A DNA stretch of 64,000 nt. It comes from Dysgonomonas hofstadii (GTDB taxonomy: Bacteria; Bacteroidota; Bacteroidia; Bacteroidales; Dysgonomonadaceae). The stretch spans positions 310,001 through 374,000 of the forward strand of contig NZ_JACIEP010000004.1 of NCBI RefSeq assembly GCF_014196915.1, written 5' to 3'. Shown here one piece after another: positions 1 through 64,000 of this stretch. Under the pieces are notes generated by a model that was not told where the DNA came from, ran no database searches, and was given only the letters and a program-made list of their open reading frames with translations. The position numbers and the translations under genes are program-made. Numbering within the stretch: the first letter of the stretch is position 1; each line of letters opens with the position of its first letter.

Positions 1-715
1 TCATATACATCAGGAATTCGGGTGTGGCACATGCCCCGCTAAGCATACTGGATACCATAAATACCATATTAATGAATCCTCCGCAAAAAGATTTAAGATT
101 GGTAGGAGCCTTTGAATTTCCACCAATAGAATTTGTTCCTCCAATCAACCATGGATACATGGTGATACTGGCACAGTAATTAGCCAGACTTGTTTCATCA
201 TTTTTATAGATGTAGTGATTATTCAGTAATTGAATGTAACGGTCTGATAGTTCCTTGCCATACATTTCCTTCAAACGGTCGGTAAGCATTCTGCGATTGA
301 GGCGGATAAAGTTTGATTTCGGTAATTCACCTATCAAGGTAGCCATATTCTTATTTTCAACATTTGCATTTGAGTCGTATTTGCTGCCTGATGCCGCATT
401 TTGTGCATCGCAATACTCCATAAGAAAGTTCAGCTTATCCCTTACCTCCCTGTCTTCAAGGTGTTTTTGCCTGTAAAGCATAAAAGATTTGGCTACCATG
501 TAATATCTTTCGGCCATCAGAGCGACTTCTACCTGATTTTGTATATCTTCAACGGTAGTACCGTTAGTAATACTTACACGGCTGAGTATATTTGTTATTA
601 CATCTTCAGTGGCAAAGCTTCCGACTGACAGGAATGCTTTAGCTACGGCATTCTTGATTTTTTCAAGAGAAAAAGGTTCTCTTTTTCCATCCCGTTTAAC
701 AATAAGTATCTCCAT
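1..715 (-). CDS. nrdD: Anaerobic (class III) ribonucleoside-triphosphate reductase NrdD, 5' part only
   Basis: The first 238 codons are visible and the frame stays open to the window edge. Class III reductase makes dNTPs from NTPs without oxygen, using a glycyl radical installed by NrdG. Residues 1 to about 95 look like an ATP-cone: the start MEILIVKRDGKREPF and the later segment VEDIQNQVEVALMAE are typical. From about residue 170 the sequence (NNHYIYKNDET, then FCGGFINMVF) matches the start of the NrdD catalytic barrel. The catalytic cysteine and glycyl-radical loop would lie outside the window. The ATG at 713-715 is chosen because the ATP-cone begins there and the cobalamin riboswitch lies just upstream. 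The ATP-cone plus this N-terminal barrel sequence makes a pyruvate formate-lyase identity unlikely. Regulation by cobalamin is inferred from the riboswitch. Confidence 0.9.
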   Translation of the reverse strand, partial: MEILIVKRDGKREPFSLEKIKNAVAKAFLSVGSFATEDVITNILSRVSITNGTTVEDIQNQVEVALMAERYYMVAKSFMLYRQKHLEDREVRDKLNFLMEYCDAQNAASGSKYDSNANVENKNMATLIGELPKSNFIRLNRRMLTDRLKEMYGKELSDRYIQLLNNHYIYKNDETSLANYCASITMYPWLIGGTNSIGGNSKAPTNLKSFCGGFINMVFMVSSMLSGACATPEFLMYM

Positions 716-855
716 AAGTTGAATTATAAAATGATTTCAATTTATTGGGAGAATCGTTGCAGAAGCAGAAAGCAGGAAGGTTTTTTACATTTGTGAAGTA
801 GCAATGTAAGTCATCCATCCTGTCGCTTTCACCCGAAGCTCCGGACTTTCCCTAA

Positions 856-1018
856 ATACGGCAGGTCTTCTGACTTATTTCAGAGTTAGACGCCTTCCCA
901 TCTTTTTTGTTTCTGACAGTGGCGCGAATGTCTAATTCTTTTACGAAATTTACAGCTACGGGGATAGTTCAGGACTTGCACCTGATTCCCTTTTATCCGA
1001 TTTTTGCCGGAACCGTAT
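856..1018 (-). promoter_or_regulatory. Cobalamin (B12) riboswitch upstream of nrdD
   Basis: Read on the minus strand, this carries the conserved blocks of a cobalamin aptamer in order: GGGAATCAGGTGCAAGTCCT, a CCGTAGCTGTAA block, GCCACTG, GGGAAGGCG and AGTCAGAAGACCTGCC. The ends pair as a P1 stem (ATACGG at 1013-1018 with CCGTAT at 856-861). About 140 nt lie between the aptamer and the nrdD start. They contain a possible hairpin around 805-850, which could be the expression platform. These elements normally switch genes off when cobalamin is bound. Class III reductase does not use B12, so the likely logic is repression when a B12-dependent reductase elsewhere can take over (inference). Confidence 0.93.
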
Positions 1019-1025
1019 ATGAAAA

Positions 1026-1033
1026 CAAAGGTA
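1026..1033 (-). promoter_or_regulatory. Bacteroidetes -7 promoter element for the nrdD riboswitch transcript
   Basis: On the minus strand this reads TACCTTTG, an exact match to the Bacteroidetes TAnnTTTG element. It would start transcription at about 1019, right at the P1 stem of the riboswitch. No clear TTTG-type -33 element is seen at the expected distance. Confidence 0.6.
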
Positions 1034-1191
1034 TGTTATTTATTTAATATAATCGTAAAAAGTTTATGATAATAATTTTGTGTTTTCGAGTGATTTCTCT
1101 GAAAATATTTTCATTTAATTGATTATTAATTTATTAAGTTTTTATATTTGTTGAAAAGTTTTCCAAAATGAAAATTGTAATAATCTTTTGA

Positions 1192-1199
1192 TATCTTTG
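1192..1199 (+). promoter_or_regulatory. -7 promoter element for the DUF2284 gene
   Basis: TATCTTTG matches TAnnTTTG. A start near 1206 leaves about 16 nt before the ATG at 1222. The upstream TTG at 1210 would be almost at the transcript end, which favours the ATG as the start codon. Confidence 0.5.
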
Positions 1200-1221
1200 G
1201 TGAAACTTTTTGTTAAACAAT

Positions 1222-1812
1222 ATGCTCTCTGTAAAGAATTATTTTTCATATATACCGATAGTAGATTATATTGCAGATTATAGGGATGTTGATAAATTTA
1301 TTGTTTTTTGCAAACAATGTAGCAAATATGGTAATTGTTGGGCTTGTCCTCCTTATGAATTTGACACAACCGACTATATATTGAAATATAACCGGGCTTA
1401 TATTATCGGAACGAAAATCAATCTGTCGTACGATATTCGTAAAGCATCTAAGGATGCAGAAGAAAGCAAATTGACAGGGGCTAATATTATAACTGATGTA
1501 CGGAAAGTATTGGATGAACAACTTTTAAAAATAGAAGCGGATATCCCGAATAGTAAAGCTTTTTTTGCCGGAACTTGCCACATATGTGAGCCGGAAGGGT
1601 GTATGCGCATTCAAAATGAACCTTGCCGTTATCCTGATAAAATCCGTCACTCACTGGAGTCTATAGGTTTTGATATTGGCAAAACAACTGAAGAATTGTT
1701 AAATATAAAACTGAAATGGAGTAATGATGGTTTTTTACCCGAATACCTGACATTAGTGAGCGGCTTATTTACAAATAGCAGAGTGGATAATCTGGAGGAT
1801 TATTTTACCTGA
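1222..1812 (+). CDS. DUF2284 family predicted metal-binding protein
   Basis: About 196 residues, cytoplasmic, with no signal peptide. It is cysteine-rich in the pattern of the DUF2284 family: CKQCSKYGNCWACPPY near residues 30-46, then CHICEPEGCMR and EPCRYPDK near residues 120-140. These clusters suggest a bound metal or Fe-S cluster. The family's biochemical role is not established, and I cannot assign a reaction. An in-frame TTG four codons upstream (1210) would give a 200-residue form, but the promoter element just upstream favours the ATG at 1222. It is a single-gene transcription unit facing away from nrdD and converging on the sialidase-like gene. Confidence 0.8.
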   Translation: MLSVKNYFSYIPIVDYIADYRDVDKFIVFCKQCSKYGNCWACPPYEFDTTDYILKYNRAYIIGTKINLSYDIRKASKDAEESKLTGANIITDVRKVLDEQLLKIEADIPNSKAFFAGTCHICEPEGCMRIQNEPCRYPDKIRHSLESIGFDIGKTTEELLNIKLKWSNDGFLPEYLTLVSGLFTNSRVDNLEDYFT

Positions 1813-1880
1813 AGATTTATGCCATTAACCATCTGTATTCTAGTATTATAGAATGGTTGTTCTGGGGAATTAAGGTTTTG

Positions 1881-1944
1881 AAGTCTTGTAAGGGGTGAAC
1901 TCATATTTGGTATTAATTTGTCGTTCAATTCCCTTACAAGACTT
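1881..1944. repeat. Perfect 14-bp inverted repeat between convergent genes
   Basis: AAGTCTTGTAAGGG at 1881-1894 is exactly repeated in inverted form at 1931-1944, with a 36-nt loop. Five further loop bases (TGAAC at 1896-1900 with GTTCA at 1923-1927) can extend the stem. It sits between the ends of two convergent genes, so it may stop transcription from both sides. However, neither arm is followed by a T-tract, so it is not a textbook intrinsic terminator. Confidence 0.6.
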
Positions 1945-1979
1945 ATTCCTGATTTTATATTTTATGTATTAATTCTCTC

Positions 1980-3764
1980 TTACAATCCGGAGATAGGTAT
2001 CCATTTCGCCGTACTTGTCGAAGATGTGCTGACTATAGCATCTTCTCCACCTTCGCTATCGGATATAGAGAAATTGACGAGAATCTCTCCTGATTTAATA
2101 TTTAACTTAGAACGAGGTATGGCTATTTCTGTAATATAACCACTCTTATCATTTTTATTGTTCTCGTATTTTACTTTTCCGGATACACCCAAATCAGTAT
2201 TTGTCCAGCTACTACCGTTATAGACTTCGGAACTAACGATTCCATCATATGATACCTTTATCCGGCAAGCTTCGCTGGTTAGTTTATTGTCTCCTGTAAC
2301 TGGATTCAGATAAATCGCAGCATAGTCTTCTTTTGCTATTGATTTGTCGAGGACTTCGACCAGAAAATATACATTATCTTTATCGAAAGAGCATCTGAGC
2401 GTAGCTTGTGCCTGCGATTTTCCGCCGACAAAAAGCGCGTGGTCGGTATCTGTCCATTCCGAGTTGGAGCCATCTATTACAACACTCCGGCTGGTAGCTG
2501 CAATGCGATGATTGAGGACGAACTGTGCCAACAAGATTGCTCCTTTTGAAGTATTAGGCATTACTCCGATGAGCTGATGGTCATTCATTACCTGCAACGA
2601 CCCCCAGAAACCACCTGAAAACGGAACATAAGAGTCTCCGAAATTACGTGCCTTAGCATCACCCATTTTAAGGTTGAACTGATTGGACCGGTTATAGGAA
2701 AGGACTGTTTCTCCTGATGGAAATTGTACGAGATATGGTGCAGCACCTAAGAATACTTTGGTGTTACGGTCTTCCGGGCCAGCCTGGTCGGCTGTGAGAT
2801 ATGTCCATTCCCCATCTTCCCCAGAGTAGGCATAGGATATGTAATACTCATTTGCACTATTGGTGGTTTCCATAACGGCTGCCAGTTCGTTGCTCCCATT
2901 GAGTTTGATGACAGATGGCATTTGATCATTGAAATATGTTTTTCCATCTATTGTATGCTTCGATCGTATCACATAATAAGGATTGCTCCCCAAAAATGGA
3001 GTCCATGTCTGACCATTATCTTTGGAAACTATCATTGCTGTTCCTGTGTCTTTACCCTGAATGCCCGTTCGGTTGCTATCCGTAAAGTAGCAATGAATTT
3101 CGCCTGAAGGCAACTGTAAGAGGTATGGTTCCCAGTTGACTCCCTGAAAAATCTTGACAGGATCACTCCAGCTTGTCCCGTTATTTGTACTGCGCCTTAA
3201 CATTATACCGGCATCAAGAGGGCGTTCCTTATAGCCATTGTTGGCTCTGTATGAAGCTACAGCTAGAATATCGCCATTGGACAGTACCACTGCATCGCAT
3301 GTGGAAAAACGACACTCGTTTTCATCTCCGAAACTGTCTGTAATCTTATAAGTCGAAAATATTTTTCCTTTAGGACTCCATAGTTTAAGGTTTTGACTAA
3401 TTGAGTAATCGCAGCCGGATCCAATTTGATTGTTATGAAAGAACATGATGTAGTTGCCGTTAGCCATTTTCTTCACCCGCGGGTAATGAGGGACGGTTAC
3501 CCCAAGTGCTTTCTGGCCCAATTCCACATAGCTCCTGAAATTCATCTTTATTGACGAACGTGATGTGACATCGGCGTGTGAATTGATGGTAGAAGTTCCC
3601 TGATTGAGTTTTTCTATCGACGTAATATTTAAAGCACCGGGATTCGGGGTAGGAGTCTCATTATTATTGCCAGCATCCGGATTGTCATTATCACTATCGC
3701 CACAAGAGAAAAGAATACAACATATTGTTGCCGTTAAAAGTATTGATTTGAAAATCTTTCTCAT
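1980..3764 (-). CDS. Surface or periplasmic lipoprotein with sialidase-type propeller and C-terminal CBM9-like domain
   Basis: 594 residues. The N-terminus has a lipoprotein signal ending in the lipobox LFSC, then an acidic and Asn/Pro-rich linker to about residue 45. Residues about 75-410 form a BNR/sialidase-like six-bladed propeller. Two Asp-boxes are visible (STNNGTSWSD near residue 190 and SKDNGQTWTP near 250). Residues about 425-590 resemble the CBM9/DOMON-like carbohydrate-binding sandwich (IDGSNSEWTDTDHALFVGG, then FDKDNVYFLVEVLD). Exo-sialidase (GH33) and exo-arabinanase (GH93) share this fold. I do not see enough of either family's catalytic set to choose. It is encoded downstream of the hybrid sensor on the same strand and is probably part of this polysaccharide locus. 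Confidence 0.75.
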   Translation of the reverse strand: MRKIFKSILLTATICCILFSCGDSDNDNPDAGNNNETPTPNPGALNITSIEKLNQGTSTINSHADVTSRSSIKMNFRSYVELGQKALGVTVPHYPRVKKMANGNYIMFFHNNQIGSGCDYSISQNLKLWSPKGKIFSTYKITDSFGDENECRFSTCDAVVLSNGDILAVASYRANNGYKERPLDAGIMLRRSTNNGTSWSDPVKIFQGVNWEPYLLQLPSGEIHCYFTDSNRTGIQGKDTGTAMIVSKDNGQTWTPFLGSNPYYVIRSKHTIDGKTYFNDQMPSVIKLNGSNELAAVMETTNSANEYYISYAYSGEDGEWTYLTADQAGPEDRNTKVFLGAAPYLVQFPSGETVLSYNRSNQFNLKMGDAKARNFGDSYVPFSGGFWGSLQVMNDHQLIGVMPNTSKGAILLAQFVLNHRIAATSRSVVIDGSNSEWTDTDHALFVGGKSQAQATLRCSFDKDNVYFLVEVLDKSIAKEDYAAIYLNPVTGDNKLTSEACRIKVSYDGIVSSEVYNGSSWTNTDLGVSGKVKYENNKNDKSGYITEIAIPRSKLNIKSGEILVNFSISDSEGGEDAIVSTSSTSTAKWIPISGL

Positions 3765-3799
3765 AAATTTGTTGATTTTTATATGATTGCTCTTATTTG

Positions 3800-3943
3800 T
3801 TAAATATTTATTTTACACCTAAATAGAATTCTGTCATCTGTACAGTTCTTATCATTGTTTTCAATGTCATCACCACAGCTTGTAAATGACAATCCAGCAA
3901 ATACGAATGTGATAAAAAAGAATACTAATTTGTTCTTTTTCAT
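3800..3943 (-). CDS. Very small lipoprotein of unknown function (47 aa)
   Basis: The ORF starts at the ATG at 3943 with a clear lipoprotein signal: MKKNKL, a hydrophobic stretch FFFITFVFAGL, and the lipobox SFTSC. Only about 26 residues follow the lipidated Cys, including GDDIENNDKNC with two further Cys. It sits 53 nt after the hybrid sensor and 35 nt before the sialidase-like lipoprotein. An upstream in-frame ATG at 3994 would add 17 residues that spoil the signal peptide, so I reject that start. It could be the truncated 5' end of a larger lipoprotein gene or a true short lipoprotein. Function unknown. Confidence 0.5.
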   Translation of the reverse strand: MKKNKLVFFFITFVFAGLSFTSCGDDIENNDKNCTDDRILFRCKINI

Positions 3944-3996
3944 AATTTTTAAATTAATGTGGTTAAAAAAGATAGTTCCACTAAAAGGTGTCACTA

Positions 3997-6900
3997 CTAT
4001 GTATGACTTTCTCGATATTCTTTAGGCGATTGATTATAGCGTTTGGTAAATTCTTTGTAAAAATGAGATCTTGTAGTAAATCCTGTACTATACATTATCT
4101 CTTGGATTGTGAGATTTGTTTTTAATATCAATTGGGCAGCATATGTGATACGTTGTTCTTTTATAAAATCTTTAGGAGGAAGAAGTTCCAGATCCTTAAA
4201 TTTACGATAAAGGCTTCTCATACTTACTCGCAGGTTATCAGCCAGATCCTCGGGGCTAAATTCAATATTATTGATATTTTTTTCTATAATATCTATGGCT
4301 GAATTAACAAAAATACGATCTTCTTTGGTTAATAACTGTCCATTGAGATAATCGTAGGCGCTGAGCGAACTGTTATAGTACTTTTTAAGGTTTTTCTCTT
4401 TTTCGATCAATTGTTTAATAACGGTTTTCAGGTATTGTGTATCGAAGGGTTTGGATATATAGGCATCAGCCCCTGATTCTATTCCGCTTATCTTATCATT
4501 AATTGCAGATTTGGCAGAAAGAATTATAAGAGGAATGTGCATAGTATGTGGATTACCCTTTATTTTTTTCGTTAGCGATATGCCATCATAGTTTGGCATC
4601 ATGACATCTGTTATAATAAGGTCGGGTGCCATATCTGTCAGCTTACTGAATCCCTCGTTTCCATCTTTTGCAATTAAAATATTATAGTCGTCGCAAAGTA
4701 TATCTTTCAATAAAGAGAGAACAGCTTCATTATCATCGATAACTAATATTGATGGACGTTTTTTCGAATTATGACAGGGATTATCAACTTCTGCCTTATT
4801 TTCTTCCAGTGTAAACAGATTCTTATTTTGTTTATTTGGATCATCCTTATTGACAATATTCTTTTCCTGTCCGGTTTGTTCCGTTCTTTCAGTTTTAGAT
4901 AGATTAGCTGCTGGTAATCTTACTATAAACTCGGCATATTTTCCCACCTCGCTTTTTACTTCTATATTTCCACCCAGCAGGTCAACCATACTTTTGCATA
5001 TTGCTAAACCTAATCCGTTTCTGGAAGAAAGTCCTTTTATAGAATTCGTTTCCACATCATCCAGAACAGAATATCTGTTGAAAATATAAGGAATGTCTTT
5101 TTTATCTATTCCTTTTCCGGTATTGTATATTTTCAGAACCAGTTCTTCCTTTTCGGTATAAACCGTTACATTTATAAATCCGTTTTCAAGAGTATATTTA
5201 AAAGCATTTGAGATCAGATTGTTCAATATTTTTGTTATACAATTTTGATCTAAATTCCATATTATTGTAGAAGCAATATTGAGACAGAAATTAATATGGT
5301 TTTCTTCAGCAAGGTCAGTAAACGATTCGGCAATTTCAGAACAGATGTTATTTATATTGCAACTTTCAATCTTACAAATTTTATTCCCGGTTTCTATACG
5401 GCGAAAATCAATTATCTCCTGGATCAGATTATTTAGCTTTTCGGCATTCGATTTTATAGTCCATGCGTATTTTTTGACAAAAGAGTCACTTCCTTCGTAG
5501 TTAAGTATGCGTTCGCTGGGTGTATATATCAAGGTTAGAGGTGTGCAGAACTCGTGTGTTATATTTGTGAAAAAGCGGAGCTTGTTTTCATACATTTCCT
5601 CTTTGTATTTCTGGGCGAGTAGCTGCTCTATTTTCATATTCTTTCTCTCATACTTCTTTTTTATATACCGGTATAGCAGAATAAGCAAACAAATAGAAGC
5701 TATCCCGTACAAGAATTTTGCATATATACTCAAATACCAGGGAGGTAGAATTATGATATTTAAATTCGCTATTTGACTGTCACTTGTATTTGCTCCGTAA
5801 TATTTTACTCTTAATACATATTTGCCCGGAGGAATATTGGTAAACTGTGCTTCACAGGAATTTGCGTCCATCCACACTTCACTGAAATGATCCAGTTTAT
5901 ATGAATATTTCCCATTCATTCCATTAATGAAGTCATTTGCTATAAATGAAACAGTAAAGAAATTTTGATTGTATTTGAGTTGCAGGTGACTTTGCTTTCC
6001 TTTGTCGACAAGAAAATCATTAATGTTAAATTCTTCATTAAAAACCCGGAGACGTGTAAAATAAACCGGAGGTGTAAAGTACTTGTTCGTTTTTTCTTCA
6101 TGTTTAATCCATACGACACCGTCGATGCCACCAAAAAAATACCTCGACTGTTGCTCATCTTTAAAATAAGCATTATCGCTAAACTCTATTACTTTTAAAC
6201 CCGTCCTTTGATTGAAACTTCTGAATGTTTTTTCAGACGGATCGAATAATGTAATTCCTGCATTGGTGCTCAACCATAGTTTTCCGTCATAGTCTTCTAG
6301 TATTCCATGAATTGTATTATTGGGTAATCCATTACTTTCATTAAAATTCTGATAATCAAATTTGCCATTCGGCAGTATTTTTACATTGTTTATACCGTAG
6401 CTGGATCCAAACCAATTGTTCCCTTTTTTATCTAAACAGATACTCAATATATCATTCATCGGGGCAATACCTTTTTCGTCAAACGTAACAAGCCTGTAGC
6501 TTCCATTACTACAATTAAGACGAATAGCACCGTTTCCCCGCATCGCAAGCCACATAATTGAATCGTTCTCTTGTCTGATTGAGAAAATTTGATTAAATCT
6601 TTGCTTATTTTTTATATCAAACTCATATTTGCGAATATTCTCAACTTCCAGTCTATTCCTGCGTTTTTGGATATTAACCTTAAGCAAAGCGTGTGATGAA
6701 GCGACCCAAAGAATAGAATCACAAGTTTCTAATAAGCTATGCACTCCGACAAAACCAATGGGATTATTATTCGTAAGACGATGAATTTTTTTATCTTCAT
6801 AAGAGTAATAATCAAGGAACGGGCCGTTTGATCCTATCCAGAGAACATTATTGCCCTGGCTCATTTCAAATGCGAAAACAGCGTCATTACTTAATCCATT

Positions 6901-8055
6901 TTCGTTAGTCAGATGCTCTACATTCGATCTGTTATATTCCTGGGCATTGTCATAATTTTTTATTTTGATGATCCCATTTCCTTTTGTCCCAAGCCACAGG
7001 TCATTATAACGGTCGGTGTAGATGGCACGTATTGGCCTTTGTTTGTTTATGGATAGCTCTTCCAGATTGATTCCGTTGAATACATATTCTTCTTTCATAC
7101 AGGCATATACACCTTGCCCGTCGGTGCCAACCCATATTATATCCTGAGTATCGTCTTTTAATAAAGAGAAAACGCCGCAATTGACAGGCATCTTTTCCGC
7201 TTCATATTCCTTTTTGTGATTGAGCTTTATTAATCCGCTTATCCTGAATGCAATAAGGATGTCGAGATCATCAAATATGATAGAAGTAATGTCTCCATAT
7301 TCTGCAATTGCAGAATATATATTTCTTATATATTTCCTCTCATCAGGTCTGACTACGAATAGATCTCCTTTTTTATCAACAATAATTAAGCTTCCTTTGT
7401 CATAAAAAGTATAGACAATAGCTTCCTGATGTTTGAAGGTTTCAACTTTGGATAACTTTGGCTTAGAGTTGTTCCACCAGTCAATGGTAAACTGTTTAAT
7501 TATACCATTATGTGTAATCCAGATTTTATTATCCTGGTCGATTATAAAATTCCTGCAGTTATTGTATGCTTCAGGCTCGGGAAAGGATATTTCATTAAAC
7601 TCATTTTCTATAAAGTCATAATAATATAGTTTCCCAGTTTGTGTCATAATGAAAAGATTACCTTTACTATCGCTCGTAATAAAGCAGTCTTCTCTGAATT
7701 CATTGAAGTGGGCTTCGACTTTGTCGCTCTTTTTAGAATATTTATCTAAACCTGATTTAGTTATAATCCATAAATAGTCATTTTTCGATTCTACTATTTT
7801 TCTGATTACATTTCCCGAAAGGCTATATTTATTATTAATGCTGGGTTTGTATATCTTTATGTCGGTACCATTATACTTGTTTAGTCCGTCATAAGTACCT
7901 ATCCATAGATAACGTTCGGCATCCTGGAATAAGCATATAACAGCACTGTTAGACAGCCCATCTCTACTATTAATATGACGGATATTATAAGCACCAAGAT
8001 AAATGGAGGAGCTGAAGAATGAAAATAATAGTATTATTATCCGGATGTGCTTCAT
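3997..8055 (-). CDS. Hybrid two-component system sensor/regulator (HTCS) of a polysaccharide locus
   Basis: 1352 residues, the full HTCS architecture in one chain. Signal peptide about 1-22. Two regulator-propeller (Reg_prop) domains to about 690 with repeats such as LWIGTYDGLNKY and IWVGTDGQGVYA. A Y_Y_Y domain about 690-770. One membrane helix about 780-797. HisKA with phospho-acceptor His834 in ITHEFCTPL, then HATPase (LNNLISNAFKYT, NGLGLAICKS). Receiver about 1098-1212 with phospho-acceptor Asp1150 (LIITDVMMP). AraC-type HTH about 1250-1348. Such proteins bind an oligosaccharide in the periplasm and activate the adjacent polysaccharide operon. It is divergent from the GH2 gene, its likely target. 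Oddity: the H-box has Cys where HEFRTPL normally has Arg. Confidence 0.95.
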   Translation of the reverse strand: MKHIRIIILLFSFFSSSIYLGAYNIRHINSRDGLSNSAVICLFQDAERYLWIGTYDGLNKYNGTDIKIYKPSINNKYSLSGNVIRKIVESKNDYLWIITKSGLDKYSKKSDKVEAHFNEFREDCFITSDSKGNLFIMTQTGKLYYYDFIENEFNEISFPEPEAYNNCRNFIIDQDNKIWITHNGIIKQFTIDWWNNSKPKLSKVETFKHQEAIVYTFYDKGSLIIVDKKGDLFVVRPDERKYIRNIYSAIAEYGDITSIIFDDLDILIAFRISGLIKLNHKKEYEAEKMPVNCGVFSLLKDDTQDIIWVGTDGQGVYACMKEEYVFNGINLEELSINKQRPIRAIYTDRYNDLWLGTKGNGIIKIKNYDNAQEYNRSNVEHLTNENGLSNDAVFAFEMSQGNNVLWIGSNGPFLDYYSYEDKKIHRLTNNNPIGFVGVHSLLETCDSILWVASSHALLKVNIQKRRNRLEVENIRKYEFDIKNKQRFNQIFSIRQENDSIMWLAMRGNGAIRLNCSNGSYRLVTFDEKGIAPMNDILSICLDKKGNNWFGSSYGINNVKILPNGKFDYQNFNESNGLPNNTIHGILEDYDGKLWLSTNAGITLFDPSEKTFRSFNQRTGLKVIEFSDNAYFKDEQQSRYFFGGIDGVVWIKHEEKTNKYFTPPVYFTRLRVFNEEFNINDFLVDKGKQSHLQLKYNQNFFTVSFIANDFINGMNGKYSYKLDHFSEVWMDANSCEAQFTNIPPGKYVLRVKYYGANTSDSQIANLNIIILPPWYLSIYAKFLYGIASICLLILLYRYIKKKYERKNMKIEQLLAQKYKEEMYENKLRFFTNITHEFCTPLTLIYTPSERILNYEGSDSFVKKYAWTIKSNAEKLNNLIQEIIDFRRIETGNKICKIESCNINNICSEIAESFTDLAEENHINFCLNIASTIIWNLDQNCITKILNNLISNAFKYTLENGFINVTVYTEKEELVLKIYNTGKGIDKKDIPYIFNRYSVLDDVETNSIKGLSSRNGLGLAICKSMVDLLGGNIEVKSEVGKYAEFIVRLPAANLSKTERTEQTGQEKNIVNKDDPNKQNKNLFTLEENKAEVDNPCHNSKKRPSILVIDDNEAVLSLLKDILCDDYNILIAKDGNEGFSKLTDMAPDLIITDVMMPNYDGISLTKKIKGNPHTMHIPLIILSAKSAINDKISGIESGADAYISKPFDTQYLKTVIKQLIEKEKNLKKYYNSSLSAYDYLNGQLLTKEDRIFVNSAIDIIEKNINNIEFSPEDLADNLRVSMRSLYRKFKDLELLPPKDFIKEQRITYAAQLILKTNLTIQEIMYSTGFTTRSHFYKEFTKRYNQSPKEYRESHT

Positions 8056-8277
8056 CTGCTTTACTATTAGAATTTAAGTAAATCTTTACAAAGAAAAGTA
8101 ATCATATTTTTAAATGCATACTTTTGGCCTGGAAAAATGTCTTTATTTCCGCCAAAATAGTCCTTCATGTTAAAATCGTGAGAAAGAGGATATGTTTGGC
8201 AGAAATGAGAATGTCGATTTTGTAAGATCAATCTACATTTGCCAAGACATTAAAGTACCATAATATTTTTAATACGA
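8056..8277. promoter_or_regulatory. Divergent regulatory region between HTCS and the GH2 operon
   Basis: 222 bp separate the two divergent starts. For the rightward operon two -7 candidates match TAnnTTTG: TATGTTTG at 8191-8198 and TACATTTG at 8234-8241. The second is closer to the GH2 start at 8278. Neither has a convincing -33 partner, as expected for an activator-dependent promoter. The HTCS binding site is presumably here but I could not identify a clear direct repeat. Confidence 0.45.
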
Positions 8278-11001
8278 ATGAAAAAAACGCTATTAATCTT
8301 TATTCTCTTTTTTACTACAATTACTTTTTTTGCGCAAGAAGTGCTGAAAGAGCGTACTTATAATTACATTCTGACTTCGGTCGACGGGCATGCAGGGAAG
8401 TTTGTCTGGAAGATGAAAAAGGCAGATGAATTGAATGTCCGGGCAGAAGACATTTCGACAAGCAATATAAACTCAACCAACTGGTTGCCAGCCATAGTCC
8501 CGGGAACAGTGTTGAATTCACTTGTGTATAATAAAGTATATCCTGAGCCATATTATGGACTGAACAACAAGCTGGAATCAAATTTAATTCCTGATTTGTA
8601 TCATGTTGGTCGGGATTTTTATACATATTGGTTTCGTACGGAGTTTAATCTCGATAAAAACCAGCTCATAAATAAAAAGGTTTGGATGCAGGTTGATGGT
8701 ATTAACTATCGTGCGGAAATATGGCTTAATGGAAGTATGATAGGTAATATTTCAGGTATGTTTGTGCAAAACCAGATTAATATTACCGATAATGTAGTTT
8801 ATGACAAAGAGAATGTTCTTGCAGTAAAGGTATATCCTATTGATACTCCGGGGACGATTAAACCTAAAGGAGGAAAATCTTTTGGCGCAACCGGAGAATT
8901 TCAAAATGGAGGAAATGGTGAAATAGGTAAAAACGTAACACAGTTGATGACTGTAGGCTGGGATTTCACTTTTCTGGATGGTATAAGAGACCGGAATACC
9001 GGAATATGGAAAGATATTTCAATTTTCACGACAGGGAAAACAATATTACGTCATCCATTTGTAAAATCTGAATTGGAAAAGCCGGAGTATAATGTCTCAA
9101 GACAAACTATTTCGGTAGAAGTAGCTTTTCCTAATTATCTCCAGCAGAACCGGCGGCAGAAAGTAAAAGTGATAGGCGAAATGAAAGGAGAAAATATCAG
9201 GTTCGAAAAAGAGATTTCGATGTTCAGGGAAGAGGTAAGCGAAGTGGTGTTTACACCCGAAGAGTATCCTCAACTCATCATAAATAATCCGCGGTTGTGG
9301 TGGCCTGTGAATAAAGGGAAGCAGGAATTATATGATTTGGTATTAAAAACGGAAATCGACGGGGAAATAACAGACTCCATCTCCACACGCTTTGGAATAA
9401 GGGAAATAACCTCTACAACAGATACTCCTGATAAGTCCAGAACATTCTATATCAATGGTAAGCCCTTATTTATCAGGGGAACGAACTGGTTGCCCGAAAA
9501 TATGCTTCGCACATCAAACGAACGGACTTATGCCGAACTAAGATATTCAGCCCAATCGGGAATAAACCTCATACGTTTTTGGGGAGGAGGCATAACAGAA
9601 TCCGATTATTTCTTCCAGTTGTGCGATGAACTGGGAATACTGGTCTGGCAAGAGTTTTGGATGACCGGCGATACCAAACATCCCGGAGATTTAGGTTTAT
9701 ATTTATCAAATGTAGCCTCTACCGTGAAAAGAATTCGCAATCATGCGAGCCTTGCATATTACGTATCCTCAAATGAGAGCAGTGAAATGCCCTACACAAG
9801 ATCTTTGATTAACTATTTGGATGGTACACGGGGATATCAGATGGAATCGGAAAGCGAAGGAATACACGATGGCAGTCCCTACAAACAGGTAAATATTATG
9901 GCGCACTATGAAAATACAGCGTCGGACAGGGGGAGCCGTGTTGACGGATTCAACCCTGAATATGGTGCACCGTGCCTTCCTACGGTTGAATGCTTGCGTG
10001 AAATGATGGATGAAAAAGACTTGTGGCCTATCAATAAGGAGGTATGGGATTACTCTGATGGAAATGGTTTCCACCTCATGTCGTCTATGTATACCGATAT
10101 GACCAATGAATACGGGTTATCCAATAATATAGATGAGTTTGCGATGAAAGGGCAATTTGTAGGAGCCTTCAACTACAAGAGTATATGGGAAGTATGGAAT
10201 TATAATAAACTGAACTATGGAGATCGCTATACATCCGGATTCTTGTATTGGTACCACAATTCGCCTATACGTCAAGTATGCGGACGTATGTGGGACTGGT
10301 CGTTGGAACCGACAGCCGCATTGTATGCCGCACAAAACGCATGCGAACCATTGCACCCTCAGTTCGACTATCTGAAAAATACAGTGTCAATTGTAAATGA
10401 TTATTACCAATCATTTAATGACTATAAGGTTACGGCAGATGTATATGATTTGAATATGAGAAAAATATTTTCAAAACAGGCTTCTGTCAATCTGCCCGAA
10501 GACGGAGTGGTTAATGATGTTTTCAGGATTGATTTTCCGGATAATATTACCTCTGTGCAATTTATCAAACTAAGACTGTTTGATGATAAAAACCGACAAG
10601 TGGGAAGTAACTTTTATTGGCGTTCGAATAACAAATATGAAGGTCGTAAAACTCTTACCGGGCCTACTACGGCAGGATTTCAGGATATAAATAGACTTGC
10701 AAAGACTAAAGTTGCTGTAAAATATACAACATCAGTAAAAGAAGGGAAGCACTTTATCGATCTCAATTTGAAAAACACGGGGAAAACCCTTTCTTTTTTC
10801 ACTCAGGTACAATGGCTCGACGGTAAAGGTAATCCTGTACGCCCTTCGTTCTATACAAACAATTTTATGAGTTTGCTACCCGGAGAGACAGAGCAGATAA
10901 AAATAGAAACAGATATGAGCAATCTTCCCGAAAATGAGTATCATTTGGTAATCAAGGGATTTAATATAGAAAGACAAGAATTCAAAGTAAGACTAAGGTA
11001 A
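8278..11001 (+). CDS. Glycoside hydrolase family 2, exo-beta-glucosaminidase/beta-mannosidase-like, exported
   Basis: 907 residues. A signal peptide (to about residue 20, ending TFFAQ) without lipobox suggests a periplasmic enzyme. The order of domains is that of large GH2 enzymes: N-terminal jelly roll about 60-230, Ig-like sandwich about 240-370, TIM barrel about 375-700, C-terminal sandwich. The barrel signature RFWGGGITESDYFFQ followed by DELGILVWQEFW is typical of the exo-beta-D-glucosaminidase and beta-mannosidase side of GH2. Candidate acid/base is Glu500 in SSNESSEMP and candidate nucleophile is Glu638 in SIWEVWN, by position relative to CsxA-type enzymes. It probably removes a terminal beta-linked sugar from imported oligosaccharides. 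The exact sugar (GlcN, Man or other) cannot be read from sequence. First gene of the operon. Confidence 0.85.
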   Translation: MKKTLLIFILFFTTITFFAQEVLKERTYNYILTSVDGHAGKFVWKMKKADELNVRAEDISTSNINSTNWLPAIVPGTVLNSLVYNKVYPEPYYGLNNKLESNLIPDLYHVGRDFYTYWFRTEFNLDKNQLINKKVWMQVDGINYRAEIWLNGSMIGNISGMFVQNQINITDNVVYDKENVLAVKVYPIDTPGTIKPKGGKSFGATGEFQNGGNGEIGKNVTQLMTVGWDFTFLDGIRDRNTGIWKDISIFTTGKTILRHPFVKSELEKPEYNVSRQTISVEVAFPNYLQQNRRQKVKVIGEMKGENIRFEKEISMFREEVSEVVFTPEEYPQLIINNPRLWWPVNKGKQELYDLVLKTEIDGEITDSISTRFGIREITSTTDTPDKSRTFYINGKPLFIRGTNWLPENMLRTSNERTYAELRYSAQSGINLIRFWGGGITESDYFFQLCDELGILVWQEFWMTGDTKHPGDLGLYLSNVASTVKRIRNHASLAYYVSSNESSEMPYTRSLINYLDGTRGYQMESESEGIHDGSPYKQVNIMAHYENTASDRGSRVDGFNPEYGAPCLPTVECLREMMDEKDLWPINKEVWDYSDGNGFHLMSSMYTDMTNEYGLSNNIDEFAMKGQFVGAFNYKSIWEVWNYNKLNYGDRYTSGFLYWYHNSPIRQVCGRMWDWSLEPTAALYAAQNACEPLHPQFDYLKNTVSIVNDYYQSFNDYKVTADVYDLNMRKIFSKQASVNLPEDGVVNDVFRIDFPDNITSVQFIKLRLFDDKNRQVGSNFYWRSNNKYEGRKTLTGPTTAGFQDINRLAKTKVAVKYTTSVKEGKHFIDLNLKNTGKTLSFFTQVQWLDGKGNPVRPSFYTNNFMSLLPGETEQIKIETDMSNLPENEYHLVIKGFNIERQEFKVRLR

Positions 11002-11046
11002 ATATAGATCTACTTCAATGTTTCTTTAAGTCCAGAAATAAATTCC

Positions 11047-12192
11047 ATGAAAAGATATTATTGTTTTTTATGTATATCTGTTGTTGTTCTTCTATTCAGT
11101 TCGTGTATAAGGGCGAAACAAACAGAACCGGAACAACCAGACAAGTTGCCCGAATGGGCATTAGGTGAGTTTGTTCGTCCCGGAATAGACTCTCCTGTTA
11201 TTTCGCCGGATACCATAAACGAGTTTTATTGCCCAATGCGTAAGAACAAGGTTAAATGGGAGGAAAGCGATACATTCAATCCTGGGGCGATTGTCAAAGA
11301 TGGTAAAATAGTAGTATTATACCGGGCAGAAGATAATTCGGGACAAGGTATCGGAAAACGCACTTCCCGTATTGGTTATGCCGAAAGCAGAGATGGCATT
11401 ACGATGGAAAGGAGAAAGACTCCTGTCATGTTTCCAGATGATAAATTTAAAGATCTCGAATATCCCGGAGGATGCGAAGACCCTCGGGTAGCAATGACCG
11501 AAGACGGATTATATGTGGCTTTTTATACAGCGTGGAATCGTAAAATTGCCCGTTTAGCGGTAGCTACTTCAAGAGATCTTGTAAACTGGGAAAAGCATGG
11601 GTTGGCTTTTGGAAAAGCATATAAGGGGCGGTTCGAAGAGCTGTTTTGTAAATCGGCATCGATACTTACAACAATAAAGAATGATAAGATTGTTATTGAA
11701 AAAATCAATGGAAAATACTTTATGTATTGGGGTGAACGGGCGATACATGCCGCTACCTCTGACGATTTGATCAATTGGGAACCTGTGTTGGACGATAATA
11801 ATCAGCTGAAAATAATAGCACAGCCTCGCGACGGACATTTCGATAGCCTGTTTACAGAGTGTGGCCCGCCGGCTTTACTTACCGGTAAGGGGATTGTCTT
11901 GCTGTATAACGGAAAAAACGGGAAAAAAGATGGAAAAGGAGATCCCGGTTATCCATCAGGGGCATATTGTGCCGGACAGATATTGTTAGATGCCAAAGAT
12001 CCATTCAAAGTATTGGACAGATTAGATAAGCCTTTTTTCTATCCGGAAGCTTCGTATGAAAAGAGCGGGCAATATGTACAAGGAACGGTATTCATACAAG
12101 GTTTGGCCTATCTCCATGGAAAATTATATCTCTATTATGGATGTGCCGATTCACAAATCGGAGTAGCAATATGTGATTATAAGAATAAATAA
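11047..12192 (+). CDS. Glycoside hydrolase family 130-like lipoprotein (beta-mannoside-active)
   Basis: 381 residues starting with a lipoprotein signal (VVLLFSSC). The five-bladed propeller shows GH130 hallmarks: TFNPGAIVKDGKIVVLYRAE near residues 78-97, SRIGYAESRDG, and GGCEDPRV with Asp145, the expected catalytic acid. Then come repeated strands such as AATSDDLINWEP. GH130 members are either phosphorylases or hydrolases acting on beta-1,2- or beta-1,4-mannosides. Secretion favours a hydrolase because phosphorylases are normally cytoplasmic (inference). It lies 45 nt after the GH2 gene and before the GH105 gene, which suggests sequential attack on a mannose-containing acidic oligosaccharide. 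Confidence 0.8.
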   Translation: MKRYYCFLCISVVVLLFSSCIRAKQTEPEQPDKLPEWALGEFVRPGIDSPVISPDTINEFYCPMRKNKVKWEESDTFNPGAIVKDGKIVVLYRAEDNSGQGIGKRTSRIGYAESRDGITMERRKTPVMFPDDKFKDLEYPGGCEDPRVAMTEDGLYVAFYTAWNRKIARLAVATSRDLVNWEKHGLAFGKAYKGRFEELFCKSASILTTIKNDKIVIEKINGKYFMYWGERAIHAATSDDLINWEPVLDDNNQLKIIAQPRDGHFDSLFTECGPPALLTGKGIVLLYNGKNGKKDGKGDPGYPSGAYCAGQILLDAKDPFKVLDRLDKPFFYPEASYEKSGQYVQGTVFIQGLAYLHGKLYLYYGCADSQIGVAICDYKNK

Positions 12193-12291
12193 ACAGTTTC
12201 TTAAAATAAAATTAATAACCCGATAAAACTATCTCGATAATAAACAGAATATTAAGTTTAATCAAAAAAATTATAATCAAAATTCAGTATC

Positions 12292-13395
12292 ATGAGTAAA
12301 AAACTATTTTTCTTATTTTTTTTATTACCATTTCAATTCTTAGTCGCGCAGGATAACGTGTTGACCAATTTCCCTAAAGGTTCTACTCCTGAAGAAATTG
12401 GAAAACGTTTAGCATATCATTTCGTGGGAGCCAGGCATGATCTCTATGCCGGAAGATATATCCATTATGCCGAAGTATGCAGTTGGACAGGTGCACTCGG
12501 TTATGCTGTTCAGGTAAAAGATCAGGAACTTACTAAACTCTTAATAAACAGATTTGAACCTTTGTTTGGTAGAGAAAAAACTTTGTTGCCGCCGATGAAC
12601 CATGTCGATTACAATATGTTCGGAGGTTTGCCTCTGCAACTTTATCAAATAACAAAAGATAAACGATACCGGGATATGGGAATGGCATATGCCGATAGCC
12701 AGTGGGAACTACCGGAAAATGCGAAAATGGAAGAAAGACATTGGTCAGAAAAAGGACATTCATGGCAAACGCGTTTGTGGATTGATGATATGTATATGAT
12801 AACCTTTGTGCAGGCGCAGGCTTATAAAGTAACAGGAGACTCCAAATATCTCGACCGCGCTGCCGAGGAGATGGTACTCTATCTGGAAGAGATACAACGT
12901 CCCAACGGCCTTTTCTATCATGCACCGGATGTTCCCTACTATTGGGCACGTGGAGCCGGCTGGATGGCTGTAGGTATGACCGATATATTGCGCTATTTGC
13001 CTCAAGATCATAAAGATCGTTCGCGTATAATGAAAGGTTATCACGCCATGATGGAAAGCTTGCTAAAATATCAGGGTGCAAATGGAATGTGGAATCAGTT
13101 GATTGATAAATCTGATTGTTGGGCCGAAACATCCGGTTCTGCTATGTTCACCTATGCATTTATTGTAGGAGTGAAACAAGGATGGTTAGATGCCGCAAAA
13201 TATGCTCCGGCCGCACGAAAAGCATGGTTGGCATTAGTTACATATATTGATGAGCGTAACAATGTAACAGAGGTTTGTGTTGGTACCGGTAAAAAGAATG
13301 ACAAACAGTATTATTACGATCGTCCACGCCTTGCAGGAGACTTTCACGGGCAGGCTCCTTACTTGTGGTGCACTGTTGCTCTTATGGAAAAATAA
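12292..13395 (+). CDS. Glycoside hydrolase family 105, unsaturated uronyl hydrolase, exported
   Basis: 367 residues, signal peptide to about residue 20 (QFLVAQ). The rest is a single alpha6/alpha6 barrel. GH105/GH88 enzymes hydrate the C4-C5 double bond of the unsaturated uronic acid that polysaccharide lyases leave at the non-reducing end. Diagnostic segments are WIDDMYMITF with the expected catalytic Asp at 165 or 166, YWARGAGWMAVGM, and the C-terminal RLAGDFHGQAPYLWC. Length fits the family (about 350-380). Its presence implies that the target polysaccharide contains uronic acid and is first cut by a lyase, but no lyase gene is in the window. It lies about 100 nt after the GH130 gene. Confidence 0.88.
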   Translation: MSKKLFFLFFLLPFQFLVAQDNVLTNFPKGSTPEEIGKRLAYHFVGARHDLYAGRYIHYAEVCSWTGALGYAVQVKDQELTKLLINRFEPLFGREKTLLPPMNHVDYNMFGGLPLQLYQITKDKRYRDMGMAYADSQWELPENAKMEERHWSEKGHSWQTRLWIDDMYMITFVQAQAYKVTGDSKYLDRAAEEMVLYLEEIQRPNGLFYHAPDVPYYWARGAGWMAVGMTDILRYLPQDHKDRSRIMKGYHAMMESLLKYQGANGMWNQLIDKSDCWAETSGSAMFTYAFIVGVKQGWLDAAKYAPAARKAWLALVTYIDERNNVTEVCVGTGKKNDKQYYYDRPRLAGDFHGQAPYLWCTVALMEK

Positions 13396-13488
13396 GGTTA
13401 GCAGACCTTTTCTAAAGTATTTTTTTCTGCGCAGACAATTTGACTCTTTTTCCTGCGCAAGGTATACATAGAATAAAAAGAAATTTTA

Positions 13489-15351
13489 ATGAAACGATTA
13501 TCTGTCTTATTGTTTTTTGTCCTTTCTATCGCATATAACACCTATGCCTCCGATTACGATATTGTAATAGTAGGCGGTACTCCTGCTGGAATTACGACAG
13601 CTATTGCAGCAGCTCGAGAAGGTAAGAATTGCCTTATTCTGGAGAGAACGGAACATATTGGAGGGCTTCCGGTCAATGGGCTTGGAGCAACCGATATTGG
13701 CACTCGGGGGGCAACAACAGGATTGTTCGGTCAATTGGTAGCATTAAATAAGGCATATTATGCAGAGCGGTATGGAGCTGAATCTGTTCAGGTTCGCCAT
13801 TGTAGCGATGGATATCACTTTGAGCCTCACGTAGCTGCTAATACGTTTGACCGGATGATTGCACAAGCAGGCCCCGGTAAAATAGATATACTAACGTCCC
13901 GTCAATTTGATTCTGATCCTCGTTATGTGATTAAGATGGGAGATAAGATCGAATCTATTCGTATTCTCAATAGATTAACGGGCAAAGAGGAATTTTATAA
14001 GGCAAAAATATTTATAGATGCAACTTATGAAGGAGATCTGGGTGCCGCAGCGGGAGTCCCATACAAATTAGGTCGTGAAGCTGCGGATGAATATAACGAA
14101 CCATGTGCCGGCAAAATCTATCGTTGGTGGAAACATGGCCCTGACGAAGCCGGGACAACATATCAGGGTGATAATGCAATACAGGCATATAACTATCGTC
14201 TGTGCCTGACGAATAATCCCGATAATCGCATGCCAATACCTAAGCCAAAGGACTATAGCAGGGAAGAATTTGTCTCGCTGATCGACGATGTGCTGACCGG
14301 ACGCAATACCGACATACTTTTTAGCCGTGTGGACAAAACTAAAATAGAGGAGAACAGAAGGAATATTTTAGCAGGAAAAAGTACATCTATACAAGGAGAT
14401 CCTTGGGGAATACGGAAGCTGAGCAGCATGACTCAATTACCTAATGGAAAGGTTGATGCCAACAACCAACATCTGGCTCTTATATCTACCGACTTACCCG
14501 AAGAGAATTGGCCTTGGCCTACCTCCGGATGGGATTGGCGCGATCGTTTTGCCGACAGGCTCAGATCATATACGATCGGATTATTATGGTTTGCCCAAAA
14601 TGATGAAGAATTACCTCTGCATTTTCGCGAAGCGTGTCGCGAGTGGGGATTTGCCAAAGATGAATATCTTGATAATGATGGATTTCCACGTCAGGTTTAT
14701 GTTCGTGAAGGCAGACGTCTCGAAGGGACATATTTTTTTACGGCCAATGATGCTCTTCCTTTAAGAGAAGGAGGACGTCCGCCTGTTCATTCTGTATCTG
14801 TTACTGCCAGCCACTATGCATTAGATTCGCATGCAGTACGCAAACGTGAGCCTGGACGTGTACATCTTGATGGTTTTTTTAGTCATCCTTCGTCTGTTTA
14901 TACAGTTCCATATGGTGTAATGGTACCGAAAATAATAGATAATCTGCTCTTTCCCGTAGCCGTATCTGGCAGCCATGTTGGTTTTTCTACTCTGCGGATG
15001 GAACCTTGCTGGATGGCACTCGGAGAAGCGGCGGGCATAGCGGCGGCATTGGCGATAGATAATTCGCAAAGAGTAAGGGATATTCCGACTAATATTCTCC
15101 AGGAAAAACTGCTAAACTATGGCGCTACTTTAATTTATTTCAAGGATATAAAGAGTACCGATGTCGATTTTGTTACAGTTCAGCGATTGGCATTGAGAGG
15201 GTTTTTCCCGGATTGGGAAGCACGTCTCGATGAAGTGGTAAATGAAAATACGGCTACTTTGTGGAGTAAACTTAGCGGGAAACAGCTTGTGAGTGGAGGG
15301 AAGACTAAAAGGGAAATAATCAGGTCAGTTTTATCCGATCTAAAGGAATAA
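13489..15351 (+). CDS. Exported FAD-dependent oxidoreductase (FAD_oxidored family) in the polysaccharide locus
   Basis: 620 residues with an N-terminal signal peptide (MKRLSVLLFFVLSIAYNTYA). The Rossmann nucleotide-binding motif follows directly: DYDIVIVGGTPAGIT around residues 22-37, with an acidic residue ending strand 2 (CLILERTEHIGG). A C-terminal FAD-contact segment (EPCWMALGEAAGIAAALA) completes the PF12831-like fold. These proteins occur in many Bacteroidetes sugar loci but their substrates are mostly unknown. Export with a flavin cofactor is notable, because FAD is normally bound in the cytoplasm unless it is supplied to the periplasm. Plausible roles are oxidation of a sugar hydroxyl before cleavage or removal of a substituent (inference). 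It lies 93 nt after GH105 and upstream of susC. Confidence 0.8.
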   Translation: MKRLSVLLFFVLSIAYNTYASDYDIVIVGGTPAGITTAIAAAREGKNCLILERTEHIGGLPVNGLGATDIGTRGATTGLFGQLVALNKAYYAERYGAESVQVRHCSDGYHFEPHVAANTFDRMIAQAGPGKIDILTSRQFDSDPRYVIKMGDKIESIRILNRLTGKEEFYKAKIFIDATYEGDLGAAAGVPYKLGREAADEYNEPCAGKIYRWWKHGPDEAGTTYQGDNAIQAYNYRLCLTNNPDNRMPIPKPKDYSREEFVSLIDDVLTGRNTDILFSRVDKTKIEENRRNILAGKSTSIQGDPWGIRKLSSMTQLPNGKVDANNQHLALISTDLPEENWPWPTSGWDWRDRFADRLRSYTIGLLWFAQNDEELPLHFREACREWGFAKDEYLDNDGFPRQVYVREGRRLEGTYFFTANDALPLREGGRPPVHSVSVTASHYALDSHAVRKREPGRVHLDGFFSHPSSVYTVPYGVMVPKIIDNLLFPVAVSGSHVGFSTLRMEPCWMALGEAAGIAAALAIDNSQRVRDIPTNILQEKLLNYGATLIYFKDIKSTDVDFVTVQRLALRGFFPDWEARLDEVVNENTATLWSKLSGKQLVSGGKTKREIIRSVLSDLKE

Positions 15352-15357
15352 TATTCG

Positions 15358-15465
15358 ATGATGAATATCAAGGAAATTGATAGTGAGCCCTATTCGCTGA
15401 CTACAATTATAACTTTTGGAATATATGTAATCTGTTATATGATAATTAAAACAACTATAAGTTAA
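15358..15465 (+). CDS. Possible 34-35 aa small membrane protein
   Basis: A short ORF begins 6 nt after the FAD oxidoreductase stop with two tandem ATG codons and ends 16 nt before susC. The peptide has a charged N-terminal part (MNIKEIDSEPYS) followed by one continuous hydrophobic stretch (IITFGIYVICYMII) and a short tail KTTIS. That is the shape of a single-span small membrane protein. There is no sequence family I recognise, and AT-rich DNA can produce such ORFs by chance. Position and tight spacing are the only support for translation. Confidence 0.3.
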   Translation: MMNIKEIDSEPYSLTTIITFGIYVICYMIIKTTIS

Positions 15466-15481
15466 ACTTAAATCTTATTGT

Positions 15482-18400
15482 ATGATATCAAAAATTAAGT
15501 TTTGCATGCTGATGTTGTGCAGCATGTTCCTATGCATTTGTGCAAATGCACAAACAGGAAATAAGAATATCACAGGCGTGGTTCTTGATGGTAATCAGGA
15601 AGCTGTGATAGGAGCAACAGTTGCAGTGAAAGGTACCACTTTAGGTACAATGACTGATGTAGATGGTGTATTCAAGTTAAATGTTCCGGCGAAAGGGACA
15701 CTTGTAATATCTTTTCTTGGATACGCTACTAAAGAGGTTCAGATAACAGCAAATTCCGAGTATAGAATTACAATAGAAGAAAACTCTTTGAACTTGGATG
15801 AAGTTGTGGTGGTAGGATACGGAACCATGAGAAAAAAAGACCTGACAGGCTCTATCGTCCAGATTCGTCCTGATAATATTGCAATCGAAAACCCGAAAAC
15901 GGTTCAGGATATTTTGCGGGGAACTCCCGGCTTGAAAGTCGGTTTCGATTCGTCGGCTAAGGGAGGGGGAACATTAGAGATACGCGGGCAGCGTTCGGTT
16001 TATACTTCAGGAAATCACAACAGCCCATTGCTTGTCCTTGATGGAATGATTTTTTACGGAGAACTATCGGAGATCAATCCTGATGATATCGGTCAAATAG
16101 ACATTCTGAAAGATGCTTCGGCCGCGGCGATTTACGGAGCGAAGGCTGCTAATGGTGTTATCATCATTACTACAAAGAAAGGACAGCAGGGAAAACCTAC
16201 TATAAATGTAACAACTAATTTTGGCTGGTCACAATTAACCGCAAACAGGGAAAGATGGAATCCGGAAGACTATATGCAGCATCTTCAGGATTGGCTGGTG
16301 AAGAGTACTTATGGGGTAAATCCGCTGACAGGAGTTTATGAAGCATATCAAACCGGAGCAAATGCTTCACAGCCCGGATATCATATGAATCCCAACAAAT
16401 TGCCATCGAATGTCTCTATCGAAGACTGGCGTGCTTATACAGTCAATGATGGCAATGAATCCGATTTAAGTATATGGGCTAAACGATTAGGACTTAAAGG
16501 CAATGCTTTGGAAAACTATCTTGCCGGCAAAACTGTAGATTGGAAGGATCATGCATTCAGGGTAGGCTTCAATCAGGATTACAATGCAAGCGTAAGTGGA
16601 GCCGGAGAGAAAGCTAATTACTATTTTTCGATGGGTTATTTAAAAAATCAGGGTGTGCTGAGAAGTGATGATTATCAGGCTGTACGTGCCAACATGAAAG
16701 TAGATATGGAGGTTACCAAATGGCTTCAGATTGGTGCCAATGTAAATTTTCAGGACAGATCGGATGGTAATGTGGACTTAACATTGGGAAGCCTGTTAGA
16801 AAATAGTCCTTATGCTGACTATGCCGACGAAAACGGTAATCCCGTACAGTATCCTCTGGACGATAATTTCAGTAGGAGGGGGTACAACTATGATTTTCAG
16901 AAACAATATCTGGAACTGGAGAGAGGTTATACGGTGCTAAACAGTATATTTAATGCGAAAGTAAAACTTCCGTTCAATATTACATACTCATTTAATGCCG
17001 CGCCGCGCTACCAGTTCTACTATAACCGTTATTTCATGTCGGCAGATCTGCCAAACTCTACAGCAAGTGATCGAGGTGTGGATCGTGAGCATACAAAGCG
17101 TTTTGATTGGTCACTTAACAATACCATCAATTGGGATTACGTTTTCGATAAAAAGCATCATGTAGTACTCACACTTGTACAGGAGGCTGAGGAACGTCAA
17201 TATTGGAGTGACGTCATCAAAGCCCGCAATATTTTACCATCAGATGCTCTGGGTTTTCATAATACACAGAATGGGAGCAAAGAAGATAGTTCTTTTTCTA
17301 CTTCAGACAGTTATGAAACAGGAGATGCTTTGTTGGCCCGCTTATTTTATTCTTTCGACGATCGCTATATGGTTACTGCTTCTGTACGCAGGGACGGGTA
17401 TTCTGCTTTTGGTTCATCCAATCCATATGCCACTTTCCCTTCAATTGCAACAGCATGGACATTTACGAATGAGAAGTTTTTCAAATGGCAGGAGATTATG
17501 AATTACGGTAAATTACGCTTCTCTTATGGGAAGAATGGCAACCGGTCATTATCCAGCCCTTATTTAGCACTGGCTAACCTTTCTGCCGGAGGGGGAAAAA
17601 TGCATGGCTATATCGACAAAGATGGAGAACAGGTGCTTTATCGTTACTTGATGGTGGACAGGATGGCAAATCCGGCTTTACAGTGGGAAAAAACCGAGTC
17701 ATGGAATTTTGGACTCGATTTTGGCTTTCTCAACAATCGTTTGTCTGGAAATATAGAGTATTATCAAATGAAAACACACGATATGATTATGACCCGGCGT
17801 CTGCCCGAATTTACCGGGTTTGCTGATATTACTACCAATCTGGGGCAAGTCAATAATAGCGGTATAGAAATTTCGATAAATACACTGAACATAGATAATG
17901 AAGATTTTAAGTGGACTACCTCTCTTGGTTTTTCATATAACAAAAATGAGATTAAGCATCTTTATTACGACTATCAGAATGGAACAGAAATGGATGATAA
18001 AACAAATGGATGGTTTATAGGACAACCTGTCAGTGCTATTTGGAACTATCGTGTTACAGGTATTTGGCAAAAAAACGAGGTGGAAGAAGCTGCAAAGTAC
18101 GGACAAAGACCTGGAGATCCGAAAGTTGCCAACCTCTACACCGCTGATGACAAAGTAAACGATGACGGGTCTGTTACCCCTGTATATAATAACAATGATA
18201 AAGAGATACTTGGGCAAACAAGCCCGCCTTATCATTGGTCTTTACGTAACGAGTTTACATTGTGGAAAGATCTTACTGTCTCGTTCAATATCTACTCTTA
18301 TATGGGACACAAAAGCTTATCGACTAATTATCTGAACGATGATGATAATGGCGCCCGTTTAGCTAATGGAATAGTAAATCTTCCGGGGAAGGAGTATTGG

Positions 18401-18688
18401 ACGATTGACAATCCGACCAATGAATATGCCCGTATTGATGCGGTAGGACCAACAGGAGCTGTGGCTCCGGGTAAAATATATGATCGTTCGTTTATTCGTC
18501 TGGAAAATATTTCAATAGGATATGTATTACCTAAAAAATGGACTTTAAAATATGACCTGGAGCGTGTCAAAGTATTTGGTTCTGTCCGTAATGTTGCCAC
18601 ATGGGAAAAAGAATGGGAATATGGTGATCCTGAAACCGAAACCTGGGCATCACGCATCTATACATTGGGAGTGAACTTAACTTTTTAA
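15482..18688 (+). CDS. SusC-like TonB-dependent outer-membrane transporter
   Basis: 1068 residues. Signal peptide to about residue 23. A carboxypeptidase-like (DUF4480/CarbopepD_reg) domain follows at about 27-110, with VVLDGNQEAVIGATVAVKG. Then come the TonB-box-like region NLDEVVVVGYGT, the plug domain (TVQDILRGTPGLKV, and IDILKDASAAAIYGAKAANG), and a long barrel ending in TLGVNLTF with the usual terminal aromatic residue. SusC proteins import oligosaccharides across the outer membrane using TonB energy, with the SusD lid on top. It lies 130 nt after the FAD oxidoreductase. The small ORF between them and the shared strand suggest a single operon, although SusC/SusD are unusually the last genes. 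Confidence 0.96.
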   Translation: MISKIKFCMLMLCSMFLCICANAQTGNKNITGVVLDGNQEAVIGATVAVKGTTLGTMTDVDGVFKLNVPAKGTLVISFLGYATKEVQITANSEYRITIEENSLNLDEVVVVGYGTMRKKDLTGSIVQIRPDNIAIENPKTVQDILRGTPGLKVGFDSSAKGGGTLEIRGQRSVYTSGNHNSPLLVLDGMIFYGELSEINPDDIGQIDILKDASAAAIYGAKAANGVIIITTKKGQQGKPTINVTTNFGWSQLTANRERWNPEDYMQHLQDWLVKSTYGVNPLTGVYEAYQTGANASQPGYHMNPNKLPSNVSIEDWRAYTVNDGNESDLSIWAKRLGLKGNALENYLAGKTVDWKDHAFRVGFNQDYNASVSGAGEKANYYFSMGYLKNQGVLRSDDYQAVRANMKVDMEVTKWLQIGANVNFQDRSDGNVDLTLGSLLENSPYADYADENGNPVQYPLDDNFSRRGYNYDFQKQYLELERGYTVLNSIFNAKVKLPFNITYSFNAAPRYQFYYNRYFMSADLPNSTASDRGVDREHTKRFDWSLNNTINWDYVFDKKHHVVLTLVQEAEERQYWSDVIKARNILPSDALGFHNTQNGSKEDSSFSTSDSYETGDALLARLFYSFDDRYMVTASVRRDGYSAFGSSNPYATFPSIATAWTFTNEKFFKWQEIMNYGKLRFSYGKNGNRSLSSPYLALANLSAGGGKMHGYIDKDGEQVLYRYLMVDRMANPALQWEKTESWNFGLDFGFLNNRLSGNIEYYQMKTHDMIMTRRLPEFTGFADITTNLGQVNNSGIEISINTLNIDNEDFKWTTSLGFSYNKNEIKHLYYDYQNGTEMDDKTNGWFIGQPVSAIWNYRVTGIWQKNEVEEAAKYGQRPGDPKVANLYTADDKVNDDGSVTPVYNNNDKEILGQTSPPYHWSLRNEFTLWKDLTVSFNIYSYMGHKSLSTNYLNDDDNGARLANGIVNLPGKEYWTIDNPTNEYARIDAVGPTGAVAPGKIYDRSFIRLENISIGYVLPKKWTLKYDLERVKVFGSVRNVATWEKEWEYGDPETETWASRIYTLGVNLTF

Positions 18689-18706
18689 CATCTAATAAAA
18701 GGAATT

Positions 18707-20734
18707 ATGAAAACGATGATACAAAAAATGAATTATAGATGCCTTTCCTTACTTATTGGCATCATCATCTTGCTAAGTGGATGTTCAGACGACTTTCTGA
18801 AACCTGATCCTGTATCTATTTACGAACCTTCCGAGACATTTTCTACCGAGGCTGGATTGATGTCTGTTATGGCATTTTGCGACCGTCATATGAAATTATA
18901 TTATGCGGCAGATCATGGCGAAATAGTACCTATGGGAACCGAATATATCTTTTCCGATTTAATGGTTGCTTCAGCGACCGATAGAGCTAAAATGCTTTGT
19001 GATATGGCCAATGCGCTTACTCCTACCAGTATAGGCATAACTGATGATAAAGGTGAAAACAGATTATTCAACTCATTGCTGCAGACCAATAGTATCTGGC
19101 ACTTTTGGCACGAAACCTATTATATCATTATGCAGGCTAACACAATCATCCAATATGTAGATGGGGTAGAGTCTTTGGACGAGGCCACCAAGAATATGTA
19201 TAAGGGCAGGGCATATTTTCATCGTGCCTTTCGCTACCTGAATCTGGTGTTTCAGTTTGGCGATGTACCATTGATCACAAAGGTTACGGAAGTACCTAAG
19301 CAGAATTACCGTAGTACCAAGCGGGATGCCATTCTGGAAATGATAACCCAGGATATGGAGTTTGCCGTGGAATGGGTGCCTGACCAGAAAGATATGAACC
19401 TGATAGGCATGGTGAATAAAGGAGCCTGTCGTATGTTGCTGGCCAAATGCTATCTGGCATTAGGTGAATATGGCAAAGCAAAAGAGCAGACAGATATATT
19501 GATAGATCAGTCAGGCTATTCGTTAATGCAAAACAGTTTTGGGACATTTAATGAAGGAGGAGAGCCTGAAACATGGCCTATTACCCGTAATATAATCTGG
19601 GATTTGCATCGTGCAGAGAACAAACTTATTCCTGCTAATAAAGAGGTTATTTTAGGCATAGTAAACCGTGGTTCGGATCAGGAAGCATTTGTTAAAATGG
19701 TTACAATGCGTATTTTGTATCCCTTCCTTTTTAACGACCAGGTACAAACAAAGGATGGCAAACGGGCATTGTTAAATACAATTCGGACCAGTAGCAGTTA
19801 TAATAAGCAATATGACTATGCGCAGGCAATGGGACGTGGAGTCTCTACATTCCGTCCCACTTATTTCCAATCTCATACACTATGGAAGGTTAATGGCAGG
19901 ATGGATGCTACAGACTTGCGTCACAGTTCAACGAATGGGAACTGGGTGCGTATGGAAGATTATAAGGTAAATAATCCGGCATCTTCCGAGTTTGGAAAAC
20001 CTCTTTCTCTTTACGATGATAACGGAAAACTGTTGTGTAGCGACACTATCCGTCGTTGGTACGATGTCCCGCATTATAAGTTTTATCTGGATGACCCTGT
20101 AAATAAAGCAAAAATGAGTTCTGACGGTATTCAGGGAGCTACTACCGGAGGTAATGCAGACTGGTATCTTTACCGTTTGGCTGAGGCATATTTACTGCGG
20201 GCCGAAGCTAAATTTTACTTAGGTGATGCCACCGGAGCAGCTGATGATGTAAATGAAGTGAGGAAAAGAGCGCAATGTACTGAACTCTACAATGGTACTG
20301 TTACCATTGGAGATATAATGGACGAACGCGCCCGTGAGTTGTATTGGGAAGAATGGCGTAATGTAGAGTTGACCCGTGTGTCATTGTGTCTTGCCCGTAG
20401 TGGTAAACCTGATGAATGGGGTAATACCTACAGCCTCGATAATTTTGATAAACAGGAGGGTACGGATCCTAATGGCGGAAGCTATTGGTATCAGCGTGTT
20501 ACCAAGTATGGTATGTATAACAAAGGCCCTATAAGTATCACCGCTACCGGCAACAACAATCCTAATTATACTATGGATAAAAAGAATATTTACTGGCCGA
20601 TCTTTGATGCCTCTATCACAGCCAACAGCAAAGGGAAACTGGCTCAGAATTATGGATATGACGGTTATGATCCTGCTACTCCTAAATGGCAAACCTGGCA
20701 GGAAGCAGTAGCAGATGAAGATAAAACAGAATAA
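18707..20734 (+). CDS. SusD-like surface glycan-binding lipoprotein
   Basis: 675 residues, with a lipoprotein signal ending ILLSGCSDDFL, the usual SusD start. The sequence DDFLKPDPVSIYEPSETFST and the later YHRAFRYLNLVFQFGDVPLI-type segment (around residue 165-185) are standard for RagB/SusD proteins. The C-terminal part YRLAEAYLLRAEAKFYLG and DERARELYWEEWRNVEL are the conserved TPR-like and terminal helices. At 675 residues it is longer than the usual 500-600. It pairs with the SusC encoded 18 nt upstream and acts as the lid that captures oligosaccharides at the cell surface. A strong terminator follows. Confidence 0.95.
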   Translation: MKTMIQKMNYRCLSLLIGIIILLSGCSDDFLKPDPVSIYEPSETFSTEAGLMSVMAFCDRHMKLYYAADHGEIVPMGTEYIFSDLMVASATDRAKMLCDMANALTPTSIGITDDKGENRLFNSLLQTNSIWHFWHETYYIIMQANTIIQYVDGVESLDEATKNMYKGRAYFHRAFRYLNLVFQFGDVPLITKVTEVPKQNYRSTKRDAILEMITQDMEFAVEWVPDQKDMNLIGMVNKGACRMLLAKCYLALGEYGKAKEQTDILIDQSGYSLMQNSFGTFNEGGEPETWPITRNIIWDLHRAENKLIPANKEVILGIVNRGSDQEAFVKMVTMRILYPFLFNDQVQTKDGKRALLNTIRTSSSYNKQYDYAQAMGRGVSTFRPTYFQSHTLWKVNGRMDATDLRHSSTNGNWVRMEDYKVNNPASSEFGKPLSLYDDNGKLLCSDTIRRWYDVPHYKFYLDDPVNKAKMSSDGIQGATTGGNADWYLYRLAEAYLLRAEAKFYLGDATGAADDVNEVRKRAQCTELYNGTVTIGDIMDERARELYWEEWRNVELTRVSLCLARSGKPDEWGNTYSLDNFDKQEGTDPNGGSYWYQRVTKYGMYNKGPISITATGNNNPNYTMDKKNIYWPIFDASITANSKGKLAQNYGYDGYDPATPKWQTWQEAVADEDKTE

Positions 20735-20785
20735 GATTGTTGTCTATTCGGGATAAGAATTAGGATAGGTTTAGGGTTAAGTGTG

Positions 20786-20822
20786 AATGAAGGAGTCTCA
20801 AAATGGGATTCCTTCATTTTTT
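20786..20822 (+). terminator. Intrinsic terminator after susD
   Basis: AATGAAGGA at 20786-20794 pairs with TCCTTCATT at 20810-20818. Three further pairs extend the stem inwards to 12, and it is followed by a run of six T. It ends the polysaccharide operon. Confidence 0.85.
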
Positions 20823-20859
20823 ATGGACCTATACAAATCCGTAGCAGATAAAGGCGGTT

Positions 20860-22158
20860 TTAAAAATAAATATCAAAGCTCGTCCAGTTATTTTTCGAGT
20901 CAAGATCGAATTTGCAATTGTGATTTAGCAGTACTTCCCTGACAAACATCAAACCTATACCTTGCCCTTCTGTTTTGGTGGTAAAAAACGGAGTGAAGAG
21001 TTTATGGCGAACTTCTTCTGTTATATCGCATCCGTCATTCATTACTGTAATGGATAAGGGATTACCACGTGTGATTATCTTTATTATCCCATCTTTATCA
21101 ATCGCTTCATAGGCATTTTTTACAATATTCACCAGCACTTGTTCAAATTGAATACTGTCTATGCTGACCGGCTCTATAGGCTCTGCCAGTTCTAATTCTA
21201 GTCTGATATTCCTTCGTTGGCACTCTATCCTTGTCAAAGCATCGACAGAACGCGCTAGTTCGTTCAGATCTGCATCTCCCAGAGCTGGTTCTGGTATCTT
21301 GACTACTTCTGCAAAATTACTTATAAAGCGGCCTAAGTGCCTGCTACGCTCGTAAGAAGCATCTACAGCCGGTATCACATCTGTTAACTCCTTATATTCG
21401 TTTTGCCGCAATATATCCGATATTACATTCAGTGTAGCGCCAATCGCCCCTACGGAGTTATTCACTTCATGTGCCATCATGCGGATAATGCCCTCATATG
21501 ATTTCTTCTCTATTTTGAGAAGCTCATGTGTTAGTTCCTCAATTAAAATAAAGGGGTGGGAAAATCCTCTGTCCAGAAAAAATGAACGTACACAACGATA
21601 CATGGTAATTCCCGAACTGCGGATCACAATATCTTCTTCCGGTTTTAATGCAGCTAATTCAGTAGCGATACTGATACCGGAATCAGTCAGTTTCGTACCA
21701 ATTACTTCAGATAGGTTGGTTATATTCAATAAGCGCATTCCCGCAGGATTGATACCAGTTATGTGTTCATCAAAATCCAGTATTATAACGCCTTGAGGAG
21801 AAGCATTGATAAGCAGATCGAGAAAATGATTCTTTTCCCTTACCTGCAAACGTTCATCTTTCAACTGATCCATCATTCTGTTGAAAACCGCAATCAGTTC
21901 GTTCGCTTCGCTGCTCGATGTTGGTCTTATGCGGGTTGAGAAGTCCTGGTTCTTGATCAGTTCCATGCCGTCCTGAATGATCTGGTACGGTTTGATCAAT
22001 CTGTAATAGAGGTTAAGGAAAAGAAATATGGATAATATACCGATCCCTTCTATTATAAGGAATATATATAAGTTGGTATTAAAAAATAAAGTACCTATAT
22101 ACAAGATACTTCCAAATACCAAAACAGCAAGTATCCAAAAGATGATCTTTGATTTCAT
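20860..22158 (-). CDS. NtrB-like membrane sensor histidine kinase
   Basis: 432 residues. Two membrane helices at about 7-28 and 32-52 leave almost no periplasmic loop, so it may sense the membrane or a cytoplasmic signal. A HAMP-like segment about 53-110, a PAS domain about 110-200, then a dimerisation domain with the phospho-acceptor His in MMAHEVNNSVG. The ATPase follows with VLVNIVKNAYEAI (N-box) and EGQGIGLMFVREVL (G-box), ending near residue 430. The HEVNN motif is the form used by NtrB/AtoS-type kinases that phosphorylate sigma-54 activators. It lies 6 nt downstream of such a regulator, its obvious partner. Confidence 0.92.
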   Translation of the reverse strand: MKSKIIFWILAVLVFGSILYIGTLFFNTNLYIFLIIEGIGILSIFLFLNLYYRLIKPYQIIQDGMELIKNQDFSTRIRPTSSSEANELIAVFNRMMDQLKDERLQVREKNHFLDLLINASPQGVIILDFDEHITGINPAGMRLLNITNLSEVIGTKLTDSGISIATELAALKPEEDIVIRSSGITMYRCVRSFFLDRGFSHPFILIEELTHELLKIEKKSYEGIIRMMAHEVNNSVGAIGATLNVISDILRQNEYKELTDVIPAVDASYERSRHLGRFISNFAEVVKIPEPALGDADLNELARSVDALTRIECQRRNIRLELELAEPIEPVSIDSIQFEQVLVNIVKNAYEAIDKDGIIKIITRGNPLSITVMNDGCDITEEVRHKLFTPFFTTKTEGQGIGLMFVREVLLNHNCKFDLDSKNNWTSFDIYF

Positions 22159-22164
22159 ATTATA

Positions 22165-23520
22165 CTATTCGTATTTTATACCATACTTCTCCAGTCTCCT
22201 GTATAAAGTTTGTCTGGTCAGGCCCAAGGCTGTAGCTACTTTCGAATGATTGCCGCTATATAATTCCATAGCTTTGATTATCATATTCTTCTCCAGTTCA
22301 TCCAGAGGATAAACCGAATCTGAAGATATAGATGAATTTCCGGGAATCTCTATATATTGCCCCTTAAAGTCATCATAGCCAATCACCTGCTTACCGGAAA
22401 CCAATATAACCCTGTCAACCAGATTCTTCAATTCCCTTATATTCCCGGGATATGACAATTTTTTAAGAAAAGATATGGCTTCAGATGTGATCTCGATATT
22501 GCCTAGTCCGTTAATCTCTGCTTGTTTCCTCGCAAAATAATCAACAAGAAGCGGTATATCATCAATCCGTTCGCGTAATGCCGGAACCCTGATCGTAATC
22601 AAGTTGATACGGTAGAATAAGTCTTCCCTGAAAGTCCCTTTAACAACCATGTCTGCCAGATTCCGGTTAGTTGCGCTGATAACCCTTACGTCGGCTTGTT
22701 TTTGCTTGCTGTCTCCTAACGATTCGAACGTCTTGTCCTGTAAAATCCTTAGTAATTTCACCTGGCAGGCTGCATCCAGATCGCCTATCTCGTCCAGAAA
22801 GATAGAACCTTTATTCGCCAGTTCGAAACGTCCTACCCTGTCGTAATGGGCATCTGTGAAAGCACCCTTTTTGTGGCCGAACATTTCACTTTCGAACAAA
22901 GACTGGGATATGCCACCGAGATTTACTTTTATAAAGGGGTTTTTACTTCTGTTACTGTTCTCGTGTATGGCTTCAGCAATCAGTTCCTTACCTGTTCCAC
23001 TTTCTCCGGTAATCAGTACGGAAGCATCTGTTCTGGCTATACGCGATATCGTATTGAATACATTCTGTAACAAGGGTGACTTACCTATGATCTTATCAAA
23101 ATGAATGTCGTTTTCCTGATAACCGGAGGTAATATTGCTGTTTTCCTTATTGTTCTGCAATTGTAAAGCTGTTTGTATGGTATTCAACAAAGCCATATTA
23201 TTCCATGGCTTTGTGACAAAATCGAACGCTCCGGCCTGAATGCCTTTTACCGCCAGACTAATAGAGCCCCATGCTGTTATCAGGATAACAGGTGTATTGG
23301 GACAATATATTTTTACTTGTTTCAGTAGTGTCAACCCTTCTTCACCGCTGGTTCCCTTCGTGTAATTCATGTCCATCAATATAAGTTCAGGAACAGTATC
23401 CTTCACAAAATTGATGGCCTCTTTAGGAGAAGAAACACTGGCCGTCTCATATCCTGCACGTTTGAATACCAATATCAAAGATGAGCGTATAGCTGCATCA
23501 TCATCACATATCAATAACAT
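22165..23520 (-). CDS. NtrC-family sigma-54-dependent response regulator
   Basis: 451 residues. Receiver domain about 1-120, with acidic pocket CDDD and phospho-acceptor Asp in LILMDMNYTKG, plus conserved Lys in FVTKPWN. AAA+ domain about 140-370 with Walker A GESGTGKE, the sigma-54 contact loop as GAFTDA, Walker B GSIFLDEIGDL and an arginine-finger region. A Fis-type HTH follows at the C-terminus (GNHSKVATALGLTRQTLYRR). The loop is normally GAFTGA and the Gly to Asp change deserves notice, although such variants exist in working activators. It probably acts on the sigma-54 promoter and palindrome found upstream of the efflux operon (35202-35281). Encoded 290 nt after the TolC-like gene on the same strand. 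Confidence 0.94.
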   Translation of the reverse strand: MLLICDDDAAIRSSLILVFKRAGYETASVSSPKEAINFVKDTVPELILMDMNYTKGTSGEEGLTLLKQVKIYCPNTPVILITAWGSISLAVKGIQAGAFDFVTKPWNNMALLNTIQTALQLQNNKENSNITSGYQENDIHFDKIIGKSPLLQNVFNTISRIARTDASVLITGESGTGKELIAEAIHENSNRSKNPFIKVNLGGISQSLFESEMFGHKKGAFTDAHYDRVGRFELANKGSIFLDEIGDLDAACQVKLLRILQDKTFESLGDSKQKQADVRVISATNRNLADMVVKGTFREDLFYRINLITIRVPALRERIDDIPLLVDYFARKQAEINGLGNIEITSEAISFLKKLSYPGNIRELKNLVDRVILVSGKQVIGYDDFKGQYIEIPGNSSISSDSVYPLDELEKNMIIKAMELYSGNHSKVATALGLTRQTLYRRLEKYGIKYE

Positions 23521-23810
23521 AAATATATCCTTTCAACAAATAAAGTTAACCATTTACCTATAATTAAAGCGAATCAGTAGTCGAAAAGTTGACAAAGTTG
23601 ACACATATTTACAGTTAACAGTCAACAGTTATCAGTTAACAAAGGATTTCCACACTTCTGATTTTTAAATAAAAACTCTGTGTGACTCCGTTTACTCTGT
23701 GGTTTAACTAAAACCTGACAAACCTTACATATTTTGCTCTTATTATCTTTCATCTTTAAATTCTAAAATTACTGAATTTTAAAATCAACATAGTATAGAT
23801 AAATAAGTTT
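23521..23810. other. Intergenic region with short GTTAAC repeats
   Basis: No ORF of note. At 23612-23640 short repeats overlap (CAGTTAACAG, CAGTTATCA, CAGTTAAC), with GTTAAC at both 23614-23619 and 23635-23640. It presumably contains the promoter of the response regulator gene on the minus strand, but I see no sigma-54 site and no convincing -7 element. Confidence 0.4.
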
Positions 23811-25295
23811 TTAATTAATGATATTATCGTAGCTTACAGCCAGATCTTCCTTATTTATAAAATCATATAGCGTAAGACTGCGTATCTGGTAATAGTATGA
23901 CCATAAAAGATACATTTGTTCTATATAATTTCTTCTGGCCTCATCTTTTGACGACTGGGAATCGTTCAGATTTAATACATCAATTTTTCCTAAGACGAAA
24001 GCTTCGATAGAAGTATTATAACGTTTTTGGGCTACTTCATCAGTTACTTTAGCCAGTTCCAGTTGTTTCGACTGACTATTGAAATTCTGCACCCGGAGAT
24101 ACACATTCTGATTAAAGTCCATCTGATCTTTTTCTACCTTGGCCTTCTCTACATCTCTGTTGGCTTCTGCTATTTTCACCTTTCCTTTACCACGTCCCCA
24201 GTCTAAGATTGGTATTGAGATTCCCACATTCACAATCTGGTTATTGCGCCAGTTATTACTGTTAAAAGCTCTGGAGAAGGTATCGTCTTGCCCCGACATA
24301 CCAAACGATACAAAAAGTTTAGCATTCCAGCGATCCGCTTTTGCCTGGCTTATATCCCGGTCAGCCTCCAGCATCCGCCTTTGTATAGTCTGGGTAAAAG
24401 CATTGTTCTGGCGGGCCAGTGAAATAACCTCCGGATAAGATAAAACAGGCAGGGTTTCAGAAAATATATCCGGAATTACCGGCCTTATGACTACATCTTC
24501 GCCATATCCCAGATAAGAGCGTAACTGAAACATACGGGAATTGAACGATGCTTGGGCGTCGGTCATATACGATTCCGATTTTAATAAAGATACTTTGAGC
24601 TGCAATAGGTCATTCTCTGATATCTGCCCTATTTTTCTTTTAGCTTCGGCTATAGTATATAATTTTTCCGAATTCTTTAGATTCTGGTATGCTATCTCCA
24701 GGTTTATTTGCCCTACCAGTAGATTGAAATAATATGTAATAGTTTGATTAGATACACTTTCCATATCAGCCGTCAGCTTTCGTTTTGCTTCATTATATTT
24801 TACAGGTTCAATTTTTTGTAACCATTTCACCCGGTTGAAACCGAAAATAGGCTGTTCTAATGTAACAGACGCAGGTATAGCCATATAACGTGTCGTGTTA
24901 TTATCCCCGTATTGCTGTAACCGTTGCAGGCTGCTTTCTACCGAGATAGAACCTCCTGTCAAAGGAATATTTTGTGAGATCGATAAGGAGGCGTCCATCT
25001 GGCTGTAATCATTACTTACATATGTGTAACTACCGTCAGAATTCTGAAATGCATTATAAGACTTGGAATAATAGGGTAGAGTAGTACTTAATGTAGCCAA
25101 AGGCAACAATTCGGACTTATAGGTACGGTATTCCCAATAACTGGACTTGTATTGGTTCCGTGCAACCACGGCATCCACAGAGATTGTTCTGCTGCGCCCG
25201 ATGGCATCCACCAGACTGACAACAAGGGTATCCTGTGCCACCAGCCCGGCGGTAATGCCGGAAAGAAAGAGTATAATAATAAAAAGCTTTTTCAT
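23811..25295 (-). CDS. TolC-like outer-membrane efflux protein
   Basis: About 494 residues. The start at 25295 (MKKLFIIILFLSGITAG) gives a clean signal peptide; an ATG three codons upstream at 25304 is also possible. The body is the two-repeat OEP fold with long coiled-coil helices, for example MLEADRDISQAKADRWNAKL and KIAEANRDVEKAKVEKDQM. TolC-type trimers form the outer-membrane channel of tripartite efflux pumps. It is the last gene of the pump operon, 23 nt after the final permease. With the membrane fusion protein at the other end of the operon it completes an envelope-spanning export system. Confidence 0.92.
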   Translation of the reverse strand: MKKLFIIILFLSGITAGLVAQDTLVVSLVDAIGRSRTISVDAVVARNQYKSSYWEYRTYKSELLPLATLSTTLPYYSKSYNAFQNSDGSYTYVSNDYSQMDASLSISQNIPLTGGSISVESSLQRLQQYGDNNTTRYMAIPASVTLEQPIFGFNRVKWLQKIEPVKYNEAKRKLTADMESVSNQTITYYFNLLVGQINLEIAYQNLKNSEKLYTIAEAKRKIGQISENDLLQLKVSLLKSESYMTDAQASFNSRMFQLRSYLGYGEDVVIRPVIPDIFSETLPVLSYPEVISLARQNNAFTQTIQRRMLEADRDISQAKADRWNAKLFVSFGMSGQDDTFSRAFNSNNWRNNQIVNVGISIPILDWGRGKGKVKIAEANRDVEKAKVEKDQMDFNQNVYLRVQNFNSQSKQLELAKVTDEVAQKRYNTSIEAFVLGKIDVLNLNDSQSSKDEARRNYIEQMYLLWSYYYQIRSLTLYDFINKEDLAVSYDNIIN

Positions 25296-25318
25296 AATGT
25301 TCATACATAAAATTTCGG

Positions 25319-26575
25319 TTACTCGTCACGTAATGCTTCTGCCGGTGCAATTTTTGATGCCCTGTTTGCGGGATACCATACGGCGATAATGGAAATGATA
25401 AACAAAAAAGAAAATGTTAATCCATAGTTTATTAAATGTTGTATGGCGGCCACGGATTCCTCCCCCCTGGCAGGCACCGGAACATTTATCATTTTCACAA
25501 TATCTCCGATGGCTATATTTACGCAAACAATGCTGGCAATAATACTTGCAAGGAATAATAACATGAAGGTTTCAGCTATAAACATTTTTTTTACATTTGC
25601 CTTACTGGCTCCTAATGCCAGTCGTAAGCCTATTTCGCTACGTCTCGATTGTATTCTGAACCAGAATGTTCCGATTACACCTAAAAAGATATTTATAACT
25701 AAAAATATAGTAATTGAATAAATACTTTTAAAGTTGTCGCCATAGCCTGACCAGCCAAGATATTCCTCTTTGGCTTTAGAAATAGGTTCAATTCCAGATA
25801 AGTAATAATATCCGAGTTGTAGCTGGCTACGCATATCTTCGGCAAACCGTTCCCTGAAATTTTTATCAGCTTCGGGCTTTACCCGTATACATAATTCCCG
25901 GTAGCCGGCTATAGATTGGCTCCATCTTTTTATCGGACTGTACATTATGGGTTCATAAGGTTCGTAGTCTATGCGTTTGTTCCTTTCGGCTACTCCGATG
26001 ACCTTCCGGGCAGATTCTTCTGCTCCTATCAGCTCCACTTTTTCCGGATTCTTATCTGCAAACAGGTTATCATTGTTTGCGCTAATAATCACCGGATTGT
26101 CAGTTGCGATATTTTCCCAGTTGAAGGCTGTGCCATGTATTAATTTTATTTTAAATACATCGAAAAAACCTGGTGTGACAGACTTTATACGGAACCCGAA
26201 ATTTACCGAATCAACATTCATGCTGGTTGATGAATATGAACCTGTATAAGGATAGGCCTGATTTGAAAAACTTATTGCTTCTATGGCCGGATATTTTTCT
26301 ATACGATCATATATAGTCCATATATCTTCTGTAATTTGCTCCTTGGCTTCGGCATCAGAAGAAGATAATATTTTTCTGCCCTCGTCTTTCATACTTATGT
26401 TTATACGATATGTATGGTTTATATCAAAACCCTTAGGTTCAAGCAAACCTTTCAGTGTGAAAGACATATAGTCCATGCAGAACCATAATATGCAAAAGAC
26501 AACAACGAGTTCCAGCAGAATCCAGGCATTTATTTTGCGCTCATTCCATATTGTTTTAAAAATATGCTTTATCAT
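25319..26575 (-). CDS. MacB/FtsX-type ABC transporter permease, type A, copy 1
   Basis: 418 residues. Membrane helix near residues 18-40, a large extracytoplasmic domain about 45-280, then three helices. The segment FWFRIQSRRSEIGLRLALGA after the second helix and the end AVWYPANRASKIAPAEALRD are diagnostic of FtsX/MacB permeases. I call this type A because its N-terminus (NERKINAWILLELVVVFCI) is shared with the genes at 27848 and 30373 and differs from the alternating type B genes. Such permeases use cytoplasmic ATP hydrolysis to drive conformational work in the periplasm, usually for export of peptides, lipids or antimicrobials. The substrate is unknown. Confidence 0.9.
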   Translation of the reverse strand: MIKHIFKTIWNERKINAWILLELVVVFCILWFCMDYMSFTLKGLLEPKGFDINHTYRINISMKDEGRKILSSSDAEAKEQITEDIWTIYDRIEKYPAIEAISFSNQAYPYTGSYSSTSMNVDSVNFGFRIKSVTPGFFDVFKIKLIHGTAFNWENIATDNPVIISANNDNLFADKNPEKVELIGAEESARKVIGVAERNKRIDYEPYEPIMYSPIKRWSQSIAGYRELCIRVKPEADKNFRERFAEDMRSQLQLGYYYLSGIEPISKAKEEYLGWSGYGDNFKSIYSITIFLVINIFLGVIGTFWFRIQSRRSEIGLRLALGASKANVKKMFIAETFMLLFLASIIASIVCVNIAIGDIVKMINVPVPARGEESVAAIQHLINYGLTFSFLFIISIIAVWYPANRASKIAPAEALRDE

Positions 26576-26577
26576 GG

Positions 26578-27828
26578 TTATCGGGTATTTTTATTAATAG
26601 AATCTACAATTAATGTTCTTGCGGCTCTGTATGCCGGTATTCCGGCCGAGATCAGGTTCAATAGCAGGCATACTACAAACACAGTGACGAATACAGGTAA
26701 TGAAATAAAGGTTTCGAGAGGAAGAGAAGCCGTAGATCCTACACCTAATAGCCATTCCTTTAGCCAGACGACTACAATGTACGACAAGCCAAGACCTATA
26801 ATGCCGCCAATAAGTGATGTTATAAGGTTTTCGAACAGTACCTGTATTAATATTACATAGCGTTTAGCTCCAAAAGCCTTTCTCACACCTATTTCTTCGA
26901 TGCGTTTTTTCATCTGCGACATGCTGAAGCTAGACAGGTTGATAGCGGGTACCAGTAAGAATACACATAATATGAATATTGTCTTACGAGTTTCTCCCTT
27001 CATATCTGGTTCCAGGTTCGAAACATTCAATATATTCGTTTTGTGGTCGTATGGACCCAAAAGGGTAAGATTCCATTGGGTATCCACTGTATTGTGCCTC
27101 CGTTCAGCAGCGCGAACTTCTCCGGCTATTGTTTCAAAGTCTTTTTTGTCTTTTGCCAGAAGATAAATAGAGTAACTACTCTTTTCATAATCAGCATTAG
27201 AGGTGTAGGGAATATAAATTTCGGCATAAGCATGTTTAAATACCTGAGATACGTCTTTTATAATTCCGGTAATTGTATATGGATGGTAATCTATATATAT
27301 GATCTTTCCCAAAGCATCTTCATTACCATAAAGCATCTTTGCTGTATTCTCCGTAATGACTGCTTTTCTCAGGCCTGCGGTAAAATCCTCCTGTGTAAAC
27401 GGTCTGCCTTTGATAAAAGAAAAAGACATGAGTTTCCAGAAGTTTGCATCCACCGATATTGCCTTAAACTCCTTTATGTCAGCTTCATTTTCAGCCGTTG
27501 CTACCTGGCTTTTTTCCCAGGATCCTTTGACTAATGTAATAAATTCCGGGATTTTCATATCAGACAGATACTCCTTATATATATTGTAACCGATACCATA
27601 ATTGGAGTTCATCGAATCATTATTTTTACCTTTTTTTATTTCAAATTTCATATACATAGTCCGGTCACGATTTATTTCGGGAGCAATGTTCATATTCTGT
27701 ATAGATTTTGAAACGATTATTACCATAATCATCATAATAGCCAGAGCTGTACCGATAATGGTTATTAAGCTGATAAACTTATTCTGTTTCAGCATTTCTA
27801 TGGCTTGTTTGAAATATATTTTATACAT
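26578..27828 (-). CDS. MacB/FtsX-type ABC transporter permease, type B, copy 1
   Basis: About 416 residues from the ATG at 27828. An upstream ATG at 27858 would overlap the preceding gene by 11 nt. The first 39 residues (MYKIYFKQAIEMLKQNKFIS then LITIIGTALAIMM) are identical to those of the type B gene at 29110-30345, which supports this start. A MacB periplasmic domain follows, then the FtsX segment MKKRIEEIGVRKAFGAKRYV and a C-terminus ending AGIPAYRAARTLIVDSI. It pairs with the type A permease 2 nt downstream, so the two may form a heterodimer. Confidence 0.88.
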   Translation of the reverse strand: MYKIYFKQAIEMLKQNKFISLITIIGTALAIMMIMVIIVSKSIQNMNIAPEINRDRTMYMKFEIKKGKNNDSMNSNYGIGYNIYKEYLSDMKIPEFITLVKGSWEKSQVATAENEADIKEFKAISVDANFWKLMSFSFIKGRPFTQEDFTAGLRKAVITENTAKMLYGNEDALGKIIYIDYHPYTITGIIKDVSQVFKHAYAEIYIPYTSNADYEKSSYSIYLLAKDKKDFETIAGEVRAAERRHNTVDTQWNLTLLGPYDHKTNILNVSNLEPDMKGETRKTIFILCVFLLVPAINLSSFSMSQMKKRIEEIGVRKAFGAKRYVILIQVLFENLITSLIGGIIGLGLSYIVVVWLKEWLLGVGSTASLPLETFISLPVFVTVFVVCLLLNLISAGIPAYRAARTLIVDSINKNTR

Positions 27829-27829
27829 A
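27713..27829. repeat. 117-bp near-perfect direct repeat, copy 1 (type B permease 5' end)
   Basis: 27713-27819 is identical over 107 bp to 30230-30336. After one mismatch the identity continues for nine more bases (27821-27829 against 30338-30346). The repeat encodes the N-terminal helix of two neighbouring permeases that differ much more in the rest of their length. That points to recent gene conversion or an unusually constrained segment. Confidence 0.85.
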
Positions 27830-27847
27830 GTCGTTGATGTTTTTATT

Positions 27848-29098
27848 TTATTCTTCATGAAGAGCCATCGCAGGTTGTATTCCTGATGCCCTGTTTGCCG
27901 GATTCCATACTGCTATAACCACAATAAAGGATATGAAAATAAAGGTGATGATATAGTTGATTATATACTGGTTTATACTCATCAGGTCACCTCCTCTTTC
28001 AGGAATAGGGACACCTATATCTTTCAATATATCGGCAAAGGAGATATTTATGCAAATAAATGCAGCAAGTATACTGGAGATGAACAGAAGTGATAATGCC
28101 TCAAAAATGAACAGTTGTTTGATATTTTTTTTTGAGGAACCTAATGCTATGCGCAATCCTATCTCGCTGCGTCTCGATTGTATACGGAACCAGAAGCTAC
28201 CAATAACAATAAGAAAAATATTGGCCAAAAGAAACAGGGATATGGCATAAACACTCTTTAGGTTCCCGTCATAACCTCTTCTTTCCAGATAGTTTTCCCT
28301 GTTTTCTTTTATTGGTATTACCGAGGAAAGGTAAAAGGGGTGGATATCCAGCTGCGCATCCATATCCTGAACAAATTGTCCGGCAAAATTCTTATCTGCA
28401 TCGGGTTTTACCCTTACACTTAAGTCGCTCATTTCTATGGTCATCGGGTTTTGCCTTTTTAAAGGGGTGTATACAACGCACTTATAATCATCAAATTCGC
28501 TGAATTTCTTTCTGTCGGCAACTCCTGATACTTTAAATGTTCCGGCTCTTTGCTGTATTTCTTTTAAGTTCTGTGGAATTTTCTGAGCAAAAAGCCCATC
28601 ATGGTCTGCGCTTATTACAGCATAATTAAGTGCAGCATCGTCCCATGTGAAAAATAGGCCTGAGAGTTTTTTTATCTTAAAAACGTCAAAGTATTCAGGA
28701 CTTACAAAATTTTCTGAAACGTCTTGTTCTACCGAATCAATCATATATTGAGTACTAGTTCTCATTCCGTAAGGGGTTGCAAATGTGGAAATAGTTACGG
28801 CCTCGATTGCCGGATGCCTTTTTACCCTGTCATAAATAGTCCAGAAGTTATTGTATATCTGATCTTTTTGAATAGAATCGCCTGAATATAACATATTTGC
28901 CTCATCATCTTTGATCCCCAGTTCTATATTATAAGTATGTTCTATATCAAAGCCGAGAGGCTGTAGATAACGCTTAGCCATAAAGTACAGATAGTCGACG
29001 CAGAACCAAAGTATACAGAAAGCAAGGGTGAGTTCCAGTAATATCCAGAAATTAATCTTACGATCCGACCATATTATTTTTAATATATTCATTATCAT
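27848..29098 (-). CDS. MacB/FtsX-type ABC transporter permease, type A, copy 2
   Basis: 416 residues, with the same plan as the type A gene at 25319: N-terminal helix in ILLELTLAFCILWFCV, periplasmic domain, then FWFRIQSRRSEIGLRIALGS and three helices ending AVWNPANRASGIQPAMALHE. The start could also be the third codon. It is 19 nt upstream of the type B start at 27828, and 11 nt downstream of the next type B gene. It is clearly a tandem paralogue of 25319 and 30373. The periplasmic domains have diverged more than the membrane parts, so the copies may handle different partners. Confidence 0.88.
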   Translation of the reverse strand: MIMNILKIIWSDRKINFWILLELTLAFCILWFCVDYLYFMAKRYLQPLGFDIEHTYNIELGIKDDEANMLYSGDSIQKDQIYNNFWTIYDRVKRHPAIEAVTISTFATPYGMRTSTQYMIDSVEQDVSENFVSPEYFDVFKIKKLSGLFFTWDDAALNYAVISADHDGLFAQKIPQNLKEIQQRAGTFKVSGVADRKKFSEFDDYKCVVYTPLKRQNPMTIEMSDLSVRVKPDADKNFAGQFVQDMDAQLDIHPFYLSSVIPIKENRENYLERRGYDGNLKSVYAISLFLLANIFLIVIGSFWFRIQSRRSEIGLRIALGSSKKNIKQLFIFEALSLLFISSILAAFICINISFADILKDIGVPIPERGGDLMSINQYIINYIITFIFISFIVVIAVWNPANRASGIQPAMALHEE

Positions 29099-29109
29099 CG
29101 CTTCAACTG

Positions 29110-30345
29110 TTATTTACGGTTTAAAGAATCTGTTATTTTCATTCTGGACGCTTTATAAGCCGGAACTCCGGCCGATAATATATTAAGTAAAAGACATGCG
29201 ACGAACACCGACATTACTATGGGTACAGATATGAGAGCCTGAACAGGTATGGCGTCGGCAGTAGTTATTCCCAGCAACCATCGTTTGAACCACAAAATGA
29301 TAAAATAGGAAAAAACAAGTCCAATAAATCCTCCTGTAAGGGTCGTAATAAAATTTTCATACAAGACCTGAATGAGAATGACTGATTTCTTTGCCCCAAA
29401 AGTTTTTCTTATACCGATCTCTTCGGTGCGACGCTTGATACGCGAAATGCTTATTCCTGACATATTAATTGCCGGAATAAGGAGTAAGACCAATATTATA
29501 AAAATCATTTTCCGGTCGGCTTTTTTTACATTTGGTTCTTCTCCGCCTTTGTCCAGTTGTTGTACTTTGTGATCATATGGACCGAAGAGAGTAAGAGTCC
29601 ATTGTTCGTCTACGGCATTGTATCTTCGTTCGGCGTTCCTTACTTCATTACGGATAGCATCGAAGTCCTTTTTATTTTTTGCTTTTAATAACAGAATACA
29701 TATATCGCTTTCTTCGGATGGATATGGCAGGAACAGATCGGAATATCCATATTCAAATACAGGCGACACGTCTTTTATCACGCCACTTACGATATAAGGT
29801 TTAAAGTTTACCTGTATTTCTTTTCCAATAATATCATCATTGCTTCCGAATAACTCAGATGCAGTACTTTCAGTCAGGATAACTTTCTTAGCCTGAGTAT
29901 TCAGATCGTCTTTTGTAAATGGCTTTCCTGCAACAAAATCAAACGACATAATCTTCCAGAACGAATCATCCACATTACGGCTTTCCAAACCAATATTTCG
30001 TGAAATATTGGCAGACCTGACTTTTACCTCTTTTCTGGAAGGACTGATGACTGATATCATTTCCGGTGTTTTCATTTCCGGCAACAGATAATTCTTGTAG
30101 ATTGAATATGCTATATTGCGATTACGAAAATTGCTCCCATCTTTCATATCCATCCTTTGATATTTCAGATATAGTGTTTTATTCCGGTTGACCTCAGGAG
30201 AAATACTTGCGTTCTTTATTGAATATGCCACGATTATTACCATAATCATCATAATAGCCAGAGCTGTACCGATAATGGTTATTAAGCTGATAAACTTATT
30301 CTGTTTCAGCATTTCTATGGCTTGTTTGAAATATATCTTATACAT
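29110..30345 (-). CDS. MacB/FtsX-type ABC transporter permease, type B, copy 2
   Basis: About 411 residues from the ATG at 30345; an alternative ATG at 30366 adds seven residues. The N-terminus is identical to the type B copy at 26578 for 39 residues. The FtsX segment is RIKRRTEEIGIRKTFGAKKS and the end is AGVPAYKASRMKITDSLNRK. The periplasmic domain contains the MacB-type motif DVSPVFEYGYSDLFLPYP. It lies 11 nt upstream of its type A partner. Export substrate unknown. Confidence 0.88.
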   Translation of the reverse strand: MYKIYFKQAIEMLKQNKFISLITIIGTALAIMMIMVIIVAYSIKNASISPEVNRNKTLYLKYQRMDMKDGSNFRNRNIAYSIYKNYLLPEMKTPEMISVISPSRKEVKVRSANISRNIGLESRNVDDSFWKIMSFDFVAGKPFTKDDLNTQAKKVILTESTASELFGSNDDIIGKEIQVNFKPYIVSGVIKDVSPVFEYGYSDLFLPYPSEESDICILLLKAKNKKDFDAIRNEVRNAERRYNAVDEQWTLTLFGPYDHKVQQLDKGGEEPNVKKADRKMIFIILVLLLIPAINMSGISISRIKRRTEEIGIRKTFGAKKSVILIQVLYENFITTLTGGFIGLVFSYFIILWFKRWLLGITTADAIPVQALISVPIVMSVFVACLLLNILSAGVPAYKASRMKITDSLNRK

Positions 30346-30346
30346 A
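30230..30346. repeat. 117-bp near-perfect direct repeat, copy 2 (type B permease 5' end)
   Basis: Partner of the repeat at 27713-27829 (107 identical bases, one mismatch, nine identical bases). The copies are about 2.5 kb apart in the same orientation, so recombination between them would delete exactly one type A plus type B pair. Confidence 0.85.
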
Positions 30347-30372
30347 TCCGTTAATACGATTTTCAATTGATA

Positions 30373-31626
30373 TTATTCGTTACGTAAAGCATTGGCCGGT
30401 TCGATCAGCGATGTACGGTAGGCCGGATAACATACTCCGGAAAAGATTATACATGCCATTATCAGATATGTTGCCAAGATACCAAGAAGGAAACGAAACG
30501 GTGTAAATTCGATCCATTCCAGGTGTACGAGTTCGAATAATCCGATATTTAAAGCAATTATTATTACCGGAATCATGGCTAGTGAAAGTAAGGCCAATCC
30601 TTCGACAATGACTAGTAATTGCAGTTTCAGTTTGCTGGAACCTAAAGCTATGCGCAATCCAAGTTCACTTCGCCTCTGTTGGACACGCAAACCGAATACC
30701 CCCGATATTCCCAGAAAAATATTAACCAGCAAGAAACCCAGAAGAAGAGACCTTACATAAATTGTACTAGCCACGGGCCCTATAGTTCCTTTTCTTATAT
30801 AAGATGCCGGACGCACATCCATCATATAAATATTTCCTACCATCAGCAGGGGAGCCATATCTTTGATAAAAGCATCTATAAAGCCGGGGCTTTCTTCCGG
30901 TTTTGTCCGTATACACAACTCCATATTCGATAGATTACCTGAATTGACCGTATGTGTAATATCATCTTCTGATAATAAGCTGAAAAAAGAACGATGCGGT
31001 TTAAAATATTCAGACCATCTGACCGGTATATATTCAGCTGTTATTTGTTTTTCCTGTCCATTCTCTCCGACTATCACATTCTTTCCAATGATATTTCCTT
31101 CTTTAGTCAAATCTTCGGCCATATTTGAAGAAATAATTATTGAATGCTGGCTCAATGCTGTCTTCGGGTCTTTTCCATCCGGTGACTGGATTTTAAATAC
31201 ATCGAAGAATGACAATGTAACCCGGTATTCCTGTGCAGAAACCCCAGTGTCATTATAAAGCAGTTTTTTATAGAAAGTCTGACTATACGGAGTTGCGGCA
31301 TAAGGTTGTGAAGCAACAGACAGAGAGACCGACTCTATTGCCGGATATTGCCTGATGCGCTCCATTACAGCTAATAGATCTTCTCCTGTTGTAGTTGTTT
31401 TATCTTCCGGCGATATATAATTATCGCTGCCTTGTGTCCGTTCACTCAAGTCGATGCGATATGTGTTTTCTATGTTAAACCCCAGAGGTGTATTCTCAAT
31501 CGTATACAAAGCCCCCATATAATCAATTATATACCAAAGGCATACTGATACGAATATCAATTCCATTATTATCCAGAAATTACTTTTCTGCTGATTTAAT
31601 ATTATTCTAAATACCTGTTTAAGCAT
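30373..31626 (-). CDS. MacB/FtsX-type ABC transporter permease, type A, copy 3
   Basis: 417 residues. Type A N-terminus (NQQKSNFWIIMELIFVSVCL), a periplasmic domain and the FtsX segment FGLRVQQRRSELGLRIALGS, with last helix and tail CYPAYRTSLIEPANALRN. It is the most divergent of the three type A copies. It is 4 nt downstream of the type B gene at 31630 and 27 nt upstream of the next type B start, so translational coupling across the array is likely. Nothing is missing: four helices and a full periplasmic domain are visible. Confidence 0.88.
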   Translation of the reverse strand: MLKQVFRIILNQQKSNFWIIMELIFVSVCLWYIIDYMGALYTIENTPLGFNIENTYRIDLSERTQGSDNYISPEDKTTTTGEDLLAVMERIRQYPAIESVSLSVASQPYAATPYSQTFYKKLLYNDTGVSAQEYRVTLSFFDVFKIQSPDGKDPKTALSQHSIIISSNMAEDLTKEGNIIGKNVIVGENGQEKQITAEYIPVRWSEYFKPHRSFFSLLSEDDITHTVNSGNLSNMELCIRTKPEESPGFIDAFIKDMAPLLMVGNIYMMDVRPASYIRKGTIGPVASTIYVRSLLLGFLLVNIFLGISGVFGLRVQQRRSELGLRIALGSSKLKLQLLVIVEGLALLSLAMIPVIIIALNIGLFELVHLEWIEFTPFRFLLGILATYLIMACIIFSGVCYPAYRTSLIEPANALRNE

Positions 31627-31629
31627 AAA

Positions 31630-32913
31630 TTAGTCCTCCCTTAACGATTCTACTATTGGTGTCGATGAAACTCTCCACGCAGGAATCCCTGCACTCAATA
31701 CATTTATTACAACACAAAACAAAAATGTAAGAAAAAACGTACCCGGAGTAATAAAAACAGAGGGATTAAGAGCCGCTTCAATATCCAGCCCAAAATAATT
31801 ATTCTGATTGAAACCAAAATCTTTCATTAACGAACAGCCTATATAAGAAAAAGCCAAACCCAAAACTCCTCCTATTAAAGAATATACCATTTGTTCGCTC
31901 AAAACCTGCCATATCAAAACATTCTTAGTCGCTCCATAAGCTTTTCTTATACCTAATTCGGTTATTCTCTTTTTCATTCGCGATAGAGTAAGCCCGGAAA
32001 GATTTATTGCCGGAACAATCAGAAGAATGAGTATCAGTCCGATATCTGACAGATATGATCTTTGCATATCGGGATAGCCGGCTCCAAAGCGGTGATCTTC
32101 AACATATCTTGTGTCCGGTTGACCGTAAAAATCAACTTTGTAGTCTGCAAGCGTTGTATTATAACGACTGACCTGCTGTTCGACTTCCTTGCGGATAGCA
32201 CCAAAATCGCTTGAAGAGTGTGCTACTATCTGACATTTATACATTCCTGTTATACCTTCCGAGTCAGAGCTTTGCCCTGCCTGTACCGATGTATAAGGAA
32301 TCCATGCATGGGCATAAGTAGCAACTGTAATCGGGGAAAGGTCTTCAACCACTCCGGCAACAATATATGGTATAAAATTTAACTGCACCTCTTTGCCTAT
32401 GACATTCCCGGTTGTACCGAATATGGTGCGTGCAAGCTGTTTGCTTATAACTATTTTTTTAATACCAGCATCAAATTCTTCTTTATTATATCCGTTTCCC
32501 TCTGTAAACTTAAAATCGAAGGCTTTCCAGAATACATCGTCGGTATAGAGTACATAGCATCTTTTTTGATTGCCTCCTCCCGGTAAAGTTGCAAGGTGAG
32601 AATGGATAAAAGAGGACACAGTCACCGCTTCAGGTATTTTCAGCGATTGAAAACATTCCCTGATTGTTTTTAAAGACATAAAACCATTGACTACCCTGTT
32701 ATCAGACTCTTTTTCTTTAACACCTACCCACTTTACATACAAAGAGCGGGTACGGTTATTTTCAGGAGACAGGTTCATCGTCTTTGCCCTTATTGCAACC
32801 AACAACGATATTATCATCCCTATAGATAAAGCTATCCCCAATATGGAAATAAAGGCAGAATAAGGATTGTCTTTCAATGATTTTAAAGCTTGTTTCAGAT
32901 AACTTGCTTTCAT
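31630..32913 (-). CDS. MacB/FtsX-type ABC transporter permease, type B, copy 3
   Basis: 427 residues. N-terminus MKASYLKQALKSLKDNPYSA has the type B plan (first helix preceded by a LKQALKSLK-type amphipathic segment). The periplasmic domain carries the MacB motif GVVEDLSPITVATYAHAWIP, and the FtsX segment is RMKKRITELGIRKAYGATKN. The end is AGIPAWRVSSTPIVESLRED. It starts 4 nt after the small chimeric permease and precedes the type A copy 3. With that partner it forms the pair nearest the ATPase gene. Confidence 0.88.
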   Translation of the reverse strand: MKASYLKQALKSLKDNPYSAFISILGIALSIGMIISLLVAIRAKTMNLSPENNRTRSLYVKWVGVKEKESDNRVVNGFMSLKTIRECFQSLKIPEAVTVSSFIHSHLATLPGGGNQKRCYVLYTDDVFWKAFDFKFTEGNGYNKEEFDAGIKKIVISKQLARTIFGTTGNVIGKEVQLNFIPYIVAGVVEDLSPITVATYAHAWIPYTSVQAGQSSDSEGITGMYKCQIVAHSSSDFGAIRKEVEQQVSRYNTTLADYKVDFYGQPDTRYVEDHRFGAGYPDMQRSYLSDIGLILILLIVPAINLSGLTLSRMKKRITELGIRKAYGATKNVLIWQVLSEQMVYSLIGGVLGLAFSYIGCSLMKDFGFNQNNYFGLDIEAALNPSVFITPGTFFLTFLFCVVINVLSAGIPAWRVSSTPIVESLRED

Positions 32914-32917
32914 AATG

Positions 32918-33199
32918 TTATTCCTCCAGTTTTAAAGCTATAGCGGGTTGAGTTTTTGATGCCAGATGTGCCGGATACCATACGCTGACCAAAGCAAACA
33001 ATAGCATGAGGATGATAGTGGCTAAAACTGCAATTAAAAACAATAATATATCTATTTCAGGAAAAACAGTTCTATATAAATTCACAGCGATAAAGCAGCC
33101 TATCAGTATTGTAAGGGCTGTACTAAATATGCTGAGAAGAGAATAAAACCTATTCTTCAACAGTGACCGGAATATTATTTTAAAGTTGATTAGATTCAT
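32918..33199 (-). pseudogene. Collapsed chimeric permease (type B start fused to type A end), 93 aa
   Basis: 93 residues where the neighbours have about 415. The first half (FRSLLKNRFYSLLSIFSTAL) resembles the N-terminus of the type B permeases, for example LKQNKFISLITIIGTAL. The second half (ILLFLIAVLATIILML, then SVWYPAHLASKTQPAIALK) matches the last helix and tail of type A permeases, for example AVWYPANRASKIAPAEALRD. The periplasmic domains and central helices are absent. A B gene is followed by an A gene in this operon, so one internal deletion from inside a B gene to near the end of the next A gene would give exactly this product. It keeps an intact frame and two possible membrane helices, so it may still be expressed. 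I call it a remnant with that reservation. Confidence 0.65.
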
Positions 33200-33238
33200 A
33201 TTTGGGTAAATTGCTTTTCTTGTTTCTGGGATTACTTA

Positions 33239-33907
33239 CTATTCTACTCGTCTTCCGTCAAAGAAACGTACAATGCGTTTTGTCGTTTTTGCAATATGTT
33301 CGTCATGCGTTACCATTACAATAGTTGTTCCTTCACTATTCAGGTTGAACAGAAGATCCATAATTTCCGATCCCATCTTACTGTCCAGATTACCGGTAGG
33401 CTCATCGGCAAGTATTATTTGAGGATTGCCAATAATAGCACGGGCTATAGCGACACGCTGGCATTGTCCACCAGACAGCTGAGACGGAAAGTGTTTCATC
33501 CGGTGCGATAATCCTACTTTGTCCAATACAAGTTTGGCCATTTCGCGGCGGCTCTTATCTCCTGACTTACGATAAAGAAGCGGAAGTTCCACGTTATCAA
33601 GTACATTTAGTGAGTTTATCAAATGGAAACTTTGGAAGACAAATCCTAATGTTTTATTACGGAACCCCGCCATTTCTTTATCTTTCATATTATTTGTTTG
33701 AGTATTGTTTATAAGGATCTTTCCTTCTGTCGGTACATCCAGAAGTCCCATAATATTCAGCATGGTACTCTTACCACATCCTGACGGGCCCATTACAGAA
33801 AGAAAATCTCCTTTTTCTACTTCAAGATTTACATTTTCCAGTGCTACTGTTTCTACTTCTTTTGTGCGGTATATCTTTGTTATACCTTGCATACTGATAA
33901 TTGGCAT
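33239..33907 (-). CDS. MacB/LolD-type ABC transporter ATPase
   Basis: 222 residues, single nucleotide-binding domain. Walker A GPSGCGKST near residues 40-48, Q-loop VFQSFHLI, signature LSGGQCQRVAIARA, Walker B IILADEPTGNLD and switch His in MVTHDEHIA. The signature has Cys where LSGGQQQR is usual. It is the only ATPase in an operon with six intact permeases, so several permease pairs would have to share it, if all are made. It lies 13 nt downstream of the membrane fusion gene and 39 nt upstream of the collapsed permease. Confidence 0.95.
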   Translation of the reverse strand: MPIISMQGITKIYRTKEVETVALENVNLEVEKGDFLSVMGPSGCGKSTMLNIMGLLDVPTEGKILINNTQTNNMKDKEMAGFRNKTLGFVFQSFHLINSLNVLDNVELPLLYRKSGDKSRREMAKLVLDKVGLSHRMKHFPSQLSGGQCQRVAIARAIIGNPQIILADEPTGNLDSKMGSEIMDLLFNLNSEGTTIVMVTHDEHIAKTTKRIVRFFDGRRVE

Positions 33908-33920
33908 AATCGTATTGTTT

Positions 33921-35168
33921 TTAATTTTTAATTTTTAGTTCTTTCTTGTTCCTATATTGATTCATATCCGAGATAATCACTTTTTCTCCCTCATTCAGGC
34001 CATCAATTACTTCGACATATTCAAAGCTGCTTTCGCCCAGTTTTATTTTTCGTTTTTCGGCTTTATTACCATTTACCACCCACAATTCGTAATCGCCTGC
34101 TCCGATATAATAAGATGCATTGGGTATACGTATGGCTTCATCCTGAATGCCGTGAGTAACATATACATCTGTTTTCAACCCGCTTCTAAGACGGGAATTG
34201 CCGTTATCTTTGAGCATAACAATAAATTGTATTACACCATTCTTCACCGAAGGTGTAATATTTACTACAGTACCGTCTAATTGCAATTGTCCGATTTTAA
34301 TAATAGCTTTTGCTCCCGAACTCAATCGTTCTGCATAGCTGTCTGCGATCTCAGCCTCTACTTTGAAATGGCTTAAATCTGAAACTATGGCAATCTGTGT
34401 TCCGGCAGATACCTGAGATCCAATTTGATTATTCACATATGTCAGTGTTGCATTCTGAGGCGACAAAATACGGGCGTCTTTCAGTAACCGGGCACTTTCT
34501 GATAATGATTTTTCAAATATGCTCAGGTCGAGTTGTTGAACACGGGCTTCAGCGGTTGTATTTTTCTTCTGATTTTCTATTTGTTGTTTTAGTTGTTGCA
34601 GTTCCAATTTGGCAACCTCATAGCTTAATGCCGCCTGACGTACTTTGTCGGATGTGCTGGCTCCAATGCTATCCAGATAACGTTCATTGTCAAGTTCGGT
34701 TTGCATTTGTTTCAGGTTCATTTCCTTAACTTGCTTCTGCATTTCCAACTCTGAAATTTTATTATCTAAAGATATTTGCGATTGGATGAGTTTGCTTTTT
34801 TTCATTTCCAGCTCATCCAATTTTTGCTTATGTTCTGTTTCTATAGATGCCAGTTCCAGTTTTAATATTGGTTCTCCGGTGTTGACAGAGTCTCCGGCTT
34901 CTTTATATACTTCGAGTATACGGCTGGCTATAGGCGAGACTATTATTTCTTCGGTTAATGGTATTACTTTTCCCGATGCGTTCACTGTAACTTCTATTGT
35001 TCCCTTGTCTACTGTTCCTATTACAAGATTTTTTGAAGGAATAGATCCTTCCATTATATTTAATATAATGACAATGACTACAACAATTGCTACGAATATA
35101 CTACCATACCGTATTATTTGCTTATTCCGTTCTTTCTTTTGAATACTCAAAGGTATTTCTCTGTCCAT
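33921..35168 (-). CDS. HlyD/MacA-type periplasmic membrane fusion protein
   Basis: 415 residues. One N-terminal membrane anchor at about 20-40 (SIFVAIVVVIVIILNIM). Then a lipoyl-like half-domain (VNASGKVIPLTEEIIVSPIA), a long coiled-coil hairpin about 105-215 with repeated LEMQKQVKEMNLKQMQTEL-type heptads, a second lipoyl half (DARILSPQNATLTYV) and beta-barrel and membrane-proximal domains. It links the inner-membrane permease to the TolC-like channel. It is the first gene of the pump operon. Directly upstream are a sigma-54 promoter and a palindrome, so expression is probably switched on by the NtrC-like regulator encoded at 22165-23520. Confidence 0.93.
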   Translation of the reverse strand: MDREIPLSIQKKERNKQIIRYGSIFVAIVVVIVIILNIMEGSIPSKNLVIGTVDKGTIEVTVNASGKVIPLTEEIIVSPIASRILEVYKEAGDSVNTGEPILKLELASIETEHKQKLDELEMKKSKLIQSQISLDNKISELEMQKQVKEMNLKQMQTELDNERYLDSIGASTSDKVRQAALSYEVAKLELQQLKQQIENQKKNTTAEARVQQLDLSIFEKSLSESARLLKDARILSPQNATLTYVNNQIGSQVSAGTQIAIVSDLSHFKVEAEIADSYAERLSSGAKAIIKIGQLQLDGTVVNITPSVKNGVIQFIVMLKDNGNSRLRSGLKTDVYVTHGIQDEAIRIPNASYYIGAGDYELWVVNGNKAEKRKIKLGESSFEYVEVIDGLNEGEKVIISDMNQYRNKKELKIKN

Positions 35169-35201
35169 TTTTCAATGTATTATAGTTTTCTGTATATATT
35201 A

Positions 35202-35217
35202 GGCAACTCCTATGCCG
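35202..35217 (-). promoter_or_regulatory. Sigma-54 (RpoN) promoter of the efflux operon
   Basis: On the minus strand this reads CGGCATAGGAGTTGCC. The GG and GC doublets have exactly the spacing of the -24/-12 consensus (TGGCAC-N5-TTGC). Transcription would start about 35191, some 23 nt before the ATG at 35168. The operon also contains an NtrC-type regulator downstream, which supports the call. Confidence 0.75.
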
Positions 35218-35257
35218 AAAATATAAAGTACTTTAATTCAATGTAATATGAAAATTA

Positions 35258-35281
35258 AACATGTCCGTTATCGGACATGTT
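35258..35281. promoter_or_regulatory. Perfect palindrome, likely activator (UAS) site
   Basis: Two 10-bp arms, AACATGTCCG and CGGACATGTT, are separated by TTAT. The centre lies about 79 bp upstream of the predicted sigma-54 transcription start, a typical place for an enhancer-binding protein dimer. No second copy was noticed in the window. Confidence 0.7.
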
Positions 35282-35542
35282 GTACGGAAATATTATTACA
35301 TTTTGATTTATCTTTAAATAATGCAAAAGAGTTAAAGAAAATTACAATTTAAGTTCATACCCTAAAAAGAGATCTTGAAATCTGATTCAAAGACTAAAAT
35401 TAGCATGTAAAGGTTGTTGAAGAACTGGATATAAATGCTGTAAAATGAGTTGGTGGGTAAATATTGCAGACTAATCAATCTGATGTAAAGAGGAGATGTA
35501 TAAACAAATTTTTGTATTTTTGTATTCACTTACACACTTATT
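35282..35542. other. Intergenic region between the efflux operon and the HAD gene
   Basis: No ORF recognised. It holds the rightward promoter of the HAD gene at its end: TATTTTTG at 35515-35522 matches the TAnnTTTG -7 element, about 20 nt before the ATG at 35543. Nothing else stands out. Confidence 0.5.
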
Positions 35543-36325
35543 ATGATAAAAGCAATTTTCTTTGATATTGATGGAACTCTTCTGAGTTTTAAGACACACG
35601 CATTATCTCAATCTACAATAGATGCAATAAATTCTGTAAAACAAAAAGGAATAAAAGTTATCCTGGCTACAGGACGCTTATTGAAGCAGATCAAAAATCT
35701 TGGAGATATTGAATTTGACGGTTTTATTACAGTAAATGGTTCTTGTTGTATCACCACCGAAGGTCAGGTTATTGGAAAAAGGCTTATACCTAGAGAAGAA
35801 CTGGAATCCTTGCTCTCATACCAGGAAAAAGTAATGCAGTTTCCTTTTGCTTTTATGGTTCAGGAGGGATCGTGTGTTAATTATGTAGATGATACGGTAA
35901 AATTGATTTCTGACCTGGTAAAGGTGCCTGTGCCTCCTGTGAAGGATCTTAGAGCAATGATTGATGAGGAAATACTCCAGATTAACCTTTATGTAGATAA
36001 ACCTACAGAAGACAAAATTATGAGGGAAGCATTAATTAGTTGTGAATCGAGCCGTTGGCACCCTGTTTTTGCCGATGTAAATGTAAAGAGTACCAATAAA
36101 AGAGTTGGTATTGATGAATTCTTACATTATTATAATATCGAAAAATCCGAAACAATGGCTTTCGGTGATGGCGGAAACGATATAGAAATGCTGAAACATG
36201 TAGGTATAGGTGTAGCTATGGGAAATGCCGGAGATGATGTGAAAGCTGCGGCTGACTATATTACCGATAGTGTGGACGATAACGGTGTGGCAAATGCGCT
36301 TCGCCATTTTGGACTGATAGAATAG
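35543..36325 (+). CDS. HAD-superfamily phosphatase of the Cof type
   Basis: 260 residues, cytoplasmic. Motif I is FFDIDGTLLSF at residues 5-15, with the nucleophile and acid Asp two residues apart. Motif II lies in VILATGR. Motif III/IV is GIDEFLHYYNI followed by MAFGDGGNDIEML near residue 205-217, which is typical of Cof-like (subclass IIB) HAD enzymes. These dephosphorylate sugar phosphates, flavin or pyridoxal phosphates and other metabolites, often with broad specificity, so I cannot name the substrate. It appears to be a single-gene unit with its own -7 element. Confidence 0.88.
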   Translation: MIKAIFFDIDGTLLSFKTHALSQSTIDAINSVKQKGIKVILATGRLLKQIKNLGDIEFDGFITVNGSCCITTEGQVIGKRLIPREELESLLSYQEKVMQFPFAFMVQEGSCVNYVDDTVKLISDLVKVPVPPVKDLRAMIDEEILQINLYVDKPTEDKIMREALISCESSRWHPVFADVNVKSTNKRVGIDEFLHYYNIEKSETMAFGDGGNDIEMLKHVGIGVAMGNAGDDVKAAADYITDSVDDNGVANALRHFGLIE

Positions 36326-36451
36326 CTTATAAATATAACAGAAACTTTTGATTTTTTCTTCCGGTTAAGCTTAGGAAAAGAGTGAGTGGATACTTTTGTC
36401 AAGTTTGTTAATCATCAGATTTGTATAGAAAGGACATTGTCAATTTTTCGG

Positions 36452-36482
36452 TTGCACAGAGATCGCGAAAATTCTACCTTTG
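36452..36482 (+). promoter_or_regulatory. Promoter of ada (-33 and -7 elements)
   Basis: TTGC at 36452-36455 and TACCTTTG at 36475-36482 are separated by 19 nt, the usual spacing of Bacteroidetes promoters. A start near 36489 would give a leader of about 58 nt before the ATG at 36547. Confidence 0.65.
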
Positions 36483-36546
36483 TGATAAGATACAGTAATG
36501 ATTATTAACTGACAAGGTATAATTACCGATTTTCAACATAGAGAAG

Positions 36547-37593
36547 ATGGAAACAGAAAAGGATATATTTTATAAGGCATTTCTCGAAAGGGATAGTTCA
36601 TTTGAAGGAGTATTTGTAGTTGGAGTAAAAACTACCGGTATCTTTTGTCGTCCGACTTGCCCTGCAAAACCCAAGTTGAAAAATATCGAGTTCTTTCATT
36701 CTGCCAAAGAAGCCATGGATCATGGTTACAGGCCATGTAAAGTGTGTAAACCATTGGAAAAACTGGGAAATCCGTCTGAAGACATTAAGCGGCTTTTGGA
36801 ATATCTGGAAGAGAACCCTACCATTAAAATAAAAGATGCCGGATTAAAAGAAATGGGATTGGAACCAAGCCAGGTACGACGTTGGTTTTTAAAGAATTAT
36901 AAGTTGACCTTTCACGCTTATCAGAGAATGTTCAGGGCAAATAATGCTTTTCAACGCTTCCAGTCAGATCAGAGTGTGACAGATGTAGCCTTTGATTCAG
37001 GATATGATTCATTAAGCGGATTTAATAGTATGTTTAAGAGTATTATCGGAGCTTCCCCTCACAAAAGTAAAGATAGGCGTATTGTTAATATAATCCGTAT
37101 AGAAACGGCATTGGGAATGATGATTGCCGCTGCGACCGATAAAGGAATCTGTATGTTTGAATTCGCAGATTACAAGCACCTTGAATTAGAATTAAGGCAG
37201 TTGGCTGATTCTTTCGGAGCGCCACTCGTACAGGGTAATAATCCCCATTTCGATACGCTCAGAAAACAATTGGAGGAATATTTTAAAGGAGATCGTAAAG
37301 ATTTCAGTATCCCTTTAGATTTGGTAGGCACTGAATTCCAAAAGCAGGTATGGCTTAGTTTGTTACAGATACCTTATGGTAATACAACGACGTATGCAAA
37401 GCAAGCCGAATTGTTAGGTAAACCTTCTGCCGTGAGGGCTGTTGCCAATGCAAATGGAAAAAACAAAATCTCCATTATTTTACCTTGTCATAGGGTTATT
37501 GGTGCAGACGGTACTCTTACCGGTTATGGTGGTGGAATATGGAGAAAGAAAAAATTGCTGGAATTTGAAAGAGATAATAATAAAATCGAATAA
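36547..37593 (+). CDS. ada: Ada: bifunctional methylphosphotriester/O6-methylguanine DNA repair protein and regulator
   Basis: 348 residues with the full Ada order. Residues about 1-75 are the zinc-binding domain that accepts methyl groups from phosphotriesters: TGIFCRPTCPAKP and GYRPCKVCKP supply the four Cys. Residues about 80-180 are an AraC-type HTH (QSVTDVAFDSGYDSLSGF). Residues about 185-345 are the methylguanine methyltransferase with active Cys in LPCHRVIGADG and the GNTTTYAKQAELLG segment. In E. coli methylated Ada activates its own operon. The following gene is a 3-methyladenine glycosylase, so this is a small alkylation-repair cluster. Confidence 0.95.
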   Translation: METEKDIFYKAFLERDSSFEGVFVVGVKTTGIFCRPTCPAKPKLKNIEFFHSAKEAMDHGYRPCKVCKPLEKLGNPSEDIKRLLEYLEENPTIKIKDAGLKEMGLEPSQVRRWFLKNYKLTFHAYQRMFRANNAFQRFQSDQSVTDVAFDSGYDSLSGFNSMFKSIIGASPHKSKDRRIVNIIRIETALGMMIAAATDKGICMFEFADYKHLELELRQLADSFGAPLVQGNNPHFDTLRKQLEEYFKGDRKDFSIPLDLVGTEFQKQVWLSLLQIPYGNTTTYAKQAELLGKPSAVRAVANANGKNKISIILPCHRVIGADGTLTGYGGGIWRKKKLLEFERDNNKIE

Positions 37594-37644
37594 TTGCAAT
37601 CGTCTGCCTTTTGCTTTAAATATGCCCGATACCACGAAAAATAT

Positions 37645-37652
37645 TATCTTTG
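37645..37652 (+). promoter_or_regulatory. -7 element before tag
   Basis: TATCTTTG matches TAnnTTTG and lies 15 nt before the ATG at 37667. This suggests a separate promoter with a very short leader in addition to readthrough from ada. Confidence 0.4.
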
Positions 37653-37666
37653 GAGCAATAAATATT

Positions 37667-38248
37667 ATGAAAATGGAAGATCTGATAGATAGACGCTGTG
37701 GGTGGTGTGGAAACGATGAGTTATATATAAAATACCATGATGAAGAATGGGGTAGGCTTGTTACTGACGATAAGATTCTGTTTGAATTTTTGATTTTGGA
37801 AAGTGCACAGGCCGGGTTGAGTTGGATTACTATCCTAAGAAAACGCGAGGGGTATCGTAAAGCCTTTCATAATTTTGATGCCGGGGAGGTTGCCAAAATG
37901 ACAGCTGCCGATGTTGAGCGTTTGATGCAATTTGACGGAATCGTAAAAAACAGGTTAAAAATCACATCTACAATTACTAATGCAAAACTATTTCTGGACA
38001 TACAAAAAGAATTTGGTAGTTTCTACAATTATACACTATCATTCTTCCCCGGCAAAAAGCCGGTAATAAATCACCTGAAATCGCTGAGTGAAGCACTTGT
38101 TTCATCTCCCGAATCGGATGCGATGAGTAAGGACATGAAGAAGCGAGGTTTTAAATTCTTTGGTTCTACCATTTGTTACGCTTATTTGCAAGCTGTCGGT
38201 TTCGTAAATGACCACTTGGTAGATTGTTTTTGCAGAGACAAAATCTGA
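37667..38248 (+). CDS. tag: DNA-3-methyladenine glycosylase I
   Basis: 193 residues from the ATG at 37667. An open frame extends upstream to 37442 but that part overlaps ada and is not family-like. Tag removes 3-methyladenine from DNA. The N-terminus RRCGWCGNDELYIKYHDEEW carries the zinc Cys pair and the substrate-contact Trp of Tag. FEFLILESAQAGLSWITIL follows, and the C-terminal zinc ligands lie in VNDHLVDCFCRD. Length fits the family (about 185-195). Encoded 73 nt after ada, so the two alkylation-repair genes are neighbours. A hairpin terminator follows. Confidence 0.93.
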   Translation: MKMEDLIDRRCGWCGNDELYIKYHDEEWGRLVTDDKILFEFLILESAQAGLSWITILRKREGYRKAFHNFDAGEVAKMTAADVERLMQFDGIVKNRLKITSTITNAKLFLDIQKEFGSFYNYTLSFFPGKKPVINHLKSLSEALVSSPESDAMSKDMKKRGFKFFGSTICYAYLQAVGFVNDHLVDCFCRDKI

Positions 38249-38253
38249 TTTCC

Positions 38254-38271
38254 GACTGTTTTTTAACAGTC
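38254..38271 (+). terminator. Hairpin terminator after tag
   Basis: GACTGTT and AACAGTC (7 bp) flank a TTTT loop, right after the tag stop codon. The tail (TTACTGTTT) is only moderately T-rich. Confidence 0.5.
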
Positions 38272-38373
38272 TTACTGTTTGTGAATCAAATGATTAAGTT
38301 GTATTTCAAAAATACTCTGTTTTTGAAATGCAAGATTCATGATAAATAAATTGATTAACCCCAATAAAAATTA

Positions 38374-38381
38374 TACATTTG
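38374..38381 (+). promoter_or_regulatory. -7 element of the pfl operon
   Basis: TACATTTG matches TAnnTTTG, with a TTG 20 nt upstream (38351-38353) as a weak -33 element. The predicted start near 38388 coincides with the P1 stem of the cobalamin riboswitch, so the transcript begins with the aptamer. Confidence 0.65.
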
Positions 38382-38387
38382 CACCGA

Positions 38388-38619
38388 ATTTTGGTGTTAT
38401 CTTTTATATTCTTAGATGATGATGAAAAGGGAATTGGGTGAAAATCCCAAACAGACCCGCTGCTGTAAACTCTGTAAGAATCTTTGGACAAAGCTCAATA
38501 CCACTGTCGAAAATAGTGAACAGTTAACAGGACGTAGTAATAATAAAGATTGATAACTGATGACTAAAGAGACGGGAAGGTTGTTCAGAGATAGAGTAAG
38601 TCAGAAGACCTGCCAAAAT
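38388..38619 (+). promoter_or_regulatory. Cobalamin (B12) riboswitch upstream of pflB
   Basis: The conserved cobalamin aptamer blocks are present in order: GGGAATTGGGTGAAAATCCC, ACAGACCCGCTGCTGTAA, CCACTG, GACGGGAAGG and GTCAGAAGACCTGCC. P1 forms between ATTTTGG (38388-38394) and CCAAAAT (38613-38619). A peripheral arm is long: CAGTTAACA at 38521-38529 pairs with TGATAACTG at 38551-38559. The leader then runs 143 nt to pflB and has two small hairpins (GAAG/CTTC at about 38632-38655; GTAAGC/GCTTGC at about 38703-38727) that could form the expression platform. By analogy cobalamin would reduce pflB expression. Confidence 0.93.
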
Positions 38620-38762
38620 ACTTGATGTTGTGAAGTTTTCGGGTTATAAAGCTTCAAAACGATCATATGTATTATATATCATTTAGAAAAGTTAAAATGT
38701 AGGTAAGCTGTTTTTATGGCTTGCTTCTTGAGTATATATTATTACACTAATTCAGTATAAAT

Positions 38763-40994
38763 ATGGATGCATATAGAAATTTTAATGGTACGGAATGGCA
38801 GGAAAAAATTGATGTAAATAATTTTATCCAGAAAAACTACACAGAATATAGCGGGGATGATTCCTTCCTTTGTGGCCCGACAGAGGCTACTTCAAAATTG
38901 TGGGAAAAGTTGTCTGACATGTTCAGGATCGAGCAAGAGAAAGGTATCTACGATGCCGAAACCAAAATACCATCACAGATAGATGCATATGGACCCGGTT
39001 ATATAGATAAAGATTTGGAAAAGATTGTTGGAGTTCAAACGGATAAACCACTGAAAAGGGCGATTTTCCCTAATGGTGGACTACGCATGGTACAACAAAG
39101 TCTCGAAGAATATGGATACAAACTGGATCCTATCACAACCGAAATATATAGTAAATACCGTAAGACTCATAACGAAGGCGTGTTTTCAGCATATACAGAT
39201 AGTATTCGCCGTGCACGTAGTAATGGTTTGTTGACCGGTCTGCCCGATGCATATGGGCGAGGACGTATTATCGGCGACTACCGCCGTATAGCATTGTATG
39301 GAGTGGACCGTTTGATGGCAGAGCGTGAAAAGCGTTTCCAGGAATGCGATCCTATTGTAATGACGGACGATCTGATCCGTCTTCGCGAAGAGTTAAGCTC
39401 TCAGATACAGGCACTGAAAGCGCTGAAACGCATGGCGGCAAGCTATGGATTCAATATCTCGCAACCAGCCAGAAGTGCTCAGGAAGCTATTCAATGGACA
39501 TATTTCGGGTATCTTGCCGCTATTAAAGATCAGAATGGCGCGGCAATGAGTCTCGGACGAGTAACTACATTCCTTGATATCTATATCGAAAGAGACCTTA
39601 AAGAAGGTGTAATAACAGAATCTGAAGCACAGGAATTGATAGATCATTTTATCATGAAATTGCGGATTGTCCGGTTCTTACGTACGAGTGAATATAATGA
39701 ATTATTTTCGGGAGACCCGGTGTGGGTGACTGAGTCGATAGGCGGTATGGCAAACAATGGTAAATCGATGGTTACCAAGAACAGTTATCGTATGCTTCAT
39801 ACGTTATATAACCTGGGGCCTGCACCTGAACCGAATCTCACAATCCTGTGGAGCGATCGTCTGCCGGAAAACTGGAAACGTTATTGTGCTAAGGTATCTA
39901 TCGATACATCTTCACTCCAATATGAAAATGACGATCTGATGCGTCCGCAGTTAGGTGATGATTATGGCATCGCTTGCTGTGTATCACCGATGCGTATAGG
40001 TCAGCAGATGCAGTTTTTCGGAGCCCGTGCCAATCTGCCTAAAGCATTATTGTACACAATAAACGGAGGTAAAGATGAAATCACCAATGCTCAGGTACTA
40101 CCTAAGCACTGGGTTGAAAAAGTTTCCGGTGATTATCTTGATTTCGAAGAGGTTTGGGCGAAATTTGACCGTACATTAGACTGGGTTGCCGAAACTTATG
40201 TGAAAGCATTAAATATCATCCATTACATGCATGACAAATATTCATACGAAGCTCTTGAGATGGCACTTCATGATGTGGATATAGTTCGTACGCAAGCCTT
40301 TGGTATTTCGGGATTATCTATCATTGCCGATTCTTTTGCTGCCATCAAATACGGTAAGGTGCGTATTGTAAGGAATGAAAACGGTGATGCGATAGATTAT
40401 GTTATTGAAGAAGATTATGTCCCATTCGGAAACAATGATGATAAGACTGATAAGTTTGCGGTAGAGATTGTAGAAAAGTTTATGAATAAAATCCGTAAAC
40501 GTAAAATGTATAAAGACGCGATACCTACTCAATCGGTATTGACCATTACATCGAATGTCGTATACGGAAAGAAAACAGGCAATACACCTGACGGACGTCG
40601 GGGTGGTACTCCGTTTGCACCGGGAGCTAATCCTATGCACGGGCGGGATATAAGAGGGGCGGTAGCATCACTTTCTTCTGTGGCCAAACTTCCGTTTGAG
40701 CATGCAAACGATGGTATATCATATACATTTGCAATTACACCTAACACACTGGGAAAGGGTAGGGAGGAAGAAGCAAAGAACCTTAGCGGATTGCTTGACG
40801 CATACTTCCTTCAAACAGGTCATCACCTGAATGTAAACGTCTTTGACCGCCAGTTATTGGTTGATGCGATGGAGCACCCTGAGCAGTATCCGCAACTTAC
40901 GATTCGTGTATCAGGTTATGCAGTCAACTTTATTAAGCTTACACGCGAACAACAACTTGATGTTATAAACAGGACGATAACAACTGATTTTTAA
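38763..40994 (+). CDS. pflB: Pyruvate formate-lyase (formate C-acetyltransferase)
   Basis: 743 residues, full length for the family (about 740-760). It cleaves pyruvate with CoA to acetyl-CoA and formate in anaerobic cells, using a glycyl radical. The two catalytic cysteines are Cys405-Cys406 in GIACCVSPM, and the radical glycine is Gly718 in RVSGYAVNF near the C-terminus. Both are intact. Downstream are its activase and a formate channel, a standard operon. The unusual part is the cobalamin riboswitch in front: the enzyme itself does not use B12. An alternative glycyl-radical enzyme (glycerol dehydratase or choline lyase type) is unlikely because of the Cys-Cys pair. Confidence 0.96.
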
Positions 40995-41008
40995 AAGCAG
41001 AATATTTA

Positions 41009-41075
41009 TCACACAGGGATAACAGATAAAAGGAGACTTTCTTTTATTATTATCTGTTTCTCCGTGTGAATTTTT
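41009..41075 (+). terminator. Long hairpin with T-run between pflB and pflA
   Basis: TCACACAGGGATAACAGATAA (41009-41029) pairs with TTATCTGTTTCTCCGTGTGA (41050-41069) with few mismatches, followed by TTTTT at 41071-41075. The left arm is 21 nt but largely continuous in pairing. It probably ends most transcripts after pflB and allows some readthrough to pflA and focA. Confidence 0.65.
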
Positions 41076-41096
41076 AAACTTATATTTTAAGTATTG

Positions 41097-41816
41097 ATGA
41101 AGGGCTATCTTCATTCTTTTGAATCATTCGGGACAAAAGATGGACCGGGTATACGTTTCGTCGTTTTTATGCAAGGATGTCCTCTCCGGTGTCTTTACTG
41201 CCATAATCCTGACACATGGAATATGTCGGATAATAGGATAGAAATGACTACTGATGAAGTTTTTGCGGAAATAAAGAAAGTGAAAAATTTCATCAGGACG
41301 GGAGGCGTGACCCTGTCGGGAGGCGAACCTCTTTTACAACCCGGGTTTGCATTAAAACTATTTAAGATATGTAAAGAACATAATATTCACACAGCTATTG
41401 ATACCTCAGGTATATTCTTGAACGACAGGGTAAAAGAAGTGCTTGAATATACCGATCTCGTTCTGCTTGATATTAAACATATTAATTCTGATAAATATAA
41501 AGAATTAACCGGCGCCAGCTTAGAGCCTACATTAAAATTTGCTGAATATCTGGCTACGATTAATAAACCTTTCTGGTTACGCTATGTGTTAGTTCCCGGT
41601 TTTACAGATGATAAGAACGATTTAAAAAACCTGGCTAAATATGTGTCCCGTTTCAGGAATCTGGAAAAGGTGGATATTCTGCCGTTTCATCAGATGGCTA
41701 CTCATAAGTGGAAAGAATTGGGCCTGAATTATAAACTGGAAAATATACAGCCTCCACTAATTGAAGATATAAAAAAAGGAGAAGACATATTCAGAGAAAA
41801 CGGATTAATGATTTAG
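41097..41816 (+). CDS. pflA: Pyruvate formate-lyase activating enzyme (radical SAM)
   Basis: 239 residues from the ATG at 41097 (a TTG directly before it is in frame but unneeded). It uses SAM and a 4Fe-4S cluster to install the glycyl radical on PflB. The radical-SAM motif CPLRCLYCHNPDTW holds the three cluster Cys (CxxxCxxC), preceded by FGTKDGPGIRFVVFMQG, the usual PflA N-terminus. A GGEP-type SAM-binding motif follows (GGVTLSGGEPLLQP). The end VDILPFHQMATHKWKELGL is typical of the family. Encoded downstream of pflB and 19 nt upstream of focA. Confidence 0.96.
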   Translation: MKGYLHSFESFGTKDGPGIRFVVFMQGCPLRCLYCHNPDTWNMSDNRIEMTTDEVFAEIKKVKNFIRTGGVTLSGGEPLLQPGFALKLFKICKEHNIHTAIDTSGIFLNDRVKEVLEYTDLVLLDIKHINSDKYKELTGASLEPTLKFAEYLATINKPFWLRYVLVPGFTDDKNDLKNLAKYVSRFRNLEKVDILPFHQMATHKWKELGLNYKLENIQPPLIEDIKKGEDIFRENGLMI

Positions 41817-41835
41817 TGAGAAAATTATAAGTAAA

Positions 41836-42639
41836 ATGGCAAACTATTATTCACCGGAAGAAACAACTTCAAACTTTGCAGCATCTGCTATTTATAAGAA
41901 AAATCTATCCCTATTTAAATTTATGCTAATAGCCCTTCTTGGAGGAGCTTTCATTGCTTTTGGCGGTTTATTGTCTGTCATGGTTGCAGGAGGAATGCCA
42001 GGGGTAGGGGAGTCTAACCCCGGCTTGATAAAGTTTATCGCCGGAGCATTATTCCCTGTAGGATTGATTATGGTTTCTATAACAGGAGCCGATCTTTTTA
42101 CGAGCGATTGCGCCGCTTTTTCTTTTCCTTTATTACAAAAAGAAATCAGAATAAAACAATTTTGTAAACTATTACTTTTGTCTTATTTGTTTAATTTTGT
42201 AGGTACGCAGCTTATTGCTTTCGTGCTTTCCTATGAAGTAGGATTATTGGATAAAAATCCATGGCAGGTCTATTTACATCATTATGCAGAGTCAAAAATC
42301 AATCAGGATTTCATAAAAGTATTTATTAAAGGGATTGGTGCAAACTGGCTTGTTTGTCTGGGGATGTTTATGGGGTACGCAGCAAAAGACATTACGGGTA
42401 AATGTGTTGCTATCTGGATTCCGGTAATGTTATTTGTAACGCTGGGTTATGAACACTCTGTAGCCAATATGTTTTTTATTCCTGCCGCTATTTATTCCGG
42501 AGCAGATATAACCTGGGGAACTTTCTTTTTCCAAAATCTTATTCCTGCGACAATAGGCAACCTGATTGGTGGAGCTTTTCTGGTTGGCTGTGTATATTGG
42601 TATTTATTTTTGAAAGAGGAGAGGTCATGTAAGTCTTAA
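41836..42639 (+). CDS. focA: Formate/nitrite transporter family channel (FocA-like)
   Basis: 267 residues, six membrane helices as in FNT channels (about 30-52, 65-87, 110-132, 160-182, 190-212, 235-257). Family features include GGAFIAFGGLLSVMVAGGMP in helix 1, and ITGADLFTSDCAAF after helix 2, which corresponds to the constriction region. The selectivity His of the family is likely the one in LGYEHSVANMFFIP. It would let formate made by PflB leave, or re-enter, the cell. Position directly after pflA supports formate rather than nitrite. Confidence 0.92.
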   Translation: MANYYSPEETTSNFAASAIYKKNLSLFKFMLIALLGGAFIAFGGLLSVMVAGGMPGVGESNPGLIKFIAGALFPVGLIMVSITGADLFTSDCAAFSFPLLQKEIRIKQFCKLLLLSYLFNFVGTQLIAFVLSYEVGLLDKNPWQVYLHHYAESKINQDFIKVFIKGIGANWLVCLGMFMGYAAKDITGKCVAIWIPVMLFVTLGYEHSVANMFFIPAAIYSGADITWGTFFFQNLIPATIGNLIGGAFLVGCVYWYLFLKEERSCKS

Positions 42640-42760
42640 TGTTTTGTATAGAATTTAGATGTATAGGCCTATGCCGGAAAGTACGAAGCAATGACGAAGT
42701 AAGTATAGGTTGAGTACAAAAAGAAAGTTATATGGATATCGGAAATTCTGTAAAAAGACT

Positions 42761-42768
42761 TATTTTTG
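42761..42768 (+). promoter_or_regulatory. -7 element before the helicase gene
   Basis: TATTTTTG matches TAnnTTTG and ends only nine bases before the ATG at 42778, implying an almost leaderless transcript. Confidence 0.45.
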
Positions 42769-42777
42769 TTTTTCATT

Positions 42778-44793
42778 ATGACTGCATCAATAGACATTTC
42801 CAATAAAGAATTCAAAAATGCTCTCGACCTGATAGAACGGAGTAACCAGTCCGTTTTTCTAACAGGGCGGGCGGGTACAGGTAAATCTACTTTTCTAAGG
42901 CACCTCTGTCAGACAACAAAGAAAAAGTATGTCGTTCTGGCTCCTACGGGTATAGCAGCCATAAATGCAGAAGGTTCGACATTGCACTCTTTTTTTAAGT
43001 TACCATTCCGGCCGATGGCTCCCGATGATGCAGATTTAAGTCTTGTGGGCGGGCGTATCTTTGAATTTTTCAAGTACAGGAAGGAACATCGTAAAATAAT
43101 ACAAGAGGTAGAACTGATAATCATTGATGAAATATCGATGGTAAGAGCCGATACAATAGACTGTATCGATAGGATTCTCCGTGTCTATTCCAACAATATG
43201 CGTACTCCTTTCGGAGGCAAGCAGCTTGTCTTTGTAGGTGATGTATTTCAGCTGGAGCCTGTTGTTACACCGGATACAAAAGATATCATCAATAAGTTCT
43301 ATCAGAATGCTTTTTTCTTTTCGGCTAATGTCTTTCGTGAAATAAACCTTGTTCCGATAGAATTTACAAAAATCTATCGGCAGTCAGATGAAAAGTTTAT
43401 ATCCATACTGAATAATATTAGGAATGGTAGATCGAATAACACCGACCTTAGCCTGCTTAATAACCGGGTAAATCCTACTTTCAATCCCAGGGAGGAGGAT
43501 ATGTATATCACTTTGGCTACCAAACGCGATAATGTTGATTACATTAATGAAAAAAAGATGGCTGAACTCAATACATTTGAATTTGTCAGCTATGGCATAA
43601 AAGAAGGTGATTTTCCTGAATCTTCACTTCCTACCGCTCAGGAACTAGTACTCAAAGAACATGCACAGGTTATGTTTATACGTAACGACATGCAATGGCC
43701 TCGTCGTTGGGTGAACGGTACTATTGGCATTATATCGGGGATCGATGAAGAAGGGCATGTGTATGTCCTTAAAGATGACGGATTTGAAGTTAAAGTGGAA
43801 CTGGAAACATGGCGGAATTACAGATACAGGTATAATGAAAAAGAGAAAAAAATAGAAGAAGAAATCATAGGTACTTATACACAACTACCATTAAACGCAG
43901 CATGGGCAATAACCATTCATAAGAGCCAGGGACTGACTTTCAATAATGTGATTGTGGATTTTAGTGGAGGCGTTTTTGCTGGAGGACAGGCCTATGTTGC
44001 TCTGAGCAGATGTACATCATTAGAAGGGCTTATCCTTAAAAAGAATATCAACAGGACAGATATATTTATACGTCCTGAAATAGTTGAATTCAGTAAACAG
44101 TTCAATAATCAGCAATTGATAAATAAGGCTCTAAAAGAATCAGATGCCAGTTATCTTTACAGGGAAGCGATAGAGCGATTTGATGAAGGGAATTTTGATG
44201 AGTTTCTAACTCATTTCTTTAAAGCGATTCATGCCCGCTATGATATTGAAAAACCATTACCGCAAAGATATATCAGAAAGAAGCTGAATGTTATAAATAA
44301 GCTTAAAGCAAGAAATCGGGAGTTACAAGACAGGTTGTATGATCAGTCCGAAACTTTAAAGAAATTAGCGAAAGAATATTACCAGATGGGTAATGAATGT
44401 ATTGTCTCATACAAGGATTATCGTGCAGCTTTGGCAAACTTTAACAAAGCATTGGATTTAGATCCTACCTATTTAGATGCATGGATCAGAAAAGGGGTTA
44501 CTTATTACGATCAGGAAGATTATTATGAGTCCTTGAAATGTTTCAATAGAGCCGTGGAACTAAGTCCATTATCATTTAAGGCATTGTATAACAGAGGTAA
44601 GAACAGGCTTAAAATCGATGAGCCCGAGCTGGCACTTACCGACCTGCTAAAGGCTTCTGGCCAGAAGCCTCGTCATGCTTCCTGCCACGAGTATTTATCA
44701 GAAGCTTATGCTGCAATTGGTAATGTTGAATTATCGGATAAGCACTATCAGATTGCACAGGAGCTTAGAGGTACAAAGAGTAAAGATTTATAA
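42778..44793 (+). CDS. Pif1/Dda-like ATP-dependent helicase with C-terminal TPR repeats
   Basis: 671 residues from the ATG at 42778. A TTG four codons upstream overlaps the promoter element. Residues about 10-420 are a superfamily 1B helicase: Walker A TGRAGTGKST, motif Ia VVLAPTGIAAINAEGSTLHS, Walker B LIIIDEISMVRAD, motif III KQLVFVGDVFQLEP, and motif VI YVALSRCTSLEG. A coiled segment about 505-545 (KLKARNRELQDRLYDQSE) leads into three TPR-like repeats to about 660 (AALANFNKALDLDPTYLDAW). Pif1-type helicases act in DNA replication and repair and can unwind G-quadruplexes. The added TPRs suggest binding to a partner protein. It appears to be transcribed alone. Confidence 0.9.
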   Translation: MTASIDISNKEFKNALDLIERSNQSVFLTGRAGTGKSTFLRHLCQTTKKKYVVLAPTGIAAINAEGSTLHSFFKLPFRPMAPDDADLSLVGGRIFEFFKYRKEHRKIIQEVELIIIDEISMVRADTIDCIDRILRVYSNNMRTPFGGKQLVFVGDVFQLEPVVTPDTKDIINKFYQNAFFFSANVFREINLVPIEFTKIYRQSDEKFISILNNIRNGRSNNTDLSLLNNRVNPTFNPREEDMYITLATKRDNVDYINEKKMAELNTFEFVSYGIKEGDFPESSLPTAQELVLKEHAQVMFIRNDMQWPRRWVNGTIGIISGIDEEGHVYVLKDDGFEVKVELETWRNYRYRYNEKEKKIEEEIIGTYTQLPLNAAWAITIHKSQGLTFNNVIVDFSGGVFAGGQAYVALSRCTSLEGLILKKNINRTDIFIRPEIVEFSKQFNNQQLINKALKESDASYLYREAIERFDEGNFDEFLTHFFKAIHARYDIEKPLPQRYIRKKLNVINKLKARNRELQDRLYDQSETLKKLAKEYYQMGNECIVSYKDYRAALANFNKALDLDPTYLDAWIRKGVTYYDQEDYYESLKCFNRAVELSPLSFKALYNRGKNRLKIDEPELALTDLLKASGQKPRHASCHEYLSEAYAAIGNVELSDKHYQIAQELRGTKSKDL

Positions 44794-44824
44794 TTCCTGA
44801 ATTATAAATAATTGGAGGAATTAT
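44790..44824 (+). terminator. Hairpin overlapping the helicase stop codon
   Basis: ATAATTCCT at 44790-44798 is an exact inverted match of AGGAATTAT at 44816-44824 (9 bp). There is no strong T-run, so this is a weak terminator call. Confidence 0.35.
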
Positions 44825-44913
44825 TCAATTATAAATTGAACAAATTAAGAACAATATATAACAGAAAGATGTCATTTCCCATCTTTCAGGTGTTATAAAA
44901 AAATACTAGAATG

Positions 44914-45744
44914 ATGGCTCTTAAGGATTTACACAAATATGTTTCTTCTTTGAAGAATACGTCTTTGATGCCAGCACTGTTTATCGGTCACGGTTCGCCG
45001 ATGAATGCTATTGAAGATAATGAGTTCTCGAGGACATGGAAATTATTATCAGAATTGCTTCCTGTCCCTTCTGCTATAGTTTCTGTCTCGGCTCACTGGG
45101 AAACAAAAGGTACATCCGTTACAATAAGTTCACCGCCTAAAATGATTCATGACTTTTATGGATTTCCACGTCAATTATATGAACAGGAGTATCCGGCCAA
45201 AGGGTCACCCGAATTGGCAAAGGAGATAATAGCTGCTACAAAAAGAATAATTATAGAAGAAGATGTACAATGGGGACTAGATCATGGTACATGGTCTGTA
45301 CTTAAATATATTTATCCTAAAGCAAATATTCCTGTAATACAGATAAGCCTTAATCGTTATCAAGATCCACAATGGCATTTTGAATTAAGTAAAGAACTGA
45401 CTTTTTTGAGAAATAAGGGTGTTCTTGTCATTGGAAGTGGAAATATGATTCATAACTTACGGATTCTACAGGTTAACAATAATGACTTTAATGCTGAATA
45501 TGGTTATGACTGGGCATTTGAATTGAACGATATATTGAAAAAGAAAATTCAGGAAAGAAATTTACCTGCTCTCATTAATTACCAATCCTTACATAAGGAT
45601 GCGATGCTAGCCATACCTATTCCGGAGCATTATCTCCCGATGTTGTATATTCTGGGCATAATACAGGAGAGTGACGATATTTATATTTTTAATGATAAGG
45701 TTATAGCCGGATCCTTAAATATGACATCTTTTATGGTGGGATAA
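44914..45744 (+). CDS. ygiD: Extradiol ring-cleavage dioxygenase family protein, YgiD-like (4,5-DOPA dioxygenase type)
   Basis: 276 residues (an adjacent ATG at 44911 would add one Met). It is a LigB-class extradiol dioxygenase-fold protein. The metal ligands and active-site His are visible: FIGHGSPMNAIED near residue 24, SVSAHWETKGTSVT near 63, and DHGTWSVLKYIYP near 130 with GSGNMIHNL near 183. Length matches YgiD (about 260-275). E. coli YgiD cleaves L-DOPA in vitro, but the in vivo substrate is not known. No aromatic catabolism genes are nearby, so its role is open. It stands alone between the helicase and the DeoR regulator. Confidence 0.88.
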   Translation: MALKDLHKYVSSLKNTSLMPALFIGHGSPMNAIEDNEFSRTWKLLSELLPVPSAIVSVSAHWETKGTSVTISSPPKMIHDFYGFPRQLYEQEYPAKGSPELAKEIIAATKRIIIEEDVQWGLDHGTWSVLKYIYPKANIPVIQISLNRYQDPQWHFELSKELTFLRNKGVLVIGSGNMIHNLRILQVNNNDFNAEYGYDWAFELNDILKKKIQERNLPALINYQSLHKDAMLAIPIPEHYLPMLYILGIIQESDDIYIFNDKVIAGSLNMTSFMVG

Positions 45745-45850
45745 GATATCAGATTTTTATTACTTGTCCTATTATTGATTTTTAAAATACAGAAAACAAT
45801 AGATAGTATGTATGGATAAATAAAAAAGTTGAAAAATAATCATATCCGAA

Positions 45851-45885
45851 TTTTCGTTGTGTTTTCGTTTATTTTCGTATTTTTG
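45851..45885 (+). promoter_or_regulatory. deoR-type promoter with overlapping operator repeats
   Basis: Three TTTTCG direct repeats begin at 45851, 45862 and 45872, about one helix turn apart. They overlap the -33 region of a promoter whose -7 element is TATTTTTG at 45878-45885. The sequence TTCGTTTATTTTCGT at 45864-45878 recurs exactly at 46810-46824 in front of the transketolase operon. This suggests that the regulator represses itself. Confidence 0.6.
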
Positions 45886-45897
45886 TAAAAAGAAAAA

Positions 45898-46674
45898 ATG
45901 AAATCAATGTTACCAAATCAAAGAAGGGAAAAAATTCTGGAACTTATCCGGGAAGACGGCCATGCTAAGGTGCAGGATCTGGCGCGGATATTTAAAGTGA
46001 CAGAAGTGACTATCAGGCAAGATCTTGAAAAACTGGAAAGCGAAGGGCTCGTAGAAAGAGAGCATGGAGGAGCGATATTGAGCAATATCGGTAGCAATGT
46101 CAAAGATATAACGCTACAGAATCAATCGAATATACCTGCTAAAATTGCGATTGCCAGAAAAGCCATAGAGTTTATAGATGATGGGGATACAATTATATTA
46201 GATTCTGGTTCAACTACAACAGAGATTGCTAAACTAATTTCAGGTTACAAGAATCTTACAGTAATAACTAATGCCTTAAATATAGCTTTAATACTGGGGG
46301 CTAATCCGGGTATAAACTTAATGATGACAGGAGGCGAATTTAAGCCGCCTACATTGTCATTGACGGGTCAGAAATCCGCTGATTTTTTTAATAATATCAA
46401 TGCTGATAAACTATTTCTTGCTACTGCGGGAATTAGTTTAAAAGCCGGCCTCACTTATCCAAGTATCAGTGATTTATGTGTGAAACGCGCAATGATAGAT
46501 GTATCTGACCAGGTGTATCTTGTTGCCGATTCCACAAAAATAGGGGTAAAATCTTTTGCCAGTTTGGGTGCCTTATCTTTAATTGACCACCTCATTACAG
46601 ATTCTAATATTACCAAAGAGAATATAAAAATGCTTCAGGAGCACGAAGTAGACTATATATTGGCTAATCTTTAG
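45898..46674 (+). CDS. DeoR-family sugar-metabolism repressor
   Basis: 258 residues. N-terminal winged HTH about 5-60 in the classic DeoR form (NQRREKILELIREDGHAKV, then VTEVTIRQDLEKLESEGLVE). The C-terminal sugar-phosphate sensor domain about 75-230 has DTIILDSGSTTTEIA and the DKLFLATAGISLKAGLTYP segment. These proteins are usually released from DNA by a sugar phosphate from the pathway they control. It is transcribed in the same direction as the transketolase operon but is separated from it by a terminator and a second promoter. Shared operator-like repeats upstream of both units indicate control of the polyol locus and of itself. Confidence 0.92.
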   Translation: MKSMLPNQRREKILELIREDGHAKVQDLARIFKVTEVTIRQDLEKLESEGLVEREHGGAILSNIGSNVKDITLQNQSNIPAKIAIARKAIEFIDDGDTIILDSGSTTTEIAKLISGYKNLTVITNALNIALILGANPGINLMMTGGEFKPPTLSLTGQKSADFFNNINADKLFLATAGISLKAGLTYPSISDLCVKRAMIDVSDQVYLVADSTKIGVKSFASLGALSLIDHLITDSNITKENIKMLQEHEVDYILANL

Positions 46675-46703
46675 AAGTAAAAAATATACAGACTAAAATA
46701 TAG

Positions 46704-46734
46704 TCCTGGCGTAATTTTATGCCGGGATTTTTTG
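46704..46734 (+). terminator. Intrinsic terminator after the deoR-type gene
   Basis: TCCTGGC (46704-46710) pairs with GCCGGGA (46721-46727) with one G-U pair, followed by six T. It isolates the regulator from the catabolic operon. Confidence 0.85.
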
Positions 46735-46809
46735 TATTTGTATCTGTCTGTAAATCAGTTGTTTGTTGATTTGTTGTGAAAATATGCTTAAAAACATGAA
46801 AAATAAATC

Positions 46810-46885
46810 TTCGTTTATTTTCGTTTTTCGTTTTGTTTGTTTATGTTTGTGGCGTGAAAGCGAATTTAAGTAAAAAATAAACGAA
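46810..46885 (+). promoter_or_regulatory. Promoter and operator repeats of the split-transketolase operon
   Basis: TTCGTTTATTTTCGT at 46810-46824 is identical to the motif in front of the deoR-type gene. It overlaps the expected -33 region of a promoter with -7 element TATGTTTG (46842-46849). A third copy in inverted orientation, AAAATAAACGAA, lies in the leader at 46874-46885. The layout fits repression by occlusion of the promoter, possibly with DNA looping. Confidence 0.6.
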
Positions 46886-46899
46886 AAAATAAATAAATC

Positions 46900-47730
46900 A
46901 TGACCGTTCAAAATTTAAATATCAAAGCAGAAGAAATTCGCTTAAGGTTACTCGAGATAATCTATAAGGCAAAAGCGGGGCATACGGGTGGAGACCTTTC
47001 TGCTGTAAATGTTTTAACAGCCCTTTATTTCGATGTCCTAAATGTTGATCCTAAAAATCTAAAAATGGAAAGCCGTGACCGTTTTATATTGAGTAAAGGG
47101 CATTGTGCTGAAGTTTTTTACAGTGTACTCGAGGCTGCCGGTTTTTTACCAAGTGAAGATGTTAATACTTATGGGCAGGATTATTCTCCGCTGGCAGGTC
47201 ATCCTACGGTAAAAAATCCGGGAGTAGAAATTAATACAGGAGCTTTGGGGCATGGTTTGTCTGCCGGGGTAGGTATGGCGCTGGCAGCAAAAATGGATTC
47301 TAAAAATTATAAGACTATAGTTCTGATGGGAGATGGAGAGCAGGCCGAAGGATCAATTTATGAAGCGGCCATGGCTGCTCATAAATATCAACTGGATCAT
47401 CTTGTGGCTATAATTGACCGAAACGGATTGCAGATATCAGGTAATACAGAAGATGTGATGCCTCTCGAATCGATTAAGGACAGATGGGCGGCATTTGGAT
47501 GGGATGTCATAGAAATGAATGGCGACGATATGGAAAATATAATCGATACATTTAATAAGATCAACTACAATAATAAGCAACCGCATCTGATAATTTCCAG
47601 AACAACAAAAGGTAAGGGTGTATCATATATGGAAAACGTCGCCAAATGGCATCATGGAGTGCCTAATGTTGATGAATATGATATTGCAGTGTCTGAAATT
47701 AAAGAAAGAATCGCTGTTTTGAGTGAATAA
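46900..47730 (+). CDS. Transketolase, N-terminal (ThDP pyrophosphate-binding) subunit
   Basis: 276 residues, the N-terminal half of a two-chain transketolase. The thiamine diphosphate motif is GDGEQAEGSIYEAA near residue 147, and GHTGGDLSAVNVLTALYF near the start and SKGHCAEVFYSVLEAAG are standard transketolase segments. It pairs with the C-terminal half encoded 34 nt downstream. The pair transfers two-carbon units between sugar phosphates. Split transketolases occur in dedicated catabolic loci, for example the apulose-4-phosphate transketolase of D-apiose catabolism and several pentitol loci. Its place as first gene in a polyol operon suggests a pathway-specific rather than housekeeping enzyme. 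Confidence 0.92.
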   Translation: MTVQNLNIKAEEIRLRLLEIIYKAKAGHTGGDLSAVNVLTALYFDVLNVDPKNLKMESRDRFILSKGHCAEVFYSVLEAAGFLPSEDVNTYGQDYSPLAGHPTVKNPGVEINTGALGHGLSAGVGMALAAKMDSKNYKTIVLMGDGEQAEGSIYEAAMAAHKYQLDHLVAIIDRNGLQISGNTEDVMPLESIKDRWAAFGWDVIEMNGDDMENIIDTFNKINYNNKQPHLIISRTTKGKGVSYMENVAKWHHGVPNVDEYDIAVSEIKERIAVLSE

Positions 47731-47764
47731 AGAAATCAATAGTTAAATTTAAGAAAAAATAGTA

Positions 47765-48754
47765 ATGTTTGCAAATAATAGTATACCATGCAGGAAAAGC
47801 TTTACAAGTACTTTGCTAAGCTTAGCCCGGGAAGACAAGGATATAATAGCTGTGACTTCTGATGCCTCAGGGTCTGTTACTCTGAACGATTATGCTAAAG
47901 AACTACCCGGGCAATTCATCGAGGTGGGTATCGCTGAACAAAATGCAGTGGGTATCGCCGCCGGTCTCGCTTCGGCAGGGAAGAAAGTGTTTGTCTGTGG
48001 CCCGGCTTGTTTCTATGTCGCACGTAGTCTGGAGCAGGTAAAGGTAGATATGGCATATTCCAAAATGCCAGTAAAAATACTCGGCGTTAGTGGAGGTGTT
48101 AGTTACGGAGCTTTAGGGTCCACTCATCATAGTTTACATGATATAGCTGCATTACGCACTTTTCCCGGAATGCAGGTCGTGTTACCAAGCGATGTACGCC
48201 AGACTAAAAAACTGGTGGAACAACTGATCAACTATGATTATCCTGTTTATGTACGTGTAGGAAGAAATGCTGTGCCAGATGTATATCAGGATGAAAATTT
48301 CGAATTCAAAATCGGAAAGGCCAATACAATACTCGAAGGCAATGATATTACATTAATCGGCACAGGGGAAACTGTATTCCATTGCTACCAGGCTGCTTTA
48401 AAACTTAAAAAAGACGGGGTCAATGCGCGTGTTATCGATATGCATACACTAAAACCTGTTGACGAAGAGGTTATTCTTAAAGCAGCAAAAGAAACAGGAA
48501 AGATTATTACAGTAGAAGAACATAGTATTTTTGGAGGATTAGGCGCCATAGTTACAGAAATAACATCCCAAATATATCCTGTTCCTGTAAAAATATTGGG
48601 AATACCCGATGAAAATGCAATACATGCCAAACCTCTTGAAATATTTCACCATTACGGTATCGATCATGAAGGAATCTATAAATCCAGCCTCGAACTCCTA
48701 AGAAATAATATGAATCGAAGTTCGGTCTTTGAGAATGAAGCAAGCTCCATATAG
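47765..48754 (+). CDS. Transketolase, C-terminal (pyrimidine-binding) subunit
   Basis: 329 residues. Pyrimidine-binding domain about 10-175 with the conserved catalytic Glu region FIEVGIAEQNAVGIAAGLA, then the C-terminal transketolase domain about 195-315 (ITVEEHSIFGGLGAIVTEI). The TPP-binding motif is on the other chain, so the enzyme needs both subunits. It is 34 nt after the N-terminal subunit and 23 nt before the FGGY kinase, so expression is probably coupled. The chain ends with a short acidic tail not seen in all family members. A DXS identity is unlikely, because DXS is a single longer chain. Confidence 0.92.
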   Translation: MFANNSIPCRKSFTSTLLSLAREDKDIIAVTSDASGSVTLNDYAKELPGQFIEVGIAEQNAVGIAAGLASAGKKVFVCGPACFYVARSLEQVKVDMAYSKMPVKILGVSGGVSYGALGSTHHSLHDIAALRTFPGMQVVLPSDVRQTKKLVEQLINYDYPVYVRVGRNAVPDVYQDENFEFKIGKANTILEGNDITLIGTGETVFHCYQAALKLKKDGVNARVIDMHTLKPVDEEVILKAAKETGKIITVEEHSIFGGLGAIVTEITSQIYPVPVKILGIPDENAIHAKPLEIFHHYGIDHEGIYKSSLELLRNNMNRSSVFENEASSI

Positions 48755-48777
48755 CCTTAAAAGAAAACCTTTATTGT

Positions 48778-50259
48778 ATGAAATACATTGTAGCCATAGA
48801 TCAGAGTACCTCCGCAACCAAATCAATCCTTTTCAATGACAAATGTCAGATGATAGGGAAGTCGGCGTTGCCACACAAACAATACTATCCCCAACCGGGA
48901 TGGGTAGAGCACGATGCAGAAGAGATTTACGATAACCTGCTTTTGTCATTAAAATCTCTTCTGAATAGTGCGAAAATTGAACCTGGAGCTTCCATATCGG
49001 TAGCTATCACTAATCAGCGGGAAACTGTTGTCGTATGGAACAAGCAGACAGGTAAACCCATAAATCACGCCATTACATGGCAATGTCAGAGAGGTGCTGA
49101 TATTTGCAGGGAATTGCAGCAAAAGAACTATTCCCGTGAAATAAAAGAAAAAACGGGACTTATCATCGACCCCTATTTTTCGGCAAGCGGAGCAAAATGG
49201 TTACTCGATAATATTGAAGGTGCAAGGCAGGAAGCTGAAAAAGGAAACCTGCTACTAGGCACCATCGATTCATGGTTAGTGTGGAAATTAACAGGAGGAA
49301 AAGTCCATGCCACGGATTATACAAATGCGTCCCGTACCATGCTGTTCAATATCAATACATTGAAATGGGACAACGATTTACTCAAACTCTTCACAATACC
49401 CGAATCGATGATGCCCGAATTGAAGCGCTGTGACGAGATATATGCCGAAAGTGATTTTGAAGGATTGTTCTGCGCACCGGTTACAATAGCGGGAGTAATA
49501 GGTGACTCGCACGGGGCATTGGTCGGACAGATGTGTTTCGAGAAAGGAATGGCAAAAGCCACATACGGCACTGGTTCTTCTCTGATGGTCAATATTGGGA
49601 ATTCCCCATTGGAAGCGCCTGATGGATTGGTAACCTCCATAGGATTTACAGCATATGGTAAGACTTATTATGTAATTGAAGGAAATATACATTGCACAGG
49701 AGGAACAATCAACTGGATGATTGAAGAGCTGAAGCTTATCGAAAATTCACAGGAATCGGAACAGCATGCTACCTGCGTGTCTGACAATGGAGGTGTCTAT
49801 TTGGTACCAGCTTTTGCCGGATTAGGAGCACCATGGTGGAATCCAAACGCGAAAGCCATCATTACAGGTATGACACTTGGCACAGGAAAGGGACATGTTG
49901 TGAGGGCAGCCCTCGAAGCAATCTGTTATCAGGTAAAAGATCTGGTAGATCTGGTAAAAGATAAATCAAATATAGAATTGAAAGAAGTCCGTGCAGACGG
50001 AGGTCCGTCTAAAAATAAATTCTTGATGCAGTTTCAGGCTGATATGCTAGACACAAAAATAAACCGTTCTGATATTGAGGAAGCTTCTGCATTAGGCGCG
50101 GTTATTATGAATGGAATCGCTCAGGGATTATGGAAAGATCTCGATGAAGTATCGTCACTCAGGGAAAAAGATAATTATTTCTATCCGGGCATTGCAGACA
50201 AAGACAGGGAAAAATTACATAAAGGCTGGATTGAGGCAATAAACCTCATTAATATATAA
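48778..50259 (+). CDS. FGGY-family carbohydrate kinase, glycerol kinase-like
   Basis: 493 residues. It has the FGGY plan of two actin-like domains: KYIVAIDQSTSATKSILFND at the start (phosphate-1 loop), a central segment ITNQRETVVVWNKQTGKPI, and a C-terminal ATP-binding part with VRADGGPSKNKFLMQFQADM near residue 405. The sequence is closest in style to glycerol kinase, but the same family includes ribulokinase, xylulokinase, erythritol kinase and apulose kinase. Because it lies between a split transketolase and two SDR dehydrogenases next to a polyol permease, a role in phosphorylating a ketose or polyol made in this pathway is more likely than general glycerol use (inference). Confidence 0.9.
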   Translation: MKYIVAIDQSTSATKSILFNDKCQMIGKSALPHKQYYPQPGWVEHDAEEIYDNLLLSLKSLLNSAKIEPGASISVAITNQRETVVVWNKQTGKPINHAITWQCQRGADICRELQQKNYSREIKEKTGLIIDPYFSASGAKWLLDNIEGARQEAEKGNLLLGTIDSWLVWKLTGGKVHATDYTNASRTMLFNINTLKWDNDLLKLFTIPESMMPELKRCDEIYAESDFEGLFCAPVTIAGVIGDSHGALVGQMCFEKGMAKATYGTGSSLMVNIGNSPLEAPDGLVTSIGFTAYGKTYYVIEGNIHCTGGTINWMIEELKLIENSQESEQHATCVSDNGGVYLVPAFAGLGAPWWNPNAKAIITGMTLGTGKGHVVRAALEAICYQVKDLVDLVKDKSNIELKEVRADGGPSKNKFLMQFQADMLDTKINRSDIEEASALGAVIMNGIAQGLWKDLDEVSSLREKDNYFYPGIADKDREKLHKGWIEAINLINI

Positions 50260-50292
50260 TTAACAAATACAAAACTTTTAAATTTTAATATC

Positions 50293-51060
50293 ATGCTAAA
50301 ATATTTCGGTGCGGATGCCAGTTTTGCATTAGACGGACAGGTTGCGATTGTAACCGGTGGTGCAAATGGTATAGGAAAAGCGACAGCAGATCTTTTCATT
50401 AAAAAAGGAGTAAAAGTTGTTCTCGGCGACTACAAGGCAGATGTAGCAGAAACAGCTAAGTTATTCGGCGAAAATTGTCTTGGTGTTCAAGTTGATGTTA
50501 CCAAAGAAGTGGATAGGCTAAATCTGATCAGACAGGCATTGGATAAGTTTGGTAAGATAGATATCCTTGTCAATTGTGCGGGTATGGTTGCTTTAGAATC
50601 TGCCTTGGATGTAGAGGATAAAGACTGGGAAGACCTGATTGCCGTGAATCTGATGGGAACATTCAAAATGAACCAGGAGGTAGCCCGTTACATGGTCGCT
50701 AATAAAGTAAACGGATCGATAGTGAATATTGCTTCTCAAGCAGGGACTATTGCTCTCGATAAACATGTGGCTTATAGCGTAACTAAGGCAGGTGTTATCT
50801 CTATGACCAAGGTGCTTGCTTTTGAGTGGGGTAAATATGGAATTCGTGTAAATTCAGTATCTCCAACTGTTGTGTTGACCGAAATGGGACATAAGGCATG
50901 GGACGGACCGCAGGGCGATGCTTTCAGGAAAGATATACCTTCGGGACGTTTTGCCGAAACAGATGAAATTGCAGGACCTATCGTATTCTTATGTTCAGGC
51001 GCAGCAGGCATGATAACCGGCCATGACCTTCTCGTTGATGGGGGATATACTATAAAATAA
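50293..51060 (+). CDS. Short-chain dehydrogenase/reductase, polyol dehydrogenase-like (first)
   Basis: 255 residues, classical SDR. The cofactor motif TGGANGIGKA lies near residue 20, followed by an Asp at the end of the second strand (VVLGDYKA), which favours NAD over NADP. Catalytic residues are Ser in NIASQAG and YSVTK near residues 143-165. The SPTVVLTEMGHKAWDGPQGD loop resembles the threitol/xylitol/galactitol dehydrogenase group. It would oxidise an imported polyol to a ketose, or the reverse. Encoded 33 nt after the kinase and 24 nt before a second SDR. Confidence 0.9.
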   Translation: MLKYFGADASFALDGQVAIVTGGANGIGKATADLFIKKGVKVVLGDYKADVAETAKLFGENCLGVQVDVTKEVDRLNLIRQALDKFGKIDILVNCAGMVALESALDVEDKDWEDLIAVNLMGTFKMNQEVARYMVANKVNGSIVNIASQAGTIALDKHVAYSVTKAGVISMTKVLAFEWGKYGIRVNSVSPTVVLTEMGHKAWDGPQGDAFRKDIPSGRFAETDEIAGPIVFLCSGAAGMITGHDLLVDGGYTIK

Positions 51061-51084
51061 CTTAAAACTAAACAATAAATTATC

Positions 51085-51903
51085 ATGAAAACATTATCAC
51101 GAACACATAATGAATTTAAAGGAAAAACAGTTGTTGTAACGGGAGCCGACCGCGGTATTGGTGAAGGAATTGCCCGGCGTTTTGCCAGCGACGGCGCTAA
51201 TATTGTGCTTGCTTCCATCGACAAAGGAGTCTTTGATACTGCCGAAAGAGTCGCAAAGGATTTTGGAGTTGAAACTCTGCCTGTATTGGTAGATGTTACT
51301 AAAGAAGAAGATGTTCAGGATCTTTATAAGAAAGCATTCGATAAATTCGGAAGTGTAGACATTTCCGTGCAGAATGCAGGTATAATCACTATTGAACATT
51401 TCGACAAAATGACACGCGCTGAGTTTGATAAAGTATTGGCTGTAAATACTACCGGTGTGTGGCTATGCTGCCGTGAAGCTGCAAAATATATGATCAAGCA
51501 GGGCACAGGTGGACGGCTTATCAATTCATCGTCTGGCCAGGGACGTAAAGGGTTCATCTACACTCCACATTATGCAGCAAGTAAAATGGGTGTGATAGGT
51601 GTTACACAAAGCCTTGCCTTGGAATTTGCTCCGCATAATATAACAGTAAATGCATTCTGTCCGGGTATTATTGTTACTGATATGTGGGATTATAATGACC
51701 GCGTTTGGGGGCAAATATTGAGTACCGAAAAGAAAAAATATCAAAAAGGAGAGTTGATGGCCGAATGGGTGGAAGGTATTCCTTTGGGAAGAGCCGGACA
51801 ACCCGATGATGTTTCAGGATTGATCGCTTTTCTCGCTTCAGAGGATGCTGCTTATATTACAGGGCAAACCATTAATATAGATGGTGGTATGTTTTTCTCG
51901 TAA
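51085..51903 (+). CDS. Short-chain dehydrogenase/reductase, sorbitol/iditol dehydrogenase-like (second)
   Basis: 272 residues, classical SDR. Cofactor motif TGADRGIGEGIA near residue 20, NAG motif VQNAGI, Ser in INSSSGQG and YAASK near residue 165. The substrate loop is CPGIIVTDMWDYNDRVWGQI, which resembles sorbitol and other polyol dehydrogenases. The two SDRs share the fold but differ in the substrate loop, so they probably act on different hydroxyls, or on two polyols, of one pathway. It is followed by a 135-nt gap with a nested hairpin before the transporter gene. Confidence 0.9.
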   Translation: MKTLSRTHNEFKGKTVVVTGADRGIGEGIARRFASDGANIVLASIDKGVFDTAERVAKDFGVETLPVLVDVTKEEDVQDLYKKAFDKFGSVDISVQNAGIITIEHFDKMTRAEFDKVLAVNTTGVWLCCREAAKYMIKQGTGGRLINSSSGQGRKGFIYTPHYAASKMGVIGVTQSLALEFAPHNITVNAFCPGIIVTDMWDYNDRVWGQILSTEKKKYQKGELMAEWVEGIPLGRAGQPDDVSGLIAFLASEDAAYITGQTINIDGGMFFS

Positions 51904-51936
51904 CGAAAAATTCCAGAGCATTTAATAATGGGTGAG

Positions 51937-52013
51937 TAGCTCCTCCGGAATACTTCAATTTAATGATAGTTGATCTGATATCAGGTATTTAAATGAATAC
52001 CTGGCGGGAGCTA
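51937..52013 (+). ncRNA. Nested hairpin in the leader of the polyol permease
   Basis: TAGCTCC at 51937-51943 pairs with GGGAGCTA at 52006-52013. Inside it CAGGTATT (51982-51989) pairs perfectly with AATACCTG (51996-52003). No T-tract follows, so it looks more like a folded leader or mRNA processing site than a terminator. Its function is unknown. Confidence 0.4.
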
Positions 52014-52038
52014 TATCCTAAAATCTAAATAATATTAC

Positions 52039-53343
52039 ATGGAAAATAATAATTTACAACCTCAATCCGTCTCATCAGGGAAGACTATTCTCGGATTAAA
52101 TGTAGAGTTAATCTGGGGGCTGGTAGGTGTACTTTTCTTCATTGTCGGCGATGGACTCGAGCAAGCGTGGATTTCGCCATTCCTGATCGAAAAGGGGATG
52201 GTGATTGAGGAAACAGCAACTCTTATTTCTATTTATGGTATAGCTGTTGCGGTCGGCGCCTGGTTCTCCGGGGTGCTGGCAGAGGCATGGGGGCCTCGTA
52301 AAACAATGCTGGCGGGAGCTATTCTGTGGATTGTGGGGCAACTGTTGTTTCTCTTGGTTGCTTTGCCTACAATGAGCTTTACCATCATGATCCCGACCTA
52401 CTGCGTCCGTGGATTCGGATATCCTTTATTCTGTTATTCTTATCTTGTCTGGATCACTTATAAAAATAATCCCAAAACTTTGGCAACGGCTGTCGGATGG
52501 TTCTTTGTTGCATTCACAGGTGGCCTTTATGTTGTATCTAATCTTTTCGCTTCGTTCATGATGCCAATCATCGGAAGTGTTGGCTTATTATGGAGTGCAC
52601 TGGTATGGGTATTGATAGGTGTAACGATCATAATACTTACAGTAAGGGGTACCATACACGGGAATATCGGAGCAAAAGAGCAATTCAAAATTCTACTGAG
52701 TGGCATAACGATTATTAAGAAAAATCCAAGGGTCGGAGTCGGAGGACTCGTCCGGCTTATTAATGGCACATCGCAGTTTGCCATGCCGGTATTTTACCCG
52801 TTATTCCTCTCCCAATATGGTATTTCAACCGAACAATGGCTTCAGATATGGGCATTGGTATTCTTTGTAAATATATTCTTTAATATCATCTGGGGTATAG
52901 TTGGAGATAAGATCGGCTGGGGTAAGGCTGTCCAGATATTCGGTGGATTTGGTTGTGGGTCAATCCTTCTACTGATGGCTTTCGCGCCGCCATTCTTCAA
53001 TGGCAACTTTGCCGCTATGATGATTGTCGGGGCTTTGTACGGAGCATTTATTGCAGGCTTTGCTCCATTGACAGCATTGGTGCCTTCTCTCGAGCCAACA
53101 TACAAAGGAGCGACTATCACGATGATTAATCTGGGAGCCGGACTGTCCAGCTTTGTAGGCCCGTTGGTTGTCGCCATAGGGATAAACAAACTGGGTGCAC
53201 AAGGTATCCTCATATTCTTTACATGCTTTTATTATTTCAGTATTCTGCTGATGAATTATGTGAAAAAGCCGGAGGTCGAAAGAAGAAAAGCTCAAAAAAA
53301 AGCGGAATTGAACGGAACACCCGTTGTTGAAACAGAATTATAA
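52039..53343 (+). CDS. MFS transporter of the polyol permease (RbtT/DalT/CsbX) family
   Basis: 434 residues, 12 predicted membrane helices, cytoplasmic ends. The segments VGDGLEQAWISPFLIEKG at helix 1 and SGVLAEAWGPRKTMLAGAI (motif A region) are typical of the RbtT/DalT/CsbX group, which transports pentitols such as ribitol and D-arabinitol in Klebsiella and relatives. It would import a free, uncharged polyol by proton symport. Its neighbours (two SDRs, FGGY kinase, split transketolase) form the matching catabolic set. The downstream phosphatase could supply the free polyol from a phosphorylated form. Confidence 0.88.
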   Translation: MENNNLQPQSVSSGKTILGLNVELIWGLVGVLFFIVGDGLEQAWISPFLIEKGMVIEETATLISIYGIAVAVGAWFSGVLAEAWGPRKTMLAGAILWIVGQLLFLLVALPTMSFTIMIPTYCVRGFGYPLFCYSYLVWITYKNNPKTLATAVGWFFVAFTGGLYVVSNLFASFMMPIIGSVGLLWSALVWVLIGVTIIILTVRGTIHGNIGAKEQFKILLSGITIIKKNPRVGVGGLVRLINGTSQFAMPVFYPLFLSQYGISTEQWLQIWALVFFVNIFFNIIWGIVGDKIGWGKAVQIFGGFGCGSILLLMAFAPPFFNGNFAAMMIVGALYGAFIAGFAPLTALVPSLEPTYKGATITMINLGAGLSSFVGPLVVAIGINKLGAQGILIFFTCFYYFSILLMNYVKKPEVERRKAQKKAELNGTPVVETEL

Positions 53344-53404
53344 TTACCATAATTCAATCTTATATATCTTGAAAATATTTAAATCATTTTAAATCTGACT
53401 CATC

Positions 53405-55060
53405 ATGAAAAAATTAACTTTATTATTATCGTTGGTACTCGTTTTCTCGGGTACGGTATTCGGACAAGCTTATAAAAAAGAAGTACGTCCAACCAAAAAT
53501 GTTATCCTGATGATTCCTGACGGATGCTCTATAGGTGTAGTGTCTAATTCCCGTTGGTACCAAATTTACAATAAACTAGGTAATGAAACTTTAGCTCTCG
53601 ATCCATATATTTGCGGATCGGTAAAAACATTCTCATCAAATGCACCGATTGGCGATTCTGCACCAACCACATCGGCATATATGACAGGTATGCCGCAACA
53701 AACTGGGAACGTATCCATATACCCTCCGGTAGACCAGGGAAATGATTTGGTGTATGTAGATCCGGCAAAAGCTTATCAGCCACTGGCAACTATTCTTGAA
53801 GCAGTCAAGATTGAAAAGAAAAAAGCAACAGGACTGGTGTTTACAGTAGAGTTTCCACACGCTACACCTGCCGACTGTTCGGCGCACCATTACAACCGGA
53901 ATGCTTATAGCCAGATCGGCTCGCAAATGGTTTATCAAAATATGGACGTAGTAATGGGTGGAGGTAACTCCATTATGTCAGAAGACATGAAAAACCATTT
54001 GAACAGCAAAGGCGTAACTCTTATTCAAGATGATTACAGGGCATTCAAAGCTCATACGGGTGACAGATTATGGGCGCTGTTTGGAGAAAAAGCTCAGGTA
54101 TATGACTTAGATAGAGACCCGAATGCGGTACCATCGTTAAAGGAAATGACCGAGAAAGCACTGGATAAACTATCACGTAGTGAAAAAGGATTCTTCCTGA
54201 TGGTAGAAGGAAGTAAAATCGACTGGGCGGCACATGCCAATGACGCAATCGGGATGGTCTCCGAATATCTGGCTTTCGATAAAGCAGTACAAGTAGCTAT
54301 TGATTTTGCAAAGAAAGATGGCAACACAACTGTAATTATCCTTCCTGACCATGGCAATAGTGGATTTTCAATGGGTAGTGAACTATCGACAAAAGGTTAT
54401 GATAAAAGGACTATCGATGAATTCTTTGCAGATTTCTCTAAGTTCAGGAAAACATCGGAAGGATTGGAATTTATTCTTGAAAAAGCAGAACCAAGCCAAT
54501 TCAGCTCACTGTTCAAACAGCACCTGGGTATCACATTAAAATCAGACGAAGTGGAACTGTTAACAAAAGCACACCATCAAAAAGCCGCAAACTACATGGA
54601 AGTCGGAGCAAGTGTTAACATGAAGTCTACGATTGTTGACATTATGAAATCCCGTACTCCGCTGTGGGGTTTTACCACAGGTGGACACACAGGGGAAGAT
54701 GTATTTCTGGCATGCTTCCACCCAAAAGGAGATGTTCCTATGGGTATGAATACCAATAATGATATCTGGAGATATTTATATACAGTGACAGGTTTACAGA
54801 CACCAATGGAAGAAGTTACTCAGAATATTTTTTCTAAACATACCGATGTATTCAGCGGAATGGCTTATTCCATTGATAAATCAGATAAAGATTTCCCTGT
54901 GCTTGTAGTCAAAAAGGGTAAAAATACACTTGAAATACCTGCTTTTAAATCGATTGGTTATCTAAATAAAAAGCAATTTGACCTTGGCTCGGTTACAGTT
55001 TATATCGATAAAAACGATACATTCTATCTACCCAAAAACCTGGCTGAGCAGTTAAATTGA
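53405..55060 (+). CDS. Secreted alkaline phosphatase
   Basis: 551 residues, signal peptide ending SGTVFGQ. The alkaline phosphatase core is clear. The N-terminal metal loop is NVILMIPDGCS. The expected phosphorylated Ser is Ser85 in GDSAPTTSAYMTG. Metal ligands lie in MVEGSKIDWAAH near residue 270, ILPDHGNSGFS near 318, and TTGGHTGEDV near 425. It removes phosphate from small phosphomonoesters in the periplasm. It follows the polyol permease by 61 nt and is likely part of the same operon, which is unusual for a phosphate-starvation enzyme and suggests a role in nutrient use. An internal Ala/Asn-rich insertion is not seen in E. coli PhoA. Confidence 0.92.
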   Translation: MKKLTLLLSLVLVFSGTVFGQAYKKEVRPTKNVILMIPDGCSIGVVSNSRWYQIYNKLGNETLALDPYICGSVKTFSSNAPIGDSAPTTSAYMTGMPQQTGNVSIYPPVDQGNDLVYVDPAKAYQPLATILEAVKIEKKKATGLVFTVEFPHATPADCSAHHYNRNAYSQIGSQMVYQNMDVVMGGGNSIMSEDMKNHLNSKGVTLIQDDYRAFKAHTGDRLWALFGEKAQVYDLDRDPNAVPSLKEMTEKALDKLSRSEKGFFLMVEGSKIDWAAHANDAIGMVSEYLAFDKAVQVAIDFAKKDGNTTVIILPDHGNSGFSMGSELSTKGYDKRTIDEFFADFSKFRKTSEGLEFILEKAEPSQFSSLFKQHLGITLKSDEVELLTKAHHQKAANYMEVGASVNMKSTIVDIMKSRTPLWGFTTGGHTGEDVFLACFHPKGDVPMGMNTNNDIWRYLYTVTGLQTPMEEVTQNIFSKHTDVFSGMAYSIDKSDKDFPVLVVKKGKNTLEIPAFKSIGYLNKKQFDLGSVTVYIDKNDTFYLPKNLAEQLN

Positions 55061-55085
55061 GCCATAAGGCCGTACTACTCTTGAG

Positions 55086-55125
55086 ATGCAGAGGCTAAGC
55101 CTTTGAGTGAAGCCCCTGCATTTTT
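55086..55125 (+). terminator. Strong hairpin between phosphatase and porin genes
   Basis: ATGCAGaGGC at 55086-55095 pairs with GCCcCTGCAT at 55112-55121 (nine pairs and one mismatch), followed by TTTTT. It probably lowers or separates porin expression from the catabolic genes. Confidence 0.8.
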
Positions 55126-55182
55126 ATTCGTTTCCTTTTAATCTCAATTAAAGGGTGTAAGGCCCTTTGCAATTTTAAATCT

Positions 55183-56373
55183 ATGAAAAAGAAAACTAAA
55201 TATAAAAGAATCCTTCTGTACATAACGGTTTTAGCAAGTCTTTCGGTTAGCGCACAAAGCGTAGATGTCAAAATCGGCAACGGAGATGACGATAAAATTA
55301 AAATCAGTTCTATGGGAAGGATCTATTTTGACGGAGCCGCATACATAGAAGATGAAACCGAACTTAGCAATGGAGTTGCTATACCTGATGTACGTTTAGG
55401 TTTGAAGGCCGTATACAAGAAATGGGATGCAAAGCTTGACTTCGGTTATGCCAACAGCAAAGCGAGCGCTAAAGATATTCATTTGCGTTATAGTTTCAAT
55501 AAAAATTCTTCCATCAAATTAGGACACTATGGGGAAATGTTCGGTTACGAAAGCTGGGAAAGCACCTCGACCGTAAAATTTAACGGTAAGACCCCAAGTA
55601 CCGCTGTATTCGAATCGGGAAGAAGAATCGGTATCGTTTATTCGATGTGGCAGAAAAAATACTGGCTGGCTGCGGGAATTTATGGTGACGGTGATGCTAT
55701 TAACAATACGACTCAGGGTGATGATGGCTACGCTGCTACCGGACGTTTGTTGTATACTCCATTTAAAGAAGACGGGAAGATATTGCATATAGGTCTTTCG
55801 GGAACAATCAGAAAAGCCGATGCAAATGGTTTTGATAGCGATGGAAAAGATAATCCCCGCAGCCTTACATATTCCAGTTATTTCGGGACTACGTCTATTG
55901 ATAGGAATAAGCCATTATCTGCAACAATCTCTGATGCAGACTATCAGGCTAAATACAATGCTGAGATTCTTGGTTCATACGGGCCGGTATTTTTGCTTGG
56001 AGAATATTACCATTCAAATGTGAAAAGGAAATCGGCATTACCTACCTATAAGGCAAGTGGTGGCTATGTAATGGCAGGATTCCTTGCTATCGGAGACAGC
56101 TATTCCTATAACAGTGCTGACGGGCGTATGCGATTACCCAAACCCGGTTCTCTCGAAATACTTGCCAGATACGATTATATTGACCTCGATGATAATAATA
56201 CAGGTATCTATGGCGGCCGGATGAGCGACTGGTCTGTCGGGCTGAATTATTATATCAATAAATTCGTTACTGTTAAAGGAAATTATTCAAACATAAAACT
56301 TGGAAACAGGTCTGTAATAGCAGCCGGTGAAACTGTGCATGCTATACAGGCAAGAGTAATGGTTTTGTTCTGA
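55183..56373 (+). CDS. Outer-membrane porin of the OprP/OprO (phosphate-selective) family
   Basis: 396 residues, signal peptide to about residue 24 (SLSVSAQ). The rest alternates hydrophobic and polar residues, as in a 16-stranded barrel, and ends with a terminal aromatic residue (AIQARVMVLF). DVRLGLKAVYKKWDAKLDFG and SIKLGHYGEMFGYESW are typical of the OprO/OprP family, whose Pseudomonas members bind phosphate and pyrophosphate with a lysine-lined pore. Bacteroidetes members are often more general anion or sugar porins. It would let a phosphorylated substrate cross to the periplasmic phosphatase (inference). A hairpin separates it from the phosphatase gene. Confidence 0.85.
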   Translation: MKKKTKYKRILLYITVLASLSVSAQSVDVKIGNGDDDKIKISSMGRIYFDGAAYIEDETELSNGVAIPDVRLGLKAVYKKWDAKLDFGYANSKASAKDIHLRYSFNKNSSIKLGHYGEMFGYESWESTSTVKFNGKTPSTAVFESGRRIGIVYSMWQKKYWLAAGIYGDGDAINNTTQGDDGYAATGRLLYTPFKEDGKILHIGLSGTIRKADANGFDSDGKDNPRSLTYSSYFGTTSIDRNKPLSATISDADYQAKYNAEILGSYGPVFLLGEYYHSNVKRKSALPTYKASGGYVMAGFLAIGDSYSYNSADGRMRLPKPGSLEILARYDYIDLDDNNTGIYGGRMSDWSVGLNYYINKFVTVKGNYSNIKLGNRSVIAAGETVHAIQARVMVLF

Positions 56374-56819
56374 TCACAATAAATGGTTTAGTGGTTAATG
56401 AGCTGGTAATGGATAAAATCTATTATCAGCTTCTATGATTAAAATATAGATTTTCGTTGAAGAATGATTCGATTTTATCGGATGAAATTATGTCCATGTG
56501 GCAAGGGCATAGGTTGGCGGCAAGGATAATATCGTAGCGGTTGAGGAAGGTTGTTCTACTGTGGCTCTTTATCACTCTTTGAGAATACTTTGTCTCATTC
56601 CTGTGTTAAATTCAATTTTTAGTTCATGATAATGTATTGCGGATTAATTACCACATCATAGATTATTTTATAATATAAAAAACAAAATGGGGAAATTTCT
56701 CAATGGCCCCATTTCTGTTTATCAATTAACTTTCGAGAATTAATTGACATTTCACGGTCAACTAATTTCATTTTGTGGAATTGAATTTATTTATTCCCCA
56801 GTTAGATAGTATTCATATT
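56374..56819. other. Intergenic region with convergent gene ends
   Basis: No convincing gene. Only short ORFs without good starts occur. It holds a two-way terminator at 56685-56714 and a palindrome at 56722-56747 (TCAATTAA and TTAATTGA around a TTTCGAGAA core). Confidence 0.5.
56685..56714 (-). terminator. Terminator of the B12 uptake operon
   Basis: AAATGGGG at 56685-56692 pairs with CCCCATTT at 56707-56714. On the minus strand the hairpin is followed by TTGTTTTTT, a good terminator tail for the operon ending at 56820. It can also slow transcription from the porin side. Confidence 0.75.
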
Positions 56820-58703
56820 TCACTGAAAATCTGCCGGGAAGAATATTCCTGCCGGAAAGTGAGTATAATTCTGGTAATTGTTACTCAATGCTGGTTCTGT
56901 ACCTTCCAAATCAAATACACTTATATTATTAATAAGGAAATCCCATCCGTAGGCTTTTATTGTATTCAAATATACTTTTCCGGTTCTCGGGTGTACTGCA
57001 ATATTATTATATACAATATTCGCGTTACTTACCAGTGTTTTAGCATTTACCATCTCTTTCGATTCTCCAGTACTAAAGATATGACGATATATCGTAGTCG
57101 AAGCATTACTATAATAAAGGGTATCTCCTTTTGCTGTAATACCCGGCGTAGCCCCCGCTCCGGCACCAACTTTACCTACTGCTATCTCGTTAGTTTTTAT
57201 AACAGAATAGCTACTGCTGCTCACTTTTGATATTTTATTAGGCGTACCTGTGGTAGACACCCATATATTACCATCTTTCGATTTGATAACACCACTGATG
57301 GTAGCACCCATATCAATAGTTTGAGCCACATCCTTCATTCCTTTTTCCAGTACAACCAATTTGGTGCCAATGGAAGCAAATACTTTATTGTTTGCAACGG
57401 CCATTCTGTTCTTTTTAGCTCCTGTGGTTCCGGTAATTAATGTCACTTCTTTTGTTGTACTATTAAACAGGTGTACTCCATAATTATCTCTTATAAAGAT
57501 GTTTTCTTCATCAAGCACAGCGATATGAGTAGGCCAATTCAGACTGGAGAGTTCATCGTTATAAGAGGCTTCCTTCTTCAACGTTTCACTATTAGCTACA
57601 ACTAACATACCGTCATTCTCGAACCCGGTTCCTACCGGATTCTTTCTTCCATTTTGAGAGATGATGTACATTTTTCCATTATGAATAAACAGGTCTTGTG
57701 TTACGTTGCCAAGATCAGTTCCGTTTGAACTATTATAAACGCGGTCATACAATTGCCCTTCAGGAGATATATAAATTAACGAGCCGTTTTCTGTGGTCAT
57801 ATTCCCTTCATTCAAGATAAAGACACCATCTATGGCAGAGTAGCCCTTACCTGCAATGCTAACCTTTACTATCGCTAAATAAGTTAGTCCGTTTTTGTCT
57901 ATACCCTGCAATTTGATTTCACCCATGCCATAACCGTCCTGAGCAGCGACAACATTTACATACTTGTCGGGTATGTGAATGTTAGTAGTCCATCCTTCAG
58001 GTTTCGATACGACTTCCATCGATTGAATATTAGCAAACTTTATTCTCAACCGTTGAGCCTGTCCGGCATTAAATACAGCAGATGTAACTTCGAAAGACAG
58101 GAATGTGCCTTGTGATTTAGGTATTACAATGGATGTATCATCAGCAAAGATAAAAGTAACAGTATCCTCATCTTCTTCTATTTCTTTAAAGAATGAGTCT
58201 CCCTGTGCTTTTACCAGGTCTCCATTTGCATCCTTAACCCGGGTGCCATCTATGGTCCAGTATCCCTCAGAATCGATTGTTACCTTTGGCGAACTCCCGC
58301 TTTCCCCATCTTTCCCTGAAACAGGTAATTTATTACCATCTTTATCAGTCAGAAAATCAGTTTGTCCATCGGTGGTTATTGTCCAATAATATATACCATC
58401 CGATTCTTTTACTCCTATAACCGGAGCCTCTTCTCCATTCAATACTTCAATGGATGTAGCGTCATTAAAGGTTATTTTATATCCCTTATTATCGCTTAAT
58501 GTTTCAACACCGGTAATAACTTTTCCTTGGTTTAAGGCTTCTACAATCGTTTCTATAGATGAAACCTGCTTCTTGAGAGACTCAATATCTGTTTTTATTT
58601 TATCAATCTCTCCCCTAAGATAAGAGTCATCATAGTCGTCACTACAGCTGAATACTACTATACAGCTCATTAAAATAAATAGATAGTTTATTGTTCTTTT
58701 CAT
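56820..58703 (-). CDS. Surface lipoprotein: coiled coil, DUF4988-like and BtuG-like propeller
   Basis: 627 residues. Lipoprotein signal ending VVFSC, then a coiled coil about 27-60 (LRGEIDKIKTDIESLKKQV). Next is a DUF4988-like region with short repeats about 60-190 (YYWTITTDGQTDF, GYWTIDGTRVKDANG). From about residue 290 the C-terminal half is a YncE-like propeller with the BtuG-type opening GVFILNEGNMTTENGSLIY. Further blades follow, ending near residue 620. It is the last gene of the operon that begins with the BtuB-like receptor. A reasonable role is surface binding of cobalamin or a related cobamide with the receptor, with the long N-terminal stalk lifting the propeller from the membrane (inference). 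Confidence 0.75.
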   Translation of the reverse strand: MKRTINYLFILMSCIVVFSCSDDYDDSYLRGEIDKIKTDIESLKKQVSSIETIVEALNQGKVITGVETLSDNKGYKITFNDATSIEVLNGEEAPVIGVKESDGIYYWTITTDGQTDFLTDKDGNKLPVSGKDGESGSSPKVTIDSEGYWTIDGTRVKDANGDLVKAQGDSFFKEIEEDEDTVTFIFADDTSIVIPKSQGTFLSFEVTSAVFNAGQAQRLRIKFANIQSMEVVSKPEGWTTNIHIPDKYVNVVAAQDGYGMGEIKLQGIDKNGLTYLAIVKVSIAGKGYSAIDGVFILNEGNMTTENGSLIYISPEGQLYDRVYNSSNGTDLGNVTQDLFIHNGKMYIISQNGRKNPVGTGFENDGMLVVANSETLKKEASYNDELSSLNWPTHIAVLDEENIFIRDNYGVHLFNSTTKEVTLITGTTGAKKNRMAVANNKVFASIGTKLVVLEKGMKDVAQTIDMGATISGVIKSKDGNIWVSTTGTPNKISKVSSSSYSVIKTNEIAVGKVGAGAGATPGITAKGDTLYYSNASTTIYRHIFSTGESKEMVNAKTLVSNANIVYNNIAVHPRTGKVYLNTIKAYGWDFLINNISVFDLEGTEPALSNNYQNYTHFPAGIFFPADFQ

Positions 58704-58729
58704 TTTTTGTATTTTGAAGTAGTTTATAA

Positions 58730-59518
58730 TTAATTAGGTAATGCAGCCGAAAATTTACTTCCTAGTTGATTTCCTTCCCATTGGCTCATATCGTCCAGAA
58801 AAGACCAACCATTCCAACTACCATTGATGAGTTTACGGTTTGAGGCTCCCCAACTTGAGTATTCCCATGTAGCAGTTAACAAGTCTTTGGTCCAATAACT
58901 CCAGTAGCCATTATACCATCCTGCACACCAATGCCCGGCTGAATCTGAATAGGCCCAATCGTCATAATTATAGGCATCAGTGTAGACTATACCATCTACA
59001 GGATATTTAGGATTACTAGTTTCGTTGTTATAGATGAGATAGTGACTGCCTGTTTTATTAATATTATAACCAAATCCGGCAATTGTATATCCCATAGAAC
59101 CTGTCATGTGAGTTAGAAATATCATCCTGGGATCAGCTTTCACTATTTCGCGTATCATGTCAATACCATAAGCATCTCCATTCCACTTGTATCCCCAGAC
59201 TAATGCATCGGGACTTTTACCATCATGCCATTCAATTATTAATGCGGCTTTATTTGTTCCAGTTCCGGCCCAAAATTGAATGTCATCCATTGTGAAATTG
59301 GGATCTCCACCGTTTGAGGTATCAGCTGATTTGGTAAAATACGTTGATTTGAGACCTTTAATTGTCGATTTCGATAAATCATAAGGTTGTCCTTGTACCG
59401 TAAATGTATTCTCTGTTAAACCGGATACATTTAAGTTATCCATAATTGCATTTTCTTCCGAACAGGAAGAAAATGCAATTAAGAAAATCGGAATCAGATA
59501 AGAAAATAATTTTTTCAT
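58730..59518 (-). CDS. Lipoprotein of unknown function in the B12 uptake operon (262 aa)
   Basis: 262 residues. The lipoprotein signal ends LIAFSSCSEE. After residue 60 the sequence is rich in Trp, Tyr, Gly and Asn (IQFWAGTGTNKAALIIEWHD, LVWGYKWNGDAYGIDMI, YNGYWSYWTKDL), which suggests a beta-rich, ligand-binding surface domain. I do not recognise the family with confidence. Its place between the PKD-like protein and the BtuG-like protein, in an operon headed by a BtuB-like receptor, suggests a cobalamin-binding or handling role. The size would suit a small accessory binder such as BtuH, but the sequence does not let me claim that. Confidence 0.65.
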   Translation of the reverse strand: MKKLFSYLIPIFLIAFSSCSEENAIMDNLNVSGLTENTFTVQGQPYDLSKSTIKGLKSTYFTKSADTSNGGDPNFTMDDIQFWAGTGTNKAALIIEWHDGKSPDALVWGYKWNGDAYGIDMIREIVKADPRMIFLTHMTGSMGYTIAGFGYNINKTGSHYLIYNNETSNPKYPVDGIVYTDAYNYDDWAYSDSAGHWCAGWYNGYWSYWTKDLLTATWEYSSWGASNRKLINGSWNGWSFLDDMSQWEGNQLGSKFSAALPN

Positions 59519-59541
59519 GATTTTGCTTTTTATTAATGTGA

Positions 59542-61371
59542 TTATTCATTTATAGTATTTATGCTTTTCCCTAGCATATGGAGGTCTTCGCCACGTTCAA
59601 CCTCAGTAGAGGACTCTCCAAGCCAGCCGTTTTCCTGGTTAACTCCATTATAGATTTTCACAAAGTCAATACCCGGCAGGTCAACCTTATTCCCATTTTT
59701 ATCTATAGCCCAGTCTATATCAATTCCCGAGTTATCATGTATATTCGGATAATTATCTACATATCCATAATTAAAGCCATAAAGGACAAAGTAGGTGCTT
59801 CCTTCGTTGATTCCGGGAACATACTGTCCCTCATTAATCCCATTTTCGGGTAGTCGTATTCCTTTAAAGGTTAATTGGTTATCCTTTACCCAAGCCGGAT
59901 AGTAAGTTTGCTGATGATAAACGTTTTTTACTTTATATCCGCTATTACTTTTATTATCTTCCCAACGTATATATTTCTCGATTGTCATATATGCATTTGG
60001 ATTGTCTGGTTCTCCATTGATTTCAGGGTCCTCTTTGGTTGGTTTATAATAGGTCATCTGATAATCACGATAAACTTTTGTGTCATTTCCGTTTTCCACG
60101 GCATAACTATACCACGGCTCTTTTTCTGAAGAGAAATTACTGCTACCCTTAATCTCATACCATTCATCGTCATCAGGCTTTCCGTTTTTGTTCTTGTCGT
60201 ATGCTACCATAATGATACCCGGTTCACAACTTCCCCCAAAGGGAGCTCCAGGGCGTCCGTTATTAGCCCCAAAAGCGTTTCCATTAATTCTGAAGTCCCG
60301 TTTTCCAGAAACGTTCACAATTGTGTGGTCGAAACCAATGATAACATATCCTCCCCAACCTCCGAGCGTGATCATCCAGGCATCTTCACCAACTAGCCAT
60401 TCATTTGCTTTTTTTACCATATCTTCCTGAGTGTCTCCTTCCGTATATTCGGGTAAGGTATTTACAAATTGTCCGGGAGCAGGGAGATAATCAAAAACTT
60501 TGGATATATAAGCGGTTTGTTTACTTACAGACTTTTTTACGATTATTTTCATAGTACTTTTTATCTCACCATCAGTTACCTGTAATTGGTATTCACCCTC
60601 TTTTGCAGCGATGAACATCGGGGTTTTTGTCTTCGTGCCCGAAAGTCTGCATAACTCTGATGGTGAATTCAGGATTTCCCATTCCACGTTTTCCGAATTT
60701 GTTAAAAAGGAAGGTGCTTCAAGTGATATAATACTATATACTGACGTCTCAGCATTCGCACTTTCTCCGTTTACAAGGATGGTAAGTTCTTTTTCGGTGG
60801 TACCCTCTTTATTGGTTGCTTTCAGAAGTAATCTGTATTTTCCGGGTTGTGACACTTTGAATGTATATTCTTTAGTGTTTGCTACCTCTTCATCTTCCAG
60901 AAGCCATGAATAGGTTACTTCACTACCACTTACTATAGATGGACTAAGCTTTAATTCTGTGTTGGCATCAATGGTATATTTTTCTTCTAAATCTGAAATA
61001 ACAGGAGGGGAGTCTCTCTCTACAACAGTAACAGAAGTTTCCTTTTGGGCACTTCCTCCTTTATTCACTGCTTTGAAAACAAGTGTATAACTCCCTTCTG
61101 TAGTTGCTTTATAGGTGTACTTCATTGTACTTGCAACTTTTTTGCCATCGATTTGCCAACTATAAGTTGAAGAGTTATCATTTGCAATTATCGGAGTAAG
61201 TTCCAATTCGTCTCCTGCCAGTACAATGTACTTATCTTCGATACCGGAAATAACAGGTGCTAATATTTCTTCTTCTTCGTTATCCGAACATCCTGCAAAT
61301 AAAACGAGCAGGAGCATTAACCGGATTAAATAATTTTTTTTGTTCATAATATAAGAATTTGATGTTTTCAT
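59542..61371 (-). CDS. Surface lipoprotein with N-terminal PKD-like domains in the B12 uptake operon
   Basis: 609 residues. The upstream ATG overlaps the btuG-like stop by 4 nt; an internal start eight residues later (MNKKNYLIRLMLLLVLFAGC) gives a cleaner lipoprotein signal. Residues about 35-115 and 120-200 are two PKD/Ig-like repeats (ISGIEDKYIVLAGDELELTP and ISDLEEKYTIDANTELKLSP). A third Ig-like segment is at about 205-280. From about residue 290 there is a distinct domain with GGWGGYVIIGFDHTIVNVSG, GAPFGGSCEPGIIMV and YDKNKNGKPDDDEWYEIKGS. Proteins of this build are regular partners of BtuB and BtuG in Bacteroides cobalamin loci. The exact role is not known to me. Confidence 0.8.
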   Translation of the reverse strand: MKTSNSYIMNKKNYLIRLMLLLVLFAGCSDNEEEEILAPVISGIEDKYIVLAGDELELTPIIANDNSSTYSWQIDGKKVASTMKYTYKATTEGSYTLVFKAVNKGGSAQKETSVTVVERDSPPVISDLEEKYTIDANTELKLSPSIVSGSEVTYSWLLEDEEVANTKEYTFKVSQPGKYRLLLKATNKEGTTEKELTILVNGESANAETSVYSIISLEAPSFLTNSENVEWEILNSPSELCRLSGTKTKTPMFIAAKEGEYQLQVTDGEIKSTMKIIVKKSVSKQTAYISKVFDYLPAPGQFVNTLPEYTEGDTQEDMVKKANEWLVGEDAWMITLGGWGGYVIIGFDHTIVNVSGKRDFRINGNAFGANNGRPGAPFGGSCEPGIIMVAYDKNKNGKPDDDEWYEIKGSSNFSSEKEPWYSYAVENGNDTKVYRDYQMTYYKPTKEDPEINGEPDNPNAYMTIEKYIRWEDNKSNSGYKVKNVYHQQTYYPAWVKDNQLTFKGIRLPENGINEGQYVPGINEGSTYFVLYGFNYGYVDNYPNIHDNSGIDIDWAIDKNGNKVDLPGIDFVKIYNGVNQENGWLGESSTEVERGEDLHMLGKSINTINE

Positions 61372-62537
61372 TCAGTTTTATATATTGGATTCAGGGCAAA
61401 ATGTCCCGGGATATTTCCCGAGCGGACTGCCCATTTCTTTTTACCGTCTTTGTCGAAACAATACAGAAGTCCGGGTGTCACATAGTTTCCGGCATCAGTT
61501 ATGAAAATGTCTTTTGTTTCGGGATGGACCATGATTCCATAAGGTTTTTCTATTTCTTTATCTGTACCGTCAGTGATAATATTCTTTGTTATGATCTCGT
61601 GGGTACGGGTATCTATAACACTATAGGATATAGTCCAATCGTTTGTTATGTAGCTCCATTCTGTGCCGTAGACATACAGAAATTCGTCGTCGATCCAATA
61701 ATTTGTAGCAGCAATGGGAATAGTATCGGTGATTTGCTGTTTTTCGACATCCAGGAAGAATAAACGTGCCGGCAGACCTTTATAATCTCCCCGCGAGCTA
61801 ACCCAGAGATTACCTCGTTTGTCTGCTTTTATACGTTCCAGATTGTATGCAACATCAATTCGTTTCTCTTCTTTAAAAGTTGCAATATCGATTACAGATA
61901 CAGTTCGCTCATATCCGTCTGTACTACCTGCTCCCATATACCCCCCCGAATTTGCTACATAGATTTTGCCATTTACAATATCTAACTCATCGGGTTGAAA
62001 TCCAACAAGGCAACGATCCACCTCCTTTAATGTTGCAGTATCTATCTTTGCAACAAATCCGATTTGTTCATAGTTTGGGTCAATCATTACAGGGCCGGCA
62101 TATGATGTTACATAAGCGTATCTGTGGTGAAACTTAATAAACCTGCAATTCGGGATTTCTATCTGGGTGATCCGTTTTGTCGTTTCGGCTTCCATAACCT
62201 CCACTTTATTCGAACAGTTAATAACTGCATAAAGCTTACTTCCATAGATGCCAATATCATTACCCACATCGCCCAACTCTTTCGGAACAGTTGGATTTAT
62301 TTCGGCGTATATGTTTCGTTTATAAATGCCGGTTGAGAAATCATAATAATCGAGAGTCGATTTATTACTACCCATATTTCCCTCGTTGAGCAGATAGAAT
62401 CCTTTGTAACCTATTATCTCCTGTGGTTCGCCTACAATTTCTTCCTCAGAGAGAATCATTTCTACATCGTCCCTGCAACTGGCAAAGCAGAATGTTATTA
62501 TGGCTAATAAAGTATATCTAATGATCGATTTTTTCAT
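61368..62537 (-). CDS. btuG: BtuG-like surface vitamin B12-binding lipoprotein
   Basis: 389 residues, lipoprotein signal ending ITFCFASC. The remainder is a seven-bladed YncE/DUF5074-type propeller opening with YKGFYLLNEGNMGSNKSTLD and followed by blades such as NSGGYMGAGSTDGYERTVSV and MVHPETKDIFITDAGNYVTP. In Bacteroides BtuG is a surface propeller that binds cobalamin very tightly and hands it to BtuB. Here the gene overlaps the btuB-like gene by 4 nt, the same order as in known loci, which makes BtuG the best call. The gene also overlaps the next gene by 4 nt, so translation is probably coupled. Confidence 0.88.
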   Translation of the reverse strand: MKKSIIRYTLLAIITFCFASCRDDVEMILSEEEIVGEPQEIIGYKGFYLLNEGNMGSNKSTLDYYDFSTGIYKRNIYAEINPTVPKELGDVGNDIGIYGSKLYAVINCSNKVEVMEAETTKRITQIEIPNCRFIKFHHRYAYVTSYAGPVMIDPNYEQIGFVAKIDTATLKEVDRCLVGFQPDELDIVNGKIYVANSGGYMGAGSTDGYERTVSVIDIATFKEEKRIDVAYNLERIKADKRGNLWVSSRGDYKGLPARLFFLDVEKQQITDTIPIAATNYWIDDEFLYVYGTEWSYITNDWTISYSVIDTRTHEIITKNIITDGTDKEIEKPYGIMVHPETKDIFITDAGNYVTPGLLYCFDKDGKKKWAVRSGNIPGHFALNPIYKTE

Positions 62538-64000
62538 AATTCAACTGTTAATGAAATCTTGTAATTACGTTTAGGCATAGGATAGTTCAGCACTACTTCA
62601 TAGTCCTGACTAAACAGGTTATTAACCTCGGCAGCAATGCGCATATTTGCCTTATTAAATTTGAAATTCTTGATAATTGCCATATCGTGAGTGTACCAGG
62701 GCTGTTCATAATCTTCCCGGATATTTGCAGAACTGTGATACCGTTCCCCAACATAGATGAAGCTATAATTGAGTTGCCATGATTTATAAGTCAAACTGGT
62801 TATTACCGAACCGCTGTGCCACGGTATATAAGGTATCTGACCTCCATAAGTTAGTTTCTGTAATTCTTCACTTTTACGTTCTGTAAAATCCTGTGCCTTC
62901 TGGTAGGTGTAAGCGAGTTTAAGGTTAAGTAATACATCAAAAGGTAACCGGAAAACTCCCGAAGCAGAAGCCTCAAGTCCCCTTATCTCCACATAGCCCA
63001 GGTTAATCATCATCCAACGATACTGACCACTTCCTTTAGGCACTGCGACAATCTTATCAGTTACTTCGTTATAGTAAACATCTGTTTGTAATTGCCATTG
63101 TTTTACAAATCCTTTCTTGTATGAGTTACCATATTGGAAACCTACATTATATTGGTGTGTAAATTCAGGTTTTAAAGCTATATTACCGATGTCGGTATAA
63201 TACAGATCATTAAATGTCGGCATTCGGAATATCCTTTTATAGAAAGCTCTTATATTAAAGTCTTTATCCCGAAAGGGTTGATAAGAAATAAAGAATGCTG
63301 GTGTAAATTCTTTTTTATTGGGCGCAGCTTTTACCGAATCGTCCATTGCTGTATTACCGGATTCTATTCTTTCATTTATGAATGTTGCTAAAAGGCTTCC
63401 CTGCATTTTTACTTTCCCTATTTCGACTGCTGTGGCGGCAGCTATTAGTGTTGAAACCCTTTTGGGAAAAACAAAACCATCCATATTTGAATCCAAAGTA
63501 TTGTATTGAATATCAGTAGATAGTGATACATCCCAGTTTTTAGTTATTGAGTATTTATTGACCAATGAGGCATATATCTCCTGTTGGCGGAAAGTGTTGT
63601 CAATCAACATAAGGGTAGTATCAGGATTTAGATAGCGCATGTAATCATAGGCATATTTCACATTTGCCTGTATCTCATGTTTATCTGATATACTCTTTTG
63701 AAAGGAACTCTGTGTGAAAAAACTCCTGTCCCATTGACGTTGAGAATTCAGCCACCTATTGTTTACTATGGCCCCGGGAATTCCCTTATTGGAATCGTAG
63801 TAATAAAGTTTAACTTTCCAATGCCCATCGGGAATAATACCATATAAACCGCCTTCGAGCCGGAAGGAAAAAATATCCCCGTTCTTTCTTATAGCCGTGG
63901 TGTCATACATCACCTTGTTTGAATTTGGGAGTACTCTTTTGTATCGGAACTTGTATTTACCTGACGAGTTTATGAGTTCAGTATTAAAAGATGCACTGAT
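62534..64000 (-). CDS. btuB: BtuB-like TonB-dependent vitamin B12 receptor, 3' part only
   Basis: The frame is open to the window edge: about 488 C-terminal residues are present. An internal GTG/ATG at 63913-63908 is not a real start. The visible part is the strand-and-loop pattern of a 22-stranded TonB-dependent barrel (RIFRMPTFNDLYYTDIGNI, then TPAFFISYQPFRDKDFNIRA, then YNVGFQYGNSYKKG), with the C-terminal strand KRNYKISLTVEL. RMPTFNDLYY is a segment found in BtuB and related cobalamin and iron receptors. The plug and TonB box are outside the window. Followed by btuG with a 4-nt overlap, which supports cobalamin rather than iron as the ligand. Confidence 0.85.
   Translation of the reverse strand: MSASFNTELINSSGKYKFRYKRVLPNSNKVMYDTTAIRKNGDIFSFRLEGGLYGIIPDGHWKVKLYYYDSNKGIPGAIVNNRWLNSQRQWDRSFFTQSSFQKSISDKHEIQANVKYAYDYMRYLNPDTTLMLIDNTFRQQEIYASLVNKYSITKNWDVSLSTDIQYNTLDSNMDGFVFPKRVSTLIAAATAVEIGKVKMQGSLLATFINERIESGNTAMDDSVKAAPNKKEFTPAFFISYQPFRDKDFNIRAFYKRIFRMPTFNDLYYTDIGNIALKPEFTHQYNVGFQYGNSYKKGFVKQWQLQTDVYYNEVTDKIVAVPKGSGQYRWMMINLGYVEIRGLEASASGVFRLPFDVLLNLKLAYTYQKAQDFTERKSEELQKLTYGGQIPYIPWHSGSVITSLTYKSWQLNYSFIYVGERYHSSANIREDYEQPWYTHDMAIIKNFKFNKANMRIAAEVNNLFSQDYEVVLNYPMPKRNYKISLTVEL

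Follow-up and report, generated by a model that had tools for sequence, protein, structure and literature searches.

Why should an RNA that resembles a cobalamin sensor stand in front of the genes for pyruvate formate-lyase (PFL)? PFL produces formate and, to our knowledge, has no B12-dependent counterpart. The locus lies in the window, the whole 64,000-nucleotide stretch of Dysgonomonas hofstadii DNA that was analysed. Genomes carry our own numbers, G000 being the window's genome, and positions are those of the window unless a locus number (L) precedes them.

The pflB leader contains a cobalamin aptamer

An earlier note on this DNA had recognized a cobalamin aptamer with a closing P1 stem in the pflB leader, and had asked for a covariance-model search. 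By cmscan the leader scored 92.0 bits with the Rfam model RF00174, for which the cut-off is 31.5, so the score is far from poor. The match spans all 189 model positions with E = 1.6e-21 for the whole window, and Cobalamin is the only Rfam family that cmscan reported at the leader. The P1 stem was likewise located: its 5' strand starts where the earlier note began its feature (38388) and pairs with 38613-38619 (Table 1).

Table 1. Positions of the features discussed in the text.
Feature	Position	Strand	Evidence or remark
nrdD (SCCR type), 5' part; exits the window on the left	1..715	-	L186:4126-6216; TIGR02827, 950.4 bits; PF13597
Second cobalamin riboswitch, leads nrdDG	843..1032	-	cmscan, 102.9 bits
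Promoter-like elements (TTG, 38351-38353; TAnnTTTG box, 38374-38381)	38351..38381	+	script search for TAnnTTTG
Cobalamin riboswitch aptamer (RF00174)	38375..38631	+	cmscan, 92.0 bits; gathering score 31.5
P1, 5' strand	38388..38394	+	pairs with 38613-38619; sequence and cmscan alignment
L5, ACCCG	38455..38459	+	sequence; complementary to L13
Variable P6 arm, extended	38508..38572	+	~60 bases unaligned to the model; cmscan alignment, leader comparison
B12 box, AGTCAGAAGACCTGCC	38599..38614	+	sequence and cmscan alignment
P13 hairpin	38631..38656	+	fold; loop CGGGU (38640-38644) complementary to L5
Second leader hairpin	38701..38726	+	fold of 38690-38775, whose energy is not below shuffles (z -0.05)
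pflB, pyruvate formate-lyase	38763..40994	+	TIGR01255, 1148.8 bits; cut-off 994.2
pflA, PFL-activating enzyme	41097..41816	+	TIGR02493, 334.9 bits; cut-off 231.75
focA-like formate/nitrite family transporter	41836..42639	+	TIGR00790, 249.5 bits; cut-off 232.3

By their complementarity the loops of L5 (ACCCG) and P13 (CGGGU) are predicted kissing-loop partners. CGGG is found in the P13 loop of 12/14 intact pfl leaders, and G005 and G024 have CGAG. The P13 fold has an energy of -7.2 kcal/mol, which was equalled by 10/200 shuffles.

Two kinds of repeated sequence were seen by eye in the leaders. Repeats of the AGTTAACTG type extend the P6 arm in the window (38508-38572) and in G009, G018, G019, G021 and G023; they look like a small palindromic element that has settled in this variable arm. 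Upstream of pflB, the leaders of G008, G010, G014, G019 and G031 contain a palindrome rich in A+T, of the type AAGTTATA...TATAACTT; none was seen by eye in the G000 pfl leader.

The aptamer stands directly before pflB, which is followed by pflA, and to this extent the pflB-pflA-focA operon of the earlier note holds. Its third gene passed TIGR00790 and failed the FocA equivalog model TIGR04060 (178.7 against a cut-off of 290.1), and is therefore called focA-like here. The gene run extends past the end of the feature in the earlier note (40994), to 42639. The named sequences closest to pflB come from Dysgonomonas sp. 521 (90% identity) and other Dysgonomonas, in a comparison from which records of the genome itself may be missing.

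Promoter and switching step

The TAnnTTTG box, which we take to be the Bacteroidetes promoter consensus, starts 1 base 5' of the Rfam match in the window. A script search found the box in 14/14 intact pfl leaders, and in the other 13 it starts 0 to 2 bases 5' of the match. Its position suggests a transcript start at or near P1, in keeping with an earlier proposal that the promoter starts at P1. A scan of 38250-38800 produced three terminator-like sites, none of them between the aptamer and pflB: the site at 38254-38271 follows the upstream gene, while the other two overlap the aptamer. With no such site ahead of pflB, the putative riboswitch perhaps acts at the level of translation. We infer that the RNA binds cobalamin and is an OFF switch, the direction being taken from the family.

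Distribution of the pfl switch

The earlier note had also called for a survey of pflB leaders across the family, and this places the switch in two genera. A PFL-family match was found in 60/101 genomes of the family, and 25 of these genomes belong to the window's genus (g1) or to one related genus (g3). An intact switch is present in 14 of the 25, a broken one in 1, none in 9, and 1 (G007) is not assignable. Each intact switch shares the strand of pflB and stands directly 5' of it (G000, G005, G008, G009, G014, G018, G019, G021, G023, G024 and G029-G032), and in G018 the switch precedes a pflB piece at a contig end. The broken switch, in G010, is a 32.8-bit remnant without the B12 box and P13. 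The g1/g3 genomes with no pfl switch are G006, G011, G012, G013, G025, G026, G027, G033 and G034. G007 could not be judged, since its pflB match begins 30 bases from the end of contig C28 (L118) and contains an in-frame TGA. Judged by the listed coordinates, 0/35 of the other PFL genomes of the family have a switch upstream of the PFL match, some of these matches being at contig ends.

At the order level, a PflB match was found in 193/393 genomes, including 49 matches from outside the family at identities of at least 54%. An Rfam scan gave a cobalamin match at 0/46 of these pflB loci (G375, G372 and G177 were left out of the 49, and at G115 only ~230 bases before pflB lay within the scan). A two-motif screen of 80 pflB loci from the genome_contigs collection (control 12/12) gave one with a switch, from Dysgonomonas sp. 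HGC4.

Eleven switch-less loci were searched for remains of a switch. No cobalamin match was found there by cmscan, which recovered the known G010 remnant. A relic search in 11 switch-less leaders raised only G034, a one-contig genome, above its shuffles (67 against a mean of 35.4, sd 5.2 and maximum of 54). The control was 200 letter shuffles scored against one leader and the real score was the best over several leaders, so the real score is slightly favoured. G027, a genome without an NrdD match, scored 57 against a shuffle maximum of 61, over a promoter stretch.

In some genomes the first-look candidates were scored only in part, and switches outside the rescanned loci may be missed. G036 was dropped since its PFL match is not pflB, G033 (62% complete) was left out of most counts, and G018, for which a wrong reading frame had been used (branch 3.63), was left out of the protein trees.

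Other cobalamin switches in the window's genome

G000 has five cobalamin matches. Two lead to TonB-dependent receptors, one to a BACON/DUF5074 protein, one to nrdDG and one to pflB-pflA-focA-like; both of the switch-led enzyme operons therefore encode glycyl-radical enzymes. Neither a class I ribonucleotide reductase (RNR) small subunit nor MetE had a match in this genome. A DUF2284 gene (Pfam) adjoins nrdD divergently in G000 (L186:6711-7313, +), and a gene of similar sequence is found there in G023 (L129:1331-2008, -).

Two types of NrdD and the pfl switch

NrdD was found in 17 g1/g3 genomes. In 17/17 the gene has a same-strand cobalamin switch in front of it, separated from it by two genes in G030. 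The proteins fall into two types. The formate type has MGCRT and RGN[LI]SF motifs and is nearest to the P. copri NrdD, to which the G009 protein matches with 1325 bits and the divergent G029 form with 650 bits. The other type is marked by an SCCR motif, its closest match being the T. maritima NrdD (237 bits). All 31 of the NrdD proteins checked fit one of the two motif patterns; these 31 were typed by motif, and for G071, G072 and every PFL-less genome the type was assigned by score alone. P. copri NrdD requires formate, as stated in PMC11226230. According to the account in PMC4493059, formate failed with T. maritima NrdD and a protein fraction was required.

The features of a formate-using NrdD1 (the MGCRT finger-loop cysteine, Asn for the third Cys, and no SCCR) are found in 12/14 genomes with an intact pfl switch. 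One exception is G021, which has no NrdD match in a genome that is 94% complete. The other is G000 itself: its NrdD has SCCR, lacks the MGCRT and RGN motifs, departs from the NrdD1 pattern, and has the T. maritima protein as its nearest solved chain. Use of formate is not expected of the window's NrdD.

Presence of a formate-type NrdD was compared with presence of the pfl switch in 30 genomes. Twelve have both, 4 have the NrdD only, 2 the switch only and 12 neither (Fisher p 0.0013, kinship ignored); here G010 was entered as broken, G018 was included, and G033 and G093 were left out. For g1/g3 alone the table is 12/2/2/7 (p 0.0066, kinship ignored). Counting G010 among the carriers and omitting G018 gives 11/4/3/11 (p 0.009, kinship ignored), and taking any NrdD instead of the formate type gives 12/8/1/8 (p 0.02, kinship ignored). 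G093, which was left out of the Fisher tables, has a formate-type NrdD and no pfl switch in its short contig. On the NrdJ+PflB tree there are ~2.4 independent concordant pairs and 0.1 opposite, too few for p 0.05 to be within reach when kinship is considered. Formate-type NrdD, by score, is found in 18/60 PFL-bearing and 3/41 PFL-less genomes of the family (p 0.006), and the SCCR type has no such bias (15/60 and 7/41, p 0.46).

The strongest points are qualitative. In the sister pair G009/G023 the order is switch-nrdD-nrdG-switch-pflB-pflA-focA, and in the sister pair G005/G024 it is switch-pflB-pflA-switch-nrdD; pfl and nrdD thus adjoin each other with separate switches in two orders. In G010, with the broken switch, and in G034, with the relic, NrdD had no match. 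G025, which lies within a switch-bearing clade, has neither a pfl switch nor an NrdD match.

Descent of the pfl switch as a copy of the nrdD switch was considered and rejected. In the aptamer tree, which has many weak branches, the nrdD switches (13 of type A and 3/4 of the SCCR type) stand apart, and the pfl switches lie among uptake and other switches.

B12-dependent enzymes and propionate

The earlier note had suggested a link to B12-dependent propionate formation. Methylmalonyl-CoA mutase was matched in 37/37 of the tested genomes, whether or not these have the pfl switch, and so was NrdJ, the B12-dependent RNR; the two enzymes therefore explain neither the presence nor the absence of the switch, and mutase distribution was discarded as uninformative about propionate. 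Succinate and propionate do not differ in redox level, so an idle mutase alone calls for no further redox outlet. The suggested link thus found no specific support, and the pfl switch is better matched by the presence of a formate-type NrdD.

Further cobalamin switches were seen near nrdD or pfl in relatives. One, next to nrdD or pfl, stands before a pair of ThrE/ThrE_2-type exporter genes (L116:5794-7328, L130:6016-7550, L129:78-1083, L192:12346-13883 and L193:6802-8324); the pair was assigned by Pfam in G005 only, by sequence resemblance in G024 and G023, and by place and gene size in G007 and G008. YjjPB of E. coli, from the same families, is a succinate exporter. Another follows nrdDG and precedes an acyl-CoA carboxylase operon with genes for carboxyltransferase, biotin carboxylase and biotin carrier (L192:4479-8287, L193:1-2958 and L207:2227-6029), for which three subunits were tested by Pfam in G007 and one in G008, G094 being assigned by gene sizes.

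A proposed formate supply for NrdD and its alternatives

We give an even chance to the explanation that the B12 switch represses pflB-pflA-focA-like while cobalamin is plentiful, and that in shortage the formate made by PFL feeds a formate-type NrdD. Transcription from the promoter at P1 would produce a leader with the cobalamin riboswitch; plentiful cobalamin would keep the operon repressed and scarcity would release it. As B12 falls, NrdJ would fail and the nrdDG switch would release nrdDG. Release of pfl alongside nrdDG would secure formate as the reductant of NrdD, and pfl and nrdDG would belong to one regulon for B12 shortage, in which nrdDG replaces NrdJ without a need for B12. Most of the class III RNRs studied consume formate, and a link between PFL and RNR is noted in a review (PMC4390871). 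Somewhat short of an even chance is the more general idea that a cofactor switch controls the supply chain of a cofactor-free backup and not only the backup, NrdDG and PFL being one B12-shortage module in Dysgonomonas-like bacteria that is lost with NrdD.

Several genomes speak against formate supply. Despite an intact pfl switch, G000 encodes an NrdD of the SCCR type. The intact switch of G021 is accompanied by no NrdD match, and conversely the switch is missing in G012, G026, G089 and G094, where NrdD belongs to the formate type. In G003, G020 and G082 an NrdD assigned by score to the formate type occurs with no PFL match, which suggests that PFL is not indispensable. In addition, the pfl and nrdD switches do not group in the aptamer tree.

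Re-routing of fermentation would work independently of NrdD: with the mutase idle, PFL and formate transport would be raised and the end products shifted, an explanation of the kind offered in the earlier note. Re-routing suits G000, which lacks a formate-type NrdD, and the mutase it presupposes is in 37/37 genomes. Since switches near nrdD in relatives also lead the ThrE/ThrE_2 pair and the acyl-CoA carboxylase, a wider metabolic response is favoured and a broader fermentation role may exist. However, the mutase is found regardless of the pfl switch, decay of the switch accompanies the absence of NrdD and not of the mutase, and the equal redox level of succinate and propionate is a further difficulty. 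The misfits (G000, G021, the switch-less genomes with NrdD, and the ThrE and carboxylase switches) are the reason why formate supply is held at an even chance and re-routing is considered unlikely but worth serious attention.

Formate might instead be wanted for one-carbon metabolism, as formyl-tetrahydrofolate, when B12 shortage idles MetH and MetE is mostly missing. A MetE family match was indeed found in only 2/20 genomes, G000 not among them, but MetE is missing with and without the pfl switch, and we regard this as improbable. More improbable still is that the G000 switch has lost its function and merely survives from an ancestor whose NrdD was of the formate type; G010 and G034 demonstrate that pfl switches decay, but the G000 copy retains P1, the B12 box, and the L5-L13 complementarity, and it scores 92.0 bits. 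That the aptamer match arose by chance or has no action on pflB is scarcely credible. The lack of a terminator-like site between aptamer and pflB would fit it, but the E value is very low, and 14 genomes have the match on the same strand, in the same place and with the promoter-like box.

Under the preferred explanation, formate supply for NrdD, the SCCR-type NrdD of G000 means that its pfl coupling would either date back to ancestors that had a formate-type NrdD or be part of a broader programme for life without B12. If formate supply is correct, cobalamin riboswitches would reach beyond B12 synthesis, uptake and isozymes and also control a central carbon enzyme. Vitamin supply would be coupled to the output of formate and the synthesis of DNA precursors in Dysgonomonas-like anaerobes. 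Species with a formate-type NrdD would then be predicted to need formate for DNA synthesis only under B12 scarcity.

Comparison with known systems

In one survey (PMC3766115) the targets of cobalamin switches form four classes, namely synthesis, transport of B12, transport of cobalt, and isozymes, and the word formate is absent from its main text. The earlier note had placed formate-lyase outside the standard targets, and at the level of titles and abstract beginnings we found no report of pfl as a target, which is no proof of its absence in print. Papers on Listeria and on Catenibacillus contain both terms, the cobalamin riboswitch and pyruvate formate-lyase. The ZMP riboswitch, or 'pfl motif', has a name that recalls formate and one-carbon genes (PMC7337938), but it is another RNA family with another ligand, and the pflB leader here matches only Cobalamin by cmscan. 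The leader resembles RF00174 systems with an L5-L13 kissing loop, which has been described for the cobalamin class (PMC9600662), in its aptamer score, B12 box and a P13 loop complementary to L5. It differs in its target, pflB-pflA-focA-like; P13 follows the aptamer, and the stretch from there to pflB has no terminator-like site. A close parallel is cobalamin-switch control of B12-independent isozymes, which like the pfl operon would be expected to be ON in B12 shortage; the nrdDG operon of G000 fits that class. PFL, as assigned by TIGR01255, has no B12-dependent counterpart that we know of and is thus no isozyme of a B12-dependent enzyme, but it may supply the substrate of one such isozyme.
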